A DNA stretch of 64,000 nt, from contig NZ_FZOK01000005.1 of the NCBI RefSeq assembly GCF_900188245.1, positions 62,001-126,000 on the forward strand. The letters run 5' to 3'. Under the pieces are notes generated by a model, which was not told where the DNA came from, did not search any database, and saw only the letters and a program-made list of their open reading frames with translations. The position numbers and the translations under genes were made by a program. This document shows, piece by piece, positions 1 through 64,000 of the stretch; position 1 is the stretch's first letter, and the number at the start of each line of letters is the position of its first letter. The DNA is from Belliella buryatensis. Lineage in GTDB: Bacteria > Bacteroidota > Bacteroidia > Cytophagales > Cyclobacteriaceae.

Positions 1-1035
1 TATCATGGATGGCAGGCTGGTTTTTACGCCACCAGTTTCAGTTGTCTTGGTGAAAAAACCACTTTCTAACAGTTGATCTTCAATATCACTGAGATTACCT
101 TCTAGTTGATCTAATCTGAAAGCTTGTCCTTCAGGAATATTCATTGTGTAAGTGTTATTGACTTGACCTTCACCGAAGGTCATGCTACCTAGATTCCTAA
201 CAGCCAAGCCTGCATTCAATTTTGTACGTCCATTGGCATCTTTCATTTGATAGCTACCACCTAGATCGAGTCCAAAACCATTGATGGATCCAAAATTGAA
301 ACCGTTAGTACCTATACCAAAAGTACTACCGTCAAAATCTGATTCAGAGTAGGAAATATTTAAACTCCCAGTTGCCCTAGTCAAGCTCACTTCAAAATCA
401 TTTTGATCAATCACGGCTCTCAGCCTATCTAAACCAAAATTTGCATAAGTTCCGGGAAACATCAGTTTTCCTGTAGCACCCACTGAGAATTTATGCTTGT
501 CTGTATTCAAAATCTCCCTTCCTACAATGAACCCCAATTCAGCCCAACCTGTGGCATTGACCCTCTGATTGTATTCGCTGGCAATGGCAGTTGAGCTATT
601 TCTGCTGTCAAATTGAATATCTAAAATGGACTGGCCGAGAGTAGGGTCAAGGTCTACAATATCTGCCTTGGCAAATGCCTGAGTAGTCATACCGAAAGAC
701 CACTTACCAGATCGGATACCAAATGATGGACCCAGTACTGATGCTTCTGTTCTCATATTGACAGGGCCATTGGCTCTTTCAAAAGCAACATCTACCACAT
801 CTCCTCCAAATTCAAAAATATCTCCGAAAGAAATGATATTGTTGCTTACTGAGCCATTGATAGAGAAGAAATTCACTTCTACTTTTTTGTTCAAATTATT
901 AATTTCAGCGGGGTTCATTGTCGCTGAGATCATGCTTTTTCTAGAGCTATTTTGGATTCCTATGAATGGTGTCTGAGCCGCTGCAAAGGCTGTTATTCCC
1001 ATGAAAATCGCTAATGTTGAAAGCTGTTTTTTCAT
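1..1035 (-). CDS. Outer-membrane protein, DUF5723-like (3' end beyond window)
   Basis: The frame is open on the minus strand from an ATG at 1035 to the window edge (345 codons visible), so the C-terminus is missing. The first ~20 residues (MKKQLSTLAIF...AFAAAQ) form a Sec signal peptide. The rest is rich in Gly, Ser, Asn and aromatic residues in alternating short strands (for example SFGIRSGKWSFGM), as in Bacteroidota outer-membrane beta-barrels. Its general look, including an early statement on N-x-PAEI, resembles DUF5723/PorP-like proteins. No enzymatic motif is visible. A transcription terminator at 1091-1124 separates it from the pnt operon upstream, so it should have its own promoter. 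The family call is by recognition only; the outer-membrane location is better supported. Confidence 0.7.
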   Translation of the reverse strand, partial: MKKQLSTLAIFMGITAFAAAQTPFIGIQNSSRKSMISATMNPAEINNLNKKVEVNFFSINGSVSNNIISFGDIFEFGGDVVDVAFERANGPVNMRTEASVLGPSFGIRSGKWSFGMTTQAFAKADIVDLDPTLGQSILDIQFDSRNSSTAIASEYNQRVNATGWAELGFIVGREILNTDKHKFSVGATGKLMFPGTYANFGLDRLRAVIDQNDFEVSLTRATGSLNISYSESDFDGSTFGIGTNGFNFGSINGFGLDLGGSYQMKDANGRTKLNAGLAVRNLGSMTFGEGQVNNTYTMNIPEGQAFRLDQLEGNLSDIEDQLLESGFFTKTTETGGVKTSLPSMI

Positions 1036-1090
1036 AAAAAGGTTGTTTAAGTTTCTAGCATTGTATCTATACGCTATCAGTAAAAGTATG

Positions 1091-1124
1091 TAAAAAAAAG
1101 GAAGACTTGATAAAAGCCTTCCTT
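1091..1124 (-). terminator. Rho-independent terminator of the pnt operon
   Basis: Read on the minus strand, AAGGAAG-G-CTT pairs with AAG-T-CTTCCTT around a five-base loop, followed at once by a run of T residues (A-run at 1092-1099 on the plus strand). It begins 24 bases after the pntB stop codon. Confidence 0.85.
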
Positions 1125-1147
1125 GATTTTTTTAGTAAGAATTGAAT

Positions 1148-2548
1148 TTACACTTCTTTGACCTCAGTAGTGAGTTTCTGAAGCGAATCTTTGGCATCTC
1201 CAAATAGCATTCGTGTTTTTGGATAGAAGAACAATTCGTTTTCAATGCCGGCATATCCTGCACTCATGCCTCTTTTGAGTATGATGACATTTTTTGCTTG
1301 ATCTACTTCTAGGATAGGCATCCCATAAATTGGAGAGGTGGGGTCATTTTTGGCAGCAGGGTTGACTACGTCATTTGCTCCAATGACTACTACCACATCT
1401 GTATTGCTCATTTTGGGATTGATCTCTTCCATCTCTTGGAGCCTTTCGTAAGGCACGTCTGCTTCCGCCAGTAAGACATTCATGTGCCCTGGCATTCTCC
1501 CTGCGACTGGGTGAATGGCGTAGTTTACATTGACGCCTTTTTCTTCCAGTAATTTCTCCAATTCATGACATATATGCTGTGCTTGAGCTACAGCTAAGCC
1601 ATAACCTGGAACGATCACGACATTTTGAGAATAGGAAAGCAAAACAGCCGTATCTGATATGCTGATCTCTCTCACGGTCTGATCTCCTGCTTCCCCTTTT
1701 GCTCCACCGGCTTTGTTTCCTCCAAAAGCTCCCAATAGTACATTGGTCAGAGAACGGTTCATGGCATTACACATCAATATGGTGAGGATAGTCCCCGCTG
1801 AGCCCACCAATATACCTCCTGTAAGCATGGCTTTATTACCGTAAAGAAAGCCACCAAAAGCAGCAGCTACACCAGTAAAGGAGTTGAGAAGTGAAATTAC
1901 AACAGGCATATCAGCACCTCCAATAGGCATCACAAATAGGATTCCATAGATCAATGCGATCACCAATAAACCGTAGAAAACCATGCTATCTCCATATCCT
2001 AGCATTTTGTATACAGTAAGTCCAAGTATGATCGCAAGCATGAGCATATTGATCAATTGATTCATAGGTAGTACGCGATCTTTAATTTTTCCTTCTAGCT
2101 TACCATAAGCGATCATCGAGCCCGAGAAAGATACTGAACCGATGATCAAGCCCAGTAACATAACCAAAAGCTCTCCATCAAATCCACTTGCTAGGCCAAT
2201 GTTGTGATTTTGATATTCTATTACAGCGATCAAGGCTGCACAGGCACCTCCCATTCCATTGAAGAAAGATACCATTTGGGGCATAGCAGTCATTTTTACT
2301 TGCTTGGCCATCATGGTTCCAATTACCGTCCCAACGATCAAGCCAAGTGCAATCAATCCGTAATTGAGACTTTTACTGCTGTCAAAAGGCTGATAGATGG
2401 TAATGGTTGCTACTACTGCGATCAGCATTCCCGCCGCCGCGATAAGATTTCCTTTTCTTGCGCTTTCTGGATGGCTAAGCATTTTTAGACCGATCACAAA
2501 AGTCAATGATGCGATCAGATAGGTGATTTCCAGTATATTTAGACTCAT
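1148..2548 (-). CDS. pntB: NAD(P) transhydrogenase subunit beta
   Basis: This is the membrane and NADP(H)-binding subunit of proton-translocating transhydrogenase, which uses the proton motive force to drive NADH + NADP+ to NAD+ + NADPH. At 466 residues it is full length. The N-terminal half has about nine hydrophobic helices. The C-terminal third is the soluble domain III, with the family signatures VIVPGYGLAVAQAQH and HPVAGRMPGHMNVLLAEA, then VVVVIGANDVVNPAA, which bind NADP(H). The start overlaps the pntAB stop by four bases (ATGA), indicating translational coupling in a pntAA-pntAB-pntB operon. The last gene is followed by a strong terminator. Confidence 0.97.
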   Translation of the reverse strand: MSLNILEITYLIASLTFVIGLKMLSHPESARKGNLIAAAGMLIAVVATITIYQPFDSSKSLNYGLIALGLIVGTVIGTMMAKQVKMTAMPQMVSFFNGMGGACAALIAVIEYQNHNIGLASGFDGELLVMLLGLIIGSVSFSGSMIAYGKLEGKIKDRVLPMNQLINMLMLAIILGLTVYKMLGYGDSMVFYGLLVIALIYGILFVMPIGGADMPVVISLLNSFTGVAAAFGGFLYGNKAMLTGGILVGSAGTILTILMCNAMNRSLTNVLLGAFGGNKAGGAKGEAGDQTVREISISDTAVLLSYSQNVVIVPGYGLAVAQAQHICHELEKLLEEKGVNVNYAIHPVAGRMPGHMNVLLAEADVPYERLQEMEEINPKMSNTDVVVVIGANDVVNPAAKNDPTSPIYGMPILEVDQAKNVIILKRGMSAGYAGIENELFFYPKTRMLFGDAKDSLQKLTTEVKEV

Positions 2549-2862
2549 GATTTCTTAGGTTTTTTCTTGAACATCTCCAACATTCTGTCTGTCACGACAA
2601 AGCCACCGACTACATTCAAAGTTCCCATTACCACAGCTAAAAAGCCTACGATAAGCGAGGCATAATTGTCAGGGGAAGCATGAAGCATCACGATGATGGC
2701 TCCAACGACTACCACACCATGAATGGCATTGGCACCAGACATCAAAGGGGTATGTAGGATGGCAGGGACATTCGAAATCACTTCCACTCCCAATAAAATT
2801 GCGAGAATTAGGAAATAGATCATTTCCATGTTTTCTCCTATATAGTTGAGTAATTGTTCCAT
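2545..2862 (-). CDS. pntAB: NAD(P) transhydrogenase subunit alpha part 2 (membrane)
   Basis: A 105-residue protein corresponding to the membrane C-terminal part of E. coli PntA, encoded separately as in many Bacteroidota and Rhodospirillum. It has three hydrophobic segments (roughly 12-32, 44-62 and 68-90), with the family-typical NVPAILHTPLMSGANAIHG loop. The tail is lysine-rich and cytoplasmic. It starts two bases after the pntAA stop and overlaps pntB by four bases. Together with PntB it forms the proton-conducting domain II of the complex. Confidence 0.95.
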   Translation of the reverse strand: MEQLLNYIGENMEMIYFLILAILLGVEVISNVPAILHTPLMSGANAIHGVVVVGAIIVMLHASPDNYASLIVGFLAVVMGTLNVVGGFVVTDRMLEMFKKKPKKS

Positions 2863-2864
2863 GT

Positions 2865-3989
2865 TTATTGTTTTATCATTTCAGCAATTCTGGAATTTTT
2901 GGGCTCTCCTGCATGGCAAACACAGGTGCCGAGTACAATGTCATCTTCGAAATTTAGATTGATCGCTCCATCCTTGATGATGAGTTTGAGGAAATTAAGG
3001 TAGTTTTTTCCATACATCTTGCTAGCATCCTGAGGAAGCTCAGCGGCAAGGTTGCCAACACCGATGATGCGTACGCCATTGATATTTATGGTCTGATCAG
3101 CTTGTGTCAGTGCGCAGTTGCCACCTGATGAAGCTGCCAAATCCACAATCACAGATCCAGCTTTCATGGCATGCACTGTGCGCTCTTCTACCAAAAGTGG
3201 TGCTTTTCGCCCTGGGATTTGAGCAGTTGTGATGATGATATCAGCTTTTTGCGCGTGCTCGTGTATGGTATCTTTTTGTCTTTGGATAAAATCTGCGGAC
3301 TGTTCTACTGCGTAGCCTCCAGCAGCTTTATCCTCAGTAGCTCCTGCTACATCGATGAATTTGGCGCCAATGGAGAGTACTTCTTCTTTGGCTGCTTGTC
3401 GTACGTCAAAGGCAAAAACAGTAGCTCCAAGTCGCTTTGCTGTAGCGATGGCTTGTAATCCAGCCACTCCAGCTCCTATCACCAAAACTCTAGCTGGTGT
3501 GATACTGCCAGCAGCTGTCATAAACATTGGAAAAAAGCGTGGAAGACTATTGGCTGCCAGAAGTGTAGCTTTATATCCCAATACAGTAGCCATGGAAGAA
3601 AGGACATCCATGCTTTGAGCTCTGGTGGTTCGTGGTACCAACTCCATGCTAAAAGCAGTTCTCTTTTGTTCGAGGAGAAATTTGGTAAGCTCAGGATTGA
3701 ATAGTGCCCCCATTTGACCAAGAAGAACCGCATCAGGTTTCATTTTTGAGATTTCTTCTAAAGGGAGAGCTTGGATGCCACAAATCATGTCTGATTCAGT
3801 CAGGACTTCAGCTCTCTGTTTGATTTCAGCTCCTGTGGATCTATAAGCGTCATCATCTGCATAAGCAGATTGACCTGCTCCGGATTCTACACAGACTTCT
3901 GTGCCCCAAGAAATCAATGTTTTGACAGCCTCTGGGAGCATAGCCACACGGGCTTCATCCTTTGGCTCTTTTAAAATACCTACCTTCAT
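2865..3989 (-). CDS. pntAA: NAD(P) transhydrogenase subunit alpha part 1 (NAD-binding)
   Basis: The soluble NAD(H)-binding subunit (domain I), 374 residues, homologous to alanine dehydrogenase. The N-terminal substrate-like domain carries KEP at 8-10 and the conserved R-x-x-R-A-Q-x-M-D stretch near 120-128. The Rossmann motif GAGVAG lies at 172-177. The end CVCHAGEPKNSRIAEM is poorly hydrophobic, confirming that the membrane part is encoded by the next gene. It is first in the pnt operon. An 8-bp inverted repeat at 4021-4042, about 30-50 bases upstream of the ATG, could be regulatory. Confidence 0.96.
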   Translation of the reverse strand: MKVGILKEPKDEARVAMLPEAVKTLISWGTEVCVESGAGQSAYADDDAYRSTGAEIKQRAEVLTESDMICGIQALPLEEISKMKPDAVLLGQMGALFNPELTKFLLEQKRTAFSMELVPRTTRAQSMDVLSSMATVLGYKATLLAANSLPRFFPMFMTAAGSITPARVLVIGAGVAGLQAIATAKRLGATVFAFDVRQAAKEEVLSIGAKFIDVAGATEDKAAGGYAVEQSADFIQRQKDTIHEHAQKADIIITTAQIPGRKAPLLVEERTVHAMKAGSVIVDLAASSGGNCALTQADQTININGVRIIGVGNLAAELPQDASKMYGKNYLNFLKLIIKDGAINLNFEDDIVLGTCVCHAGEPKNSRIAEMIKQ

Positions 3990-4020
3990 TTGATATTGGT
4001 AATTAGCGTTAAAGTGATTG

Positions 4021-4042
4021 AATGAAAGTGAATACTTTCATT
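4021..4042. promoter_or_regulatory. Inverted repeat upstream of pntAA
   Basis: AATGAAAG at 4021-4028 and CTTTCATT at 4035-4042 are perfect inverted arms with a six-base spacer. They lie in the 163-bp gap before the pnt operon, 32-53 bases from the start codon. It could be an operator or a small 5' UTR hairpin. No clear TAnnTTTG box was found beside it. Confidence 0.35.
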
Positions 4043-4152
4043 TCTTAAAACTATCAAAAAGAATAAGATAAAAAAGTGATTTTTGTTAGAATGGTTTGAA
4101 AAAACTTTATTTTTTGAATGAAAAAAGTGAATCAGTAATTAATCTTGAAATT

Positions 4153-4665
4153 TTATTCTTTAAACCACTCCGCATACATCGGGTAGTTTTTGGCTGTTCT
4201 TTCAATGACTTCTAGCATTTCAGGACCAGTAGTCTTGACTTTTTTGGCGGGCATCCCAGCGTAGATGCTGTTGGCTTCCACGATTGTGCCTGCAAGGACG
4301 ATGGCTCCTGCGGCTATTACTGCCCCTGAATGTATCACGGCATCATCCATCACTATTGCTCCCATACCGATCAGAACATTGTCATGAATGGTACAGCCAT
4401 GTACAATTGCATTGTGGGCGATAGAAACTTTATTGCCTATGTAGGTACCAGCTTTCTGATAAGTGCAGTGAATCACTGCGCCATCTTGAATATTGGTATC
4501 ATCCCCGATTCTGATTTCATGCACATCTCCACGGACGACAGCATTGAACCATACCGTACAGTTTTTGCCCATGATGACATCTCCAACCACAGTTGCATTA
4601 TCTGCTAGCCAGCAGTTTTCGCCCATTTGGGGACTTTTTCCTCTGATAGTTTTGATTAATGGCAT
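4153..4665 (-). CDS. Gamma-carbonic anhydrase family protein
   Basis: 170 residues of left-handed parallel beta-helix made of hexapeptide repeats, as in YrdA/PaaY/gamma-carbonic anhydrases. The three zinc-ligand histidines expected for the family are present in GAVIHCTYQ and IAHNAIVHGC (about residues 66, 85 and 90). It may catalyse CO2 hydration, but many members have no measured activity or act on CoA thioesters, so only the fold and metal site are certain. It stands alone, 163 bp upstream of the pnt operon on the same strand. A -7-like box (TATATTTG on the minus strand, 4693-4700) sits 28 bases before the ATG. Confidence 0.88.
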   Translation of the reverse strand: MPLIKTIRGKSPQMGENCWLADNATVVGDVIMGKNCTVWFNAVVRGDVHEIRIGDDTNIQDGAVIHCTYQKAGTYIGNKVSIAHNAIVHGCTIHDNVLIGMGAIVMDDAVIHSGAVIAAGAIVLAGTIVEANSIYAGMPAKKVKTTGPEMLEVIERTAKNYPMYAEWFKE

Positions 4666-4692
4666 TGGTTTTTGATTGATTATTTATGTTAA

Positions 4693-4700
4693 CAAATATA
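4693..4700 (-). promoter_or_regulatory. Possible -7 box for the gamma-carbonic anhydrase gene
   Basis: The minus strand reads TATATTTG, a perfect match to the Bacteroidota -7 consensus TAnnTTTG, giving a predicted start about 20 bases before the ATG at 4665. No TTTG lies at the ideal 19-base distance upstream, so support is partial. The 305-bp gap 4666-4970 otherwise holds only AT-rich sequence. A second TAnnTTTG (TAAATTTG, plus, 4756-4763) also lacks a -33 partner. Confidence 0.35.
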
Positions 4701-4970
4701 GTAGTTTAATTGTAGCTGCTATAAAACAAATTCTATTCATGAAATTAACAGATGTTAAATTTGTTAATCTGCTGGTATCTAATCAAACAGTTACTTATTT
4801 CCTTATCCCAGATAACCAATCAACTATCAAGGATTACTACATTTTCAACCCTCTTGTACACAATTTTCTTCCTCTTATTAAAATTTATTTTACCTATTGT
4901 TGAACTTTTTTAGCCAACAATGGTTTTCGTGTATATACATTTAAAATCAGACTTAAATTAAACAATTATT

Positions 4971-5693
4971 ATGAAACTAGTTCAAAAGACAGGTTTATTT
5001 ATCGCTGCGGCTTTCATCGCAGTATCATGTGGAAACCCTGGCGATACAGTAGAGGCTACTGACGCTGTAGAAGTAGGTGAAGCTTCTGGTACAACATTGA
5101 CCATCGACGCTGCTACTTCTAAAGTAGACTGGAGAGGTTATAAGCCAGCTGGTCAGCACTGGGGATTCATTCCAGTAACTACGGGTGAATTGATGGTAGA
5201 CGGCGAAACTATCACAGGTGGAAAATTCGTATTTGACATCACGGGATTGAAAATCGAAGACATGGAAGAGTCTAACGAAAACTATGGCAAACTTTGGGGA
5301 CACCTTCAGTCTGCTGATTTCTTCGACGCAGGTAATCATCCAGAAGCAATGTTTGAAGTGACTTCAATCGAAGTTTATGGTTCTTCTGACGAAATCGAAG
5401 ACAAAGAAGAATTCAAGACAGATTTCACTCCAAAGAAAGATTCTGAGTTGATCGATGGTACTCCTACACATTGGATCTCTGGTAATTTGACCATGAGAGG
5501 CACTTCGAAAAATATCAAATTCCCTGCTATAGTATCTATGGCTGATGGTACTGTATCAGCACAAGCTGGTTTCAATATCGATAGAACCAACTGGGGATTG
5601 ATGTACGGAGACGAAAGTACTGCCGTAGACAAAGCAAAAGATCAATTCATCTACAACACAGTAAGTGTTAAATTTGATATCAAAGCAAACTAA
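4971..5693 (+). CDS. YceI-like lipoprotein
   Basis: 240 residues. A lipoprotein signal peptide ends at Cys20 (FIAVSC), so the mature protein should be anchored in a membrane facing the periplasm or surface. From about residue 42 the protein is a YceI-like domain: TLTIDAATSKVDWRGYKP, then ITGGKFVFDITGLK, WGHLQSADFFDAGNHPEAMFEVTSIE, and a late GNLTMRGTSKNIKFPA strand pair. YceI proteins are lipocalin-like barrels that bind isoprenoid or other hydrophobic ligands; the ligand here is unknown. The gene is monocistronic with a strong terminator 21 bases after its stop. Its codon use is markedly biased (many GAC, ATC, GGT), suggesting high expression. Confidence 0.9.
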   Translation: MKLVQKTGLFIAAAFIAVSCGNPGDTVEATDAVEVGEASGTTLTIDAATSKVDWRGYKPAGQHWGFIPVTTGELMVDGETITGGKFVFDITGLKIEDMEESNENYGKLWGHLQSADFFDAGNHPEAMFEVTSIEVYGSSDEIEDKEEFKTDFTPKKDSELIDGTPTHWISGNLTMRGTSKNIKFPAIVSMADGTVSAQAGFNIDRTNWGLMYGDESTAVDKAKDQFIYNTVSVKFDIKAN

Positions 5694-5714
5694 GTCAATT
5701 ATAAAAATTAGAAT

Positions 5715-5744
5715 AAGGGAAATCGAAAGGTTTCCCTTTTTTGT
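5715..5744 (+). terminator. Rho-independent terminator after the YceI gene
   Basis: AAGGGAAA (5715-5722) pairs with TTTCCCTT (5731-5738) around an eight-base loop, followed by a T-run to 5742. Confidence 0.88.
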
Positions 5745-5767
5745 TTTATATGCTGTAATTTTGTGAT

Positions 5768-7030
5768 ATGATTCAAACTTTTAATTTACCTACAAGAGAA
5801 CATGCAGATTGGATTAAAAACCTATTGAGCTGGGCTTCTAACCAATATCCTTATTTTGCTTTTTTCGAAAATCACCAAGTCAATTATCCTTATGATGGAT
5901 TCAAAAAGTCTTTTTTTGCAGGCTCTTCTTGTTTTAATTTAGATCAAGCATCTGTTTATTACAAAAAATCTGAAATGGTTGGAATCTTATCCTATGATTT
6001 CAAAAATCAAATTGAAAAACTTGCTAGCGATAATCGATCCTTAGTGGATCTACCAGATACTTTGTTTTTCCTTCCTGATGTGAAAGTGCTGTTTCATGAA
6101 AATAGTATTGAAATAGAGTCCAACGAACCAGAAAATATTTTTTGGCAAATAGTGGCTTTCCAATGTACTGCTCAAATAAATCCATCAATCCAGGTTCGAC
6201 AATTGACCTCCAAAGAAGCTTATATAGAAGCTGTCAAAGCCATTCAGAACCATATTTTGGAAGGTGATATTTATGAGTTGAATTATTGTATGGCTTTTGA
6301 TTTCAAAGCAGACTGGAATCCTGTTCAAGGATTTTTCGATTTGACCAAAAGATCTGCTATGCCATTTTCTGCTTTATTTAAGGCAGAATCAAGTTATTTA
6401 GTTTGTGCCTCTCCTGAGCGATTTTTAAAGGTTGCTGATTCTAAAATCATCGCTCAGCCGATCAAAGGGACTATTCGAAGAGGTAAAGACGGAAATGAAG
6501 ACTTGGCGCTTTCTAAAGAATTGCTGCATAGCGAAAAGGAAAGAGCTGAGAATTTGATGATTGTAGACCTGATGCGCAACGATTTATCTAAAATTGCCGA
6601 AACTGGCTCTGTGCAGGTGGAGGAGTTATTTGGAGTTTATGCATTTCCAAAGGTATTTCAAATGATTTCGACAGTATCAGCAGAACTTAAAGCTAGCTTG
6701 AACCTGAAAGAAATGATTCATGCTACATTCCCTATGGGAAGCATGACGGGTGCACCGAAGATCAAGTGCATGGAATTAATAGATTGCTACGAGAATTTTA
6801 AAAGAGGCTGGTTTTCAGGGACTGTAGGTTATATTCATCCCAATGGAGATTTAGACATGAATGTAATAATTCGAAGCATCATCTATGATCAGCGTGCTCA
6901 GAAAGGCTATTTTGCCGTAGGCAGCGCCATTACTTATGATGCAGATGCAGCTTACGAATATGAGGAATGCTTTCTCAAGGCCTCAGCAATCCTAGAAACA
7001 CTCCAAAGTGAAAGTAGTTCTAAAATGTAA
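5768..7030 (+). CDS. pabB: Aminodeoxychorismate synthase component I
   Basis: 420 residues of the chorismate-binding family. It converts chorismate plus ammonia to 4-amino-4-deoxychorismate for folate synthesis. It is told apart from anthranilate synthase by PIKGT at 231-235: the Lys (K233) is the PabB nucleophile, whereas the TrpE in this same window has PIAGT. Other family motifs are GDIYELNYC, the stretch ENLMIVDLMRNDL, and FPMGSMTGAPK. No dedicated glutaminase gene is adjacent, so TrpG at 53.5 kb may be shared (inference). It overlaps dinB by one base (TAATG), so the two are probably co-transcribed. Confidence 0.93.
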   Translation: MIQTFNLPTREHADWIKNLLSWASNQYPYFAFFENHQVNYPYDGFKKSFFAGSSCFNLDQASVYYKKSEMVGILSYDFKNQIEKLASDNRSLVDLPDTLFFLPDVKVLFHENSIEIESNEPENIFWQIVAFQCTAQINPSIQVRQLTSKEAYIEAVKAIQNHILEGDIYELNYCMAFDFKADWNPVQGFFDLTKRSAMPFSALFKAESSYLVCASPERFLKVADSKIIAQPIKGTIRRGKDGNEDLALSKELLHSEKERAENLMIVDLMRNDLSKIAETGSVQVEELFGVYAFPKVFQMISTVSAELKASLNLKEMIHATFPMGSMTGAPKIKCMELIDCYENFKRGWFSGTVGYIHPNGDLDMNVIIRSIIYDQRAQKGYFAVGSAITYDADAAYEYEECFLKASAILETLQSESSSKM

Positions 7031-8109
7031 TGGATAAAATCAGGAAAATCATACATGTCGACATGGATGCATTTTATGCATCTGTGGAGCAGTTGGATTA
7101 TCCTGAACTCAGAGGCAAGCCACTCGCAGTAGGAGGGAATAGGGAGCGTGGAGTAGTGGCTGCAGCGTCCTATGAGGCAAGAAAGTATGGGGTGCGGTCT
7201 GCCATGTCAGGAAAGATGGCAGCTTTGAAATGTCCTCAATTGATTTTTGTGAAACCCAGATTTGATCGATACAAAGAAATATCAAATCAAATCCGTGAGA
7301 TTTTTTATGAATACACTGATTTGGTCGAGCCTCTCTCGTTAGATGAGGCTTTTCTTGATGTGACTGAGAATAAAGTTGGCAACCCTTCGGCCACCTTGCT
7401 AGCCAAAGAAATTAGAGCCAAGATCAAAACACAAACAGGACTCAATGCCTCTGCTGGTATTTCCTACAATAAGTTCTTGGCCAAAACTGCCTCAGATATC
7501 AACAAACCCAATGGGCAAGCAGTGATTTTACCAGAGGAGGCAGAAGCCTTTCTCGATAGATTGCCCATTGAGCGATTCTTTGGAATAGGCAAAGTCACTG
7601 CCGAGAAGATGAAGCAGTTTGGTATACATCAGGGTAAAGACTTGAAGGAATATAGTTTGCAGTTTCTGACAAAGAAGTTTGGTAAATCTGGTTTGCATTT
7701 TTATAATATTGTGAGAGGAATCCATCTCAGTGAGGTGCAACCTAACCGCACTAGGAAATCCTTGAGTGCTGAAAACACTTTTGACAAAGATTTAGCGACT
7801 TTGATGGAATGGGAGAATGCTCTAAATGAGATTTATCAGGAATTATGCCGCAGGATAGAACGTACGGGGATCAAAGGAAGGACTGTTACCTTGAAAATAA
7901 AATATAAGGACTTCTCTATCCATACACGCTCTAAAAGCTTTGAGCAGTATGTTGAATTGCCCAAAATTTGGGAGACAGTACAAGAGCTTTTGGATCAAGA
8001 AGTCTTGATGCAACCAGTTCGCTTATTTGGGATTGGCTTATCTAATCTAAACTTGACTGAGGAAAAGGATTACTTTGGCAAACAACTTTGGCTGGACTTT
8101 GAGGAATAG
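7030..8109 (+). CDS. dinB: DNA polymerase IV (Y-family)
   Basis: 359 residues, the usual length for DinB. The catalytic acidic residues are present: HVDMDAFYASVEQ (Asp11 first ligand) and SLDEAFLDVT near 104-113 (Asp and Glu). The thumb contains the helix-hairpin-helix IERFFGIGKVTAEKMKQFG. The C-terminal little-finger domain is complete, but no obvious clamp-binding motif stands out beyond the tail QLWLDFEE. It performs error-prone translesion synthesis. The start codon overlaps the pabB stop by one base. No LexA-type operator is visible in front of it. Confidence 0.96.
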   Translation: MDKIRKIIHVDMDAFYASVEQLDYPELRGKPLAVGGNRERGVVAAASYEARKYGVRSAMSGKMAALKCPQLIFVKPRFDRYKEISNQIREIFYEYTDLVEPLSLDEAFLDVTENKVGNPSATLLAKEIRAKIKTQTGLNASAGISYNKFLAKTASDINKPNGQAVILPEEAEAFLDRLPIERFFGIGKVTAEKMKQFGIHQGKDLKEYSLQFLTKKFGKSGLHFYNIVRGIHLSEVQPNRTRKSLSAENTFDKDLATLMEWENALNEIYQELCRRIERTGIKGRTVTLKIKYKDFSIHTRSKSFEQYVELPKIWETVQELLDQEVLMQPVRLFGIGLSNLNLTEEKDYFGKQLWLDFEE

Positions 8110-8166
8110 GTTAAATCGTACCAAGTATGATGTACCAAGCTATAAAGAGATAAGGTCACTTGTTTT

Positions 8167-8493
8167 TCACTTTTCATTAGTTAAAAACTCATAATCATGC
8201 TCTACTTTACAGATCCTTACTTTAAAATGCTTATACCAGTCTTTCTTTCCTAATTTCTGGGCGATTTGATGATCTGAATTAGATTTCCATGCTTTGATTG
8301 CTGCTAAACTTTCCCAGTAGCTGACGGTAATACCCAATCCATTTCTGACAGACTCATGTCCCAAATAACCATCCTGATTGATAACAAGTTGCTCGATTAT
8401 ATCTGACATTTCGTTGTATCCCTGATACTCTTCGTTGAGTATATTGGTGAAAATCACTGCGTAATAAGGTGGAATAGGAGTTTTAGAGATCAT
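8167..8493 (-). CDS. Antibiotic biosynthesis monooxygenase (ABM) domain protein
   Basis: 108 residues forming one ferredoxin-like ABM domain: YYAVIFTNIL (first strand), a helix with MSDIIEQLVINQDGYLGHESVR, then GITVSYWESLAAIKAWKSNSDHQIAQKLG. This matches the YqjZ/HmoB-like subgroup, members of which include heme-degrading or quinol monooxygenases; others have no known reaction. It starts two bases after the NlpC/P60 gene, so both are one transcript. The substrate cannot be told from sequence. Confidence 0.8.
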   Translation of the reverse strand: MISKTPIPPYYAVIFTNILNEEYQGYNEMSDIIEQLVINQDGYLGHESVRNGLGITVSYWESLAAIKAWKSNSDHQIAQKLGKKDWYKHFKVRICKVEHDYEFLTNEK

Positions 8494-8495
8494 GA

Positions 8496-9674
8496 TTAGT
8501 TGGGGACTGATTCAAAAAGGCCCTCTACATTTTTAATGTTTTTACTCTCTTTACCAATAATTCTTTTCGTTCTGAGATATCGATTAAGTTCATATTCATC
8601 ATAATCAGGATTAGCTGGATCAAAACTACTGATACGTACTCTCCCCCTAGAATGAATAAAAGAATTGTCACCAATCCACATGCCGACATGGACCACGCGT
8701 TCTTTCTTATCAGCAGTCGCTTTTTCTCCGAAAAATAAGAGGTCACCAACCTGCAAGTTGTCCCAGTTTTTATCTATATCTACTTCTTCACCTTCGTGAA
8801 TTTGTTGCGATGCATCTCTGGGGATGATGGCTCCGTTAAGGAAAAAAATTGTCTTGGTAAATCCGCTGCAGTCTACTCCCTTGATAGACGTTCCTCCCCA
8901 AAGGTAGGGTGAGCCCATCATGGATTTGGCAGTGTTTATGAGGTTTTCAGGACTTGTTTTTCTACTATTGAGCCAAGCTTCATATGACATTACTTGATTT
9001 TTCCTGACCAGCCCTACTCTTCCATCTGGTAAAGCGACCCTTACGTGATATCTTGTCTCCTCATCAATTGCTACGATATTTCCCGCTACCAAGTCGCTGA
9101 CAAATGCTGTTTCATTTTCATCCAAGAAAATATGGCCAGTCAGTTCAGTGAAAATCACTTTGTCAGACTTTTGCCATGCAAGCATCTCTTGCTCAGTTTT
9201 CAAAACAATACCTGCTGCATCTACCCAAGAGATATAACCTTCTGGAGTTTGTATCAAGTACCAGGAGTCTTTTTTCTTTAAAACTTTGAGTGGTGTGCCC
9301 ATAATTGCTTGTGTTGCCATTTCTGCTGAATGCTTGGCGTCACTACGGATATTGGCTACTGAAATCGTCACAAGCCCATAATGCTTTCCTTCAAGTGCAG
9401 GGTCAGGTAGGAGCTTGATTTGATTTTCATATTTGACTCCAAGTGTATCGATATGCTCCAAAAAAGGAACTAGCGCATGGTCAAGGTTAGTTTCACCACT
9501 GAGTATTTTACCATCCCAGTGAATATCCCAAAGAGCAACTCGCTTATCTGGAGCATACCCGATACGAAAAGTATCAATAGCTTCTTGTATCTTGTCCTCT
9601 GATGGACTTTGGCAGGAAGAAATGCTGAACAAGATCAGCAAAAGCATAAAGCTAGCTAAAGTGTAATTTTTCAT
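8496..9674 (-). CDS. NlpC/P60 family lipoprotein endopeptidase with SH3 domains
   Basis: 392 residues. The lipoprotein signal ends at Cys21 (SISSC). Residues ~90-165 and ~175-235 look like bacterial SH3 domains (KVLKKKDSWYLIQTPEGYISWV; DGRVGLVRKNQVM), which bind cell-wall peptide. The catalytic NlpC/P60 domain fills the C-terminus: Cys269 in GVDCSGF, the first His in VHVGMWIG and the second in FIHSRGRV. The organisation resembles YkfC-type gamma-D-glutamyl-diamino acid endopeptidases, acting on murein peptides during recycling. It is followed by the ABM gene at two bases, and separated from the amidohydrolase operon upstream by a terminator. Confidence 0.92.
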   Translation of the reverse strand: MKNYTLASFMLLLILFSISSCQSPSEDKIQEAIDTFRIGYAPDKRVALWDIHWDGKILSGETNLDHALVPFLEHIDTLGVKYENQIKLLPDPALEGKHYGLVTISVANIRSDAKHSAEMATQAIMGTPLKVLKKKDSWYLIQTPEGYISWVDAAGIVLKTEQEMLAWQKSDKVIFTELTGHIFLDENETAFVSDLVAGNIVAIDEETRYHVRVALPDGRVGLVRKNQVMSYEAWLNSRKTSPENLINTAKSMMGSPYLWGGTSIKGVDCSGFTKTIFFLNGAIIPRDASQQIHEGEEVDIDKNWDNLQVGDLLFFGEKATADKKERVVHVGMWIGDNSFIHSRGRVRISSFDPANPDYDEYELNRYLRTKRIIGKESKNIKNVEGLFESVPN

Positions 9675-9699
9675 AATTAGGATTCTTTTTACAAAAGAA

Positions 9700-9740
9700 G
9701 AAAAAAAAATGCGGGCTTGTCAAACAAGTCCGCATTTTTT
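9700..9740 (-). terminator. Rho-independent terminator of the amidohydrolase operon
   Basis: On the minus strand AATGCGGACTTG pairs with CAAGCCCGCATT (one mismatch) around a five-base loop, followed by nine T residues. It lies 17 bases after the last amidohydrolase stop codon. The T-rich other flank may let it work in both directions. Confidence 0.88.
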
Positions 9741-9756
9741 AGATGAATGGAAGCTT

Positions 9757-11055
9757 TTACTTTTCCAATCCAGGCGATCTTTCTAAGAATTCCTGATACA
9801 ACTTGATATGTCTGTTGCTCATCGGTACTCTATAGCCATCGATGAATACATGTGCGATTTGTGTTTTTGTTTCGAATGGATCGCCAGAAGAGACGAAAAG
9901 CGTAGCATCTTTGCCAGCCTCTATAGAACCCATTCTATCTGCCACACCAAATACCTCAGCGGCATTGATCGTGACAGCTTTTAGCGCTTCTTCTTTGCCC
10001 ATACCATATGCAGCAGCAAATCCAGCATTAAAAGGAAGGTTTCTGGTGTTTTCTGCATCATTAGATCTGATGACAACCTTTACACCTGCCTTGGCCATCT
10101 TGCCTGGATTAGTGTAAGCAGCATCAAATCGATCTGATTGACGCGTTGGGATAGACAACATTGGTCCTGTGATCACAGGAAGACCAGACTCAGCGATCTT
10201 ATCTGCCACTCTCCAGCCTTCTGCTACTCCGGTCAATATGGCTTTTACACCTTTTTCTTTGATCCATTTGATAGCTACTTCGATATCTCCAGCAGCATTC
10301 ACTTCAACCAAAAGAGGCAATTCACCAGCTATTACTTTCGCGAGTTGATCCATTTCTGGGTAGAACTGAAGTTCCGCTTTTGCAGTCTTCATTTCATGAT
10401 ACTTAGTCGCTCTTTCCCAAATATCATTCAGGTTTTTCTGAGCTCTATCAGCATCTCTTTTTACGTCTTCTTCGCTTCTTCTATCCCAAGTGCTTCTACG
10501 AGCAGAAGTAGGGAAGTTGAGAATCACTCCTTCAAAGCCAGCTGACATCTGATCAGCTGTGTAGCCATTGAGATTGATCAGGGCAGCAGTTCCTGGAAAA
10601 AGCCCACCAGAAGGAGTCGCAAGCGTAGTAGTCACGCCACTCACTCTTGTTACTGGAATAGCCACGGAGTTCGGGTTTACAGCTACCAAAGCTCTCATGT
10701 TTGGCGTGACTTGCCCAATCTCAGCAAAATCTTGTGTTTCAGGCAAGGAATTTACTTCCACCAAACCCAATCTACTACCACCATCAAACATGCCGGGGTA
10801 GATAAATTGTCCGGTACAGTCGATCACCTCTGCATCACCTGCAGGAATACTTTGGCCTACAGCTTCGATTTTACCATTGGCGATCAAGACGCTACCATTT
10901 TGGATAGTTCCCTTTGTTACAGTTACTAAAGTAGCGTTTTGTAATAAGAATTTACCATTTCTAGGCTTGATAAACTCCCCGTCAAATTGCGCTTGAGCAA
11001 TCATAGGGAAAAGTAGCAAGGCCATTAGGTATATAATTGATTTGAATTTCTTCAT
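9757..11055 (-). CDS. Exported amidohydrolase-like protein lacking the metal-binding HxH
   Basis: 432 residues with a signal peptide (ends near MIAQAQ, residue 23). The amidohydrolase framework is present: a beta-sandwich ATLVTVTKGTIQNGSVLIANGKIEAVG, the stretch VIDCTGQFIYPGMFDGGS, and the C-terminal AVTINAAEVFGVADRMGSIEAGKDATLFV. The metal site appears lost: where the next gene has DAHSH, this has DGGSR (91-95), and the later His-bearing strands read LLVEVNAAGD and ILTGVAEGW. It is therefore probably a non-catalytic homologue or uses a different centre. It is third of three tandem paralogues (33-bp gap), suggesting a joint complex with the intact member. Confidence 0.85.
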   Translation of the reverse strand: MKKFKSIIYLMALLLFPMIAQAQFDGEFIKPRNGKFLLQNATLVTVTKGTIQNGSVLIANGKIEAVGQSIPAGDAEVIDCTGQFIYPGMFDGGSRLGLVEVNSLPETQDFAEIGQVTPNMRALVAVNPNSVAIPVTRVSGVTTTLATPSGGLFPGTAALINLNGYTADQMSAGFEGVILNFPTSARRSTWDRRSEEDVKRDADRAQKNLNDIWERATKYHEMKTAKAELQFYPEMDQLAKVIAGELPLLVEVNAAGDIEVAIKWIKEKGVKAILTGVAEGWRVADKIAESGLPVITGPMLSIPTRQSDRFDAAYTNPGKMAKAGVKVVIRSNDAENTRNLPFNAGFAAAYGMGKEEALKAVTINAAEVFGVADRMGSIEAGKDATLFVSSGDPFETKTQIAHVFIDGYRVPMSNRHIKLYQEFLERSPGLEK

Positions 11056-11088
11056 GATTTCTAAAATTTTGAAATGTCCCTCTACTGA

Positions 11089-12471
11089 TTAATGTGAGTG
11101 CTGGAAAAGGCTTCTTCCAAAGTTATTGAAGAAGAAATCCACCCCATGCATACAGTTGTGATCATGTTCTTTGAGGAAAATAGGTTCTACAGTTTCATTG
11201 GCACTAACACGAAGTCTCATATCATCCTGATCATCATTGATGTCAAAATACTTCACACCATCTACAAATGTCATTTGTGGAATTGCATAGACTGATAATG
11301 GGTGTCCTTCGAAGATTACCAAGTCGGCTTGCTTACCTTCTTCAATAGATCCCACCTTGTCAGCGATTCCCAGCTGCTTAGCAGGATTGATCGTGATCAA
11401 TGCCAATGCTTGATCATCACTAAGCTGACCATAACGTTGCGTTTTGGCAGCTTCATGGTACAAGTGGCGAATCAATTCACCTGAATCAGAATTGATAGAA
11501 GTGATCACATTGTTTTCAGTCAAAATCGCAGCATTGTAAGCAGTAGAATAATACACTTCAAACTTATAAGCCCACCAATCCGCAAATACAGAAGCGCCCA
11601 TGGTATATTCCGCTAATTCAGGAGCCACTTTGAATCCTTCGTTCACGTGTGAGAATACAATATTGGTGATTCCAAAATCTCTACAAGTGTTGATCAACGC
11701 ATAGATTTCATCAGCTCTGTAGGAGTGACAGTGGATGATGACTTTTCCGTCAAGGATGTCTACTAGGGTCTGAAGTCTTTCGTCATACTTTGGTGGAATA
11801 GGTGTAGCATCTTTTTGCTTCAATGCATTATTATATGTCTCCCATACTTTTTTGTATTGTAGGGCTTCATTGAAGCCATTTCTGATGACTGCTTCCACGC
11901 CCATTCTTGTTCTTGGTTGGATATTTTTACCTCTACCGTGAACTCTTGTTGGGTTTTCTCCTAGGGCAAACTTGATAGTTCTAGGAGCATCTTTCATGAA
12001 AAGATCCTCAGGATTGAATGTTCCGTATCTGTGTTTGAGCGTGATATTTTGACCTCCAATAGCATTAGCGGAACCATGCATGGCGTGTGAGATTGTAACA
12101 CCGCCGGCCAAAGATCTATAGAGCCCAATGTCGTAAGGATCTACTACGTCTGCCATTTGGACTTCTGATGTGATCGGAGCAGTTGCTTCATTGACCGCAT
12201 CCAGAGCTACATGGGAGTGAGCATCGATGATACCAGGCATCACATATTTACCTTTGGCATCTATGATGGTCACATTATTAGCAGAGAGTCCTTTGCCAAT
12301 TTTTTTGATGATTCCATTTTCTACCAAAACATCAGTATCCTCAAGCGTTCCTTGAGTTACTGTAAGAACGGTAGCATTTTTAATTAAAACAGATCCTTTT
12401 TGAGTTTGACCCATGGTTGGCATCCAAACCATGATCAAAAATGCGGCTATAATACTATTCAGCTTTTTCAT
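11089..12471 (-). CDS. Exported metal-dependent amidohydrolase
   Basis: 460 residues with a signal peptide (to about GQTQ, residue 24). It keeps the binuclear metal-site motifs of the amidohydrolase superfamily: DAHSH (His85, His87), IIHCHSYRADE, IVFSHVNEGF, and the Asp-containing TSINSDSGELIRHLYHEA. The end AITINPAKQLGIADKVGSIEEGKQADLVIFEGHPL is typical of the imidazolonepropionase/prolidase-like branch. The substrate is probably a small amide or cyclic peptide but cannot be fixed. It lies between two paralogues that have lost these histidines, 12 bp after one and 33 bp before the other. Confidence 0.9.
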   Translation of the reverse strand: MKKLNSIIAAFLIMVWMPTMGQTQKGSVLIKNATVLTVTQGTLEDTDVLVENGIIKKIGKGLSANNVTIIDAKGKYVMPGIIDAHSHVALDAVNEATAPITSEVQMADVVDPYDIGLYRSLAGGVTISHAMHGSANAIGGQNITLKHRYGTFNPEDLFMKDAPRTIKFALGENPTRVHGRGKNIQPRTRMGVEAVIRNGFNEALQYKKVWETYNNALKQKDATPIPPKYDERLQTLVDILDGKVIIHCHSYRADEIYALINTCRDFGITNIVFSHVNEGFKVAPELAEYTMGASVFADWWAYKFEVYYSTAYNAAILTENNVITSINSDSGELIRHLYHEAAKTQRYGQLSDDQALALITINPAKQLGIADKVGSIEEGKQADLVIFEGHPLSVYAIPQMTFVDGVKYFDINDDQDDMRLRVSANETVEPIFLKEHDHNCMHGVDFFFNNFGRSLFQHSH

Positions 12472-12483
12472 TTTGAGATAGGT

Positions 12484-14190
12484 TTAGAAGTTTGAATTAT
12501 TTGGTTTTTTAGTGGCATTGAGTGGAAAGCTACCGAAGTTGCCAAGAGACATTCTTCCTGTAAACTTATCATCTGTGATATCACCTTTGACATCTACGTT
12601 GAGGTCCATTCCACCAGCAGACACATCAAAAGTGAAGCTTAGATTGCCATCTACAAGCTTGATGTCTTTCATGTCTGCTTGGGCAGTACCATTACCTGTG
12701 GGATCATCAAAAGTTATCGTCCCTTTCAAATTTGATCCACTTCCTTCTATCTTCATCAAGCCTCCAGAGCTTCCAGCTGGGGTGTCTGATACATACTCCC
12801 AAGTACCAGCCAATGCAGATGCTCCAGATGGATTGCCACCATTTCTGTTACCATTGCCATTTGCTGCTCTTTTAGGCTTTACTTCATAATCATATACATA
12901 GCCATCCGCAATCACATGCTTCACTTGTGCATCTTCCGTGAAAATTGGAGCTGTCATCACGACCATATTTGCCAATTTGCCTTTCTCTAAAGTACCAGCA
13001 AACTTCTGAATGCCTAGATTTTGTGCATTATTTACTGTCAAGGCAGCTAAAGCGGCATTTTCGCTCAAGCCATTATCCATCATGATTTTGATGTTTTTCA
13101 TCATATCTCCTGCCTTGGCTCCTGTAGTAGTAAAGCCAAACTTGATACCTTCTTTTTCTAGTATAGCTGCTTGTTTTAGTGCTTTTTCATAGGCTTCTTT
13201 CACTCGTGCTGTTCTGGCGATATACTCGTCAGTTGCATCATCTTTTGCTTTTGTTTTGTCTTCAGGTAGTGTGAGTGCAAGCAAGATAGTCGCATTGGCA
13301 GCTTTGATTTCATTAATTACATTTTCTACTTCTGTGACTCCAGATAAGATAATTTTGAAACCTAGTTCTTTTTGCAATCTCAAGGCTCTTCTAAGCTCAA
13401 GGTCATTGGAAACATCGAATATGACTGGGATATTTTTATCCAAAACTGGGAACATAGCCTGATAAGTTTTATTTATTTCAGGTCTGTTCAAACCAGTATT
13501 TGAGGCGAAGAGTCTCGTATGTGTAGATGACAATTCAGCATTTTTATAAACATCTCTAAATTTAGCCATCACACCAAGAGGTGTTCCAGGATACATACCT
13601 CTAGAACCTCTGAATCTTGCACTTAGCGCAGTGTTTTGAGCCAAAACATTAGTAGATTCACCACTACCGAAGACTACGATGGCTGATTTTCCAGAGATCA
13701 TTCCTCCATCAGGAATAGATTGTGCTACTGTAAATCCGACTTTTCTCCAGTCCGATATGGCATTGTTACCCATATCAAGGTAATCCAATACTGATCTCCA
13801 TGGTGTAATTCCTGCCTGTTCGTCGGTAGGGTTAGAAGAATCAAAGTTAGATGGTCTTTCTGGCTCAGCCGGTCTGCTGACTCCTGAGGTACTCGCACCA
13901 TCGATAAATCCAGGGTAGATGAACAGGGAATCCCCATTGATGACATCTGTCCCTACTGGAATGTTGACATTTGTTCCGACAGCTTGGATAAGCCCGTCTT
14001 TGAATAAGATAGTGGCACCCTTTATGGTGTTGCCAGGAGCAGTTGTAATCGTTGCATTTTTGATTGCATAGGAGCTAGTGACTCTCCTATTTCCACTAGG
14101 ATCACTTTGAGCCTGAACCTGTGAATTAGCAATGAAAAATGCGGCTACAATAACACTACTCAGTAACTTGATTTTTGTACTGATTTTCAT
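12484..14190 (-). CDS. Exported amidohydrolase-like protein with extra C-terminal domain, HxH lost
   Basis: 568 residues with a signal peptide (to about VQAQ, residue 28). The amidohydrolase core covers ~40-440, but the HxH position reads DGASTSG (97-103) and the downstream strand motifs lack histidine (PVIFDVSND, IILSGVTEV). After a glycine/asparagine-rich linker (near 445-460) comes a ~105-residue beta-rich domain beginning LAGTWEYVSDTPAG and including GTITFDDPTGNGTAQADM, of unknown role. It is the first gene of the three-gene operon. A 241-bp divergent gap separates it from the exopolysaccharide-type cluster. Loss of metal ligands is seen directly; loss of activity is inferred. Confidence 0.85.
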   Translation of the reverse strand: MKISTKIKLLSSVIVAAFFIANSQVQAQSDPSGNRRVTSSYAIKNATITTAPGNTIKGATILFKDGLIQAVGTNVNIPVGTDVINGDSLFIYPGFIDGASTSGVSRPAEPERPSNFDSSNPTDEQAGITPWRSVLDYLDMGNNAISDWRKVGFTVAQSIPDGGMISGKSAIVVFGSGESTNVLAQNTALSARFRGSRGMYPGTPLGVMAKFRDVYKNAELSSTHTRLFASNTGLNRPEINKTYQAMFPVLDKNIPVIFDVSNDLELRRALRLQKELGFKIILSGVTEVENVINEIKAANATILLALTLPEDKTKAKDDATDEYIARTARVKEAYEKALKQAAILEKEGIKFGFTTTGAKAGDMMKNIKIMMDNGLSENAALAALTVNNAQNLGIQKFAGTLEKGKLANMVVMTAPIFTEDAQVKHVIADGYVYDYEVKPKRAANGNGNRNGGNPSGASALAGTWEYVSDTPAGSSGGLMKIEGSGSNLKGTITFDDPTGNGTAQADMKDIKLVDGNLSFTFDVSAGGMDLNVDVKGDITDDKFTGRMSLGNFGSFPLNATKKPNNSNF

Positions 14191-14400
14191 TCTATAGATT
14201 GATGATTAGTTGATTTTTTCAATCTTGTAAGCTAGCAAAAGATTTTTTTTAGAAAAATTTTTATTTTTTTTTCAGCATAAATATGTTAGGAACGGCAAAT
14301 ATCTGAACTTGTAAATCATATTCATACCTGTATAATTTTTCCAATAAAAATTGCATTATTTAGGAGTATTGATTGTGATTTTTTTAAGCCAAAAACCTCG

Positions 14401-14408
14401 TATATTTC
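14401..14408 (+). promoter_or_regulatory. Possible -7 box before the first receiver gene
   Basis: TATATTTC matches TAnnTTTG at all but the last position and lies 24 bases before the ATG at 14432. A TTG lies about 25 bases further upstream, longer than the usual 19. The 241-bp divergent region 14191-14431 shows nothing else firm. Confidence 0.3.
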
Positions 14409-14431
14409 GATATCACCTATAGAAAAACACC

Positions 14432-14803
14432 ATGAAAAATGTATTGATTATTGAAGATGATAAGCTAATATCTAGTTTGGTTCAGTTTAGATTGAAGAAG
14501 GATGGCTATCAAGTAACCAGTGTCGAAGATGGGTTGGCTGGCATAGACGCAATTGATAATCAGTTTCCTGATTTAATTATTACTGATGTCATGATTCCAT
14601 TCATGAATGGTCTTGAAATTATTAATCATGCCAAAAGAGTTAAACCAGGCATTCCAGTAATAGTTTTAAGCTCTTTAGGTGAAGAGGAGAGTACCGTTTT
14701 GGAAGCATTTACAAATGGAGCTTCTGATTTTATTCCTAAGCCATTCAAACCGAATGAACTTTCTTTCAGAGTGAAGAAATGGTTAAAAAATTCTTATAAT
14801 TGA
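14432..14803 (+). CDS. Single-domain response regulator (CheY-like)
   Basis: 123 residues, one receiver domain and no output domain. The acidic pair is E8-D9-D10, the phospho-acceptor Asp52 lies in LIITDVMIPFMNG, the switch Ser is in VIVLSSLGEEE, and the Lys in FIPKPFKP. It heads a cluster with a HEAT-repeat protein, a glycosyltransferase and a YaiO-like barrel, and is a close paralogue of the receiver at 18714, including the shared LSSLG(E/D)EES stretch. It probably acts by protein contact, perhaps controlling the synthase. No histidine kinase is in the window. Confidence 0.92.
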   Translation: MKNVLIIEDDKLISSLVQFRLKKDGYQVTSVEDGLAGIDAIDNQFPDLIITDVMIPFMNGLEIINHAKRVKPGIPVIVLSSLGEEESTVLEAFTNGASDFIPKPFKPNELSFRVKKWLKNSYN

Positions 14804-14818
14804 AATATAAATCTTAAA

Positions 14819-14854
14819 ATAAAGTCTGTGGTTTTGTTTGACCATAGACTTTAT
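14819..14854 (+). terminator. Strong hairpin between receiver and HEAT-repeat gene
   Basis: ATAAAGTCTGTGGT pairs along its full length with ACCATAGACTTTAT (one G-T wobble) around an eight-base loop. It begins 16 bases after the receiver stop and ends 16 bases before the next ATG. The downstream T content is only moderate (GTTTATATTT), so it may be a partial terminator or processing site that sets different expression of the two genes. Confidence 0.6.
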
Positions 14855-14870
14855 GTTTATATTTCGACTT

Positions 14871-15998
14871 ATGAACCTTTATCTTATTCACCCAGTTTTC
14901 GGAGTTAAAATACCGCTTTTTGCCTTGAACGATTATTTATGGTTTGATTCATCCATTGATTTATTACTGTTATTTCTTTTAGGCTTATTTGCATTTGTTT
15001 TATTGTTTCTTTTTCGTTTGAAGCGAAAAAGACTGATCCTAGAGGATCAAGAAAAAGTAACTCAATATAAAATCTATGGATTTTTCTCATCTATTTTATT
15101 TGAAGAATCGCTATCAGAAGAGGATTTTAATCGACAAGTAGAAAAATTCAAAAAGAAAATTCCATTCAAAAAAAGGTGGTGTAAAGAACTTCTGATTGAG
15201 AACATCATAGATCTAGACAAAAATCTTAAAGGCAATCAAAAAGAAATTTTGATCAAAGCTTATTTACAGTTTGGTCTGTTTACTTATATGAAAAGCCTTT
15301 TAGAAACGGGTAGGTGGTATTACATTAGCAAAGCCCTATATTATTGGAGAGAATTGGGCTACGCGCCTAGTGCAAAGGCAATATACCCGTTTGTTAAGCA
15401 TAAAAACATGCAAATCAGGACTGCAGCACTTTTAGCCTACATTTCCTTGTCAGAAGAAGATCCCTTGAAGATTTTGGAGGATTATGCTGATTTTATAAGT
15501 CCTATAGACGAATTGAAATTGATAGATATCATACAAAGAAAAAAAATCAAAAAGCCATCTCAACTAGAGCAATGGTTAGATTTTGATATCCCGACTCATG
15601 TGGGGTTTGTTTTGAAATTGGTATCTCATTATAATGCCCTTGAGTATAAGGATAAGGTATTAGAGCTACTAGAAAGCGAAAATGAACACATTAGGAAAAG
15701 TGCTTTGGATGTAGTAAAAAAACTGTATATATCTGAGGCTGAAAGTATACTTATCAAATTGTATGATAATGAAAGTGAAGAGATTAAAATCAGTATGATA
15801 GAGGCACTTTCTGATATTGGGTCTTCAGAATCAGAAGCCTTTTTGTATGAAATAGTAAAATCTCAAAGTAGGTCTGAGATTTTATTGGCAGCTATGGAAG
15901 GATTGAAGAAATTAGATTCTGACTATTTCCAAATGGAATATGCCACCGATTCTGTTTTGGCTGCAGTAAAAAAACATGTACTTGATCCCCATATTTGA
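14871..15998 (+). CDS. HEAT-repeat membrane protein of the glycosyltransferase cluster
   Basis: 375 residues from the ATG at 14871; an in-frame TTG 33 bases earlier lies inside the hairpin and is not preferred. A hydrophobic helix near residues 27-50 (LLLLFLLGLFAFVLLFLF) is followed by basic residues, leaving a cytoplasmic domain. The C-terminal half has HEAT-type helix pairs (IRKSALDVVKKLYISEAESILIKLYDNESEEIKISMIEALSDIGSSESEAFLYEIV). HEAT proteins are scaffolds, so it may link the receiver to the glycosyltransferase that starts one base after its stop codon. Its function is otherwise unknown. Confidence 0.8.
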   Translation: MNLYLIHPVFGVKIPLFALNDYLWFDSSIDLLLLFLLGLFAFVLLFLFRLKRKRLILEDQEKVTQYKIYGFFSSILFEESLSEEDFNRQVEKFKKKIPFKKRWCKELLIENIIDLDKNLKGNQKEILIKAYLQFGLFTYMKSLLETGRWYYISKALYYWRELGYAPSAKAIYPFVKHKNMQIRTAALLAYISLSEEDPLKILEDYADFISPIDELKLIDIIQRKKIKKPSQLEQWLDFDIPTHVGFVLKLVSHYNALEYKDKVLELLESENEHIRKSALDVVKKLYISEAESILIKLYDNESEEIKISMIEALSDIGSSESEAFLYEIVKSQSRSEILLAAMEGLKKLDSDYFQMEYATDSVLAAVKKHVLDPHI

Positions 15999-15999
15999 T

Positions 16000-17433
16000 A
16001 TGCTACTTGATTATTTTAAAATTTTGATGGAGTATTACGAGGCATTTATTTTGTTTTACTCGACCTCTTATTTGTCTCTCTACGTTGTATTGGCCTTTTT
16101 GGCCTTCTTAGCTATAAAAGATTACAACAACAATAAGTATTTTTTTAAGGATGATATTTTAGTGAAGTCCAATCATGTTGTTGGGGTTTCTATAGTGGCA
16201 CCAGCCTTCAATGAAGCATTGAGTATTGTCCACAATGTGCGGTCTTTGATGAATCTGAATTACCCCAAATTCGAAGTTGTTATAATCAATGATGGGAGTA
16301 CAGATGATACATTACAAAAATTAATTGATGAGTTTGAATTGGTTAAAGTTGACTTTTTTTACGAAGCTAAAATTGAAACTAAACCTGTCAGGGGTCATTA
16401 TAAATCTTCTAACCCAGTCTACTCGCATTTATTGGTTGTCGATAAGGAAAATGGTAAAAGTAAGGCAGATGCTTCTAATGCAGGAATCAACTCGGCAAAA
16501 TATCCACTTTTTATCTGTACGGATGTAGATTGTATTTTGAGAAATGACACCATCATGAAACTTGCAAAACCTTTTATGGAGTCTGACCATAGAATCATTG
16601 CAACTGGAGCAGCCTTGAGACCATCAAATTCTTGTACTGTAAAAGATGGTTTCTTAGTAGATGTACAGTTTCCAGACAATTGGTGGGCGAGCTTTCAAGA
16701 ATTAGAATACATCAGAGCTTTTCTTTTTGGAAGAATGGCTTGGGGTCAAATCAATTCCTTGCTCTTAGTATCAGGAGGCTTGGGGATGTTTGATCGGGAA
16801 ATAGTGATCAAAGTAGGAGGGTACTGGCATAAGTCTCTTGGCGAGGACATGGATTTGATATCTCGTATGAGACAATATATGCACGAGCAAAAGGAGAAAT
16901 TTAAAATTCTATACATACCAGAAACATTGTGCTGGACTGAAGTGCCATCTACCAGAGCAGTATTATTAAGACAAAGAGTACGGTGGGCGCGTGGATTGAT
17001 CCAAACTTTGACTATTCATAGAAAAATGTTTTTCAACCCTAAATATGGTAAAACTGGCTTTATAGCTATGCCCTATTTCTTTTTCTTCGAGTTTATTGTT
17101 CCTATTTTAGAGATTTTGGGATTGATTACCATTATATTGAGTATCATATTCTTAAATGTAAATACAATAGTTATTTTAAAATTGATCTTGGCTGTTTATT
17201 TGTTTTATTTGACAATAACTATCATTTCTGTGCTACTTGATGAATGGTTCAATAAGTACTATAGGTCAAGAATGGATTTATTTAAATTGGTGTTAAAAGG
17301 TGTCATAGAGCCATTTACTTATCATCCATTTGTGGTATTTGCAGCATTGAAAGGCTATTGGCATTTCTTTACCAATAAAGAACAAAAATGGGGAAATATG
17401 CAGAGAACTGGATTCCAGACGAAAAAGAAGTAA
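16000..17433 (+). CDS. Processive family 2 glycosyltransferase (PgaC/YaiP-like)
   Basis: 477 residues from the ATG at 16000, one base past the HEAT stop (an ATG eight codons earlier would overlap). An N-terminal membrane helix (SLYVVLAFLAFLAI) precedes the GT-A domain: VSIVAPAFNEALSI, VIINDGSTDDT, ICTDVDCIL (metal-binding DxD), GGYWHKSLGEDMDLISRM (ED), and RQRVRWARG (the QxxRW acceptor motif of processive synthases). At least two more membrane helices follow (~365-425). These features suit synthesis and inner-membrane export of a polysaccharide from a nucleotide sugar. The neighbouring YaiO-like protein would be the outer-membrane partner. Confidence 0.92.
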   Translation: MLLDYFKILMEYYEAFILFYSTSYLSLYVVLAFLAFLAIKDYNNNKYFFKDDILVKSNHVVGVSIVAPAFNEALSIVHNVRSLMNLNYPKFEVVIINDGSTDDTLQKLIDEFELVKVDFFYEAKIETKPVRGHYKSSNPVYSHLLVVDKENGKSKADASNAGINSAKYPLFICTDVDCILRNDTIMKLAKPFMESDHRIIATGAALRPSNSCTVKDGFLVDVQFPDNWWASFQELEYIRAFLFGRMAWGQINSLLLVSGGLGMFDREIVIKVGGYWHKSLGEDMDLISRMRQYMHEQKEKFKILYIPETLCWTEVPSTRAVLLRQRVRWARGLIQTLTIHRKMFFNPKYGKTGFIAMPYFFFFEFIVPILEILGLITIILSIIFLNVNTIVILKLILAVYLFYLTITIISVLLDEWFNKYYRSRMDLFKLVLKGVIEPFTYHPFVVFAALKGYWHFFTNKEQKWGNMQRTGFQTKKK

Positions 17434-17434
17434 T

Positions 17435-18703
17435 ATGAAAACAAATATCAAGGTCTATTTTTGTCTCTTATTAATTTTAGCATCATTTGAAGCTACCGCT
17501 CAAAAGATTGATACTGATAGCTTATTGGTTCAAGCTTACAAAGAGTTCAATGAAAAAAATAATTCTAATCAGGCCAAAAAGTTAGCCTGGCAGGCAATTG
17601 CTATTGCTCCAGATTATCTAGATTTTCATGTGCTTTTGGGTAGGATACATCAGCGAGCTTCAGATTTGGATAGTGCGAGCTTTTACTTCAATTATGTTTT
17701 GGAACGCAATAAAGCATATGAAGAGGTTTATGGGTATATCATTCCAATTGAAATTTCAAGACAGGATTTTGAAAAGGCTAAGTTTTGGATAGATGATGCC
17801 AAATCATCAGGTCTACCTTTAGGCCCTTTACTCGGATTTGAACATCAGATCTTGATTGAGCGAGGAGATCAGAGAGTAGAGTATGATTTTCTGAAAAATC
17901 TCTTGGAGCAGTATCCTGATCAATCTACTTTCAGACAAAGATTTAATCTGCTCGATTCACGTTTCAACTCAGATAGAGTTGGGCTGACTTACAGTTTGAC
18001 TGGTTTTGATAGAGATGGGGTAGGCCCTTGGCATTTAGCAGGAGCCCAGTACATCAGAGAGAGAGAGTGGGGAAGTCTTATCGGTAGGGTAAACTATGCA
18101 GATCGATTGAGTAGTGGAGAATCGATTACCAATGGTTTTCAATATGAATTAGAGTCTTACTTTTTTACTGGAAAAATGTCTTATTCTTATGTAGGTGTAG
18201 CTTACAGTGATGCTATCGTATTTCCTAATTGGAGATTAGGCTATTCGTATTACAAGAACTTCATCAATGGATGGGAAGGTGAATTGGGCTTGAGGTATAC
18301 TAAGGTAACTCCACCCGAAGGTGACAGGGTTTTCAGATCCGGAATCATTGGAATTGGTAAATATGTAGGATCTTATTGGATTAACTTGAGGACCTTTATT
18401 CAAAATGAAGAAAGCAGTATTTACCCTGCATTTACATTGACAACTCGCTATTTCTTTGGTGGGAGGTTCGATTATTTCACCTTTATTGCTGGCTATGGTA
18501 CTTCCCCTGACGAGCGTACTACGCTTGGTCAGTTTGAGAACAGAGTTGCCCTCGATTCCTATCGAGCTGGCGCAGGCTACTATAAGACCTTCGGAAAAAA
18601 GGTGTTGTTTGGCTTACAGTTTATGTACAATTATCAAGAATTTTCTCCTGGTGTCACCCAAAGTGAATTTGAAGGCACATTGAACCTTCAATACAGATTT
18701 TAA
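17435..18703 (+). CDS. YaiO-like outer-membrane protein with TPR region
   Basis: 422 residues. A signal peptide ends near EATAQ (residue 22). Residues ~25-180 are helical TPR-like repeats (LAWQAIAIAPDYLDFHVLLGRIHQRASDLDSASFYFNYVLE). From ~185 comes a beta-barrel with alternating aromatic strands and a C-terminal phenylalanine (LQYRF), typical of outer-membrane insertion. E. coli YaiO is a similar barrel beside the glycosyltransferase YaiP, so linkage to a GT2 synthase is conserved. It starts one base after the glycosyltransferase stop. A likely role is polysaccharide passage through or attachment to the outer membrane (inference). Confidence 0.85.
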   Translation: MKTNIKVYFCLLLILASFEATAQKIDTDSLLVQAYKEFNEKNNSNQAKKLAWQAIAIAPDYLDFHVLLGRIHQRASDLDSASFYFNYVLERNKAYEEVYGYIIPIEISRQDFEKAKFWIDDAKSSGLPLGPLLGFEHQILIERGDQRVEYDFLKNLLEQYPDQSTFRQRFNLLDSRFNSDRVGLTYSLTGFDRDGVGPWHLAGAQYIREREWGSLIGRVNYADRLSSGESITNGFQYELESYFFTGKMSYSYVGVAYSDAIVFPNWRLGYSYYKNFINGWEGELGLRYTKVTPPEGDRVFRSGIIGIGKYVGSYWINLRTFIQNEESSIYPAFTLTTRYFFGGRFDYFTFIAGYGTSPDERTTLGQFENRVALDSYRAGAGYYKTFGKKVLFGLQFMYNYQEFSPGVTQSEFEGTLNLQYRF

Positions 18704-18713
18704 AGCTAGAAAA

Positions 18714-19088
18714 ATGGAAGAGTTGAGTAAATATAAAATTGTATTGATTGAAGATGATGAGTTGATTCTGAAGATGACGGAATACAAGCTCAAGCAAGAG
18801 GGATTTAAAATTTATATTGCTAAAGATGGAGACAGTGGGATAAAGGCTATACGAATGTATAAGCCTGATCTAGTGATTACAGATATCATGCTGCCTTACA
18901 AATCAGGTCTTGAGGTTACCCACTTGTCAAAAAAAGAGTTTCCAAATATTCCAATTTTGATTTTGTCTTCTCTTGGAGATGAAGAGAGTGCGGTTGATAA
19001 AGCTTTTAGTTTAGGAGCTGATGATTTTATTTCTAAACCTTTCAATCCAAGTGAGCTGGTGTTAAGAATAAAAAGATTTTTGATTTGA
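18714..19088 (+). CDS. Single-domain response regulator (CheY-like), second copy
   Basis: 124 residues, receiver only. It has E13-D14-D15, phospho-acceptor Asp57 in LVITDIMLPYKSG, the Ser in LILSSLGDEES and the Lys in FISKPFNP. It is clearly paralogous to the receiver at 14432, and the two bracket the HEAT/GT2/YaiO genes. It starts 10 bases after the YaiO stop and is followed 11 bases later by a methyltransferase gene, so it belongs to the same run. It may transmit a phosphorylation signal to the synthase or to its partner receiver. Confidence 0.92.
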   Translation: MEELSKYKIVLIEDDELILKMTEYKLKQEGFKIYIAKDGDSGIKAIRMYKPDLVITDIMLPYKSGLEVTHLSKKEFPNIPILILSSLGDEESAVDKAFSLGADDFISKPFNPSELVLRIKRFLI

Positions 19089-19099
19089 AATAGTAAATA

Positions 19100-19642
19100 A
19101 TGGCCAATTTAAAATTAATAAAAGAGCTTTTCACAAATATCTCAACCACTGGAGCAGTGACATTCAGTTCCAAACCTTTGGTAGATAAAATGCTTTCTTA
19201 TGCGAATTTTAATGGAGCCAAGGTAATCGTAGAATTAGGTGGAGGAGATGGGAGTATAACACAAGGTATAGTAGCTCGGATGGACTCTGATGCGAAGCTT
19301 TTAGTATTTGAAATCTCCGCGAAGTTTTGTAAGAATCTAGAAAAGTTATTCCCTCAAGAAAATGTCATCATCATCAATGACTCGGCAGAACATATAGATC
19401 GATATCTTCATGGAGAAAAAGCTGATTTGATTCTATCTTCCTTGCCATTTAGCTTGATACCGAAGGTAGTTAGAAATCAGATCTATCAAAAAAGTAAAAA
19501 CTCTGTAGCGGAATCAGGAAAATTCATACAGATCTGTTATTCCTATATGCTTAAATATCAGTTTGCAGATTATTTCCCTAACATCAAGACTACATTTACA
19601 CTTAAAAATTTTCCGCCTGTTTTCATCATGATTTGTAATTGA
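19100..19642 (+). CDS. Class I SAM-dependent methyltransferase, phospholipid N-methyltransferase-like
   Basis: 180 residues. The SAM-binding motif I is VIVELGGGDGSITQGI, with the acidic end of strand 2 at LLVFEIS and motif IV at LILSSLPFSLIPK. SSLP in that place is the pattern of Rhodobacter-type PmtA phosphatidylethanolamine methyltransferases and KsgA-like enzymes. The early FTNISTTGAVTFSSKPLVDKM also fits that group. The substrate (lipid or other) is not certain. It follows the second receiver by 11 bases, and its stop (TGA) is close to the next, TTG-initiated gene. Confidence 0.82.
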   Translation: MANLKLIKELFTNISTTGAVTFSSKPLVDKMLSYANFNGAKVIVELGGGDGSITQGIVARMDSDAKLLVFEISAKFCKNLEKLFPQENVIIINDSAEHIDRYLHGEKADLILSSLPFSLIPKVVRNQIYQKSKNSVAESGKFIQICYSYMLKYQFADYFPNIKTTFTLKNFPPVFIMICN

Positions 19643-19646
19643 TGTT

Positions 19647-19910
19647 TTGAGATATCCTACTGACATACCGATTCTAGAATTGGCGATTTTGGAGATGGGA
19701 AGATTGCAGAGAGGAAAAACCTTTTGTCCTTCAGAGGTTGTTAGATGGATTTTTCCCGAAGCTTGGAGTTACTTTATGGATGAAGTCAATGAAGAAATGA
19801 TGCGGCTGTATCAAGAGGGTAAAATCATTGTCACTCAGAGCGGAATTCCTGTTGATCCTTTACTAAAACCCAAAGGTCCTGTTAGAATTATGCTGAAAAA
19901 TCAAACTTAG
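19647..19910 (+). CDS. DUF3253 domain protein
   Basis: 87 residues recognisable as DUF3253: AILEMGRLQRGKTFCPSEVVRWIFPEAWSYFMDEV, then MMRLYQEGKIIVTQSG, a winged-helix-like arrangement. The only standard start in frame after the upstream stop is TTG at 19647, four bases after the methyltransferase TGA. The ATG that overlaps this TGA (19642) is in another frame and closes after two codons. The function is unknown; a DNA- or RNA-binding role would be inference. It ends the run begun at 14432. Confidence 0.75.
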   Translation: MRYPTDIPILELAILEMGRLQRGKTFCPSEVVRWIFPEAWSYFMDEVNEEMMRLYQEGKIIVTQSGIPVDPLLKPKGPVRIMLKNQT

Positions 19911-19948
19911 CTGATCGATTTGTGGTTACTTAGAAAAAGTAAGCCCAT

Positions 19949-20605
19949 ATGAATCGAATCATATTATTAAGCATTTGGAGTATCTGCTCTTTTTTCAATT
20001 TCTCAATAGCACAACAGCAAAATTCAAAATCCATGAAAAATCTACCCAGTACACAAGCCGAAGCCCCCGAAGGCATGGAATTAGCTACATTAGGATCGGG
20101 TTGCTTTTGGTGTATTGAAGCCATCTATTTGGATCTTGAAGGTGTAGAAGGAGTACAGTCTGGCTATAGCGGTGGGCATGTTGATAGGCCAAGCTACAGA
20201 CAAGTAACATCGGGAACCACAGGGCATGCAGAAGTGATACAGTTTGCTTATGATCCCAAAATTATATCTTTTGAAGAGATTTTAGAGATCTTCTGGGCTA
20301 CACATGATCCTACTACCCTCAACCGTCAAGGTGCTGATGTGGGGCCTCAATATCGCTCAGCTATATTTTATCATTCAGAGGAACAAAAAGACGTTGCTAC
20401 TTACTACATGAAGAAATTAGATGAATCAGGAGCTTTTCCAAGGCCTATTGTTACAGAAATAACTCCGTTCACGAATTTTTATGTTGCGGAAGATTACCAT
20501 CAGAATTATTACAATGACAATGGTACGCAACCTTATTGTCAATTTGTAATCAAGCCAAAGGTCGAGAAGTTCAAGCAAGTATTTGCTGATAAACTCAAAA
20601 AGTAA
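19949..20605 (+). CDS. msrA: Peptide-methionine (S)-S-oxide reductase, exported
   Basis: 218 residues. The catalytic motif GCFWCIEAIY places the active Cys at 52, with EGVEGVQSGYSGG, TGHAEVIQFAYDP, and DVGPQYRSAIFYHSEEQ following, all family signatures. An N-terminal hydrophobic segment ending near SIAQ (residue 21) indicates export, so it would repair oxidised methionine in envelope proteins. The usual recycling cysteines near the C-terminus are not obvious; Cys near residue 204 in QPYCQFV is the likely partner. It is a single gene with a 79-bp gap to the next. Confidence 0.95.
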   Translation: MNRIILLSIWSICSFFNFSIAQQQNSKSMKNLPSTQAEAPEGMELATLGSGCFWCIEAIYLDLEGVEGVQSGYSGGHVDRPSYRQVTSGTTGHAEVIQFAYDPKIISFEEILEIFWATHDPTTLNRQGADVGPQYRSAIFYHSEEQKDVATYYMKKLDESGAFPRPIVTEITPFTNFYVAEDYHQNYYNDNGTQPYCQFVIKPKVEKFKQVFADKLKK

Positions 20606-20684
20606 ATAAAAATATCTTTTTAAGGAATCTGAGAGATTCATATATTCTACTTAATTTTAGAGTCTTATAAAAAAACCTAAACTC

Positions 20685-21188
20685 ATGAAGAAAATATCAA
20701 TTCTTGTATTGGCGTTGATGCCATTTTTGTTCTCTTGCAATTCTGGAAATGAATCTAAAGATGAAATTGAAGAAGAAGTAACTTCTCCGATAGTTGGAAA
20801 TTTTGGTGCTCAAGTTGATGAAGTGGAGATTCTTACTTTATCCCAGATGTATGAAAGCTTATTGGCAGAGGGGGAGTTTGAAGGGAAGGTTGTAGGTGAA
20901 ATCAAAGAGGTCTGTACAAAAAAAGGCTGCTGGATGACTTTAGATCTTCCCAATGGTGAGACTATGCGTGTAACTTTCAAAGATTACGGCTTTTTTGTAC
21001 CACTTAATTCTCAAGGTTATCCAGTGATTATAGAAGGAGTAGCTACAAGATCAGTCACTGACGTAGCCACTTTAAAGCATTATGCAGAAGATGCTGGCAA
21101 ATCTCAAGAAGAGATTGATGCCATCATAGCTCCGAAAGAAGAATATGCATTTGAAGCTGTAGGAGTGATTATCAAGGACAATGCTTAA
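20685..21188 (+). CDS. DUF4920 family lipoprotein
   Basis: 167 residues. A lipoprotein signal ends at Cys18 (LFSC). After an acidic linker comes the DUF4920 domain: GKVVGEIKEVCTKKGCWMTLDLPNGETMRVTFKDYGFFVPL, an OB-fold-like stretch with a CxxxxCW motif, then GYPVIIEGVATR and the tail YAFEAVGVII. Its role is unknown; the conserved Cys pair suggests a metal or redox site. Its last eight bases overlap the start of the next gene, a lipoprotein with a heme-attachment motif, so the two are translationally coupled and may act together. Confidence 0.85.
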   Translation: MKKISILVLALMPFLFSCNSGNESKDEIEEEVTSPIVGNFGAQVDEVEILTLSQMYESLLAEGEFEGKVVGEIKEVCTKKGCWMTLDLPNGETMRVTFKDYGFFVPLNSQGYPVIIEGVATRSVTDVATLKHYAEDAGKSQEEIDAIIAPKEEYAFEAVGVIIKDNA

Positions 21189-21603
21189 GTATTTCTCTCA
21201 ATTTATTTTTGTTTCAGTTGTGTTAATTTCTTGCCAAAAGCAGGAAAATGCAGTAGAGACAATTCAATATCCAAATCAAGATGCTCCATTGGCACTTTTG
21301 ATGCGTGACATGTTCTTAGATTTGGAGCAAATAAAAGAGGAAATCACAGATGGAAATAAAATCAAATCTTATCTTAAAAAGCATCAAGAGCTGTTAACAG
21401 CAAAGCCTACTGATCCTAAAGTAAAAACAGAACAGTTCAATACTATGGGGATGGCATATCTTGCTAATCTTCGGGCTTTGGAGGAAAGTAGTGAAGAAGC
21501 GCTCCTAGATAATTATAAATCTGTAGTAAGTACCTGCTTAGCTTGTCATACGAGTTATTGCCCGGGTCCAGTCAAAAGAATCAACTTATTGAAATTGGAT
21601 TAA
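21181..21603 (+). CDS. Small lipoprotein with a C-terminal CxxCH heme-binding motif
   Basis: 140 residues. The lipoprotein signal ends at Cys18 (VLISC). The middle is helical and charged. Near the C-terminus lies CLACH (Cys119, Cys122, His123), the c-type heme attachment motif, followed by a third Cys at 127. A helical protein with CxxCH near the end is the arrangement of class II (cytochrome c'-like) cytochromes, but similarity beyond that is not evident to me. It overlaps the DUF4920 gene by eight bases. Heme attachment is predicted, not shown. Confidence 0.75.
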   Translation: MLKYFSQFIFVSVVLISCQKQENAVETIQYPNQDAPLALLMRDMFLDLEQIKEEITDGNKIKSYLKKHQELLTAKPTDPKVKTEQFNTMGMAYLANLRALEESSEEALLDNYKSVVSTCLACHTSYCPGPVKRINLLKLD

Positions 21604-21607
21604 AAAT

Positions 21608-21844
21608 ATGGCTATTGCACTGGATAACCTTCGTGTAGGGAGGGTATATGAATTTAGGAATATGGGTGAAGTTAGGAAGTTGGAAGTCATTGCCAGATTA
21701 TCTGGCGCCAATTTCAGAGTAAAAGATTTGGATACTACAGAATTCTACACCACGGAAGAATTACTTAGATGGGGTAGAGGTCAAGATTACGAGCTAGATG
21801 AATGCCTAGAGACTGGTAAAGGAATCGTTCCGAAGCGATTTTAA
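21608..21844 (+). CDS. Small conserved protein of unknown function
   Basis: 78 residues, starting four bases after the heme-motif lipoprotein. I do not recognise a named family. It begins MAIALDNLRVGRVYEFRNMG, has no signal peptide, and looks like a small all-beta SH3- or Tudor-like fold (VGRVYEF, VRKLEVIARL, NFRVKDLD) with an acidic tail. It closes the group msrA-DUF4920-cytochrome-like. Coding is supported by operon spacing and by the terminator starting at its stop codon. Confidence 0.7.
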   Translation: MAIALDNLRVGRVYEFRNMGEVRKLEVIARLSGANFRVKDLDTTEFYTTEELLRWGRGQDYELDECLETGKGIVPKRF

Positions 21845-21883
21845 AACAAAACAGCCCTTGAATTTTCAAGGGCTGTTTTGTTT
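21844..21883. terminator. Bidirectional terminator between convergent genes
   Basis: AAACAAAACAGCCCTTGAA (21844-21862) is the exact complement of the arm at 21865-21883, leaving a two-base loop centre. A-runs and T-runs flank both sides. It serves the plus-strand gene ending at 21844 and the minus-strand gene ending at 21882. Confidence 0.92.
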
Positions 21884-22781
21884 AATGGAATGTCTTGAAC
21901 CCTGGTTCGTAAATAATCCTAACAAAAGAGCTCATACTTCTATCCGCGCCACTTACAGGAATTCCTGTGACAATACCTACCATCAAGTTTTCAGCCAACC
22001 CTACACGCATCTGAGGCCTTAAGACTCCAATAAACTCGTTGTTGTGAAATTCTTTATTGAACTCTACGCCTATGAAATTTCTAGTTCCAGAGATCATGTA
22101 GTGGAAGTTGGTATGCACTTCGTAGGTGAGTTCAGCTTTTTGGTTAAACACTTTTTCTACCCTAGGTCCTGTGTAGACTAGCGTATGGTAATTGCTCCCC
22201 CACCTTTTGGCAGCTATAAAAAATGGATTGTAGATATTTCCTTTAAAAATATCCCCATTTCCAATTCTATTGAGATCTACGAATTCAAATTCGTGGATAT
22301 AACCTAATGCCAGTGAAGTTTTTGCTTTTTCGGATACTAAGAAGGACCATTGTGTTGCCAGTTTTAATGATTCTACCCGATTGGATGGCCTTTCGAGATC
22401 TGTTGATAATTCCCCTCGGGCTGAATACATAGTAACAGGCACCTCTATCTCAAAACCTAAACGATCAATAGGAGCCCATTCATATTCCACCAGAGCTTCG
22501 TATTCGTCAAACCCTCTTTTATCAGTCATACCGAAGCCAAGGTTCCATTCTTTTTCCCCTTTTCGGGCTCCAAGATCACGGATGAGATCTATATACAGCG
22601 GTTCAGCGTGAAGTACCTTTGGTTTTTGACTAGGTTTGACCTCTTCAAACTCTGCTAAGAAGATACTGTCTAGCAAAATTCTCTCTTGCTTAATGCTGTC
22701 GACTTCTACCTCTACTTCTTGAGCGAGTGAGACAGCGTACAATAAATTAAATATTAATAATAGTGTGGCTAATTTTTTCAT
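21882..22781 (-). CDS. Predicted outer-membrane protein (HAEPLYIDLIRDLGARKGE family)
   Basis: 299 residues from the ATG at 22781, chosen because it begins a clear signal peptide (MKKLATLLLIFNLLYAVSLAQ); an ATG 57 bases upstream would add an odd leader. The mature part starts with an acidic stretch, then HAEPLYIDLIRDLGARKGEKEW, a block I recall in Bacteroidota hypothetical proteins. Alternating strands follow (YEALVEYEWAPIDRLGFEIEVPV). This suggests a barrel of unknown purpose. It lies 37-94 bp from the porin gene upstream on the same strand and may share its transcript. Confidence 0.75.
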   Translation of the reverse strand: MKKLATLLLIFNLLYAVSLAQEVEVEVDSIKQERILLDSIFLAEFEEVKPSQKPKVLHAEPLYIDLIRDLGARKGEKEWNLGFGMTDKRGFDEYEALVEYEWAPIDRLGFEIEVPVTMYSARGELSTDLERPSNRVESLKLATQWSFLVSEKAKTSLALGYIHEFEFVDLNRIGNGDIFKGNIYNPFFIAAKRWGSNYHTLVYTGPRVEKVFNQKAELTYEVHTNFHYMISGTRNFIGVEFNKEFHNNEFIGVLRPQMRVGLAENLMVGIVTGIPVSGADRSMSSFVRIIYEPGFKTFH

Positions 22782-22874
22782 TGGTTCTATAAAACTGATT
22801 ACAAAGTTGAATATTTTTCTCACATAAAGAAAAATCAAATTAGAAGTGCTATTATTAATTTTTGTTAATTCAAA

Positions 22875-24119
22875 TTAGAATATAAACCCAAGTCCAAATT
22901 CAACTCTATCAGCTTCATCAAACATGGTTTTACTTAGATTTTTTCTGAACTGATAATTACCCTTGATTACGAGATTTTTTCGAGGGCGTAGATTGGCCCC
23001 TATACTTATTATTTCTAGGTTTTGTCTGTTGAAATTTCGGTTTTCAAAACTGCTGACAATTGAGGCATGTGTGTCTAGTCTTTCATATCTTAGCCATAAG
23101 GGTAGTTTCCAAGATGAGTTGGTATTGACCAGTGAAAATAAATCCCATCTAGCTTCAGTATAGTATCCAAATGTTTCTGAACCGATGATTTGATTATCAA
23201 AAAGAAAAATTTTATCTGTCTGCGTGGTGTTACCTCTTATAGCCAAAGCAAACAGAGAGAAATTCCCTAAGTCATAACCAGCAAATCCTGAAATCATTTT
23301 TATAATTGGATTGAAAGCGTCTCCTGTGGGCGTGCTCTGTCCTCTACCTGCATTCCCATAATATCCAGAAATTCCAAGTTTCGTTTGTTCATTTCCCACA
23401 AATTCCAACTTAAAATTACTTGCCCAAGATTCTGGTATCGCAACTTGATGGTACCTACCTCTTCGAATCCAAGTACCTTCATTCATATTAGAAGCATCTA
23501 GTCCTTTAGTAAGACCAATGTTGTATTCAATTTGATTTTTTAGGATGTTCCCATAAAACATTATTCCTGTCTCTAACCATTGAGTCGGAATGATAATTCT
23601 CTCCACTTCAGGTCTATTAACTGAATAAAAAGCGATGGGCTCTTCATTAATGTTGGTATAGCCGATTGGAATTGGATAGTTACCTACTCTAACATTAAAT
23701 TCTCTTGCGAACAAGTAATCTACGATCCACTCGAAATTGAATTCAGTCCCATATTCTCTAAATCCATCGTGGAGAAATTCAGCTTGAATTTCAGAGTTAA
23801 AGATTAGCTTATCTGTAATTTTGTATCCGAAATATACACCAAGTCGGTAAAGGTTGCTGTAATAAAGCTCTAAATCTTCTGATCTATTTTTTTCTCCCAA
23901 ATAACCTACCGTATTGATTTCAGTGAACCCGCTGATGGAATATCTTCTATCGGCATGGTAAATCTTGGAAGCAGCATTAGCGAGACCTGGTTGTTTAATA
24001 TATTTTAGCTCTTCTATTAATTTATTATTAGTATTTGTTGTGTCTGAGTCTTGTGCATAATTAAAGCTAGTGGTTAAAAATGTAACCACTATGCCCACAA
24101 TAAGCATAGGCGTTTTCAT
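22875..24119 (-). CDS. Porin of the OprO/OprP-like group
   Basis: 414 residues. A signal peptide ends near FNYAQ (residue 22). The mature protein has many amphipathic strands with aromatic girdles ([48 protein letters not shown]) and ends VEFGLGFIF with the terminal Phe of outer-membrane proteins. The [11 protein letters not shown] and WLETG blocks recall phosphate-selective-type porins, but substrate selectivity is not predictable. Upstream (24159-24181) is an inverted repeat, and 97 bp further is a small secreted protein on the same strand. Confidence 0.8.
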
Positions 24120-24158
24120 GAGTCTTTATTTTGATCAATTAGATGATAAATGAAAATC

Positions 24159-24181
24159 CTAAGTAAATAATGCCTACTTAG
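24159..24181. promoter_or_regulatory. Inverted repeat upstream of the porin
   Basis: CTAAGTA (24159-24165) and TACTTAG (24175-24181) are perfect inverted arms with a nine-base spacer, 40-62 bases before the porin start at 24119. Two TTGATCAA-like words flank it. A regulator site is possible. Confidence 0.35.
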
Positions 24182-24216
24182 TATTTCCTTAAGTTTATTG
24201 AAAAAAGCGATATTGA

Positions 24217-24594
24217 TCAAAAAAATTTGGGAGGAGGAGAAGTTGGTTCTCCTTCAGTATTTAAAAGAGAATCTAAATAGAAGCAATTTAATTTTAGAAC
24301 TTCTATGGTGTGTTGTTTTTCAAAGTTAACTTCAGTTGGAAAAAATGCCAACTTGATATCACCAAGCTGTCTTTTTTCATGAGGAACTTCTGTATCAGGT
24401 ATAGTTTCTTCATCCATATCTAAAAAGTACTCTAAAAACACTTCGGCAAGCGTATCAATTGGATCTTGATTGATCAGTAGATTGGTATCGATAACAGAAG
24501 CTTGGTAAAAATTTGCTGTTAAATTGATGAAATTCAATAACAGCAAATAAGTGATTGACTTTGTGATAAAATGTTTCTTGATACTCAATAACAT
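24217..24594 (-). CDS. Small secreted protein of unknown function
   Basis: 125 residues from the ATG at 24594; an ATG 36 bases upstream is less likely because the hydrophobic export segment (ITYLLLLNFINLTANF) then sits deeper. The mature part is acidic (DTLAEVFLEYFLDMDEETIPDTE) and ends in PTSPPPKFF. A short proline-rich tail of this kind is something I recall in small Bacteroidota periplasmic proteins encoded near outer-membrane transporters; no function is known to me. It precedes the porin by 97 bp on the same strand and diverges from the DUF983 gene. Confidence 0.6.
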   Translation of the reverse strand: MLLSIKKHFITKSITYLLLLNFINLTANFYQASVIDTNLLINQDPIDTLAEVFLEYFLDMDEETIPDTEVPHEKRQLGDIKLAFFPTEVNFEKQHTIEVLKLNCFYLDSLLNTEGEPTSPPPKFF

Positions 24595-24652
24595 GGTGCA
24601 AATATAAGTATTGATTTCAAAACATCCCATTATCCTGAGTTATGGATTCAAT

Positions 24653-24666
24653 GTGATTTAAATCAC
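24653..24666. promoter_or_regulatory. CRP/FNR-like operator
   Basis: GTGATTTAAATCAC is a perfect 14-bp palindrome within TGTGA-N6-TCACT, one base from the CRP consensus TGTGA-N6-TCACA. Its centre is about 42 bases before the predicted transcription start of the DUF983 promoter, the classic place for an activator of this family. It also lies 59 bases before the divergent gene ending at 24217. Confidence 0.65.
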
Positions 24667-24695
24667 TTGCCAAATATTATAATATCGTATCTTTG
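24666..24695 (+). promoter_or_regulatory. Promoter of the DUF983 gene
   Basis: The -33 element CTTG (24666-24669) and a perfect -7 box TATCTTTG (24688-24695) are 18 bases apart, fitting the Bacteroidota housekeeping consensus. The predicted start near 24702 is about 11 bases before the ATG. Confidence 0.7.
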
Positions 24696-24712
24696 ATCAA
24701 ATTTCAAGGATT

Positions 24713-25102
24713 ATGAGTCAAAAGAGTTTGGGAGCAGCAATGCTTCAAGGGAATTGTCCAAGATGCAGAGAAGGGAATATTTTTCCAACATCTATGTTGA
24801 GTTACCGAAAGCTGTCTGATGTACATCAGCAGTGTCCAAACTGCAAAGCAGTACTTACTCCTGAACCTGATTTTTTTTATGGAGCCATGTACATCAGCTA
24901 TGCGTTTTCAGTTGCTTTGGTTGTCAATGTTCTGATTATTCTCAATTATTTCTTTGATGACCCCGATCTTTGGGTTTATGCTGTTACGGTTTTGGTATCC
25001 AATATTATTCTGCTACCAGCCATGCAGCGATACTCTAAAGTACTTTACTTGTATGGAGTAGGTAAGTTGTCCTTTGATCCACATTGGAATCAAAAAGGCT
25101 GA
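24713..25102 (+). CDS. DUF983 family membrane protein
   Basis: 129 residues. The N-terminus has two CxxC pairs, CPRC (15-18) and CPNC (41-44), forming a zinc-ribbon-like knuckle, then the family stretch EPDFFYGAMYISYAFS and two membrane helices (~60-78 and ~85-105). DUF983 genes are often near respiratory oxidase or nitrogen-oxide genes, but the biochemical role is unknown. The gene stands alone: its TGA abuts the proA stop on the opposite strand with no gap. The CRP/FNR-like operator at its promoter suggests control by a redox or nutrient regulator. Confidence 0.88.
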   Translation: MSQKSLGAAMLQGNCPRCREGNIFPTSMLSYRKLSDVHQQCPNCKAVLTPEPDFFYGAMYISYAFSVALVVNVLIILNYFFDDPDLWVYAVTVLVSNIILLPAMQRYSKVLYLYGVGKLSFDPHWNQKG

Positions 25103-26341
25103 TTACCTGATTTGGCCTTCTCCTCTTATGATCCATTTATAACTGGTGAGTTCAGCTAAGGCCATTGGCCCTCTAGCGTGCAGCTTTTGGGTACTGATTC
25201 CGATCTCAGCGCCCATACCAAATTGATTCCCATCTGTAAATGCCGTGGATGCATTGGCATAAACTGCCGCTGCATCTACCATTTGCAGGAAATAATCAAT
25301 GTTTTCGGAAGATTCGCTAATGATGGCCTCACTATGCTTGGAGCTGAATAGATCAATGTGAGCGATTGCCTCTTCTATATTTGAAACTGTCTTGATGGCC
25401 ATTTTTAAGGAAAGAAATTCAGTTCCAAAATGATGGGCTTCAGCTTTCGAAACTAAAGGATGATCGCCGATGACCTTATAAGAAAAATCATCTGCAAAGA
25501 CCTCAACATTGGACGCGAATATATCAGTTAATAAGGACCTCAAATCATTCAATCTACTATGATGAATAATCAGACAGTCTAAACTATTACATACACTTGG
25601 TCTTCTGGTTTTAGCATTGGTAATAATGGATTTTCCTTTGTGCAAGTCGGCAGTTTCATCAAAATAAGTGTGCACTATGCCAGCTCCAGTTTCAATCACA
25701 GGTACTTTTGAGTGTGTTCTTACATAATTTATCAAGCCTTGACTGCCTCTTGGAATGATAATGTCTACATAACCGACAGCTTCTAGTAAAGCAATTGTTG
25801 ATACCCTGTCTGGAGGTAATAGTAGAAAGGCCTCAGCTGGTAAATCAAACTCCTTTAAAGTCTCCTGGATGATATTCATAATGGCTTTGTTCGATTCTGA
25901 AGCATCAGAACTTCCTTTGAGCACTAAGCCATTCCCAGATTTCAAAGCAATACAGAACACATCAAAAGTCACGTTTGGTCGAGCCTCGTAGATTACTCCA
26001 AGCACGCCAAGAGGCACACTTACTTTTTTTAAATGTAAACCATTGTCAAGGACTTTCTCTTCTATTATTTTTCCCAAAGGGGAGGGTAGAGCGGCTACTT
26101 GGATGATTTCCTTTGTAATCGATAAAATTCGATCATTAGTCAAGAGCAATCTATCATACTTTGGATCAGTAGGATCCATTTTAAGTAAATCTTTTTGGTT
26201 AGCTGCAAGTATTTCCTTTGAGGCCTTCAGCGTGTTTTCAGCAAGTTTTTCTAATACATGCTTTACCAACGTAGCGTCTAATAACGCTAGCTTTTTAGCT
26301 GAGCGCTTTAGTTCTTTAAAATGTGTTTGTAAATTATTCAT
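25103..26341 (-). CDS. proA: Glutamate-5-semialdehyde dehydrogenase
   Basis: 412 residues from the ATG at 26341 (an in-frame TTG lies two codons earlier). It reduces glutamyl-5-phosphate to the semialdehyde with NADPH in proline synthesis. Signatures are VPLGVLGVIYEARPNVTFDV, KGSSDASESNKA, the catalytic Cys in NAKTRRPSVCNSLDCLIIH, and ANASTAFTDGNQFGMGAEIGISTQKLHARGPMAL. The start overlaps the proB stop by eight bases, so the two are coupled. Length matches the family (about 415). Confidence 0.96.
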   Translation of the reverse strand: MNNLQTHFKELKRSAKKLALLDATLVKHVLEKLAENTLKASKEILAANQKDLLKMDPTDPKYDRLLLTNDRILSITKEIIQVAALPSPLGKIIEEKVLDNGLHLKKVSVPLGVLGVIYEARPNVTFDVFCIALKSGNGLVLKGSSDASESNKAIMNIIQETLKEFDLPAEAFLLLPPDRVSTIALLEAVGYVDIIIPRGSQGLINYVRTHSKVPVIETGAGIVHTYFDETADLHKGKSIITNAKTRRPSVCNSLDCLIIHHSRLNDLRSLLTDIFASNVEVFADDFSYKVIGDHPLVSKAEAHHFGTEFLSLKMAIKTVSNIEEAIAHIDLFSSKHSEAIISESSENIDYFLQMVDAAAVYANASTAFTDGNQFGMGAEIGISTQKLHARGPMALAELTSYKWIIRGEGQIR

Positions 26342-27416
26342 TACCAAAAATGTAAAGGTAATTGTAATGTATTAATGGCTTCTGATTTTTAAGACCTACT
26401 TTTTCTACAGCCACTTTAGAGGAATATTCAGCTCTTCCTAACCCAATGGTTCTGCCTGTATCATCTGAAATCCTAAGGATGTCACCTTTGTCAAAATTTC
26501 CAGATATCTCAATGATACCTACAGGGAGTAAACTGCTGATTTTTTGTTGTGTCAATGCGAGTCTTGCACCTTCATTTATTTTGACGGCTCCCTTATAGTA
26601 ATTAATACCATGGGCCAACCACTTTTTAGAACTCTGCTTGGCTTTTTGTGGCTGAAAGTAAGTACATTTAGCAGTTCCATTTTGGATTTGACTGATGATT
26701 TTTTTAGTTTTTCCATTCGCTATAAAGACCTGAATTCCCAGATTTGCAGCTTTTGATGCCATATTGAGTTTGGTGAGCATACCACCTCTACCGAATGAAG
26801 ATTTGGAGGCCGTAATAAAATTGCTGAGATTTTTGTCATGATGATGAACGATTCGAAGTATTTCAGAACCTTCATCATCAGGATGTCCAGTGTAAATTCC
26901 ATTCACATTGGTAAGCAAAATCAAAGTATCAGCATCAACCATTGCAGCGGTTAGACTGGCAAGTTCGTCATTGTCTGTGAACATTAGCTCTGTAATAGCT
27001 ACTGTATCATTTTCATTGACAATAGGAATGACACCTTGATCCAAAAGTCCAAGAAGACAATTTTTCATATTGAGAAAATGCTTTCGATCTCTGAAATCCT
27101 CCTTTGTTACAAGTATTTGAGCGACTTGAAGTGAGTATTTTTGGAATATAGATTTATAAGTCTTGATCAATTCAATCTGTCCAGTAGACGCCCAGATTTG
27201 TTTTTTGATCACTGGATTTATTTTTTCCGGCAAATTAATTTCTTTACGTCCAAAGGCGACCGCACCTGAGCTGACCAGAATGACTTTGACTCCTGAACTT
27301 CTAAGAAGTGCTATTTCAGCTGCCAATTGTTTCATTCTAGCAAAGTCAGGATTACCATCATTTGCAGTCAAGACATTTGAACCGATTTTGATTATGCAGA
27401 ATTTGATAGGTTTCAT
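26334..27416 (-). CDS. proB: Glutamate 5-kinase with PUA domain
   Basis: 360 residues from the ATG at 27416. Alternative starts at 27434 (ATG) and 27437 (GTG) would run through an inverted repeat and add residues before the conserved KIGSNVLT. It phosphorylates glutamate, the first and feedback-inhibited step of proline synthesis. The kinase domain shows VSSGAVAFGRKEI, PIVNENDTVA and FTDNDELASLTAAMVDADTLILLTNVNGIYTG. The C-terminal ~90 residues (GAVKINEGARLAL...GDILRISDD) are the PUA domain. Overlap with proA is eight bases. The upstream inverted repeat is a candidate operator. Confidence 0.95.
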   Translation of the reverse strand: MKPIKFCIIKIGSNVLTANDGNPDFARMKQLAAEIALLRSSGVKVILVSSGAVAFGRKEINLPEKINPVIKKQIWASTGQIELIKTYKSIFQKYSLQVAQILVTKEDFRDRKHFLNMKNCLLGLLDQGVIPIVNENDTVAITELMFTDNDELASLTAAMVDADTLILLTNVNGIYTGHPDDEGSEILRIVHHHDKNLSNFITASKSSFGRGGMLTKLNMASKAANLGIQVFIANGKTKKIISQIQNGTAKCTYFQPQKAKQSSKKWLAHGINYYKGAVKINEGARLALTQQKISSLLPVGIIEISGNFDKGDILRISDDTGRTIGLGRAEYSSKVAVEKVGLKNQKPLIHYNYLYIFGNE

Positions 27417-27418
27417 CT

Positions 27419-27444
27419 TAATATTGTGAATCATCACAATATTA
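27419..27444. promoter_or_regulatory. 11-bp inverted repeat in front of proB
   Basis: TAATATTGTGA (27419-27429) and TCACAATATTA (27434-27444) are perfect inverted arms around a four-base spacer, 3-28 bases before the proB ATG. On the minus strand the first arm also contains TAATATTG, one base from the -7 consensus, with TTTGC about 23 bases upstream. A repressor bound here would block both promoter and ribosome entry. Confidence 0.55.
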
Positions 27445-27496
27445 GATATTTGATTATTGAATATAGAGCAAAAAACTATTTTCTATAAAAAGATGA

Positions 27497-28501
27497 TTAA
27501 AACCAGCGTTTTCTTTTGAAATAATACATCATCATCAAAGAAACTACTAAAAAGAATATCCAGCTACTGAGATATCCATACTTCCAATTGAGTTCAGGCA
27601 TGTATTCGAAGTTCATACCATAGACCCCTGCTATGAAAGTAAGGGGAATAAAAATCGTGGCAATGATGGTCAATGTTTTCATGACCTCATTTTGCTTGAG
27701 GCTGATGTTGGTCATAAAAATCTCCACTAGTGTAGTGATAGACTCCCTTTGCATTTCTAAGTTTTCAATGATTTCTACAGCACTTTCATAGACATCATTG
27801 ATAAAGGGTGCTGAGCGCTTGGTAATAAAAGGACTGTCTGACTTTCTCCATGCGGAAACTAATTCTCGTGTCGGCCAGATTATTTTTTTGATCTCCTGAA
27901 GACTTTTTCTTTGTTTGTATATATCTGCTAAATGTACTTTTTTTAAATCATTGATGATGTCATCTTCCAGTTTTTCTGTTTGGTCACTGATCAACTCGAG
28001 AATCACATAATACTGATCAAGAATTGCATCGAGTAAAGTATAGACAAAATAGTCCGTGCCATACTTTCTCATTTTCCCATTAGGGTTTTCGAGTCTTGTG
28101 CGGATTGGATCAAAGATGTCATATTCATTTTCTTGGAAAGTTATGACCACATTTTTATTAAAAGCGATGCTGATTTGTTCTATTTCAAGTTGATCAATAT
28201 TGCTTTTGGTATACAGCATCTTGGAAACAATCAGGATAAAATTATCAAAATCCTCTAATTTAGGCCTTTGCTCAGTATTATCAATGTCATCTAATGCTAC
28301 TGGATGAAGATCAAAATAGGCACAAACATCTAGAAAAACACCTTCTTGATTACTCTTGTGGACATTTAACCAATATTTCTTATCACTTCCTAAAATAGAC
28401 TCAAGCTCGTCTAGGTTTTTGAGATGATGTTTTTCAAAATGATTTTCTGAAAAAGTATAAAGCTCGAGACTTCTATGAGATGTGGAAGAGTTGGAGCTCA
28501 T
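27497..28501 (-). CDS. corA: CorA-family magnesium/cobalt transporter
   Basis: 334 residues. The large N-terminal cytoplasmic domain begins LELYTFSENHFEKHHL and contains WLNVHKSNQEGVFLDVCAYFDLHPVALDDIDNTEQRPKLEDFDNFILIV, a family block. Two C-terminal helices carry the pore: TIIATIFIPLTFIAGVYGMNFEYMPELNWKYGY, with the signature GMN between them, and a basic tail YFKRKRWF. It moves divalent cations inward as a pentamer. A receiver gene precedes it by four bases, an unusual pairing. Confidence 0.95.
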   Translation of the reverse strand: MSSNSSTSHRSLELYTFSENHFEKHHLKNLDELESILGSDKKYWLNVHKSNQEGVFLDVCAYFDLHPVALDDIDNTEQRPKLEDFDNFILIVSKMLYTKSNIDQLEIEQISIAFNKNVVITFQENEYDIFDPIRTRLENPNGKMRKYGTDYFVYTLLDAILDQYYVILELISDQTEKLEDDIINDLKKVHLADIYKQRKSLQEIKKIIWPTRELVSAWRKSDSPFITKRSAPFINDVYESAVEIIENLEMQRESITTLVEIFMTNISLKQNEVMKTLTIIATIFIPLTFIAGVYGMNFEYMPELNWKYGYLSSWIFFLVVSLMMMYYFKRKRWF

Positions 28502-28505
28502 GTTC

Positions 28506-28880
28506 TTAAAGAATATTTTTAAACTTATCTGGGGTGAGTGGCTTTTCTATAAAGCCTTCAACACAGTTATATTGCTTTGCTTTTTGCCTATCCTGAAAAT
28601 CAATTGAGCTGGATAACATGATAATTCTGTCACCTCTGCTTTCGAATTTCTGACTGTAATGGTTAAGAAAATCCCAACCATTCATGACTGGCATATTGAT
28701 GTCTAACAAAATGAGTGTTTTTTCATCAGAATTGAGTTGGTCTATTCGTTCGAGTGCTTTTTCAGCTTCTAAAAATTCTTCTACTTGTTCTGCGACTTCC
28801 AATTTCGAAATCAATCGCTTGTTGATCAAATTGTTAATCGGATCATCATCTACTAAAATAATGGAATAAAACTGATGCAT
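28506..28880 (-). CDS. Single-domain response regulator linked to corA
   Basis: 124 residues, receiver only: D11-D12-D13, phospho-acceptor Asp60 in LILLDINMPVMNGWDF, the Ser pair in IIMLSSSID and the Lys in FIEKPLTP. The DPINN(L/I)IN beginning and NMPVMNGW block are the Bacteroidota subtype usually partnered with hybrid kinases. It is four bases upstream of corA, so both should be on one mRNA. No kinase is nearby, and whether it affects the transporter is unknown. The 196-bp gap 28881-29076 holds the groEL terminator. Confidence 0.92.
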   Translation of the reverse strand: MHQFYSIILVDDDPINNLINKRLISKLEVAEQVEEFLEAEKALERIDQLNSDEKTLILLDINMPVMNGWDFLNHYSQKFESRGDRIIMLSSSIDFQDRQKAKQYNCVEGFIEKPLTPDKFKNIL

Positions 28881-29020
28881 TAATTTATCGCTGATAAAAG
28901 TTATTTAATCATTGGATATACGTGTCCTAAATTACAATTATAATCTTATGATAAAAATAGAATGTTTGTGTTTTTCCTTCAATAATTTAAGTTTTAGATA
29001 CAAACTGCTTGAAAATCAAA

Positions 29021-29051
29021 ATAAAAAGAGGAATCATGTGATTCCTCTTTT
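29021..29051 (-). terminator. Rho-independent terminator of groES-groEL
   Basis: AAAAGAGGAATCA pairs perfectly with TGATTCCTCTTTT (loop of two bases, effectively four). On the minus strand it is followed by TTTTTATTTT. It starts 26 bases after the groEL stop. Confidence 0.9.
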
Positions 29052-29076
29052 ATAAAATTTACATGAACGGATGATA

Positions 29077-30708
<1,632 letters not shown>

Positions 30709-30748
30709 TTAGATTCTTTTAAGGTTTTTGATTGTTTGAAATAGATGA

Positions 30749-31027
30749 TTAAAGAATAGCAAAGATGTCGGCTTCTCTCATAATCAAGAAGTCTTTGCCC
30801 TCTACTGAAAGCTCAGTACCAGCATACTTACCATACAATACAGTATCACCTACTTTGACAGTCAATGGTTCATCTTTTTTACCACTGCCCACGGCTACAA
30901 CTGTACCTTTTTGAGGTTTTTCTTTTGCTGTATCCGGAATGTACAATCCTGAAGCGGTTTTTTCTTCAGCTGCAGCAGGCTCTACCAGAACTCTATCTGC
31001 AAGAGGCTTGATGTTGACTTGTGACAT
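30749..31027 (-). CDS. groS: 10 kDa co-chaperonin GroES
   Basis: 92 residues of normal length. Family blocks: [42 protein letters not shown] (the mobile loop around GLYIPD) and [29 protein letters not shown]. It caps GroEL. It is first in the groES-groEL operon. The 221-bp divergent gap to 31249 contains no TTAGCACTC-type repeat and no clean TAnnTTTG box on the minus strand, so its heat control is not evident from sequence. Confidence 0.98.
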
Positions 31028-31248
31028 AATTATTAGTTTTAATTAAGGTTATTTCAAAATTCTTACGTGCTCCAATACTCAGTTTTTATGCCAATCATTT
31101 TAGCTATAATAAGTATGACATAAAGTCTTAAATTCAGTCGAGATCACCTGTCAGTAATGGATATTAGATAACTATGAACTGTCAAATTTTCAATCTATTC
31201 TTTTTTGAATGTCAGTTTTTTCTTAAATTTTAAACAAATCTGAACTGT

Positions 31249-31956
31249 ATGAAAACACTATCTGAAAATTGGATCACAGAAGGATGGATTGATTTTGAAT
31301 ACAAGAGATATTTGCTCCTAGCTTACCTTCAAGATGTAGGTGTCAATTTCCAGCAAGTAAAATTGTATCCTCCATTAGCCGACTTGATTCACCATTACAG
31401 CAAATTGAAATCATTTGCTGAGAATAAGGATCAGCTCAGATCCTCTTTTCCTAAACTTCTGGAAAGTGCTGATCTCAAGGAGATGAAATTCAATTATAAG
31501 CCCATTTTCTTTGATGATGAGACTATGAAACAACTTGAGGAAATTGTAGCTTATGCATTGCCTCGATTCAAAAATCATATTGAAGAAGGGAAGAGTATTT
31601 ATGATTTTCTTGAGAGTGAAATGTCGCTAGAACCAGTGGGGATTTCTCCGCTATACCAAAAAGAAGGATATTTGATGCTTACCCAAGAGAATGTGAAGGA
31701 CATAGCAGTTTATAAATATAAAATCAGCCTCTTCCAAAACAGTATAGATCGATTCAAAGGTGTAATGCTACAATTTATTAAGAATGTCAGAAGTTCTCTG
31801 GTCAATACTGTGGAGCAGATCAAGTTGAATTTGATCAAGGAATACCAAGACCTGCCTAATCCTGCTACTTATAGAATTCATTCCAAATATCAGATTCCTT
31901 TGCAAGAAAGTATGATTCCCATCAGTAAAAGGCTCTTATTGAAAAATGTAGAATAA
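31249..31956 (+). CDS. Conserved hypothetical protein
   Basis: 235 residues; I do not recognise a named domain but it looks like a Bacteroidota-specific conserved protein. It is soluble, begins MKTLSENWITEGWIDFEYKRYLLLAYLQ and is mainly alpha-helical, with a charged middle and the block FLESEMSLEPVGISPLYQKEGYLML. No catalytic motif is apparent. Its place between groES and the secG-lptE-miaB group, divergent from the first and convergent on the second, may be conserved synteny. Coding potential is strong (long, single frame, normal codons). Confidence 0.75.
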   Translation: MKTLSENWITEGWIDFEYKRYLLLAYLQDVGVNFQQVKLYPPLADLIHHYSKLKSFAENKDQLRSSFPKLLESADLKEMKFNYKPIFFDDETMKQLEEIVAYALPRFKNHIEEGKSIYDFLESEMSLEPVGISPLYQKEGYLMLTQENVKDIAVYKYKISLFQNSIDRFKGVMLQFIKNVRSSLVNTVEQIKLNLIKEYQDLPNPATYRIHSKYQIPLQESMIPISKRLLLKNVE

Positions 31957-31983
31957 AAAAAGCTCTCCTTTTCAGGAGAGCTC
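31954..31983 (-). terminator. Terminator of the miaB-secG operon
   Basis: AGCTCTCCT (31961-31969) pairs with AGGAGAGCT (31974-31982) around a four-base loop. On the minus strand it ends in seven T residues (A-run 31954-31960). It overlaps the stop of the facing gene. Confidence 0.88.
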
Positions 31984-32005
31984 TATAAATTTAAATTTTT
32001 ATCAT

Positions 32006-32395
32006 TTAATTTTCTTCAGAACCTTCACCTTCTACTGGAAGCTGGACACCCTCTACTTCGGTAGGAGTGGTAGGAAGAAGGGATTCACCGCTCTCGCTAT
32101 TATCAAACTGAGGAGTAATGATTTGTCTTTTTGCATTCTCAATATTTGGAGAGCTGAAAGAGTCCACACTTGATGAAGTGTAAAATGCAGAAGAAACCAA
32201 GGATAAAACCAAGATAGCAATAGCTAATACCCAAGTTGATTTCTCAAGGATATTTCCTGTTTTGGTAACACCCATAATCTGGGAAGCACTTCCACCAAAA
32301 GCAGCGCCTACACCACCTTTTGAGTTTTGTGAAAGGATGACCAAAACCAATAAAACTGCCAATACAATTATAATGCTGATAAGTACGGTAAACAT
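32006..32395 (-). CDS. secG: Preprotein translocase subunit SecG
   Basis: 129 residues. Two membrane helices (about 3-20 and 50-70) flank the conserved loop LSQNSKGGVGAAFGGSASQIMGVTKTGNILEKSTW, in which GGVGAAFGG is the family signature. The C-terminal ~55 residues form an extra acidic tail compared with E. coli SecG. It assists SecYE in protein export. It is last of a run miaB, sigma-54 activator, lptE, hypothetical, secG, and is followed by a terminator. Confidence 0.94.
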   Translation of the reverse strand: MFTVLISIIIVLAVLLVLVILSQNSKGGVGAAFGGSASQIMGVTKTGNILEKSTWVLAIAILVLSLVSSAFYTSSSVDSFSSPNIENAKRQIITPQFDNSESGESLLPTTPTEVEGVQLPVEGEGSEEN

Positions 32396-32405
32396 ATTTT
32401 AAATT

Positions 32406-33203
32406 TTAATCTTCTAATTCTTTTATCAAGTCCGCAAAGTAAGTGCTTTTATTTGGAAATTTCACCATCAATTTTTGATAAATTTCTTTGGCTTTTCCTT
32501 TCTTACCTTGCTTAATCAGTAATTTAGCAAAAGACTCTGAGAGAATATTTGGATTGAGTTGTGTGCTTTTTTCGGAAAGGTCTTCTTGCTTTTGTACGCT
32601 TTCGATTTCTTTGATAGTTGCAAGTTTGATTTCCTTTTTGCTAAATGCTTTGATAATATCTATTTGTTCTTTCTTTTTGACATCTACGATCTCTTTTTTC
32701 TCTTTTCTTTTGATCGTTTCTATCAGGTCATCTGCTGCACCTGCTCTTTTTTTACGTTTTGGCTTTTTGGTTTTTTCTGTCTCTTCAGATTCTTCCTTCT
32801 GTTTGGAAGTCAGCTCCTCTCCGAGTTTTTTCAATAAGCCAGCTCTCTGTGTTGGGTTTTCTTCTGGACTTGGTTTGGGGATCAGTTCTGCATCTTCCTC
32901 AACTTCTTCTTTTTCTGAAAGTGTTTTTTTGTCAGAAGAGGGATTGTTCGGTCTTGAATCTGGAAGTATTAATCTTTCTTCAAGTAACTTTTTCAACCAA
33001 GCCCTATTGGGACTACTGATTGCCGCCCATGCAAGGAAATCTTTGGATTGACCTTTAGATTTTTGATGCTCATATTTTGCCAACAAAACATTCGGAATCT
33101 GAAAATAGGGGAAATTTTCATGCAGTTTTACAAGTTGATTAACTTGCTCTTTGCTGAGTTGATCTCCGTGCTTGATGATATCCAAAAATTGTTCTGCGTT
33201 CAC
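32406..33203 (-). CDS. Conserved hypothetical protein of the lptE-secG locus
   Basis: 265 residues without signal peptide or membrane helix. The N-terminal ~85 residues are ordered (VNQLVKLHENFPYFQIPNVLLAKYEHQKS, AISSPNRAWLKKLLEERL). A long disordered middle rich in Lys, Glu and Pro follows. The C-terminal ~45 residues (SESFAKLLIKQGKKGKAKEIYQKLMVKFPNKSTYFADLIKELE) look like one TPR helix pair. It lies 10 bp before secG and 36 bp after lptE. Role unknown; a scaffolding protein of the envelope-biogenesis operon is a guess from context. Confidence 0.75.
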   Translation of the reverse strand: MNAEQFLDIIKHGDQLSKEQVNQLVKLHENFPYFQIPNVLLAKYEHQKSKGQSKDFLAWAAISSPNRAWLKKLLEERLILPDSRPNNPSSDKKTLSEKEEVEEDAELIPKPSPEENPTQRAGLLKKLGEELTSKQKEESEETEKTKKPKRKKRAGAADDLIETIKRKEKKEIVDVKKKEQIDIIKAFSKKEIKLATIKEIESVQKQEDLSEKSTQLNPNILSESFAKLLIKQGKKGKAKEIYQKLMVKFPNKSTYFADLIKELED

Positions 33204-33239
33204 TGTCTTTCAGTTAATGAATTTCGAATATAATCATTT

Positions 33240-33785
33240 TTACCAATTGGCTACCGTTGCAGTAAAAATATCCTGAATGATGTTTTCGAAGATTTCTTCA
33301 ATCAAGACACTTTCCACTTGTAGAATAGAAGTGTTACGAGGGTCATAATCTTGGAAGAATGAAAAGCTACGCTTTAGATTTTCCTCTTCATTGGCCATAT
33401 TGATATATTCTACTTCTACTACAATCGTAAGACGCATTTGACCAGCTCTATCTGGAGCATTTGGATCTGTGCTAGTTACAGTAGCCTGAGGCGAGATGGT
33501 GTATCTTGAGATTGCGCCTGAGAATTGAAGGTCACCATTGCTTCTTACTAATTCTAGCTGCGTGTTTCTTTGATAGAATTCTTTCAGTGTTTCTGTGAAT
33601 AGCTGCCCCATATTGGCAGGTCCTCCGCCAGAATCGTTGAAGAAGTTTTCTACTGAAAAGGTCTTAGTGAGGTCATAATTAATATTAGTACCCGTAAAAC
33701 TGTACCTGACGGAGCATGCCTGAACCAAAAGGGCTAAGCTGATGAAAACGAGAGAAAAACTTAGGAACCTACTAATCGATATCAT
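33240..33785 (-). CDS. lptE: LptE-like lipopolysaccharide assembly lipoprotein
   Basis: 181 residues from the ATG at 33785, chosen because a lipoprotein signal begins there (FLSFSLVFISLALLVQAC); an upstream ATG would add 16 residues overlapping the previous gene further. The mature part SVRYSFTGTNINYDLTKTFSVENFFN and later SGAISRYTISPQATV match Bacteroidota LptE-like proteins, the plug of the LptD channel that places LPS in the outer membrane. The start overlaps the sigma-54 activator stop by 14 bases. The operon with secG is a recurrent arrangement in this phylum as far as I recall. Confidence 0.85.
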   Translation of the reverse strand: MISISRFLSFSLVFISLALLVQACSVRYSFTGTNINYDLTKTFSVENFFNDSGGGPANMGQLFTETLKEFYQRNTQLELVRSNGDLQFSGAISRYTISPQATVTSTDPNAPDRAGQMRLTIVVEVEYINMANEEENLKRSFSFFQDYDPRNTSILQVESVLIEEIFENIIQDIFTATVANW

Positions 33786-35085
33786 ACTGCTTGATTTTCC
33801 TATATAACGTCCGCTCAGAGATTCCAAGGTCACTAGCTGCGTATTTTCTTTTGTTGTTGTGCTTAAGAAGTGCTCTGATGATCATTTCTTTTTCTTTCTT
33901 TTCCAAAGAAAGTGAATTATCGTCTTCTTCATGAATGATATCTTCTATGGATTCGTCCTCGTAATCATCTAATTCCTCATTGTTTTTATGTGGATCTATG
34001 ACCAGTGGCATGTTGACAGCAGGCACATTTGAAGAAGAATTATTTTCCTCAAAAGTGACTGGACTTTCCAAATCTTCAAACAAATTTTGATGCTTATTGA
34101 TAATATTAGCATTGAGCCCACCTGATTGATAAGATTCTAGTACGAGCTTTTTGAGTTCGTGCATGTCTTTTTTCATATCAAAAAGCACCTTGTACAAGAT
34201 ATCTCTTTCAGAAAAATCAGTGCTCGAGTCTTTGCTTGAACCAGCCCCCGTGTACGCCGCAGGTAATCTAGTTTGGCCAGTAGGTAAATATCTTCCTAAT
34301 GTGGCAGCGTCGATTTCTCTTTCCTGCTCTAAAAGCGAAATTTGTTCTGCTAAATTTTTAAGCTGCCTAATATTTCCTGGGAAAGGAAATTTCATAAGAA
34401 GTGCCTTAGCGTCTTCATCTAAGGACACAGGTTTTACTTTATATTTTTCAGAAAAGTCAGTTGTAAATTTTCTAAATAGCAAAACAATATCTTCACCACG
34501 CTCCCTCAAAGGAGGGACGAAAATTGGAACTGTATTTAATCTATAGTAAAGGTCTTCTCTGAACTTGCCTTTTTCTACAGCTTTGATTAGGTTGACATTG
34601 GTGGCTGCAATGACCCTAACATTAGTTTTCTGAACTTTAGAGGAACCTACTTTGATAAATTCACCATTTTCAAGAACTCTCAGCAATCTAGCTTGGGTAC
34701 CTAATGGCATCTCCCCTATCTCATCTAGGAAGATTGAGCCACCATCAGTTACTTCAAAGTAGCCTTTTCTAGCTTCGTGAGCACCTGTAAATGAGCCTTT
34801 TTCATGACCAAAGAGCTCAGAATCAATAGTTCCCTCAGGAATGGCTCCACAGTTGATCGCAATGAATTTCCCGTGTTTTCTCACACTTAAAGAGTGAATG
34901 ATCTTGGAAAAAGATTCTTTTCCACTACCACTTTCCCCAGTGATCAATACAGTCATATCGGTAGGAGAGGCCTGCATTGCCACTTGGATGGCATGGTTGA
35001 GCAAAGGGCTATTGCCTATGATTCCAAATCGTTGCTTGACACTTTGTATTTCTGCTGATGTGATCATAGATGATGCTAGATTCAA
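33772..35085 (-). CDS. Sigma-54-dependent transcriptional activator, Fis-type
   Basis: 437 residues. A central AAA+ domain starts almost at once (no receiver or PAS domain): Walker A GESGSGKE at 50-57, the sigma-54 contact loop GSFTGA at 97-102 (GAFTGA with one change), Walker [13 protein letters not shown], and the arginine-rich [11 protein letters not shown]-like [11 protein letters not shown] 120-residue acidic linker leads to a C-terminal Fis helix-turn-helix ([29 protein letters not shown]). It should open sigma-54 promoters; without a sensor domain its input is unclear. It overlaps miaB by four bases and lptE by 14. Confidence 0.94.
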
Positions 35086-36542
35086 GATACGACTTCGCCA
35101 AATAAGGTAGCAGGTGTACAGTCAGTAATTTTTACAGTAACATAGTCACCTTTTTTAAAATTACCTTTATCGATGATGACTACTTTATTGGCAGAATTTC
35201 TTCCTTTTAATTGCTCAGTAGATCTTTTGGACTCTCCTTCGATTAAGATTTGTTGTATTTTCCCTACATCAAGCTTATTTCTTTCTTCTGACAGCTTATT
35301 TTGCTTTTCGATGATTTCATTGAGTCTGCGTTTTTTGACATCCAAAGGAATATCATCTTTGTATTTTTTGGCAGCTAAAGTTCCAGGTCTTTCAGAGTAA
35401 TAAAACATGTAAGAAAAGTCGTACTTGACTATATCCATCATAGTCAATGTGTCCTTATGCTCTTCCTCAGTCTCAGTACAGAATCCTGCAATCATGTCTG
35501 AGGAAATACCACACTCCTCACCGAGAATCTCTCTGATTTTGGCTACTCTTTCCAAATACCAATCTCTATCGTAAGTTCGATTCATTAGATCCAAAACTCT
35601 AGAATTACCACTCTGAACTGGGAGATGGATGTATTTACAGATATTATCATACTTCTTCATGGTGTACAACACTTCATCTGTGATGTCTTTTGGATGAGAA
35701 GTAGAGAATCTCACTCTGAGTTGTGGACTAATCAATGCTACCATCTCAAGGAGATTTGCAAAATTGACAACTTCAGTTACTTCCCCCTCTTTTTTATTGA
35801 GTCTTGCTTTGTTGTTCTCTTCTGGAGACCATTTGTAGGAGTCTACGTTTTGACCTAGCAATGTTACCTCTTTGAATCCTTTGTCAAAAAGATCTTGTGC
35901 TTCTCTGACGATAGAATGTGGATCACGACTTCTCTCTCTTCCTCTGGTAAATGGTACTACACAGAAAGAGCACATATTGTCACAGCCACGCATGATAGAG
36001 ATAAAAGCACTCACTCCATTGGAGTTGAGTCTCACTGGAGAAATATCTGCATAGGTTTCTTCTCTTGACAAGAAAGTATTTACTCCTTTGTTGCCATCTT
36101 CGGCAGTAGCGACTAAGTTAGGGAGGTCTCTATAGGCATCTGGCCCGACGACTACGTCTACAATCTGCTCTTCTTCTAGTAGCTTTTCTTTCAATCTTTC
36201 GGCCATACACCCTAAAACACCAATCGTCATTTCAGGCTTATTTTTTTTGATGGCATTGAATTGAGAAAGTCGCTTTCTTACTGTGAGCTCAGCTTTTTCC
36301 CTAATCGAACAAGTATTCAAAAAAATCACATCTGCTTGCTCAAAATCAGATGTGGTGTCAAATCCATTTTCTTTCATGATGGATGCAACTATCTCTGAGT
36401 CAGAAAAATTCATCTGACAGCCATAAGATTCTATATAAAGTTTTTTGGATTTGCCGGTGTTTTCATCCTCAGTAGTCTTGTAATCACAAGCCTGCGCCTC
36501 GTCCGCTGAGATGATATCGATGTCTTTGATGATATTTTCCAT
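35082..36542 (-). CDS. miaB: tRNA-2-methylthio-N6-dimethylallyladenosine synthase
   Basis: 486 residues from the ATG at 36542 (another ATG 18 bases upstream is possible). Radical-SAM methylthiotransferase acting on A37 of tRNA. The N-terminal UPF0004 domain has the first cluster cysteines in [23 protein letters not shown] and VLGCMAERL. The radical-SAM motif CDNMCSFC follows MRG. The C-terminal TRAM domain ends the protein ([18 protein letters not shown]...). It is the first gene of the operon and overlaps the activator by four bases. Confidence 0.97.
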
Positions 36543-36726
36543 GTAAGCTTTCAATTTCAAGATGCGAAATTAAGAAAATACCGACAAAATGACAGATTTT
36601 TACCTTGCTTTATTTTTGATCTTAATCCTATTTCTCTATTAATGGGAGAAGTAAAACAATTAGCCTCTAAAACTGTAATGAATGATAAGAAAATTAAAAA
36701 GTAATTTGACTTGGAATGGCTTTATT

Positions 36727-36760
36727 TTTGTCCAGTTTCTCCTTGTAAACCTTATATTTG
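36727..36760 (+). promoter_or_regulatory. Probable promoter of tamB-tamL
   Basis: TTTG at 36727-36730 and a perfect -7 box TATATTTG at 36753-36760 are 22 bases apart, slightly longer than ideal. The predicted start near 36766 lies 71 bases before the first ATG, but just ahead of an upstream in-frame extension of the coding sequence. Confidence 0.5.
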
Positions 36761-36836
36761 AATTTGAATTTCACCAAAACAGCTAGGAATTATCAAACGG
36801 TTTTTCTACAAATTTTTCAAAATCACAGGAATCAGT

Positions 36837-39800
36837 ATGTTGGCATTGATCCTGATAGCTGCTTTGTTGGTGCTTTTTGTCCGAAGTCCTTGGGGACAGG
36901 GAATTATTGTTGACAAAGCGACAAATTATCTAACAGATAAAACAAACACAACCATATCTATTGGAAGACTCTATGTGACTTTTCAAGGTAATCTATATCT
37001 AGAGGAACTGTATTTGGAAGATTTACAAGGTGATACTTTAATCTATTCAGACAATTTGGAACTTGGCTTTGGCTTGTTGAAGTATATCAGTACAGGTATG
37101 ATTCACCTCAATAAGCTCGAATGGGAAGGCTTGAAAGCTAAAATCAGTAGAGAAGTTGACCAAGAAGACTTTAATTATCAATTTTTGATAGACGCTTTTG
37201 GTGGAGATGTCCAAAGACCTGATCAAGAGCAGGTAGAAATTGAAAGTAGTGTTTCAAGTTCAGACCCTCTTCAAATCATGCTGTCACCAATTCGATTTCG
37301 AGATTTTGATTTAAGCTATTCGGATGCGAAAGATGGGATGGAAGCCATCTTTCGATTCAAAGAGTTTAAGTTAGATGTTCCACATCTTGATTTGGCTGCA
37401 TTTGAGTTTGATATTAGAGAGTTAAAACTTCAAGATAGTCGGATTTCATATCGACAGCTAAAACCTATCGAAACTGAAGAAGAAAAATCTGAAGATGGTT
37501 TGATTCCCTTGCTTTTATCTATAGATAAGCTGACGCTCGATCAGGTGATATTAGATTATGAAAATCAAGTAAATCGGCAGTATGCTAACCTATCTATTGA
37601 CTTTTTTGAGTTGAGTTTACCAGAACTGGATTTACATGATCAAAAAGTTTTACTTAAATCACTTGACCTCAGAAATTCAAAAATAACTTTTGCTGATTTT
37701 GGGACAAAAGCATCATCAGGAGACGTCAATCAAAAAACGTCTACTCCATTTGAATGGCCTGATTGGGATATTGAGATAGGTTACATAGACTTAGAAGACA
37801 ATCAGATTTCATACAAAACCCAAGATATAGATGCTATTCCAGGTTTCTTCAATCCTGAGGCCCTGCAATTTGACTGGTTGAATTTTAATATTTCTAACGT
37901 GCTTTTAAATAACAAAGAAGCCAAACTTGATTTGAAAACTTTTAATTTTAAGGAGTCTAGTGGCTTTGAATTGAAGGAGCTTTTGGGAAGTCTTGAACTG
38001 GATGATAGGCAAATCAAATTAAAAAACATTGAATTAGAAACGAATAGAAGTAAGCTGGAAATTGATTTTCAGTTGGGATATAGATCTCTTGCCGACTTCA
38101 TCACTCAGCCCGAACCGGCAAGTTTAGATTTAAGATTAAAAAGCCTAAAAGCAGATGTTAGAGATGCTTATTTTTTTCAGCCTGAGTTGGCAAAGGATGA
38201 AGTTATTCAAAAACTTGCGCTTTATCCAATATTAGCAAATGCTAGCATCAAAGGAGATTTGAAAAGTTTGAAGATTCCAAACCTACGGGCCTCTTGGGGT
38301 GGCAGCAATTTTGTTGCGCAGGGCAATTTGAAAAACGTTATTGATACCGATCAATTATTTTTCGATTTTCCAATGCTAGAAGTATCAAGTTATGCTAGTA
38401 CAATTGAAAAATTCATAGATCAAGAATTGGTTGCGGATTATCAGCTGCCAGAGCAATTTAATATCAAAGGCAATGCAAAAGGGAAACTGAATGATCTTCA
38501 AGTTTCAGTGAATTTGGTGTCAGACTTGGGTGAAATAGACTTAAGCGGGGAGTATAGAGATATTGACGACTTAGACTTTGGGGTAGTGCTTGGAGTGAAT
38601 GATTTTCAATTGGGTACATTTTTAAAAGACCCAGGAATGGATACTTTATCTTTTACAATAAATGTTGAGGGATCAGGTATTTCTTTAGATAAGTTGAATG
38701 CAACGTTAACATCAGATTTTCAGCGATTGAAAATCTATGGCAATGACTATTCAGGTCTGCAACTTGAGGGAGAGATATCGGAAGGAGCTGGAGAGTTGAT
38801 GATGGGCCTAGAGTCTGAATATCTGGATTTCGAATTGCTCACCAAATTGACCTTGGATTCTGCGGATTATCATTTGGATTTATTACTAGATCTGAAAGGT
38901 GCAGATTTTTATGCGCTGGGTCTTACACCACAGCAGGTAAGAGGAAGGTTGGTGTTCAATGCATTATTTGATGGTAATCTAGAGGCTTTTGATCTAAGTA
39001 CCAGCTTGAAAGATGCGATTGTTGTTTTTAATCAGAGAAATTATCCTCTAGGAAGCTTTGATATTCAAGCCAAAGTGAGGGAGGAGGAGACCAACTTCGA
39101 ATTGAAGAGTTTGCTATTGAATGGGGAAATGTCGGCGAATACATCACCAGAAAACTTGATAACTTCCTTGACTTCCTATTTGAAAACCTATATTGATAAG
39201 GTGGAATTGATAGAAGACCTTTCAGATCAAGAAGTAATAATGAAGCTTGATTTTAAGCTCAATCAAGCACCTATTTTGAATCAGGTCTTGCTACCGAGTC
39301 TAGAAAAGCTTGATACAGCGAGGTTGGTAGTAGATTTTGATGTTTCCAATGCTAAGCTTTTGGTAAATCTTGACTTTCCCTACATGAAGTATGGTGAAAT
39401 AGAGATCGATAGTCTTGGTGTGCGAGTCAATGCAGATAGTGATGATTTGAATCTTGCTTTTGGATTTTTAAAACTCGAATCCGGGCCATTGTCGATGGAT
39501 AGGACATATTTTACAGGAGAATTGGAAGATTCTAGGTTGTTTTTTGACTTCAATGCTTTCAATGGAGATCAGCGGATGGTCCATGTGGCCTCGGATATTG
39601 GACTGAAGGGGGATACATTAAGTATCCATATAGATTCCGAAGATTTGTTATTGAATAAACGGGAATGGGGAATACCTCAGGATAACGAGGTCTTGATAGC
39701 CGAAAACTACCTTCATTTTAAAAATTTGAGGTTTTTCAGAAATAACCAAGAATTCCTTATCAGAGATGATTTGGATGATGCTGCGGAAGAACATTTAGCA

Positions 39801-41885
39801 TTGGAGTTTAGAGATTTTAGATTAGAGACCTTTACGAGTTTATTCAATCCAGACGAATTGATTGCAGGTGGCTTATTGAATGGTAAGCTTGTGGTCGAAA
39901 ATCCCTTTGGAGCCATAGGTATGCTGGCTAATTTGAAAGTTCAGGATCTAAAGGCTTTAGATGTTGGTCTCGGAAATCTCAGTATGGAAGCTGTGGCAGC
40001 TAATTTGGGAGAATATCAACTTACACTTGCATTGAAAGATGGAGGGATAGATTTAGATTTAGCGGGGGATTTTGTGGCAGATGAAGCTGGAGGAGAATTT
40101 GATCTTGACATAGCTATCAATCGCATAGAAATGAAACTCCTAGCAGAACTTTCAAAGGGAGAGATTAAAAATGCTGATGGATATATCTCGGGAAAAGTCA
40201 ATGCCAGTGGAAATACAATTGAACCAAATTACAATGGTGAATTAGTTTTTAATGAAGCAGGATTTGTGGTTTCTCAACTCAATGCAAAATATTATCTTCC
40301 AAAGGAGATTTTGAAGGTTGATAATGAAGGATTGAGCTTGAATCAATTCACATTTCAGGATGACAATGGACAAAAATTCATCATAGATGGAAAGGTCTTC
40401 ACTGAAGATTTCACTAACCCTAAATTTGATCTCAAGCTAAAAGCAGATGGGTTTAGAGCGGTCAATTCAAGTAGAGAGGACAATGATTTATTTTATGGGA
40501 CAGCAACTATAGATGCAGATGTAACGATTAGAGGAGATTTGAATTTGCCTAGAGTGACTGCTGATCTTAGAGTGAAGGACGGTACCAATTTCAATGTCAT
40601 CATTCCAGAAACTCAACTTGATCTTGTCAAAAGGGATGGGACGGTCATTTTTGTGAATAGACAAGACCCCTATGATATATTGACGAGACAGACTGATGAA
40701 ATACTCAATACTTTTACTGGGTATGATATCAGGTCGGTATTAAGAGTAGATCCCAACGCAGTATTTAAAATCATTGTAGATGAAAGATCAGGAGATAATT
40801 TATCCGTTTCGGGAGAAGCCAATCTCAATTTGGAAATCAATCCGAATGGTCGAATTACACTGAGCGGAACTTATGAGCTGACCAAGGGGCATTACGAGAT
40901 GTCATTGTATAATTTGGTCAGCAGAAGATTTGAGATAGCTCCTGGAAGTACCATTGCTTGGAATGGTGATCCAATGGATGCAAATATGAATATATCAGCG
41001 ATTTATAATGTGAGAACACCTTCTGCTGAACTGATGGCTTCCCAGCTGAGTGGCACCAGTGCTGATGCTAGACTTCAATATCAACAAGAATTACCTTTTC
41101 AAGTGTTTTTGAACGTCGGTGGTGAAATCCTCAAGCCTGAAATTTCTTTCCGCTTGGATATGCCAGAGGATCAGCGTGGAGCCTTGGGAGGGAATGTCTA
41201 TAGTAGAGTTTCACAAATCAACGAACAAGAGGATGAATTGAACAAGCAGGTATTTTCATTGCTAGTTTTGAACAGGTTCTTCCCATCTACAGGAAGTGAT
41301 GGGTCCGGAGGAGGAACTGCGGCAATTGCGAGAAATAGTGTTAGCCAAGTGCTCTCAGGCCAACTCAATGCCCTTTCGAGTAGTGTATTTGGGAATACTG
41401 GCTTAGAATTGGATTTTGATTTGGATAGTTTTACTGATTATCAAAGTGGATCTGCCCAAGATAGAACCCAACTGAATGTCAATGCCCGTAAACGATTTTT
41501 TGATGATAGACTGATAGTCCAAGTAGGAAGCCAGATGGATGTAGAGGGAAGTTCTCAAAATCCCGAGCAGGCTAATGCAGTACTTGGAAATATTAGTTTG
41601 GAATACGTCTTGACTGAAAATGGGCGATATAGAGTTCGTGCTTTTAGAAAAAATCAATTCGAAAGCATCATTGATGGTCAGCTGATTGTGACTGGATTTG
41701 GACTAATTTTCAATAGGGAATTCAATAGATTTTATGAGTTATGGAGAGGCGTAGATCTTTCTGAAAATGGAACCAACCCAATTGATGAACTTCAAAACGG
41801 AAATGGGAAGCAGGAAGGCCAAGATAGAAACTCTCAAGAAAAGAAAGAACTTGATATCTTGAAAAAGGAGGAAAATGAAAATTAG
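36837..41885 (+). CDS. tamB: Translocation and assembly module protein TamB
   Basis: 1682 residues from the first ATG. An N-terminal membrane helix (MLALILIAALLVLFVRSPWGQG) is followed by a very long series of amphipathic beta-strands (AsmA-like N-terminus, long bridge-like middle), and the C-terminal TamB (DUF490) domain: LSGTYELTKGHYEMSLYNLVSRRFEI, GSTIAWNGDPMDANMNISAIY, LQYQQELPFQVFLNVGGEI. TamB spans the periplasm and works with an Omp85 partner, here tamL, overlapping by 11 bases. The frame stays open upstream of the ATG to 36768 and encodes basic residues (KRFFYKFFK) suited to a TamB start, so the true start may be a non-standard codon such as ATT at 36789. Confidence 0.93.
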   Translation: MLALILIAALLVLFVRSPWGQGIIVDKATNYLTDKTNTTISIGRLYVTFQGNLYLEELYLEDLQGDTLIYSDNLELGFGLLKYISTGMIHLNKLEWEGLKAKISREVDQEDFNYQFLIDAFGGDVQRPDQEQVEIESSVSSSDPLQIMLSPIRFRDFDLSYSDAKDGMEAIFRFKEFKLDVPHLDLAAFEFDIRELKLQDSRISYRQLKPIETEEEKSEDGLIPLLLSIDKLTLDQVILDYENQVNRQYANLSIDFFELSLPELDLHDQKVLLKSLDLRNSKITFADFGTKASSGDVNQKTSTPFEWPDWDIEIGYIDLEDNQISYKTQDIDAIPGFFNPEALQFDWLNFNISNVLLNNKEAKLDLKTFNFKESSGFELKELLGSLELDDRQIKLKNIELETNRSKLEIDFQLGYRSLADFITQPEPASLDLRLKSLKADVRDAYFFQPELAKDEVIQKLALYPILANASIKGDLKSLKIPNLRASWGGSNFVAQGNLKNVIDTDQLFFDFPMLEVSSYASTIEKFIDQELVADYQLPEQFNIKGNAKGKLNDLQVSVNLVSDLGEIDLSGEYRDIDDLDFGVVLGVNDFQLGTFLKDPGMDTLSFTINVEGSGISLDKLNATLTSDFQRLKIYGNDYSGLQLEGEISEGAGELMMGLESEYLDFELLTKLTLDSADYHLDLLLDLKGADFYALGLTPQQVRGRLVFNALFDGNLEAFDLSTSLKDAIVVFNQRNYPLGSFDIQAKVREEETNFELKSLLLNGEMSANTSPENLITSLTSYLKTYIDKVELIEDLSDQEVIMKLDFKLNQAPILNQVLLPSLEKLDTARLVVDFDVSNAKLLVNLDFPYMKYGEIEIDSLGVRVNADSDDLNLAFGFLKLESGPLSMDRTYFTGELEDSRLFFDFNAFNGDQRMVHVASDIGLKGDTLSIHIDSEDLLLNKREWGIPQDNEVLIAENYLHFKNLRFFRNNQEFLIRDDLDDAAEEHLALEFRDFRLETFTSLFNPDELIAGGLLNGKLVVENPFGAIGMLANLKVQDLKALDVGLGNLSMEAVAANLGEYQLTLALKDGGIDLDLAGDFVADEAGGEFDLDIAINRIEMKLLAELSKGEIKNADGYISGKVNASGNTIEPNYNGELVFNEAGFVVSQLNAKYYLPKEILKVDNEGLSLNQFTFQDDNGQKFIIDGKVFTEDFTNPKFDLKLKADGFRAVNSSREDNDLFYGTATIDADVTIRGDLNLPRVTADLRVKDGTNFNVIIPETQLDLVKRDGTVIFVNRQDPYDILTRQTDEILNTFTGYDIRSVLRVDPNAVFKIIVDERSGDNLSVSGEANLNLEINPNGRITLSGTYELTKGHYEMSLYNLVSRRFEIAPGSTIAWNGDPMDANMNISAIYNVRTPSAELMASQLSGTSADARLQYQQELPFQVFLNVGGEILKPEISFRLDMPEDQRGALGGNVYSRVSQINEQEDELNKQVFSLLVLNRFFPSTGSDGSGGGTAAIARNSVSQVLSGQLNALSSSVFGNTGLELDFDLDSFTDYQSGSAQDRTQLNVNARKRFFDDRLIVQVGSQMDVEGSSQNPEQANAVLGNISLEYVLTENGRYRVRAFRKNQFESIIDGQLIVTGFGLIFNREFNRFYELWRGVDLSENGTNPIDELQNGNGKQEGQDRNSQEKKELDILKKEENEN

Positions 41886-44160
41886 GTCATTTTTAATTGC
41901 ATTCAATTTGTCACTGATCTGCATGTACGGTTGCAGTGTCAAAAAATTTATTCCTGATAATGAGACGCTTTATATTGGGTCAAAACTTGAGGTCGACTCA
42001 GAGGAGAGGATTAATGATATCAAAACGATAAGGTCAGAGTTGGAGGGTTTGATAAGGCCAGAACCAAATAGTAAAATTCTGGGCATGTATTTTGGACTTT
42101 GGACGCATTTTAAAGGAAGTAAAGAGAGACCAGGTTTTATCAATAAATTCCTCAAAAAGCGATTTGGAGAAGAGCCTGTTTATTTTAGTAAGGTTAATCC
42201 TCAAAACACGGAAGAGTTGATGTTCAATAGATTAGAAAACAATGGTTTTTTCTACTCAGAAACCTCCTCAGAAGTCAATAGGGGTGAAAAATTCACTTCA
42301 GTATCCTACAAGGTAAAGCTTTCTGAGCCCTACCTGCTCCGTTCACTTTCTGTTGATCGTGATTCTTTAGAAGTGGATCGTGAAATCATCAAATTGATGG
42401 AAGACTCTCCTTTGAAATCAGGAATAAGGTTTAGCCTTTCCAAAATGCAGGATGAAAAAGAACGGATTGATGAAGAGCTCAAATCAATGGGATATTATAA
42501 TTTTAATCCTAATTACCTGATTTTTGAAGCGGATACAAATGTCTCTGATAACCGGGAATTTGATCTTTTTCTAAGATTTAGGTCTAATGTGCCTCAAACA
42601 GGCATCATTCCTTACAAAGTCAGAAATATTCGAATTTTTCCTAATTATTCTGTCATGGAAGAGGAAGAAAGACTAGATACAGTAAGTATAGATGGAAAGG
42701 ATTTTATTCAGGGTGTTGAGGTTTTTAGACCAGAGCTTTTGGAACAGTATATTTTGCTAGAGAAAGACGAGCGCTTTAGTCCGCAAAAATCCAGATTGAC
42801 AAGCAATAGGTTAAGCTCTATTGGGACTTACAGGTTTGTTAATTTGAGATACGAAGAAGCGGAAGATAGTGTAACACATGGTAATTTGGATGCAAATATT
42901 TTTCTTTCTCCTTTGACCAAGCGTTCTATTAGAGCGGAACTTCAAGGTGTGTCTAAATCAAATAATTTTGCAGGGCCTGCTTTGAATTTGGTATACAGGA
43001 ACAGAAATCTATATAAAGGTGGAGAGACTTTTAGCCTAACAGGTAAGTTTGCCTATGAGACTCAAATTGCAGGTGGAGATCTCTCTGGCTTAAATTCTGT
43101 AGAGCTCGGACTGAAGGCGGACTTGGTATACCCAAGAGTGGTTTTTTTCATCCCAATAAAAGAACGCTTTTCTTACTCAGTTCCAAAGACCAAAATGAGC
43201 CTAGGGACAGAATATCAAAGCAGAGGTGGCTTGTATAGACTAAATACCTTTTCAGCAAACTATGGTTATTTTTGGAATGCAAACCGTTTTGTCTTCCATG
43301 AGATTAATCCTATTAGTTTGAATGTGGTAAATCTCTCTAGGACTTCCCCGGAATTCGAGGAGATTTTGGATAATAATCCATTTCTTAGAAGAAGTTTTGA
43401 GCAGCAATTTATTGCAGGTGTCAATTATACTTTCAATTACGATAAGCTCTCAGGGAGATTTAGAAGACATGGATTATTTGTAGGGACTACTTTAGATATT
43501 GCAGGCAATGGACTGAGTTTAGCTAATAGGGTTACTGGAGGAGAAGAGGGTACTTTTTTGGGACTTAATTATGCTCAATATGCAAGAGGTGATTTGGATT
43601 TGAGATATTATCTTAGAATCAATGAAAATCATACGATCGCAACAAGGTTCTTTGGAGGGGTTGGACTACCTTATGGAAACTCAGAATCTTTACCTTTCGT
43701 AAAGCAGTTCTTTGCTGGAGGACCCAATAGCATTCGTGCATTTCGAATTAGGTCTGTGGGGCCAGGGACATATAGGCCAGAGTCTACAGGGGTAGCAGCA
43801 TTTTTTGATCAAGCTGGTGATATTCGTTTTGAAGGCAATATTGAATATAGGTTCCCTTTGGTCTCCATACTCAAGGGAGCGGTATTTATGGATGCAGGTA
43901 ATGTCTGGTTGATGAACGAAAATGAAGCCTTACCTGGGGGGAAGTTTACATCTGATTGGTGGAATGAATTGGCAGTAGGAGCAGGCGTTGGACTTCGTTT
44001 TGATATTGAATTCTTTGTACTACGCTTTGATTTTGCTACACCGATGCGAATTCCATACTTGCCACAGGATCAGCGCTGGGGGAATAGCCTAGATGTGAGA
44101 AGTAGAACATGGAGACGAGAAAGGTTGATTTTCAATTTTGCAATCGGATATCCATTCTAA
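41875..44160 (+). CDS. tamL: TamL: Omp85-family outer-membrane lipoprotein
   Basis: 761 residues. A signal peptide ends at a lipobox Cys20 (CMYGC), distinguishing the Bacteroidota TamL type from proteobacterial TamA. Periplasmic POTRA-like domains cover ~110-400 (MFNRLENNGFFYSETSSEV; SIGTYRFVNLRYEE). The Omp85 barrel follows, with the substrate-gate signature FAGGPNSIRAFRIRSVGPG and the final strand LIFNFAIGYPF. Its partner gene tamB overlaps by 11 bases. The pair is thought to bring lipids or proteins to the outer membrane. Its end overlaps the aceK end by four bases, tail to tail. Confidence 0.9.
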   Translation: MKIRSFLIAFNLSLICMYGCSVKKFIPDNETLYIGSKLEVDSEERINDIKTIRSELEGLIRPEPNSKILGMYFGLWTHFKGSKERPGFINKFLKKRFGEEPVYFSKVNPQNTEELMFNRLENNGFFYSETSSEVNRGEKFTSVSYKVKLSEPYLLRSLSVDRDSLEVDREIIKLMEDSPLKSGIRFSLSKMQDEKERIDEELKSMGYYNFNPNYLIFEADTNVSDNREFDLFLRFRSNVPQTGIIPYKVRNIRIFPNYSVMEEEERLDTVSIDGKDFIQGVEVFRPELLEQYILLEKDERFSPQKSRLTSNRLSSIGTYRFVNLRYEEAEDSVTHGNLDANIFLSPLTKRSIRAELQGVSKSNNFAGPALNLVYRNRNLYKGGETFSLTGKFAYETQIAGGDLSGLNSVELGLKADLVYPRVVFFIPIKERFSYSVPKTKMSLGTEYQSRGGLYRLNTFSANYGYFWNANRFVFHEINPISLNVVNLSRTSPEFEEILDNNPFLRRSFEQQFIAGVNYTFNYDKLSGRFRRHGLFVGTTLDIAGNGLSLANRVTGGEEGTFLGLNYAQYARGDLDLRYYLRINENHTIATRFFGGVGLPYGNSESLPFVKQFFAGGPNSIRAFRIRSVGPGTYRPESTGVAAFFDQAGDIRFEGNIEYRFPLVSILKGAVFMDAGNVWLMNENEALPGGKFTSDWWNELAVGAGVGLRFDIEFFVLRFDFATPMRIPYLPQDQRWGNSLDVRSRTWRRERLIFNFAIGYPF

Positions 44161-45881
44161 GCAGGTTGCTCAGGTCTAAACCTGATTTCTTTTGGGTAAG
44201 GAAAAGCGTGAAGGAGCTCCCCTTTTCTGATGCTTTCCTGAATTTGTGACCAATAATCCGGATTGAATAACTCCTCGTGGTAACTCAGAAAATAGGGCTT
44301 CACATCTACTCTTCCAATCATGAATCTTTTGAAATCCTCAGGAAAAACATCATTCTTAGCAATATTATACCAAGGAGTGGGAGCATAGATTTGCTCGTAG
44401 GTTTCTGCTTGAGGTTTCCATCTGAAGTTCATATCTGTCAGGAATTCAATTTCATCATAATCATAGAAGATAACCCGCTTTTGTCTTGTTACGCCAAAGT
44501 TTTTTGTCATCATATCACCTGGGAAAATATTGGCTTGTGCAAGCTGAAGAATACTATTGCCATACTCTTCCACTGCAAGTTTAGCATCTTCTAAATCACA
44601 ACTTTCTAAATAAAGATTTAAAGGAATCATTTTCCTCTCTGTATATAGGTGTTTGATGATCAGTGTTTTTTCTGTGAATATTAAAAGTGAATTGACGGTG
44701 TTTTTCAACTCCTGCATCAATGTAGGGCTGACCCGATCAAGTGGAATTGAAAAGTATTCAAATTCATGTGTGTCGGCCATTCTTCCGACTCTGTCATGGA
44801 GAGATACGAGTTTATATTTATCCTTGACTTGCTGCCGCGTCATGTCTTTAGGTGGTTCAAAATGGTCCTTGATCAATTTAAAGACAATGTTATAGCTTGG
44901 TAAAGTAAATACCGTCATCACCATTCCTTTGATACCTTCTGCTATTTCGAATTGATCTTGACTATTTTCAAGGTGGATCAAGAAGTCTCTATAGAACTCG
45001 GTCTTGCCATGTTTATTGAATCCTATGGCATTATAGAGTTCGTGTATCTGCTTGTGACTGATCACGGCGTTGAGAAAAGAGACCATTTGTGATGGGATAT
45101 CTGTTTCGACCATAAAGTAGGACCTACTGAAGCTGAACATATGTGCCATTACCCTAGGATCAAATATCATAGTGTCTACGTAGATCCCATTTTCGTTATG
45201 CAAAAATGGAATGATAAAAGGCATCCACTTTCCTCCAACTCTTGTTCTTCCTATCAGATAGGCAGCTTTGTTTCTGTAGAAGACACTTTTGAGCACTTGC
45301 GTGACGGTGTCTTTGGTAGGTTCGTATCGGGTGAGGATGACTTCCCTTACTGCCCTCACAAGTAGTTGAATGTCCTCTTCTTTGTTAAAGTATTTGACTC
45401 CAAAATCAAAATCATCCATAATTTGTCTGATGATTTTTTGTAATCCCCAAGCAGATGGATAGGTGTGATAGAGGTTTTTATTAGGGTGAAGGTCACAGGT
45501 ATTGTACCCTTCATGGACATACATAAGACTATCGTCTACAGCTAAGTCAGCGAAAGTTTTCCTGATGATGGAATTATAAAAAGTCTCAGCAAGCTCCTTG
45601 TCTTTTCTATTACTGATTATCATCGAAAAGTGCTGCTTCACTTCCAGCCAAAAAGTGCTTTTATTTTTAAATTCACCAATCTCTTGGATGATTTTCACTC
45701 TACATTTCGCTATAAAGTCTTTGTAGAGTCTCAGTCGCTTTTTATGATTGGCTTGCATCGCTGTCCATTGACGATTTTTGAAAAACTCAGGTGCAAGTGC
45801 CGTTAGTTCATTGAATTCTTCTAGGTAAAGTCCAAAACCTTCAAGGATATTCTTTGTGGTAAATTCTATAATGTTTTTCAC
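44157..45881 (-). CDS. aceK: Isocitrate dehydrogenase kinase/phosphatase
   Basis: 574 residues, close to E. coli AceK (578). Recognisable blocks are YHTYPSAWGLQKIIRQIMDDFDFGVKYFNKEEDIQ, AAYLIGRTRVGGKW, VMVFTLPSYNIVFKLIKDHFEPPK, KYKLVSLHDRVGRMADTHEFE, and RVIFYDYDEIEFLTD. It switches isocitrate dehydrogenase off and on to direct carbon into the glyoxylate bypass. No icd, aceA or aceB lies in the window, so it is unlinked to its pathway here. Its stop overlaps the tamL stop by four bases. A TAAATTTG box on the minus strand (45948-45955) lies 67 bases upstream, without a good -33 partner. Confidence 0.95.
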   Translation of the reverse strand: MKNIIEFTTKNILEGFGLYLEEFNELTALAPEFFKNRQWTAMQANHKKRLRLYKDFIAKCRVKIIQEIGEFKNKSTFWLEVKQHFSMIISNRKDKELAETFYNSIIRKTFADLAVDDSLMYVHEGYNTCDLHPNKNLYHTYPSAWGLQKIIRQIMDDFDFGVKYFNKEEDIQLLVRAVREVILTRYEPTKDTVTQVLKSVFYRNKAAYLIGRTRVGGKWMPFIIPFLHNENGIYVDTMIFDPRVMAHMFSFSRSYFMVETDIPSQMVSFLNAVISHKQIHELYNAIGFNKHGKTEFYRDFLIHLENSQDQFEIAEGIKGMVMTVFTLPSYNIVFKLIKDHFEPPKDMTRQQVKDKYKLVSLHDRVGRMADTHEFEYFSIPLDRVSPTLMQELKNTVNSLLIFTEKTLIIKHLYTERKMIPLNLYLESCDLEDAKLAVEEYGNSILQLAQANIFPGDMMTKNFGVTRQKRVIFYDYDEIEFLTDMNFRWKPQAETYEQIYAPTPWYNIAKNDVFPEDFKRFMIGRVDVKPYFLSYHEELFNPDYWSQIQESIRKGELLHAFPYPKEIRFRPEQPA

Positions 45882-45994
45882 GCTATTTGCTAGATTTTTC
45901 TATTACAAAAAAATGAAATTAACGAATCTATTTGGTATTTATAAGCTCAAATTTAACAAGTTTGAAAAGCTTATTCATAACAATCGATTCTTAG

Positions 45995-46153
45995 ATGGAT
46001 TTACTTTTTATTCAGGTGATTAGCAGTAAAAAAGATAAGAAAACAATCCGATTAATCGCACAAAATAAAATTTTCGCAATCGATTGTTTGGACAATAAAA
46101 AAACATTTTCTACCTTTCTGCCATGTTATTCATACACTGAATATCTACAATAG
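45995..46153 (+). CDS. Possible small ORF ahead of an orphan terminator
   Basis: A 52-codon ATG frame (begins MDLLFIQVISSKKDKKTIRL) fills the middle of the 375-bp gap 45882-46256 between the divergent aceK and 46257 genes. It ends 21 bases before a strong bidirectional-looking hairpin. A second 36-codon frame (45913-46023) overlaps it. No homologue is recognised and no promoter is clear, so it may equally be an untranslated small RNA or nothing. The words CAATCGATT occur twice in the gap (near 45981 and 46077). Confidence 0.2.
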   Translation: MDLLFIQVISSKKDKKTIRLIAQNKIFAIDCLDNKKTFSTFLPCYSYTEYLQ

Positions 46154-46173
46154 GTTTAATAGGTTTGAGAGAT

Positions 46174-46206
46174 AAAAAAGGTTCGGACAATGTTCGAACC
46201 TTTTTT
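46174..46206. terminator. Orphan terminator hairpin
   Basis: AAAAAAGGTTCG (46174-46185) is exactly complementary to CGAACCTTTTTT (46195-46206), with a nine-base loop and a T-run on either strand. No annotated gene ends just before it on either strand, since aceK and the gene at 46257 both point away. Confidence 0.8.
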
Positions 46207-46256
46207 GATTTCTGGAGATTTTACACTTTTTTCGTATCTCCTAAATCAATTTTGAT

Positions 46257-46919
46257 ATGATGCTTTCTCCTTTGCTCCGCTTTTCTATTTTCTCAATAGT
46301 CATGATTTTAATTTATGCTTGTGGAGGTGATCAAAAAGAAGGTGAAAATGAAGCTGTATCCAAGGTTCATATTCCAATTGAAGAGGAACAATTACTAGAG
46401 ATAGGATTTCAGCAACTCCAGCAATGGTCTGCTCATTGGAAAGCAGCAGAGGGTAGTTTTAATCTAAAGGATTTTCAACTTTCACGAAGGGATTCCATAG
46501 ATCGAATCGAACGACCTGAAGAAAATTTCATTACGAAAGGCAATCCTTTCTACCCTTATCTGCTGGAGCATCCAGAAGGTGAAGGAACGGTAGATATCTA
46601 CAGTTACAAGATTGTCTACCCAGAGCAGGGGAGACCATATTTCAACCCTGACTCGGAAGTTACCTATTTTCGGGCTGATGGCATGAGGGAGAGACTTTTA
46701 TTTATTGGTCCTTCGGGTGCTTTTGAAGACGCTGTTTGGTTAAACAATGAAGCATTGTTGGTCGTTGGACACTTTGAGGACGAACAAGGAGTATCTCCTA
46801 AGGCTTGGGTGATTTATCCAGAGCCCGGATTGATTTCTCAATATGATAATCCACTTCATTCACAATCTTATGGGAGAGAGAGTTTTTTGACCAAAAGATT
46901 TACTGTAGAGGTTCCCTAA
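46257..46919 (+). CDS. Hypothetical lipoprotein
   Basis: 220 residues. A lipoprotein signal ends at the Cys of LIYACGG (residue 22). The mature part has the blocks LLEIGFQQLQQWSAHWKAAEGSFNL, FITKGNPFYPYLLEHPEGEGTVDIYSYKIVYPEQGRPYFNPDSEVTYFRADG, and AVWLNNEALLVVGHFEDE, suggesting a beta-rich fold. I do not recognise a family. It precedes a Nudix gene by six bases, so they should be co-transcribed, but a functional link is not obvious. Confidence 0.75.
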   Translation: MMLSPLLRFSIFSIVMILIYACGGDQKEGENEAVSKVHIPIEEEQLLEIGFQQLQQWSAHWKAAEGSFNLKDFQLSRRDSIDRIERPEENFITKGNPFYPYLLEHPEGEGTVDIYSYKIVYPEQGRPYFNPDSEVTYFRADGMRERLLFIGPSGAFEDAVWLNNEALLVVGHFEDEQGVSPKAWVIYPEPGLISQYDNPLHSQSYGRESFLTKRFTVEVP

Positions 46920-46925
46920 ATCAAA

Positions 46926-47558
46926 ATGGAGTTTCAAGAAATTATCCAAAAACTAGAAAAAATGCTGACTCAGCCGCTTCCTGGCAGGGTTGGTCAAATG
47001 ATGATGTCACCTCAGCCAGTGGATGAAACCCGCTTTGCGGAAGGTGCTTTGAAAAATCCGCGCAAGGGTGCTGTTTTGATGCTTTTTTACCCTGAAGATA
47101 ATCAAACATTAGTTCCATTTATTAAAAGACCAAGCTATGATGGAGTTCATAGTGGACAAATAGCTTTTCCCGGAGGAAAGTGGGAAGAACAAGATGTGGA
47201 TTTAAGTATGACTGCTTTGAGAGAGGCTGAGGAAGAAATTGGAATTGATCCAAAGAAAGTTAGGCTCGTTGGAAAGCTTTCGGATTTATTTATTCCACCA
47301 AGTAATTTTTTGGTATCTCCATTCATAGGGTTTATGGAGGAAACGCCCTTGTTCAAGCCTGATCCTTACGAAGTCGATAGAATTATCAATTGCCCTGTAA
47401 ATCAACTGACTGATGTGAGTATTCGAAAAGAAGGAAAGATCACAGTGAGAGAACAATACCAATTGAAGGCACCTTATTTTGATATTGAAAATGAAATGGT
47501 CTGGGGGGCTACGGCCATGATGCTGGGTGAATTCATGTACCTCTGGGAAAATTCCTAA
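46926..47558 (+). CDS. Nudix hydrolase, CoA-pyrophosphatase-like
   Basis: 210 residues. The Nudix box GX5EX7REUXEEXGU is intact in PGGKWEEQDVDLSMTALREAEEEIGI. Just before it, VHSGQIAFPGG fits the extra UPF0035 signature of CoA diphosphatases (NudL/Pcd1), which cut CoA into phosphopantetheine and 3',5'-ADP. A downstream LFIPPSNFLVSPFIGF is also typical of that group. It starts six bases after the lipoprotein gene. The exact substrate remains inferred. Confidence 0.88.
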   Translation: MEFQEIIQKLEKMLTQPLPGRVGQMMMSPQPVDETRFAEGALKNPRKGAVLMLFYPEDNQTLVPFIKRPSYDGVHSGQIAFPGGKWEEQDVDLSMTALREAEEEIGIDPKKVRLVGKLSDLFIPPSNFLVSPFIGFMEETPLFKPDPYEVDRIINCPVNQLTDVSIRKEGKITVREQYQLKAPYFDIENEMVWGATAMMLGEFMYLWENS

Positions 47559-47609
47559 GTTTGATTTTTCGGGCTTTTGATGTATTTATGTACTTCATTT
47601 AACCCGAAT

Positions 47610-48869
47610 ATGATGGAAGAATATACGCCCTTGCTGACCAATGATGCAGTAGTTTTTGGAATTTTAGTTGGAATTTTAGCTTTAGTATTCGCTACTTCAT
47701 CCAGTAGCAATAGTTTTTGGAAAAAATTCTACCGAGTTATTCCCTCAATATTATTATGCTATTTCATTCCAGCAGTTCTTAATTCTTTTGGTTTGATTTC
47801 AGGTGAGTTTTCCAATTTGTATTTTATGGCCTCCAGGTATTTGTTACCGACTTCTCTTGTGCTATTAACCTTAAGTATAGACTTCAAAGGAATCTTGAAA
47901 CTAGGTCCCAAAGCTTTGATAATGTTTCTAGCAGGCACATTAGGGATTGTATTGGGAGGCCCTATGGCACTTTTTGTTATTTCTATTATTTATCCTGAAA
48001 TATTGGGTGGTGTTGGGCCAGATGAAATATGGAGGGGGTTGTCTACCATAGCGGGTAGCTGGATAGGTGGAGGAGCTAATCAGACGGCAATGCTAGAGAT
48101 TTTTGGCGCAAGTCCGACCTTATTTTCTCAGATGATTGCCGTAGATGTTTTGGTAGCCAATGTCTGGATGGCTGTTTTGCTTTACTGGGCTGCCAAGCCA
48201 GGTAGAATTGATAAATTATTCAAGGCAGACAGTTCTGCCATACATGAATTACAGGATAAGGTAGAAAAGTATAGGGAAAGCATTCTGAAAATTCCAAGTA
48301 TGGCTGATACGATGAAGATTCTTGGGGTTGGGTTTGGGATTACAGCTCTGGCGCATTTGATAGCTGACAATGTAGCTCCATTTATTGGAGCAAATTATCC
48401 ACAGCTGAGTGATTACTCTTTGGATTCTACTTTCTTTTGGATAGTGGTGATTGCAACTACTGGTGGATTGGTTTTGTCTTTTACCAAAGCCAGAGAAATG
48501 GAAGGAGCAGGAGCTTCGAGATTGGGATCAGTGATGCTCTATATTTTGGTGGCGACCATTGGTATGCAGATGGATTTGATGGCGATCTTTGATAATCCAC
48601 TTTACTTTTTGATAGGAATTATTTGGATGTTTTTCCATGTATTGTTTATGTTGCTCGTCGCTTATTTAATCAAAGCGCCTTTCTTCTTTGTAGCAGTAGG
48701 CTCTCAAGCCAATGTAGGAGGAGCCGCATCTGCACCAATAGTTGCGTCAGCTTTTAACCCAGCCTTGGCCCCTGTGGGAGTTTTGATGGCTGTATTGGGT
48801 TATGCCGTAGGGACATATGGTGCTTTACTCTGCGGCTACCTACTTCAGTGGGTACATAATGGCATGTAA
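47610..48869 (+). CDS. DUF819 family membrane protein
   Basis: 419 residues from the ATG at 47610; ATGs at 47580 and 47613 are alternatives, and the earlier one adds a poorly conserved leader. About ten to eleven membrane helices. Family blocks include IPSILLCYFIPAVLNSFGLI, GRYLLPTSLVLLTLSID-like SRYLLPTSLVLLTLSIDFKGI, and the glycine-rich STIAGSWIGGGANQTAM, repeated in spirit by VAVGSQANVGGAASAPIVASAF. The two-fold pattern recalls transporters of the sodium/bile-acid or BART type. Substrate unknown. It ends one base from the convergent YbjQ-like gene. Confidence 0.88.
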   Translation: MMEEYTPLLTNDAVVFGILVGILALVFATSSSSNSFWKKFYRVIPSILLCYFIPAVLNSFGLISGEFSNLYFMASRYLLPTSLVLLTLSIDFKGILKLGPKALIMFLAGTLGIVLGGPMALFVISIIYPEILGGVGPDEIWRGLSTIAGSWIGGGANQTAMLEIFGASPTLFSQMIAVDVLVANVWMAVLLYWAAKPGRIDKLFKADSSAIHELQDKVEKYRESILKIPSMADTMKILGVGFGITALAHLIADNVAPFIGANYPQLSDYSLDSTFFWIVVIATTGGLVLSFTKAREMEGAGASRLGSVMLYILVATIGMQMDLMAIFDNPLYFLIGIIWMFFHVLFMLLVAYLIKAPFFFVAVGSQANVGGAASAPIVASAFNPALAPVGVLMAVLGYAVGTYGALLCGYLLQWVHNGM

Positions 48870-48870
48870 A

Positions 48871-49197
48871 TTAGACCTCTTTTTTCACTACCCTGACAGC
48901 AGTGCCGCTAGCGGTGACCATGAGCATACCATCCCTGATGGTTTCATAGTCTAGGTCTATACCCACTACAGCATTGCCTCCAAATGCATTGGCTTGCATT
49001 TGCATTTCGGTCATGGCTGTGGACTTTGCTTCTCTGAGTACCCTTTCATAAGCGCTAGATCTTCCACCGACGATATCAGTGATGCTGGCGAAGAAGTCTT
49101 TAAAAAGATTAGCTCCTATGATGGTTTCTCCTGTGACGATTCCTAAATATTCTTTGATTTCATAACCTTCAAGGGTTGGTGTGGTAGATACGATCAT
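48871..49197 (-). CDS. YbjQ family (UPF0145) protein
   Basis: 108 residues. The family pattern is clear: [65 protein letters not shown] with the conserved GGRS, then [17 protein letters not shown]. YbjQ proteins form beta-rich pentamers; older notes call them heavy-metal binding without firm proof. Single gene, convergent with the DUF819 gene. Confidence 0.9.
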
Positions 49198-49434
49198 GTT
49201 CTGTTGATTTTTAAAAGATGAATAAAATTACAGACGCAAATAAAGCAGTACCGTTTAGAATCAATAAATCTTTCGGTGAAATTTCGGTATATTTAGTATA
49301 GATATACAGAACTTTGGCATGACCTAAAGAAAAAAAACAAATTAACTTCGCTCTGATATTGGTTGATATTCGATCCACCACGGCGGATAAGATACTTATT
49401 GATGTTGACTAATAGTGAGCGATAAAACCATTGA

Positions 49435-49452
49435 TTTGATATTAATATCAAA
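49435..49452. promoter_or_regulatory. 18-bp perfect palindrome upstream of the NYN gene
   Basis: TTTGATATTAATATCAAA is a perfect palindrome 54 bases before the ATG at 49506. The 308-bp gap 49198-49505 shows no gene and no TAnnTTTG promoter that I trust. The palindrome could be an operator, although AT-rich palindromes also arise by chance. Confidence 0.35.
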
Positions 49453-49505
49453 GAATCATAACATATAAATAATTTTAGAATCAAAATAATTAGCTAAATA
49501 ATATC

Positions 49506-50243
49506 ATGCAGACAGATAACAAACTTGCAGTCCTGATTGATGCAGACAATGTGCCTTCTGCGCAGGTCAAGGAAATGATGGAAGAAATCGCTAAATATGG
49601 TAATCCCACCATTAAGCGTATCTATGGTGATTGGACCAAGCCTCAACTCTCAAAATGGAAGAATGTCCTTTTAGAAAATGCCATCAATCCCATTCAGCAA
49701 TATGGATATACTACAGGAAAGAACGCAACAGACTCTGCGATGATCATTGATGCCATGGATATCCTATATTCAAGTAAAGTAGATGGCTTTTGTATCGTAT
49801 CAAGCGATAGTGATTTTACCAAACTAGCTACAAGACTACGGGAAGCAGGAATGACGGTCATAGGTCTGGGAGAAAAAAAGACACCAGAGCCTTTTATAGT
49901 AGCCTGTGATAAGTTTATTTACCTTGAAATTTTACAAAAAGATGAAGAAGAAGCAGAAGATAAAGGAAAGCCAAAAAACAGACCTCAAGTAGACAAGATA
50001 AATCCAAAATTGATTCGCCTGATTGCTGCTACAGTTTCAGATTTAGCTGATGAAGAAGGATGGGCATTTATGGGTGATATTGGGAATCTGATTCAGAAAA
50101 AACAACCGAACTTTGATTCAAGAAACTATGGTTTTCAGAAATTGACACCAATGATTGCATCTATAGATCGATTTGAAATAGAGCAAAGAGAAAATCAAAA
50201 AGGAAGATTCAAGCTGATATATGTAAAAGATAAGAAAGGCTGA
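49506..50243 (+). CDS. NYN-domain RNase-like protein with OST-HTH/LOTUS domain
   Basis: 245 residues. The NYN (PIN-like, LabA/Limkain group) domain occupies ~5-150: LAVLIDADNVPS (Asp12, Asp14), GKNATDSAMIIDAMDIL, and FCIVSSDSDFTKLATRLREAGMTVIGLGEKKTPEPF hold the metal-binding acidic residues expected of a nuclease. The C-terminal ~70 residues (LIRLIAATVSDLADEEGWAFMGDIGNLIQKKQPNFDSRNYGFQKLTPMI) form an OST-HTH/LOTUS domain, which can bind RNA. Such proteins are presumed RNA-degrading or RNA-silencing factors; the target is unknown. Twelve bases downstream begins the SRP RNA on the other strand. Confidence 0.93.
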   Translation: MQTDNKLAVLIDADNVPSAQVKEMMEEIAKYGNPTIKRIYGDWTKPQLSKWKNVLLENAINPIQQYGYTTGKNATDSAMIIDAMDILYSSKVDGFCIVSSDSDFTKLATRLREAGMTVIGLGEKKTPEPFIVACDKFIYLEILQKDEEEAEDKGKPKNRPQVDKINPKLIRLIAATVSDLADEEGWAFMGDIGNLIQKKQPNFDSRNYGFQKLTPMIASIDRFEIEQRENQKGRFKLIYVKDKKG

Positions 50244-50255
50244 GTTTAAAAAAAA

Positions 50256-50338
50256 GAGGCGGTATCGCACCGCTACGACCGCCTACCCTTGCTTCCTTCC
50301 GGACCTGGGGGATTCAGCAGGAGCTGGTCGTACCGCCA
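50256..50338 (-). ncRNA. ffs: Signal recognition particle RNA (small, 4.5S type)
   Basis: On the minus strand the transcript contains the universally conserved domain IV CAGGTCCGGAAGGAAGC with the GGAA tetraloop and the asymmetric loop. The ends GGCGGTACGACC and GGTCGTAGCGGTGCGATACCGCC close into a long terminal helix. An eight-base T-run after 50256 terminates it. It is the short, Alu-less bacterial type, which with Ffh targets nascent membrane proteins. A consensus promoter lies five bases upstream. Confidence 0.96.
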
Positions 50339-50341
50339 AAA

Positions 50342-50372
50342 CAAAGGTAAGTCAAAAATTAGCGATTCCAAA
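50342..50372 (-). promoter_or_regulatory. SRP RNA promoter
   Basis: On the minus strand TTTG (50372-50369), exactly 19 bases, then TACCTTTG (50349-50342): a perfect Bacteroidota TTTG-N19-TAnnTTTG promoter. The -7 box ends five bases before the RNA's predicted 5' end, agreeing with the usual start distance. Confidence 0.88.
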
Positions 50373-50523
50373 AGCTGAAACTTGAATTTGCTAAAATAGC
50401 AGCTTAAGTGTTTCACATTCAGTATTAAAAAGTGTGGCAGAGTTTTTGGGATATAACCATTAATAGAAATATAAAAATCTGAAGTGGTTTTATCTATAAA
50501 ATTCAAAAACAAATTATAATCAT

Positions 50524-50811
50524 ATGAAAAAATCTATCGTTTTTATTTTCACAGTGTTTTTATTGGGTTCTTGTGCTGTATTTACTCCCAGACAAGAGTT
50601 TCAACAAGGTATGACAGAGAGGAAATTTTTGAGACAAAACAAAGATGCTGTCATGAGTAACATGGAGGGACCTTTTATTACTTACAGGGTGAATAGGGGA
50701 GAACGCTTTTATATATTAGCGACTTTTGAAAACAAAGAATTGGTTAAAATTGAGGAGCGTGAAATCTCTCCAGCATGGATGCCAGCTCAGCCATCAGAAA
50801 ATGAAGAATAA
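50524..50811 (+). CDS. Small lipoprotein, possibly SmpA/BamE-like
   Basis: 95 residues. A lipoprotein signal ends at Cys17 (LLGSC). The mature part FQQGMTERKFLRQNKDAVMSNMEGPFITYRVNRGERFYILATFENKELVKIEERE has the helix-helix-strand order of the SmpA/OmlA fold (G-M-T/S-...-leading helix, then three strands), but no specific BamE residue is decisive. Function unknown. A strong terminator begins six bases after the stop. Confidence 0.7.
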   Translation: MKKSIVFIFTVFLLGSCAVFTPRQEFQQGMTERKFLRQNKDAVMSNMEGPFITYRVNRGERFYILATFENKELVKIEEREISPAWMPAQPSENEE

Positions 50812-50817
50812 CATAAG

Positions 50818-50843
50818 CCGGAGGAAAAACCTCCGGTTTTTTT
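50818..50843. terminator. Terminator after the small lipoprotein gene
   Basis: CCGGAGG (50818-50824) pairs with CCTCCGG (50830-50836) around AAAAA, then seven T residues. It ends at the stop codon of the opposite-strand gene. Confidence 0.92.
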
Positions 50844-51069
50844 ATGTGTTCCCAATAAGGTAAAGATTGAATTCCATAGCTCCAGCTTCTTCAAACTCGT
50901 CTACTGCTAAGTCGTCAAATATTTCCTCGTCAAACTCCATCTCCGTTTTTTCGATTTTCCCATCAGGGTGGATGATCAATTCTGTTCCTGTAAAATCTTC
51001 CGTATTGACTCTTACCAGAACTTTGTAATCATCAAAAGTCCTTTTGAAATATTTAAATAGAGTAGGCAT
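50842..51069 (-). CDS. Small conserved acidic protein
   Basis: 75 residues, no signal or membrane helix. It begins MPTLFKYFKRTFDDYKVLVRVNTEDFTGTELIIHPDGKIEKTEMEFDEEIFDDL. The strand-turn pattern VLVRV...ELIIHPDGKIEKTEMEFDEE is likely a small beta-meander with an acidic, membrane-averse tail. I know no function. It is divergent from the trp leader and convergent with the small lipoprotein gene, sharing its terminator. Confidence 0.65.
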   Translation of the reverse strand: MPTLFKYFKRTFDDYKVLVRVNTEDFTGTELIIHPDGKIEKTEMEFDEEIFDDLAVDEFEEAGAMEFNLYLIGNT

Positions 51070-51252
51070 ACAGTATAAAGTCTTGTTTGGGAATCAAAGA
51101 TAAATGCATATTTAGAATCGATCATTGTTTTAGCCAATTCATTTTTGGATTAATCATTGACGTCTCATAAACAAAATAATCTACGCCTATCTTGCCGTTT
51201 AAATTCAAAAAGTATCTTTAGTGAAAATTTTTGAAACTTTTTCAGAATCATT

Positions 51253-51283
51253 TTTGTCAATCGATCACGCTTCTCTATATTTG
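51253..51283 (+). promoter_or_regulatory. trp operon promoter
   Basis: TTTG (51253-51256), exactly 19 bases, then a perfect -7 box TATATTTG (51276-51283). The predicted transcription start near 51290 is about ten bases before the leader-peptide ATG. No operator-like palindrome overlaps it. Confidence 0.88.
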
Positions 51284-51299
51284 AAGCAATAAAAAGATA

Positions 51300-51377
51300 A
51301 TGAATAGTATTCAAGCAAAATATTGGTGGTGGCATTTGACTTCTTTTCTCGGGGAAGAACCAATTGCTGTTGTCTAA
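51300..51377 (+). CDS. trpL: trp operon leader peptide
   Basis: A 25-codon ATG frame too short for ordinary gene calling, with three consecutive Trp codons (codons 9-11, 51324-51332; context AKYWWWHLTS). It sits just after a consensus promoter and before a terminator and trpE. Three TGG in a row is extremely unlikely by chance. Ribosome stalling there when charged tRNA-Trp is scarce would expose the RNA segment at 51351-51362. The segment itself lies inside the peptide's own codons (GEEP), so ribosome passage to the stop at 51375-51377 would mask it. Confidence 0.9.
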   Translation: MNSIQAKYWWWHLTSFLGEEPIAVV

Positions 51378-51420
51378 TATCTAAGATGAAATGATATATT
51401 TAGGCTTGCTGGTTTTCCCC
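51341..51420 (+). promoter_or_regulatory. trp attenuator: alternative protector (1:2) and antiterminator (2:3) helices
   Basis: Segment 2, GGGGAAGAACCA (51351-51362), can pair with segment 3, TGGTTTTCCCC (51410-51420), by 11 base pairs with one bulged G. Part of segment 2 (51352-51359, GGGAAGAA) can instead pair with segment 1, TTCTTTTC (51341-51348), giving eight pairs, two of them G-U. Segment 3 uses the inner bases of the terminator stem, so antiterminator and terminator exclude each other. The layout is the classic Trp-codon-controlled attenuator. Pairings were found by eye; energies were not calculated. Confidence 0.75.
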
Positions 51421-51435
51421 AGTAAGCCTTTTTTT
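51402..51435 (+). terminator. trp attenuator terminator (3:4 helix)
   Basis: AGGCTTGCTGG (51402-51412) pairs with CCAGTAAGCCT (51419-51429) with one G-U pair around a six-base loop, followed by TTTTTT to 51435. It ends 29 bases before the trpE start. Confidence 0.9.
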
Positions 51436-51464
51436 ATTCCAAAAAAATAACCGAATAACAATCA

Positions 51465-52874
51465 ATGATGAATCAAGTCAAACTGAAAACCCAATATAAA
51501 AAGCTTTTAGCAGATACAATCACACCTGTGAGCATCTACCTTCAGATCAGGGATAGGTATGCAAATCCTATCCTTCTGGAGAGTTCTGATTACCACGGTC
51601 AAGAGAATAGTTACTCTTATATTTGTTTCAATCCTTTGGCCTTTTTCTCGTTTGATGGACAATTTGTAAAGGAGCAATTACCTGACAATGAAGTTCAAAC
51701 ATACAAATTAGGTGCAAAGGATAAGTTGATTGACCAACTAAGAGGTTTTTCCGCCAAGTTCGATGCGCCTTCCTTGGAGCAGAAGTTTATAACCAATGGC
51801 ATATTTGGCTATATGCAATATGACACTGTTGCTAGATTTGAAGATATCCATCTAGAAAACACTAAACCTTCTTCGATTCCAATGATGCACTATGCCGTGT
51901 ATCAAAATATCATTGTGGTGGATCATTTCAAAAATGAAATGCACCTACTAGAGCATCAGGTGGAAGGAGAGGAGAAATCAGCAATTCTTCCTCAGCTTGA
52001 GATGCTATTGAATAATAAGAATATCCCAGCATATAACTTCAAGTTGATAGGTGAGGAGCAATCCAATTATACCGATGAAGAGTTTTTGGATATACTCAAA
52101 AAAGGCCAAGAACATTGCTTTAGAGGAGATGTATTCCAAATCGTACTTTCTCGAAACTTTACCACCAAGTTCAAAGGAGATGAGTTCAATGTCTACAGAG
52201 CTTTGCGATCAGTTAACCCTTCACCTTATCTTTTCTATTTTGATTATGGATCTTATAAGGTTTTTGGAAGTTCTCCAGAAGCTCAGATAGTGGTCAAAAA
52301 TAACAAGGCAACAATCTACCCCATAGCAGGTACTTTCAAGCGAACAGGTAATGACCAAGCTGATGCTGCATTGGCTATCAAACTCTATGATGATCCTAAA
52401 GAAAACTCAGAGCATGTGATGCTTGTGGATCTAGCTAGAAATGATCTGAGTAGGTCTTCTGAAAAGGTCGAAGTTGAAGTATTCAAAGAGATTCAATATT
52501 ATTCCCATGTCATCCATTTGGTGTCCAAAGTCACAGGTGTACTCCCCGAAAATTCCAATCCGTTACAGCTAGTGGCAGACACTTTTCCTGCTGGTACACT
52601 ATCAGGTGCGCCAAAGTTCAGGGCTATGGAGCTTATAGATGAATTGGAGAATACTTCCCGAAAGTTTTATGGGGGAGCTATCGGATTTCTTGGATTCAAT
52701 GGTGATTTCAACCATGCCATTTTGATCCGATCCTTTGTCTCAGAAAATAACCAACTGAGGTTCCAAGCAGGCGCAGGCGTGGTTGCCAAGTCTTCGATTC
52801 AGTCCGAACTCCAGGAAGTTTCCAATAAACTCGAAGCCCTCCGAGTCGCTCTCAAAGCCGCAGAGGTTATTTAG
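51465..52874 (+). CDS. trpE: Anthranilate synthase component I
   Basis: 469 residues. It makes anthranilate from chorismate with ammonia from TrpG. The motif PIAGT at 286-290 (Ala288 where PabB has Lys) identifies it as anthranilate, not aminodeoxychorismate, synthase. Other motifs: FQIVLSRNF, SPEAQIVV, LVDLARNDLSRSS, and FPAGTLSGAPKFRAMELIDE. The early LLESSDYHGQENSYSYI corresponds to the feedback-site LLES, so Trp inhibition is likely. It is the first structural gene after the attenuator. A non-trp gene separates it from trpG. Confidence 0.97.
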   Translation: MMNQVKLKTQYKKLLADTITPVSIYLQIRDRYANPILLESSDYHGQENSYSYICFNPLAFFSFDGQFVKEQLPDNEVQTYKLGAKDKLIDQLRGFSAKFDAPSLEQKFITNGIFGYMQYDTVARFEDIHLENTKPSSIPMMHYAVYQNIIVVDHFKNEMHLLEHQVEGEEKSAILPQLEMLLNNKNIPAYNFKLIGEEQSNYTDEEFLDILKKGQEHCFRGDVFQIVLSRNFTTKFKGDEFNVYRALRSVNPSPYLFYFDYGSYKVFGSSPEAQIVVKNNKATIYPIAGTFKRTGNDQADAALAIKLYDDPKENSEHVMLVDLARNDLSRSSEKVEVEVFKEIQYYSHVIHLVSKVTGVLPENSNPLQLVADTFPAGTLSGAPKFRAMELIDELENTSRKFYGGAIGFLGFNGDFNHAILIRSFVSENNQLRFQAGAGVVAKSSIQSELQEVSNKLEALRVALKAAEVI

Positions 52875-52982
52875 AAAAAGTTGAATGGTATAAAGTTAGC
52901 ATGTTGAAATGTTCATCGTTTCTATAATGTCTTATTAATAATGTGGTCTATATGTGTTTATTGGGTTTAATTGTTTGATGAA

Positions 52983-53378
52983 ATGGCAAAGGTCAGAGCA
53001 TTTGAAGATTTAGATATTTGGAATGAGGCACTAAAAATTGCCGTCGAAATTTATCGTATTGCAGACTTGCCTCCATTGAAGAATGATTACAAGTCAAGAG
53101 ATCAACTTATAGGAGCGGCAATTTCAATTTCAAATAACATTGCCGAAGGATTTGAATACAACAATAATAAAATGTTCATCAAATTCTTACACTATGCCAA
53201 AGGTTCTGCTGGTGAAGTTAGAAGTCAATTAGCCGTATTAGTAGCCGCAGGCAGAGTAGATCAAAAGGTATATGAAGATTTAAGGTCGGAGCTTATTAAT
53301 CTGTCATCAAGAATCAAATCTTTAATAAACTACCTAATTGATTATAATCAAAAAAGTAATCAAAGCCCTAAAACTTAA
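52983..53378 (+). CDS. Four-helix-bundle protein (S23/IVS-type) inserted in the trp operon
   Basis: 131 residues from the ATG at 52983 (a TTG four codons earlier is less likely). It matches the four-helix-bundle family first noted in 23S rRNA intervening sequences: FEDLDIWNEALKIAVEIYRI, DQLIGAAISISNNIAEGFEYNNNKMFIKFLHYAKGSAGEVRSQLAVLVAAG. Function unknown. Such genes wander between loci in Bacteroidota. It lies between trpE and trpG with AT-rich flanks of 108 bp on each side, and no direct repeats of insertion were detected by eye. Confidence 0.88.
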   Translation: MAKVRAFEDLDIWNEALKIAVEIYRIADLPPLKNDYKSRDQLIGAAISISNNIAEGFEYNNNKMFIKFLHYAKGSAGEVRSQLAVLVAAGRVDQKVYEDLRSELINLSSRIKSLINYLIDYNQKSNQSPKT

Positions 53379-53486
53379 AAACTATAAAGCTTCTTGGTGA
53401 TTATTATCGGTATCTATAAATAAGAGCTTTAATTACCCCAAACATTCAAACTTTCCACCATTTAAATCTTCCAACCTTATTAAAAA

Positions 53487-54044
53487 ATGAAAATACTTGT
53501 CCTTGATAATTACGATTCATTTACTTACAACTTGGTGTATATCATCAGACAGCTGGGTTATGAAATGGATATATATAGAAATGATAAAATCAATTTAGAG
53601 CAAATCGAAGTTTATGATAAGATTCTGCTTTCCCCAGGTCCAGGCATTCCTTCTGAAGCTGGTATCATGCCAGATCTGATCAAAAAATATGCTGCTTCCA
53701 AAGACATCCTTGGAATATGTCTTGGGCACCAAGGGATTGGTGAGGCTTTTGGTTCTTCTTTGACTAATTTGTCAGAGGTAGTCCACGGATTGGCCTCAGA
53801 GGTCACTGTACAAAAAGATCTGCTCTTTGAAGGTTTGCCGGTTAAGTTTAATATTGGCAGGTATCATTCATGGGTTATCAATGAGCAGACACTAAGCTCT
53901 GATCTTGAAGTTATCGCCAAAACACCAGATGGACAGATTATGGGAGTGAGGCACAAAGCCTTCAAGGTCAGAGGCCTCCAATTTCACCCAGAGTCAGTCT
54001 TGACAGAGCATGGTATAGAAATGATGAAAAATTGGCTGAGTTGA
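53487..54044 (+). CDS. trpG: Anthranilate synthase component II (glutamine amidotransferase)
   Basis: 185 residues. Class I glutaminase: VLDNYDSFTYNLVYII at the start, PGPGIPSEAG, the nucleophile Cys in ILGICLGHQGIGEAFG, and the His-Glu pair in LQFHPESVLTEHG. It supplies ammonia to TrpE. As the only such gene near either trpE or pabB in the window, it may also serve PabB, as in Bacillus (inference). A 138-bp AT-rich spacer leads to trpD. Confidence 0.96.
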   Translation: MKILVLDNYDSFTYNLVYIIRQLGYEMDIYRNDKINLEQIEVYDKILLSPGPGIPSEAGIMPDLIKKYAASKDILGICLGHQGIGEAFGSSLTNLSEVVHGLASEVTVQKDLLFEGLPVKFNIGRYHSWVINEQTLSSDLEVIAKTPDGQIMGVRHKAFKVRGLQFHPESVLTEHGIEMMKNWLS

Positions 54045-54182
54045 TGAATCAGATTTGAAAAGTGAGCATACTTGTCCACAGCCGCTGATGCGACCTTAGA
54101 CATATGATTCATAAGCAACAATTAAGAAACAAAGGACCAACTTTAAAACTTTAAAACCTTTAACCTTTCAACGCAAAAGAAA

Positions 54183-55193
54183 ATGAAAGAAATACTCAAT
54201 CACCTGATCGAACACCGGACGCTGAGCAAGGAGCAGGCTAAGGAGGTATTATTAAAAATCACTTCAGGTGAGTATAATCAAAGTCAGATCGCCGCTTTTT
54301 TGACTGTCTATATGATGCGTTCTGTGACCGTAGAAGAGCTGGGTGGTTTCAGAGAAGCTATGCTAGAGCAATGTATACCAGTAGAAATAGCTGAATACGA
54401 TGCCATGGATCTTTGTGGTACCGGAGGTGATGGCAAAGATACATTCAATATCTCTACACTAGCGTCTTTTATAGTAGCAGGAGCCGGTCAAAATGTTGCC
54501 AAGCATGGGAACACAGGGGTATCTTCAATTTGTGGTTCGTCCAATTTGTTGCAAAGTTTTGGTTACGAGTTTACTAATGATGTGAACAAGATCAGAAAAA
54601 GTCTAGATGAAGCTGGAATTTGCTTTTTGCATGCGCCACTTTTTCATCCTGCTATGAAAAATGTAGGCCCTATCCGAAGAGAGCTAGGAGTGAAGACTTT
54701 TTTCAATATGCTCGGTCCAATGGTAAACCCTAGTTTTCCTAAAAAACAATTGGTAGGTGTGTTTAGCTTAGAATTGGCTAGACTTTATGCCTATCTCTAC
54801 CAAAATCAAGAAGGCCTGTTCAGTATTTTGCATGCTTTGGATGGCTATGATGAGATTTCTTTGACGGGAAATTTTAAGATGATTACCCAAGATGGAGAAA
54901 AACTCTTCAGCCCTTCAGCGATCAATTTGCCAACTATTTCTGCAGAATTGATTAAAGGAGGAGAGACTATCCCTGAATCTGCTCAAATCTTTGACAACAT
55001 CCTTAAAGGCAAAGGTTCAGAAGCCCAAAACGCAGTTGTGATTGCCAATGCAGCTGCGGCATTACATACAGCTGATCCAGCACTTTCATTCGTAGATGCA
55101 GTTGCTAATGCAAGAGAATCATTGATGACTGGAAAAGCACTGGAAAAATTCAATAAATTGGTCAACCCAAAGACCTCCATTTCATTTGCATAA
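54183..55193 (+). CDS. trpD: Anthranilate phosphoribosyltransferase
   Basis: 336 residues. It joins anthranilate to PRPP. The PRPP-binding signature DLCGTGGDGKDTFNIST and the following VAKHGNTGVSSICGSSNLLQSFG are intact; the metal-binding DE pair is in LDGYDEISLTG. Length is typical. It is not fused to trpG. trpC begins 11 bases after its stop. Confidence 0.97.
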   Translation: MKEILNHLIEHRTLSKEQAKEVLLKITSGEYNQSQIAAFLTVYMMRSVTVEELGGFREAMLEQCIPVEIAEYDAMDLCGTGGDGKDTFNISTLASFIVAGAGQNVAKHGNTGVSSICGSSNLLQSFGYEFTNDVNKIRKSLDEAGICFLHAPLFHPAMKNVGPIRRELGVKTFFNMLGPMVNPSFPKKQLVGVFSLELARLYAYLYQNQEGLFSILHALDGYDEISLTGNFKMITQDGEKLFSPSAINLPTISAELIKGGETIPESAQIFDNILKGKGSEAQNAVVIANAAAALHTADPALSFVDAVANARESLMTGKALEKFNKLVNPKTSISFA

Positions 55194-55204
55194 TCAAATA
55201 CAAT

Positions 55205-56026
55205 ATGAATATTTTAGATAAAATCATTGCCCATAAGAAACAAGAAGTAGCAGAGAAAAGCAGTTTGGTTCCTGTGAAACTTTTGGAAAAAAGCATCTTC
55301 TTTGATTCCCCGGTGGTGTCTATGAAAGACTACATCAATGATCCGGAGAAGACAGGGATCATTGCAGAGTTCAAAAGAAAGTCACCTTCCAAAGGTATCA
55401 TCAATGCCAATGCGCAAGTGGAAGCTACAAGCATCGGCTATATGCAAGCCGGAGCTTCTGCTCTTTCAATCCTTACCGATCAAGACTTCTTTGGAGGGAA
55501 AAATGAAGACTTAATCACTTCTAGAAAATTCAATTTCTGCCCGATTTTAAGAAAGGATTTTATTATTGACGAGTATCAAATCATTGAAGCTAAGTCTATT
55601 GGGGCTGATTGCATCCTTTTGATAGCAGCGGCATTGGAACCAGCTAGACTGGAAGAATTGGCATTATTTGCCAAAGGGCTTGGGCTAGAGGTTTTGATGG
55701 AAGTACATGATGCGGAAGAATTACAAGCTGCTCTCAATGATTCATTGGACTTAGTGGGCGTAAATAATCGCAGTTTGAAGACTTTTGAAGTTTCTTTGCA
55801 AACTTCTTATGATTTGGTAGATCAAATTCCTTCACAATTTGTTAAAGTATCGGAAAGTGGGATCTCTCAACCACAAACACTAATAGAATTGAAAAAAATT
55901 GGTTTTGAAGGGTTTCTTATAGGAGAGAATTTCATGAAGTCTAGCAGGCCTCATCAAGCGGCCTATAACTTCATGAAAGAATTCAGAGAGCTGATGCTCC
56001 AAGAAGGAATGATTCAGGAAAAATGA
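55205..56026 (+). CDS. trpC: Indole-3-glycerol phosphate synthase
   Basis: 273 residues, a (beta/alpha)8 barrel that decarboxylates and closes CdRP. Signatures: IIAEFKRKSPSKGIIN (substrate Lys), ILTDQDFFGG, RKDFIIDEYQIIEAKSIGADCILLIAA, LEVLMEVHDAEEL, VGVNNRSLKTFEV, and SESGI near the end. Not fused to trpF. Its stop overlaps the trpF start by four bases (ATGA). Confidence 0.97.
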   Translation: MNILDKIIAHKKQEVAEKSSLVPVKLLEKSIFFDSPVVSMKDYINDPEKTGIIAEFKRKSPSKGIINANAQVEATSIGYMQAGASALSILTDQDFFGGKNEDLITSRKFNFCPILRKDFIIDEYQIIEAKSIGADCILLIAAALEPARLEELALFAKGLGLEVLMEVHDAEELQAALNDSLDLVGVNNRSLKTFEVSLQTSYDLVDQIPSQFVKVSESGISQPQTLIELKKIGFEGFLIGENFMKSSRPHQAAYNFMKEFRELMLQEGMIQEK

Positions 56027-56649
56027 AATTGAAAGTATGTGGTATGCGCTCCCTTGAAAATGCGCAAGATTTGATAGATAAAGTACAACCGGATTGGATG
56101 GGAATGATTTTCTATTCCAAATCAGCTAGGTTTGTTTCAGAGGAAGCACATGTAGCTTTAGGGGGATTGCCAGTAAATAAAGTTGGTGTTTTTGTTGATG
56201 CAAGCTTGGAAGAAATTCAAAAATGCATCATGAATTTTGGATTGACGACCATTCAACTTCATGGAGATGAATCTGTGGCATTTACAAAAGACCTAAAGGC
56301 TCAAACGGGGCTTGAAATCTTTAAAGTCTTTGCTGTCAAAGAGTCAATTGACTGGAGAGTTTTAGAGCCTTATTTACCGATTGTAGATTATTTCCTATTC
56401 GATACCTTCACCAAGGCATACGGGGGAAGTGGACAGGTTTTCGATTGGCATTTGTTAGAAAATTATCCTTTTGATAAGCCATTTCTGCTGAGCGGTGGTT
56501 TATCAATTGAAAATGTTACTGATATCAAAAGGCTACAAAATAAGCTGCCTCAGCTTGTAGGTCTGGATATCAATTCCAAATTTGAGATCGAACCTGCCAT
56601 GAAGGATATAGAAAAAATCAGGGAGTTCAAGGAACTGGTGAATAACTGA
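56023..56649 (+). CDS. trpF: Phosphoribosylanthranilate isomerase
   Basis: 208 residues. Family start KVCGMR with the catalytic Cys, MGMIFYSKSARFV, the catalytic Asp in KVGVFVDASLEEI, IQLHGDES, YGGSGQVFDW, and FLLSGGLSIENV then GLDINSKFE. It converts PRA to CdRP. It overlaps trpC by four bases, so translation is coupled. The trpB start lies 41 bases beyond. Confidence 0.96.
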   Translation: MKLKVCGMRSLENAQDLIDKVQPDWMGMIFYSKSARFVSEEAHVALGGLPVNKVGVFVDASLEEIQKCIMNFGLTTIQLHGDESVAFTKDLKAQTGLEIFKVFAVKESIDWRVLEPYLPIVDYFLFDTFTKAYGGSGQVFDWHLLENYPFDKPFLLSGGLSIENVTDIKRLQNKLPQLVGLDINSKFEIEPAMKDIEKIREFKELVNN

Positions 56650-56690
56650 ATTAAAAAATCGATTAATTAAAGATCTTAAATGATTGAGTG

Positions 56691-57869
56691 ATGATAAAAG
56701 TAGACGAAAAAGGGTTTTATGGGAAGTTTGGTGGGGCGTATATCCCTGAAATGTTACATCCTAACATAGAAGAATTGAGAGATAACTACGAGCAAATCGT
56801 GGCCACTACTGAATTTCAAGAGGAGTTTCAGTCCTTGTTGAGAGATTTTGTGGGAAGACCTACCCCTTTATATTTCGCGAAGCGCATGTCCGAAAAGTAT
56901 GGTGCAAAAATTTATTTCAAAAGAGAAGACCTCTGCCATACAGGAGCGCATAAAGTAAATAATACCGTGGGTCAAATTATTTTAGCCAAGAAACTCGGTA
57001 AAAAGCGCATCATCGCTGAGACAGGCGCAGGTCAACATGGTGTTGCTACAGCGACAGTTTGTGCCTTGATGGGCATGGACTGTACGATTTATATGGGTGC
57101 TTTGGACATACAGAGGCAGCGCCCAAATGTAGAGCGTATGAGAATTCTGGGCGCAAAAGTAGTACCTGCCACATCGGGAAGTCAAACCCTCAAGGATGCT
57201 ACGAATGAAGCCATGCGTCAATGGATCAATAATCCCGTGGATACACATTACATCATTGGTTCTGTAGTAGGACCTCATCCTTATCCTGAGATGGTGGCGA
57301 GGTTCCAATCTGTGATTTCAGACGAGATTAAAAAACAACTTCTAGAGAAAGAGGGAACAGAAAATCCAGATATCCTAATTGCTTGTGTAGGTGGAGGTAG
57401 TAATGCTGCGGGCACTTTTTACCATTATTATAATGTACCACAAGTAAGATTGGTTGCTGCCGAAGCCGCAGGTTTGGGAGTAAGTTCGGGTAAGTCTGCT
57501 GCTACTACGGCTTTGGGTACCCCAGGTATTTTGCATGGAAGCAAAACCCTACTGATGCAAACAGAAGATGGACAGGTTGTTGAGCCACATTCCATTTCAG
57601 CTGGTTTGGATTACCCAGGTATAGGACCTGTTCATGCACATTTGTTTGACATCGGAAGAGCAGAGTTTGTGGCTGTAGAAGATGAAGACGCGATGAAAGC
57701 TGGTATAGAGCTGAGTAGGATGGAAGGAATCATTCCGGCCATTGAAACAGCCCATGCTGTTCATGCGCTGAATATGATCGAATTCAAAAAAGATGATATC
57801 ATCGTAATCAACCTTTCTGGTAGAGGAGATAAGGACCTAGATACTTATATCAAGTGGGGTGGATATTGA
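56691..57869 (+). CDS. trpB: Tryptophan synthase beta subunit
   Basis: 392 residues from the ATG at 56691 (a GTG immediately before is possible). The PLP-bearing Lys is in [29 protein letters not shown] binds the phosphate side, and [16 protein letters not shown] the cofactor phosphate. It begins [15 protein letters not shown], standard for TrpB1. It condenses indole with serine. Unusually, 645 bp of tandem and degenerate repeats separate it from its partner trpA. Confidence 0.97.
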
Positions 57870-57870
57870 G

Positions 57871-58167
57871 GGATGAAGGTAGAAGGATGAAGGGTTAAAA
57901 ACGCTTTGCAGTTATAAAACCGAAAATATTCCTATTGCACCTTGGTGTCTTTGTGGCAACTGGAAATAAGGATAAAGCTAGAAGGATGAAGGATTAAAAC
58001 CGCTTTGCAATCATAAAACAGAAAATATTCCCTTTGCGCCTTGGTGTCTTTGTGGCAACTGGAAATAAGGATAAAGGTAGAAGGATGAAGGGTTAAAACC
58101 GCTTTGCAGTCATAAAACCGAAAATATTCCCTTTGCTCCTTGGTGTCTTTGTGGCAACCGAAAAGAA
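57871..58167. repeat. Three exact-period 99-bp tandem repeats between trpB and trpA
   Basis: Units 57871-57969, 57970-58068 and 58069-58167 have an identical period of 99 bp and are about 90% alike by eye. Each holds an AGAAGGATGAAGG start, TTAAAAACGCTTTGCA-like centre, and CTTGGTGTCTTTGTGGCAA near its end. A broken fourth copy begins at 58168. The first unit starts one base past the trpB stop. No open reading frame or CRISPR-like unique spacer lies within. Confidence 0.9.
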
Positions 58168-58514
58168 GGATGAAGGATGAAGGTAGAGGTTTGAGGAATT
58201 AAGGATGATATCAATTAATAACTCCATAATCCAGACTTCTTGATTCATAATTCGGAGTTCTGAATTCAAAAATAATATAATGTCGAATGTTGAATGTCAA
58301 ACTTCGAATTTTGAAGTTCGGAAATGAGAGTCAAGAAGTAAAAACAAATGTGAGATATGAGACTTGATATAAAAGACACAGATCAACAATAATCTAATAA
58401 CTCAATAATCTTTATTCCGCTTTCGCCAATCTTATAATTTTGAAATCTTCCAATTAACTTTCAAACATTAAAACATTAAAACTTTCCAACTAATTTTAAA
58501 ATCTTAGAGTTTCA
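58168..58514. repeat. Degenerate low-complexity spacer before trpA
   Basis: 347 bp without a gene. It consists of variants of short words: GAATGTTGAATGTCAAACTTC, palindrome-like AACTTCGAATTTTGAAGTT, GAGAGTCAAGAAGT, AATAACTCAATAATC, and an AT-rich stretch ACTTTCAAACATTAAAAC / ACTTTCCAAC just before the trpA ATG. Similar words recur after hisH (63840-63990) and before trpG and trpD. Confidence 0.6.
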
Positions 58515-59288
58515 ATGAATCGAATACACACATTATTTAAAAATAAAAAAGAGCGGGTACTATCGATCTATTTTACAGCCGGATTTCCCACATTAGAAGA
58601 TACCTTGCCGACAATGCAAGCCATAGAATCTGCTGGTGCTGATATTATAGAGATAGGAGTGCCTTACTCGGATCCGATCGCAGATGGACCGACCATCCAA
58701 GATAGTAACATGATTGCCCTTGAAAATGGCATGAGTTTGAAGAAGCTTTTTGAACAAATCAATGATATGCGTCAGACGGTGAGCATTCCTGTTGTATTGA
58801 TGGGGTACCTTAACCCAATTATCCAATATGGTATGGAAGATTTTTTAAAGAAATGCCAAGAAGTGGGTGTAGATGGATTGATCTTGCCTGACCTACCCAT
58901 GCAGCAATACCTAGATGAATTTAAAATGCTCTTTGAACAATATGGGCTGAGCAATACCTTTTTGATTTCTCCCCAGACTAGTGAGCAGCGTATCAGAGAG
59001 ATCGATGAGCATTCCAATGGATTTATTTACATGGTCTCTTCCCATAGCATTACCGGAGCCAAGACTGGAATCACGGAAGATCAAATAGCTTATTTTAAGC
59101 GTGTTAAAGAAATGAATCTAAAAAATCCTAGGTTGATAGGGTTTGGCATATCGGACGCAGAGACCTTTGGCACTGCATCACAATACAGCAACGGAGCCAT
59201 CATAGGAAGTGCATTTATTAAAAAAGTAAAAGACAGCAAGGACTTGAAAGCTGATATTCACGCTTATATCAAGTCTGTAATCCATTAA
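58515..59288 (+). CDS. trpA: Tryptophan synthase alpha subunit
   Basis: 257 residues. The catalytic Glu and Asp lie in AIESAGADIIEIGVPYSDPIADGP; other blocks are VVLMGYLNPIIQYG, DGLILPDLPMQQ, FLISPQTSEQRI and GFIYMVSSHSITGAKTG. It splits indole-3-glycerol phosphate to feed indole to TrpB. The DAHP synthase gene follows after three bases. Whether transcription passes the 645-bp repeat zone from trpB is untested; no promoter box of quality was seen just upstream. Confidence 0.97.
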   Translation: MNRIHTLFKNKKERVLSIYFTAGFPTLEDTLPTMQAIESAGADIIEIGVPYSDPIADGPTIQDSNMIALENGMSLKKLFEQINDMRQTVSIPVVLMGYLNPIIQYGMEDFLKKCQEVGVDGLILPDLPMQQYLDEFKMLFEQYGLSNTFLISPQTSEQRIREIDEHSNGFIYMVSSHSITGAKTGITEDQIAYFKRVKEMNLKNPRLIGFGISDAETFGTASQYSNGAIIGSAFIKKVKDSKDLKADIHAYIKSVIH

Positions 59289-59291
59289 GTT

Positions 59292-60311
59292 ATGATTATT
59301 CAATTAAAACAGGATATTACCGAAAGGCAAAAAGAATCATTGATCAAAGAGGTCAATGAGATCGGTTATAAAATCACAGAAGTGAAAACACAACTAGGGG
59401 ACTACCTTGTAGGGATAGGTAAAAGTGATTTTGATATTCGTCGAATCGGACAAAAAGAAGGTATCGAAGATATCCATATCGTGTCAGATGAATATAAGTT
59501 GGTTTCCAAAAAATGGAAAGCTAAACCTACTTCTATTGACCTAGGTGATGGTGTGTTTATCAAAGACGGTGATATGGCCATTATGGCCGGGCCTTGCTCA
59601 ATTGAATCAGAAGAGCAAATCAGAAAAGTAATCCAACACCTCAAAGAGAACAATATCAAAATGATGCGAGGTGGGGTTTTCAAACCCAGATCTAGTCCAT
59701 ATGCGTTCAGGGGATTAGGTTTGGATGGACTGAAACTATGGTATGAACTAGCTCAAGAAGCGGGTATCAAGATCGTAACAGAAGTGATGCAAGTGTCTCA
59801 AATAGAGGAAATGTATCCTTATGTAGATATCTATCAAGTAGGTGCAAGAAATACGCAGAACTTCAATTTACTCGACGAATTGGGTAAAGTAGATAAAGCT
59901 GTGATGATTAAACGCGGCATCTCAGGAACCATTGAAGAATTGTTGCAATCTGCGGAATATGTATTCTCAGGAGGAAATGAAAAATTGATCCTTTGTGAGC
60001 GTGGCATTAGGACTTATGAAAAGGCGAGCAGAAACACACTTGATTTAAATGCCGTACCTATCTTGAAAGCCAAATCTCATCTGCCAGTTGTGGTTGATCC
60101 ATCTCATGGTATTGGTATTCGTGCATACGTACCACAGATGGCATTATCGGGCGTGATGTCAGGAGCTGACGGAATTATCTACGAAACACACGAGATTCCT
60201 GAAAAAGCTTATTCAGATGGTCAGCAGACCTTAGACTTTGCTCAAAGTGCCTTGCTTGCAGATCAGATTAGAAAGACTTTCGCCATGAGAAAAACATTTG
60301 CTTTGCTCTAA
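59292..60311 (+). CDS. aroF: 3-deoxy-7-phosphoheptulonate synthase, type I-beta with N-terminal regulatory domain
   Basis: 339 residues. The first ~80 residues (MIIQLKQDITERQKESLIKEVNEIGYKITEV...) form the ferredoxin-like domain that in Thermotoga-type enzymes gives feedback control by Tyr or Phe. The barrel follows: MAGPCSIES, MRGGVFKPRSSPYAFRG, TEVMQV, VGARNTQNFNLL, KRGISGTIEE, VVVDPSHGIG with metal ligands. It is the first step of the shikimate pathway, so its place three bases after trpA couples precursor supply to Trp control. The symbol aroF follows common use; aroA/aroG are also used. Confidence 0.94.
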   Translation: MIIQLKQDITERQKESLIKEVNEIGYKITEVKTQLGDYLVGIGKSDFDIRRIGQKEGIEDIHIVSDEYKLVSKKWKAKPTSIDLGDGVFIKDGDMAIMAGPCSIESEEQIRKVIQHLKENNIKMMRGGVFKPRSSPYAFRGLGLDGLKLWYELAQEAGIKIVTEVMQVSQIEEMYPYVDIYQVGARNTQNFNLLDELGKVDKAVMIKRGISGTIEELLQSAEYVFSGGNEKLILCERGIRTYEKASRNTLDLNAVPILKAKSHLPVVVDPSHGIGIRAYVPQMALSGVMSGADGIIYETHEIPEKAYSDGQQTLDFAQSALLADQIRKTFAMRKTFALL

Positions 60312-60417
60312 TCGCCTCTCGCATAAAAATAATGGTAGAGTTAAGGAGATTGATTAAATTTGAGGAAAGTAAGATTGAGATTACTTGAAGTTTGAATCGA
60401 ATATAACCCAAATATAA

Positions 60418-61197
60418 ATGACAAATAAGCCAAAAGACTGGGTCTTCACTGACCCACGATTACAAGAGATGAAGCAGGACTATGCTGCTTACACAGAAGA
60501 GGACTTCAAAGTCTGGAAAATCTTATTTGAAAGACAAATTGTCAATCTTCCAAAAGCTGCTTCTATTGCCTACCTTGAAGGGATCAAAGAAGTTAATTTC
60601 ACAGCGGATAAGATAGCTGATTTTGAGGATGTAAATAGGCGATTAGCTGAAAGTACAGGTTGGGCCATTCAAGTAGTGCCAGGATTGATTGATGATGATC
60701 TCTTCTTTGGCTTGATGAATAATAAGCACTTTTGTTCATCAACATGGTTGAGAAAAATGGAGCAATTGGACTACCTCGAAGAGCCCGACATGTTCCATGA
60801 TGCTTTTGCGCATATGCCAATGTTGACCAATCAACCCTATGTAGACTTCTTAGAGAATTTAAGTGGTTTAGCTTTGAAGCATATTGAGAATAAGTGGGCT
60901 ATAGAAGTTTTGTCTAGAATCTATTGGTTCACCATAGAGTTTGGCTTGATAAGAGAAAATGGAGAGCTTCGTATCTATGGCGCAGGAATATTAAGCTCAG
61001 CCGGAGAGACCAAGTATAGTTTGTCAGACGAGCCTGCTCACTATGAATATGATGTTCGACGCATTATGAACACGCCTTATTGGAAAGATAAATTCCAAGA
61101 TAAGTACTTCATCATCGAAAGCTACGAGCAACTTTATCAGTCCTTACCGGAAATTGAGTCCGTACTTGAGGAGATGGTAGCGGAAGAAGCGAAATAG
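60418..61197 (+). CDS. phhA: Phenylalanine 4-monooxygenase
   Basis: 259 residues, the length of bacterial single-domain aromatic amino acid hydroxylases. The iron ligands are the two His of DMFHDAFAHMPML and the Glu of IYWFTIEFGL. VNRRLAESTGWAIQVVPGLIDDDLFFGLMNNKHFCSSTWLRKMEQLDYLEEPD precedes them as in PAH. It makes tyrosine from phenylalanine using a pterin. It lies 106 bp after aroF and may be last of the trp-aro transcript; no pterin dehydratase (phhB) is adjacent. A palindromic repeat/terminator is 78 bp downstream. Confidence 0.93.
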   Translation: MTNKPKDWVFTDPRLQEMKQDYAAYTEEDFKVWKILFERQIVNLPKAASIAYLEGIKEVNFTADKIADFEDVNRRLAESTGWAIQVVPGLIDDDLFFGLMNNKHFCSSTWLRKMEQLDYLEEPDMFHDAFAHMPMLTNQPYVDFLENLSGLALKHIENKWAIEVLSRIYWFTIEFGLIRENGELRIYGAGILSSAGETKYSLSDEPAHYEYDVRRIMNTPYWKDKFQDKYFIIESYEQLYQSLPEIESVLEEMVAEEAK

Positions 61198-61274
61198 GTT
61201 AAGTCAATGTTCAGGCAATTAGATTAAAGATATAAGTATCAAGAATCAGGAAATTAGAACATAGGAAACTATTC

Positions 61275-61307
61275 AGACCTTTGAGGTTTTTCAAACCTTG
61301 AAGGTCT
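61275..61307. repeat. Palindromic element, likely also a terminator
   Basis: AGACCTT-TG-AGGTTT pairs with AAACCT-TG-AAGGTCT around TTC; only the internal TG/TG is unpaired. It resembles the AGACCTCGCAGGTTT-type palindromes that I recall as a dispersed family in Bacteroidota genomes. A short T-rich stretch follows, so it may end the phhA transcript. Confidence 0.6.
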
Positions 61308-61833
61308 TTGATTTATTTCCCTTTGCTGTAATGATAAAAGCAAAGTCATGGTTAACCACAACAATGGCAAAAGTGATTTCCTTACTTTGACTTTTATCAA
61401 ATCGGTTTTAAAAAGTTGCAGTGATATAAACTCCTGACTGCTAATATTTTTAATGTTATTTTAAGGTGAAAATAATCTTAATTAGATTTTTAAAAACTTT
61501 TATAAGACTCTAAATCCCTATTATTGAGCAAGTTTAATTTGCTGTGTTTTTAATTTTTTATATTTATCACACTTTAGGTGGAGAATCCCTGTCGATTGGA
61601 TCTTTTGAGAAATACTTCTAAACAAAGTAATGGATTCAAATACAACTTAGTATACTTCGATGAAAACAGGGAGAATCTGCAATCACCTACAACAGGTTAG
61701 TGAAAGATTTTGACTGACTTAACCTTTCAATAGAAGGGCTGGACTTTATTTAAGCGTTTTTTCTACAGCTAGAATTAGGGACATATTAAAACTTGATATT
61801 GTTACTGTTCAATTTTTGACTTAAAAGATAAAT
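61308..61833 (+). other. Long intergenic region with a possible gene remnant
   Basis: 526 bp without a normal gene before the AraC-type regulator. One frame, 61578-61700 (GTG start possible, 40 codons), translates to a protein-like C-terminus (NGFKYNLVYFDENRENLQS) and could be a remnant or a small gene. Another frame near 61349 has 29 codons. Neither has a recognised family. The rest is AT-rich. Confidence 0.25.
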
Positions 61834-62394
61834 ATGAAAATTTTCATCCAATACATGGTTAGCCTACGATGTAAGTTGATGGTTAAGTCTGAACTTGAAA
61901 AATTGAATATCAAGTATAAGTCGGTAGAACTCGGAGAAGTTATGCTTTTCAAGAATTTATCAAAAACCAAGAAAGAGAAACTAAAAAAGGGATTGCATAG
62001 ATCAGGATTGGAGCTGATGGATGATAAAAATTCTATGTTGATCGAAAAGATTATTAACATCATTGTAGAAATGGTACATTACTCTGATGATGTACCTAAG
62101 GTAAACTTCTCAGTATTTCTTAGTGAAAAAATGGGACAGGACTACCACAAGTTGGCAGGAATTTTTTCAAAAACTAAAGGCATGACAATTGAACAATTCA
62201 TCATCAATCATAAGGTGGAGCGAATCAAAGAACTTATCATATATGATGAACTGAATTTTACCGAAATCTCCCACATCATGCATTATAATAGTATTTCACA
62301 TTTGTCTAGGCAGTTTAAGCAGGTGACTGGTTTGACTCCTTCTTTTTTCAAATCCATGAGCCATAGGCAACGCTTCAACTTGGAGGATTTATAA
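61834..62394 (+). CDS. Short AraC-family transcriptional regulator
   Basis: 186 residues. The N-terminal ~60 residues (SLRCKLMVKSELEKLNIKYKSVELGEVML) have an HMA/ferredoxin-like look with a single Cys. The C-terminal ~95 residues hold two helix-turn-helices: VNFSVFLSEKMGQDYHKLAGIFSKTKGMTIEQFIINHKVERIKEL and LNFTEISHIMHYNSISHLSRQFKQVTGLTPSFFK, the AraC signature. I recall this short type near metal or stress genes in Bacteroidota. A cupin gene is 246 bp downstream, perhaps its target. Ligand unknown. Confidence 0.85.
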   Translation: MKIFIQYMVSLRCKLMVKSELEKLNIKYKSVELGEVMLFKNLSKTKKEKLKKGLHRSGLELMDDKNSMLIEKIINIIVEMVHYSDDVPKVNFSVFLSEKMGQDYHKLAGIFSKTKGMTIEQFIINHKVERIKELIIYDELNFTEISHIMHYNSISHLSRQFKQVTGLTPSFFKSMSHRQRFNLEDL

Positions 62395-62640
62395 GTTTGA
62401 TTCAATTTATATTCCTAATCATACAACAATCTACCCTAATTCTATAATGATAAAGCCTGTATTTATGCTCACCTTTAGACTAGGTAACATTTTCAAGTAA
62501 TAGCATTTTATTTATTGTTTTGAAGGAGAATTTATGAATAAAGTAAATTCGATACTCGATAGAAAATGGTATAGAAAATTCGAAATCTTTTACTAATAAA
62601 TTAGATTATTAAGATGTATAAATGTCTAAAATCAGAGATA

Positions 62641-62985
62641 ATGAAAAATATTGAAGTAGTAGAAAAAGGTAAAGTACACATCATCATCGAAATCATTGAA
62701 TATATTCCTAATGCAGTAGTTAGTAAGACAATAATCAAAAAAACTACTGGGAATATTACAGCAACTTCGATAGCTATAGGTGAAGAAGTGGAAGAAAAAA
62801 CAATTCCATTTGATACCTATGTTCAAATTATCGATGGAGCTGCAGAGGTGAATATTGATGACAAGACCATCTATCTTAATTTGGGAGAAGGTATAGTGAT
62901 TCCAGCGCATTCACAACATAGTTTTACAGCTAATGAACAGTTTAAAATGATTACAACGGTGATCAAAAGTGGATATGAGGAATAG
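62641..62985 (+). CDS. Small cupin-domain protein
   Basis: 114 residues from the ATG at 62641 (an upstream ATG adds nine residues). The cupin core is clear from ITATSIAIGEEVEEKTIPFDTYVQIIDGAAEVNIDDKTIYLNLGEGIVIPAHSQHSFTANEQFKMITTVIKSG: motif 1 is degenerate (no HxH), while motif 2 has PAHSQHSF with two His. With incomplete metal ligands it is likely a binding or signalling protein rather than an enzyme. Same strand as the AraC-type gene, 246 bp apart. Confidence 0.8.
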   Translation: MKNIEVVEKGKVHIIIEIIEYIPNAVVSKTIIKKTTGNITATSIAIGEEVEEKTIPFDTYVQIIDGAAEVNIDDKTIYLNLGEGIVIPAHSQHSFTANEQFKMITTVIKSGYEE

Positions 62986-63093
62986 TTATAAATACTTATT
63001 TGATGACATTGGTGTCTGTTCTCTTGAATAAGAAATAAAATAATCTTTTTTGAAATCTATTTGATTAAATCCCTAATCGGGATGAATTATTTT

Positions 63094-63101
63094 TAAATTT
63101 G
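63094..63101 (+). promoter_or_regulatory. -7 box upstream of hisH
   Basis: TAAATTTG is a perfect TAnnTTTG match 99 bases before the hisH ATG. No TTTG stands 19 bases upstream. The predicted 92-base leader contains an 18-codon ATG frame (63114-63170) without His codons and a GGGT/ACCC hairpin; no His attenuator was found. Confidence 0.45.
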
Positions 63102-63199
63102 CAGGCTTAAGAAATGAAAGTACAGGACTTGAGAAATCGGGTACTGAAAACCCCAAGATCTCTCTGGTAGTTTTCGGGCCTAAAATCAAAATTGCATCC

Positions 63200-63793
63200 A
63201 TGCAAGTAGCAGTAATAAAATACAACGCAGGTAATGTTCAGTCAGTGCTTTATGCCTTAGAAAGGCTGGGAGCAGAGGCCATTCTGACAGATGATTTGGA
63301 GCAAATTTCAAAAGCTGATAAAGTCATTTTCCCTGGACAAGGGGAAGCAAGTACGGCCATGCGTTACCTCAAAGAAAAACAACTAGATCAATTGATTCCC
63401 AACTTGAAGCAGCCGTTTTTTGGCGTTTGCTTGGGACAACAATTGCTTTGTGAGCACTCTGAAGAAAATGATACCCCGTGTTTGGGTGTATTTCCTGTTA
63501 AAGTGAAGAAATTTGTACCTGAAAATCCCATGGATTTTAAAGTGCCCCATGTAGGTTGGAACAATTTATTCGATCTCAAAACCCCACTTTTGGCAGGCCT
63601 GAATGATGAATCATTTGTCTATTATGTGCATAGCTATTACTGCGAGTTGAGTGAGTATACTATAGCATCGACTAATTATGTGTTGGACTTTGCTGGATTG
63701 ATGCACAGGGATAATTTCTACGCAATGCAAGCCCATCCAGAGAAAAGCGGATTGGTAGGAGAGCGAATCTTGAGAAATTTCTTGAGCCTGTAA
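63200..63793 (+). CDS. hisH: Imidazole glycerol phosphate synthase subunit HisH
   Basis: 197 residues. Glutaminase of the HisHF complex: VIKYNAGNVQSVLYALERLG, FPGQGEASTAM (oxyanion strand), catalytic Cys in FGVCLGQQLLCE, HVGWN, and the His-Glu of AMQAHPEKSG. It feeds ammonia to HisF for histidine and purine-precursor production. In Bacteroidota it normally begins or continues a his group with hisA and hisF; those would lie beyond the window edge. Confidence 0.96.
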   Translation: MQVAVIKYNAGNVQSVLYALERLGAEAILTDDLEQISKADKVIFPGQGEASTAMRYLKEKQLDQLIPNLKQPFFGVCLGQQLLCEHSEENDTPCLGVFPVKVKKFVPENPMDFKVPHVGWNNLFDLKTPLLAGLNDESFVYYVHSYYCELSEYTIASTNYVLDFAGLMHRDNFYAMQAHPEKSGLVGERILRNFLSL

Positions 63794-64000
63794 ACTGTAC
63801 AGAGTACAAAGTATAATTTACAAAGAAACGAGAAGCAACATAAGTAGGCAAGAGACGATATGCGAGAATCAAGAAGCGAGAGTCAAGACAGGATAGCGAG
63901 AGATATAAGTGTATCTGCGACTACGTCACCTCAATCTTGAGAGCACTGGGAGAGAGGTCTTCAAATCTTAAAACTTTCTAATTTTCCAAGAATCTTGTGA
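63794..64000. repeat. Degenerate low-complexity spacer after hisH
   Basis: 207 bp to the window end without a gene. It contains GAGAATCAAGAAGCGAGAGT-like words and an AT-rich CTTAAAACTTTCTAATTTTCC end, similar to the spacers before trpA, trpG and trpD. Confidence 0.5.

Follow-up and report, generated by a model that had tools for sequence, protein, structure and literature searches.

The trp leader of Escherichia coli carries two Trp codons and follows the logic of alternative 1:2, 2:3 and 3:4 helices. The principle is textbook, and leader-peptide attenuators need a ribosome closely trailing RNA polymerase. In 2010, the authors of PMC2965389 stated that they knew of no demonstration of a leader-peptide system outside Proteobacteria and Actinobacteria prior to their own case in Firmicutes. 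For Bacteroidota, Rfam contains RF01692, the "Bacteroidete tryptophan peptide leader RNA" (Weinberg 2010, PMC2864571), and Table 1 of that paper gives Bacteroid-trp as cis-regulatory in Bacteroidetes. Further, according to the accessible text of PMC9723704, leader-peptide attenuation is strongly indicated in Flavobacterium psychrophilum, the Discussion of PMC6414381 places a Bacteroid-Trp RNA before the trp operon of this species and likens it to the E. coli leader, and a passage of PMC7366714 describes short ORFs of B. thetaiotaomicron as reminiscent of leader peptides. Two such units can stand in one leader: according to the accessible part of PMC3641672, the Salmonella mgtCBR leader has two short ORFs, mgtM and mgtP, with their own attenuator structures and different signals.

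Here we analyzed a 64,000-nt stretch of the Belliella buryatensis genome (hereafter, the window), in which a first-pass annotation had placed a Trp-codon attenuator in front of a trp operon. We take Belliella to be a member of Cyclobacteriaceae, Cytophagales; the trpE of the window was 86% identical to that of genus mates matching named Belliella records. The annotation had also regarded ribosome-mediated trp attenuation as established mainly in proteobacteria. This view has to be narrowed, as Trp leader peptides of Bacteroidota are already on record in RF01692, Table 1 of PMC2864571 and the Discussion of PMC6414381.

Results

Anatomy of the leader and the trp operon

The promoter, the 25-codon leader with TGG TGG TGG, the helices 1:2, 2:3 and 3:4 and the T-run were all found where the first-pass annotation had placed them (Table 1). 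Directly downstream, Pfam domains identified trpE and the following genes of the trp operon, with 28 nt between the end of the T-run and trpE. In helix 1:2, 51341-51348 pairs with 51352-51359 (8 pairs, 3-nt loop). Helix 2:3 joins 51351-51362 to 51410-51420 by 11 pairs, including one G-U, with A51359 bulged, and helix 3:4 joins 51402-51412 to 51419-51429 by 11 pairs, again including one G-U, with T following to 51436. Folding indicated that helix 1:2 is longer than first described and extends over 51320-51380, with the Trp codons paired in its base. Between the promoter and the leader ATG lie 16 nt and therefore, given the usual spacing from promoter to start site, the 5' end of the transcript is predicted to lie only about 10 bases before the leader. 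Within the operon, the 645-nt gap between trpB and trpA contained a 99-bp unit repeated 3.2 times (57871-58183).

Table 1. Features of the trp leader region and the downstream genes in the window.
Feature	Position	Strand	Remarks
Promoter TTTG-N19-TATATTTG, Bacteroidota type	51253..51283	+	TTTG, 51253-51256; 19-nt spacer; TATATTTG, 51276-51283
Leader peptide ORF, MNSIQAKYWWWHLTSFLGEEPIAVV*	51300..51377	+	25 codons and stop
Three tandem Trp codons, TGG TGG TGG	51324..51332	+	Sensor
Segment 1, inner arm	51341..51348	+	Outer arm reaches up to 51320, Trp codons included
Segment 2	51351..51362	+	Partner of segment 1 or segment 3
Segment 3	51402..51412	+	5' arm of terminator; with loop to 51420 also antiterminator partner
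Segment 4	51419..51429	+	3' arm of terminator
T-run of intrinsic terminator	51429..51436	+	
trpE, anthranilate synthase component I	51465..52874	+	PF00425, PF04715
23S_rRNA_IVP-type ORF	52971-53378		PF05635; between trpE and trpG, within trp operon
trpG, glutamine amidotransferase	53487..54044	+	PF00117
trpD, anthranilate phosphoribosyltransferase	54183..55193	+	PF00591, PF02885
trpC, indole-3-glycerol phosphate synthase	55205..56026	+	PF00218
trpF, phosphoribosylanthranilate isomerase	56023..56649	+	PF00697
trpB	56688..57869	+	PF00291
trpA	58515..59288	+	PF00290
DAHP synthase	59292..60311	+	PF00793; last gene in examined run

Single features of the window were weak by themselves. The promoter pattern matched five times in the window against 2.4 expected, and five matches were reached in 6 of 100 shuffles. 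TGGTGGTGG occurred once against 0.14 expected, and 14 of 100 shuffles contained one. The fold of the complete 151-nt leader was modest (z -2.28; 4 of 200 shuffles were as low). The terminator (GGCUUGCUGG...CCAGUAAGCC) folded at -18.4 kcal/mol (z -5.97), which none of 200 shuffles equaled. The case for the leader thus depends on its conservation among relatives.

We also scanned the genome for further leaders of this kind. Seven of its 63 TGGTGGTGG sites (53 for the reversed pattern) sit in short WWW reading frames, and a T-run hairpin within 180 nt followed two of these seven, the trp leader (69 nt) and one other (129 nt). Thus, among all 63 sites there was no second Trp attenuator, in the sense of another short WWW frame with an equally near terminator. 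A pheA leader, sought in eight loci, was not seen by the criterion used, and one of the eight had a far, chance-like ORF.

Two other loci of the genus carried leader ORFs. Upstream of hisG, a leader ORF with a conserved HHxHHSS end lay about 110 nt away in 8/8 genus genomes (L287-L294; the locus of the window genome is L289), and in the single upstream region viewed, that of the window genome, a T-run terminator was not evident by eye. Upstream of ilvD, a leader ORF rich in Ile, Leu and Val that ends in ..ILIIGKQ was present in 8/8 genus genomes (L303-L310); in the window genome it is accompanied by GTGCCTCATCCAAGTGAGGCAC and then a T-run, and it is probably a branched-chain attenuator.

Conservation of the Trp-codon leader upstream of trpE

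trpE was found in 186 of the 196 sampled genomes of the family of the window. Upstream DNA from 130 of these 186 genomes, two further genus mates and 80 named loci gave 212 regions, of which 193 were distinct by their last 250 nt. Some genomes entered this set twice, from two collections that differ in where trpE is taken to start, and the counts were therefore repeated on 178 distinct cores after removal of duplicates. A leader was defined as an in-frame ATG, TGG-TGG or TGG-NNN-TGG, and a stop. Such a Trp-codon leader was present upstream of trpE in 190/193 regions and in 175/178 distinct cores, and the regions that failed were the same in both counts (L126, L125 and L186). A looser scan found a WWW leader in L126, whereas scanning of the trpE upstream regions of L125 and L186, which are probably one organism, revealed no convincing leader. 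In samples of the class and order, 40 of 57 loci (three of them from the window's own family) had a leader by a loose criterion; the 17 misses include L230, L235 and L238, with just 51, 9 and 160 nt of upstream DNA, respectively.

Of the 187 leaders with a called terminator, 159 had a longest W run of three, 22 of two and 6 of one; after duplicates were removed, this run was at least three in 146/172. In 110/187 loci, TTTG-N17-21-TANNTTTG occurred in the 160 nt ahead of the leader ATG, compared with 19 of 3740 mononucleotide shuffles (99/172 loci without duplicates).

A His codon directly followed the W run in 132/187 leaders (123/172 without duplicates; codon 51333-51335 in the window), and by eye YWWW or AWWW was common. 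Both features would suit arrest of the TnaC type, in which WWWH in the exit tunnel stalls the ribosome on free tryptophan rather than on uncharged tRNA-Trp. Part of the His conservation, though not all of it, is accounted for by pairing in the 1:2 stem: among 52 sequences, the first base of the codon paired in 40 and the second in 18, and the third lies outside the structure. Because Trp has one codon, codon choice cannot decide on such an arrest. Further, stalling by excess Trp has the wrong sign for a biosynthetic operon, and 55/187 leaders have no His after the W run. We therefore consider nascent-peptide arrest highly unlikely and favor a ribosome that responds to the charging of tRNA-Trp.

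Terminator, antiterminator and 1:2 hairpin among the relatives

A terminator was called in 187 of the 190 leader-bearing loci, giving 191 units. The filter called none in L128, L218 and L224, nor for one of the two leaders in L122 and L127. The called hairpin had z < -2 in 190/191 units (median -17.5 kcal/mol) and in 175/176 units without duplicates, values that are biased because the hairpins were first picked for low energy.

For the 2:3 antiterminator, the best duplex of the region after the Trp codons with the terminator arm and loop was compared with that of dinucleotide shuffles of the same region. The native duplex beat the shuffles at p < 0.05 in 171/191 units and at p < 0.01 in 105/191. 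Removal of duplicates hardly shifted these proportions (158/176 and 100/176, respectively), and a significant 2:3 duplex was absent from 18 of the 176 distinct units. By an analogous shuffle test, the 1:2 hairpin was significant in 68/191 units (62/176 without duplicates).

The first-pass annotation had singled out the position of segment 2 wholly inside the leader codons as unusual. The median distance from the third codon of the run to the start of segment 2 is 18 nt, and the extended 2:3 duplex places this segment inside the ORF in 59 of the 176 distinct units, wholly past the stop in 27 and across it in 90. The window was counted among the last group because its extended duplex runs past the stop, although the 11-pair core lies inside the ORF. 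As the position varies in this way, we dropped it as a defining oddity.

Covariation was examined in an alignment (A1) of 52 of 96 close relatives, from which those more than 93% similar had been dropped. In helix 3:4, 97.9% of cells were paired, and 6 of 11 pairs had changed on both sides, compared with 0.6 in shuffles. In the long 1:2 hairpin, 76.8% of cells were paired and 23.2% were unpaired, with a covariation score of 0.235 vs 0.183. For two of the five measures, a sizable share of 500 shuffles did as well as the native hairpin: 37 in the number of pairs changed on both sides and 61 in further pair types. This comparison had been set in advance as one that could refute the attenuator, and the relatives kept both the WWW codons and compensating changes in 3:4 and 1:2.

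Because the register of segments 2 and 3 shifts between genera (by eye), helix 2:3 was assessed by swapping segments instead of counting column pairs. Segments were exchanged between 90 non-redundant loci, with GC matched and windows non-overlapping. The native 2:3 duplex averaged -14.90 kcal/mol compared with -10.89 kcal/mol for GC-matched swaps (z -13.4), and the native 1:2 duplex -14.67 compared with -11.85 kcal/mol (z -10.5). The 2:3 partners differ in sequence from locus to locus, as in GGGGAAGAACC with GGUUUUCCCC (L001), GGAAgaaCAGC with GCUGgaaUUCC (L041), GGGAG..CAGC with GCUG..CUCCC (L062), AGUUCAGC with GCUGAACU (L090) and GUGAACGGCG with CGCUGUUCGC (L156).

A plain constitutive terminator next to an unrelated chance reading frame, with no regulation, would agree with the strength of the window hairpin and with the commonness of TGGTGGTGG in the genome. 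It does not agree with the joint retention of the leader, the spacing and the antiterminator across the family, and we give this possibility an extremely low probability. Attenuation at the Trp codons, which the first-pass annotation had proposed, is well supported by the leaders and the antiterminators of the relatives.

Response of the fold to a masked ribosome

We folded the RNA with a ribosome masked at different codons, assuming a footprint of -12 to +14. When the window transcript was cut at 51418, the probability of 2:3 was 0.73 with the ribosome stalled at the third Trp codon and 0.66 at the first, compared with 0.12 in the free RNA and 0.09 with the ribosome at the stop. For 187 loci, we cut the transcript ahead of segment 4 and scored how strongly segment 3 pairs with upstream RNA, using the best 8-base stretch. 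The mean pairing was 0.85 with the ribosome stalled at the last Trp codon, 0.54 in the free RNA and 0.56 at the stop. Pairing in the stalled state exceeded that in the free state by more than 0.1 in 146/187 loci and fell short of it by more than 0.1 in 4; relative to the stop state, it was higher in 144 loci, and the reverse held in 3. The window gave 0.98, 0.77 and 0.71 for the stalled, free and stop states, respectively, and in L004, its closest relative, masking was without effect (0.87, 0.87 and 0.87).

The effect of a ribosome at the stop differed from that first suggested, namely masking of the end of segment 2. The assumed footprint covers approximately 51363-51389 and does not reach segment 2. 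In the stop-state fold ending at 51418, segment 2 paired in part with segment 1, at a mean probability of 0.53, and very little with segment 3 (0.09). It is therefore the 1:2 hairpin, and not the ribosome, that keeps segment 2 from segment 3 at the stop.

The contrast between the states was confined to part of the time window. With the transcript ending at 51424, 2:3 reached about 0.9 in all states, including the free one, and on the full window transcript at equilibrium 3:4 won in every state, with 2:3 at most 0.14. Accordingly, the masked folding that the first-pass annotation had proposed gave the expected contrast at 51418 and none at 51424 or on the full transcript, and the switch must therefore be kinetic.

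Other RNA sensors

An overlapping RNA sensor, such as a T-box, a TRAP site or a Trp riboswitch, would offer another explanation of the leader. cmscan of the window at gathering cut-offs reported just one RNA, an SRP RNA. A scan of 51200-51500 at E up to 10 returned 17 weak matches, among which Bacteroid-trp had the top bit score, though not the lowest E-value. The T-box model had no match in the window at gathering cut-offs, nor in 51200-51500 at E up to 10. Given these scans against RNA models, which turned up nothing in its favor, a sensor of this type is exceedingly improbable as an alternative to the leader-peptide attenuator. The SRP RNA is the Bacteroidales small SRP RNA (RF04183, 77 bits), located at 50254-50344 on the minus strand of the window.

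Two leaders in series

The window has a single leader unit. Four relatives, L112 (Fulvivirga marina), L169, L198 and L204, carry a tandem pair of Trp leaders ahead of trpE, both with a called terminator of their own. L127 and L122 also have two leaders; in these, one terminator failed the filter and the hairpin was visible by eye. A promoter-like match (TTTG or TTG form) was present ahead of the first leader only in L112, L122, L198 and L204, and was not found in the two-leader regions of L127 and L169. The antiterminator p values of the first and second units were 0.01 and 0.10 in L112, 0.005 and 0.02 in L169, 0.24 and 0.20 in L198, and 0.21 and 0.01 in L204. By these p values, not all of the doubled units are proven, and in L198 both fall short.

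Discussion

The leader of the window very probably works as a ribosome-mediated attenuator of transcription, with charged tRNA-Trp as its signal. It combines a conserved ORF with tandem Trp codons, whose translation is predicted, with a predicted intrinsic terminator ahead of the first structural gene and an antiterminator that is mutually exclusive with this terminator. Further, a 1:2 hairpin excludes the antiterminator and, in the computed folds, opens when a ribosome sits at the Trp codons. Computation showed the parts, how they are conserved and covary, and the switching of the fold when a ribosome is masked.

The following sequence of events is consistent with this reading. RNA polymerase would start a few bases ahead of the leader ORF, with a ribosome trailing behind it. 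When Trp-tRNA is ample, the ribosome would pass WWW, leaving the 1:2 hairpin to form, either in full (51320-51380) or in its inner part, and to hold segment 2, such that 3:4 could pair and transcription would end at approximately 51436. When Trp-tRNA is scarce, the ribosome would stall at 51324-51332 and take segment 1 away. Pairing of segment 2 (GGGGAAGAACCA) with segment 3 (UGGUUUUCCCC) could then block the terminator, and the trp operon would be read from trpE through DAHP synthase. In this scheme, the coupling of ribosome and polymerase, termination, the response to Trp and the reading of the genes as one transcript are what the arrangement of the parts leads us to infer.

With regard to the family as a whole, we lean toward the view that the Trp leader attenuator is ancestral, near universal and too divergent for standard RNA models, and that it may have been doubled more than once into a two-stage serial device behind one promoter. 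If the two-stage device is real, two complete leaders, each with an antiterminator and a terminator, would multiply the same signal. The doubled relatives resemble mgtCBR, as described in the accessible part of PMC3641672, in that a single leader holds two short ORFs, each with an attenuator structure of its own, and differ from it in repeating the same Trp signal, whereas mgtM and mgtP respond to different signals. Doubled and single leaders provide a natural comparison of two-stage with one-stage attenuation. Further, if the attenuator reading is true, conservation of the leader implies that ribosomes run close behind RNA polymerase in these leaders, and a leader before trpE in nearly all sampled members of the family would be a natural reporter for transcription-translation coupling in Bacteroidota.

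In a search of mainly open-access literature, we found no report of this leader in Cyclobacteriaceae and none of two serial Trp leader-peptide attenuators. As far as the searches show, the kind of element is known, and the leader of the window, its breadth and the detailed evidence are new within the literature searched.

Like the trp leader of E. coli, that of the window is a Trp-codon leader with 1:2, 2:3 and 3:4 helices. It differs in having three Trp codons instead of two, in its Bacteroidota promoter ending so close to the leader ATG, and in a segment 2 that, with the assumed footprint, is left unmasked by the ribosome at the stop codon. The leaders of F. psychrophilum belong to the same phylum and likewise suggest leader-peptide attenuation ahead of amino-acid operons; they come from another branch of the phylum and are described, in the accessible text of PMC9723704 and PMC6414381, without helices, covariation or ribosome geometry. 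Among other Rfam models, Trp_leader (RF00513) had no match in the window (gathering cut-offs; 51200-51500 at E up to 10) and, among 20 chosen family loci, matched the leader of 8 with scores short of its cut-off (23.8-35.6 bits; cut-off 41). The trpB ncRNA motif (RF04312) covered 51328-51439, including the terminator, at 25.3 bits, far short of the 59 that it requires.

Bacteroid-trp (RF01692) is the closest known family in name, location and anatomy. The window scored 28.7 bits (E 0.22 in a 301-base search) against a gathering cut-off of 49, a match that alone proves nothing because three unrelated families had lower E-values in the same scan. At the cut-off, RF01692 was found in 0/192 genomes of the family (strict filters, 16 candidates scored per listed genome), and 20 chosen family loci gave no match at E up to 1. 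Rfam's model of such leaders thus fails to pick up the sampled genomes of an entire bacterial family. The nearest to the cut-off in the same family was L229, with 45.3 bits at a WWW leader just before trpE; L233, with 66.5 bits, lies above the cut-off, also at a WWW leader just before trpE. Like the window, the consensus of the model combines AUG...UGGuGGUG with a hairpin and the beginning of a terminator. Judged by this consensus and these two matches, the window has the RF01692 arrangement, in which a short tandem-Trp ORF stands right before the trp genes, as in L229 and L233.
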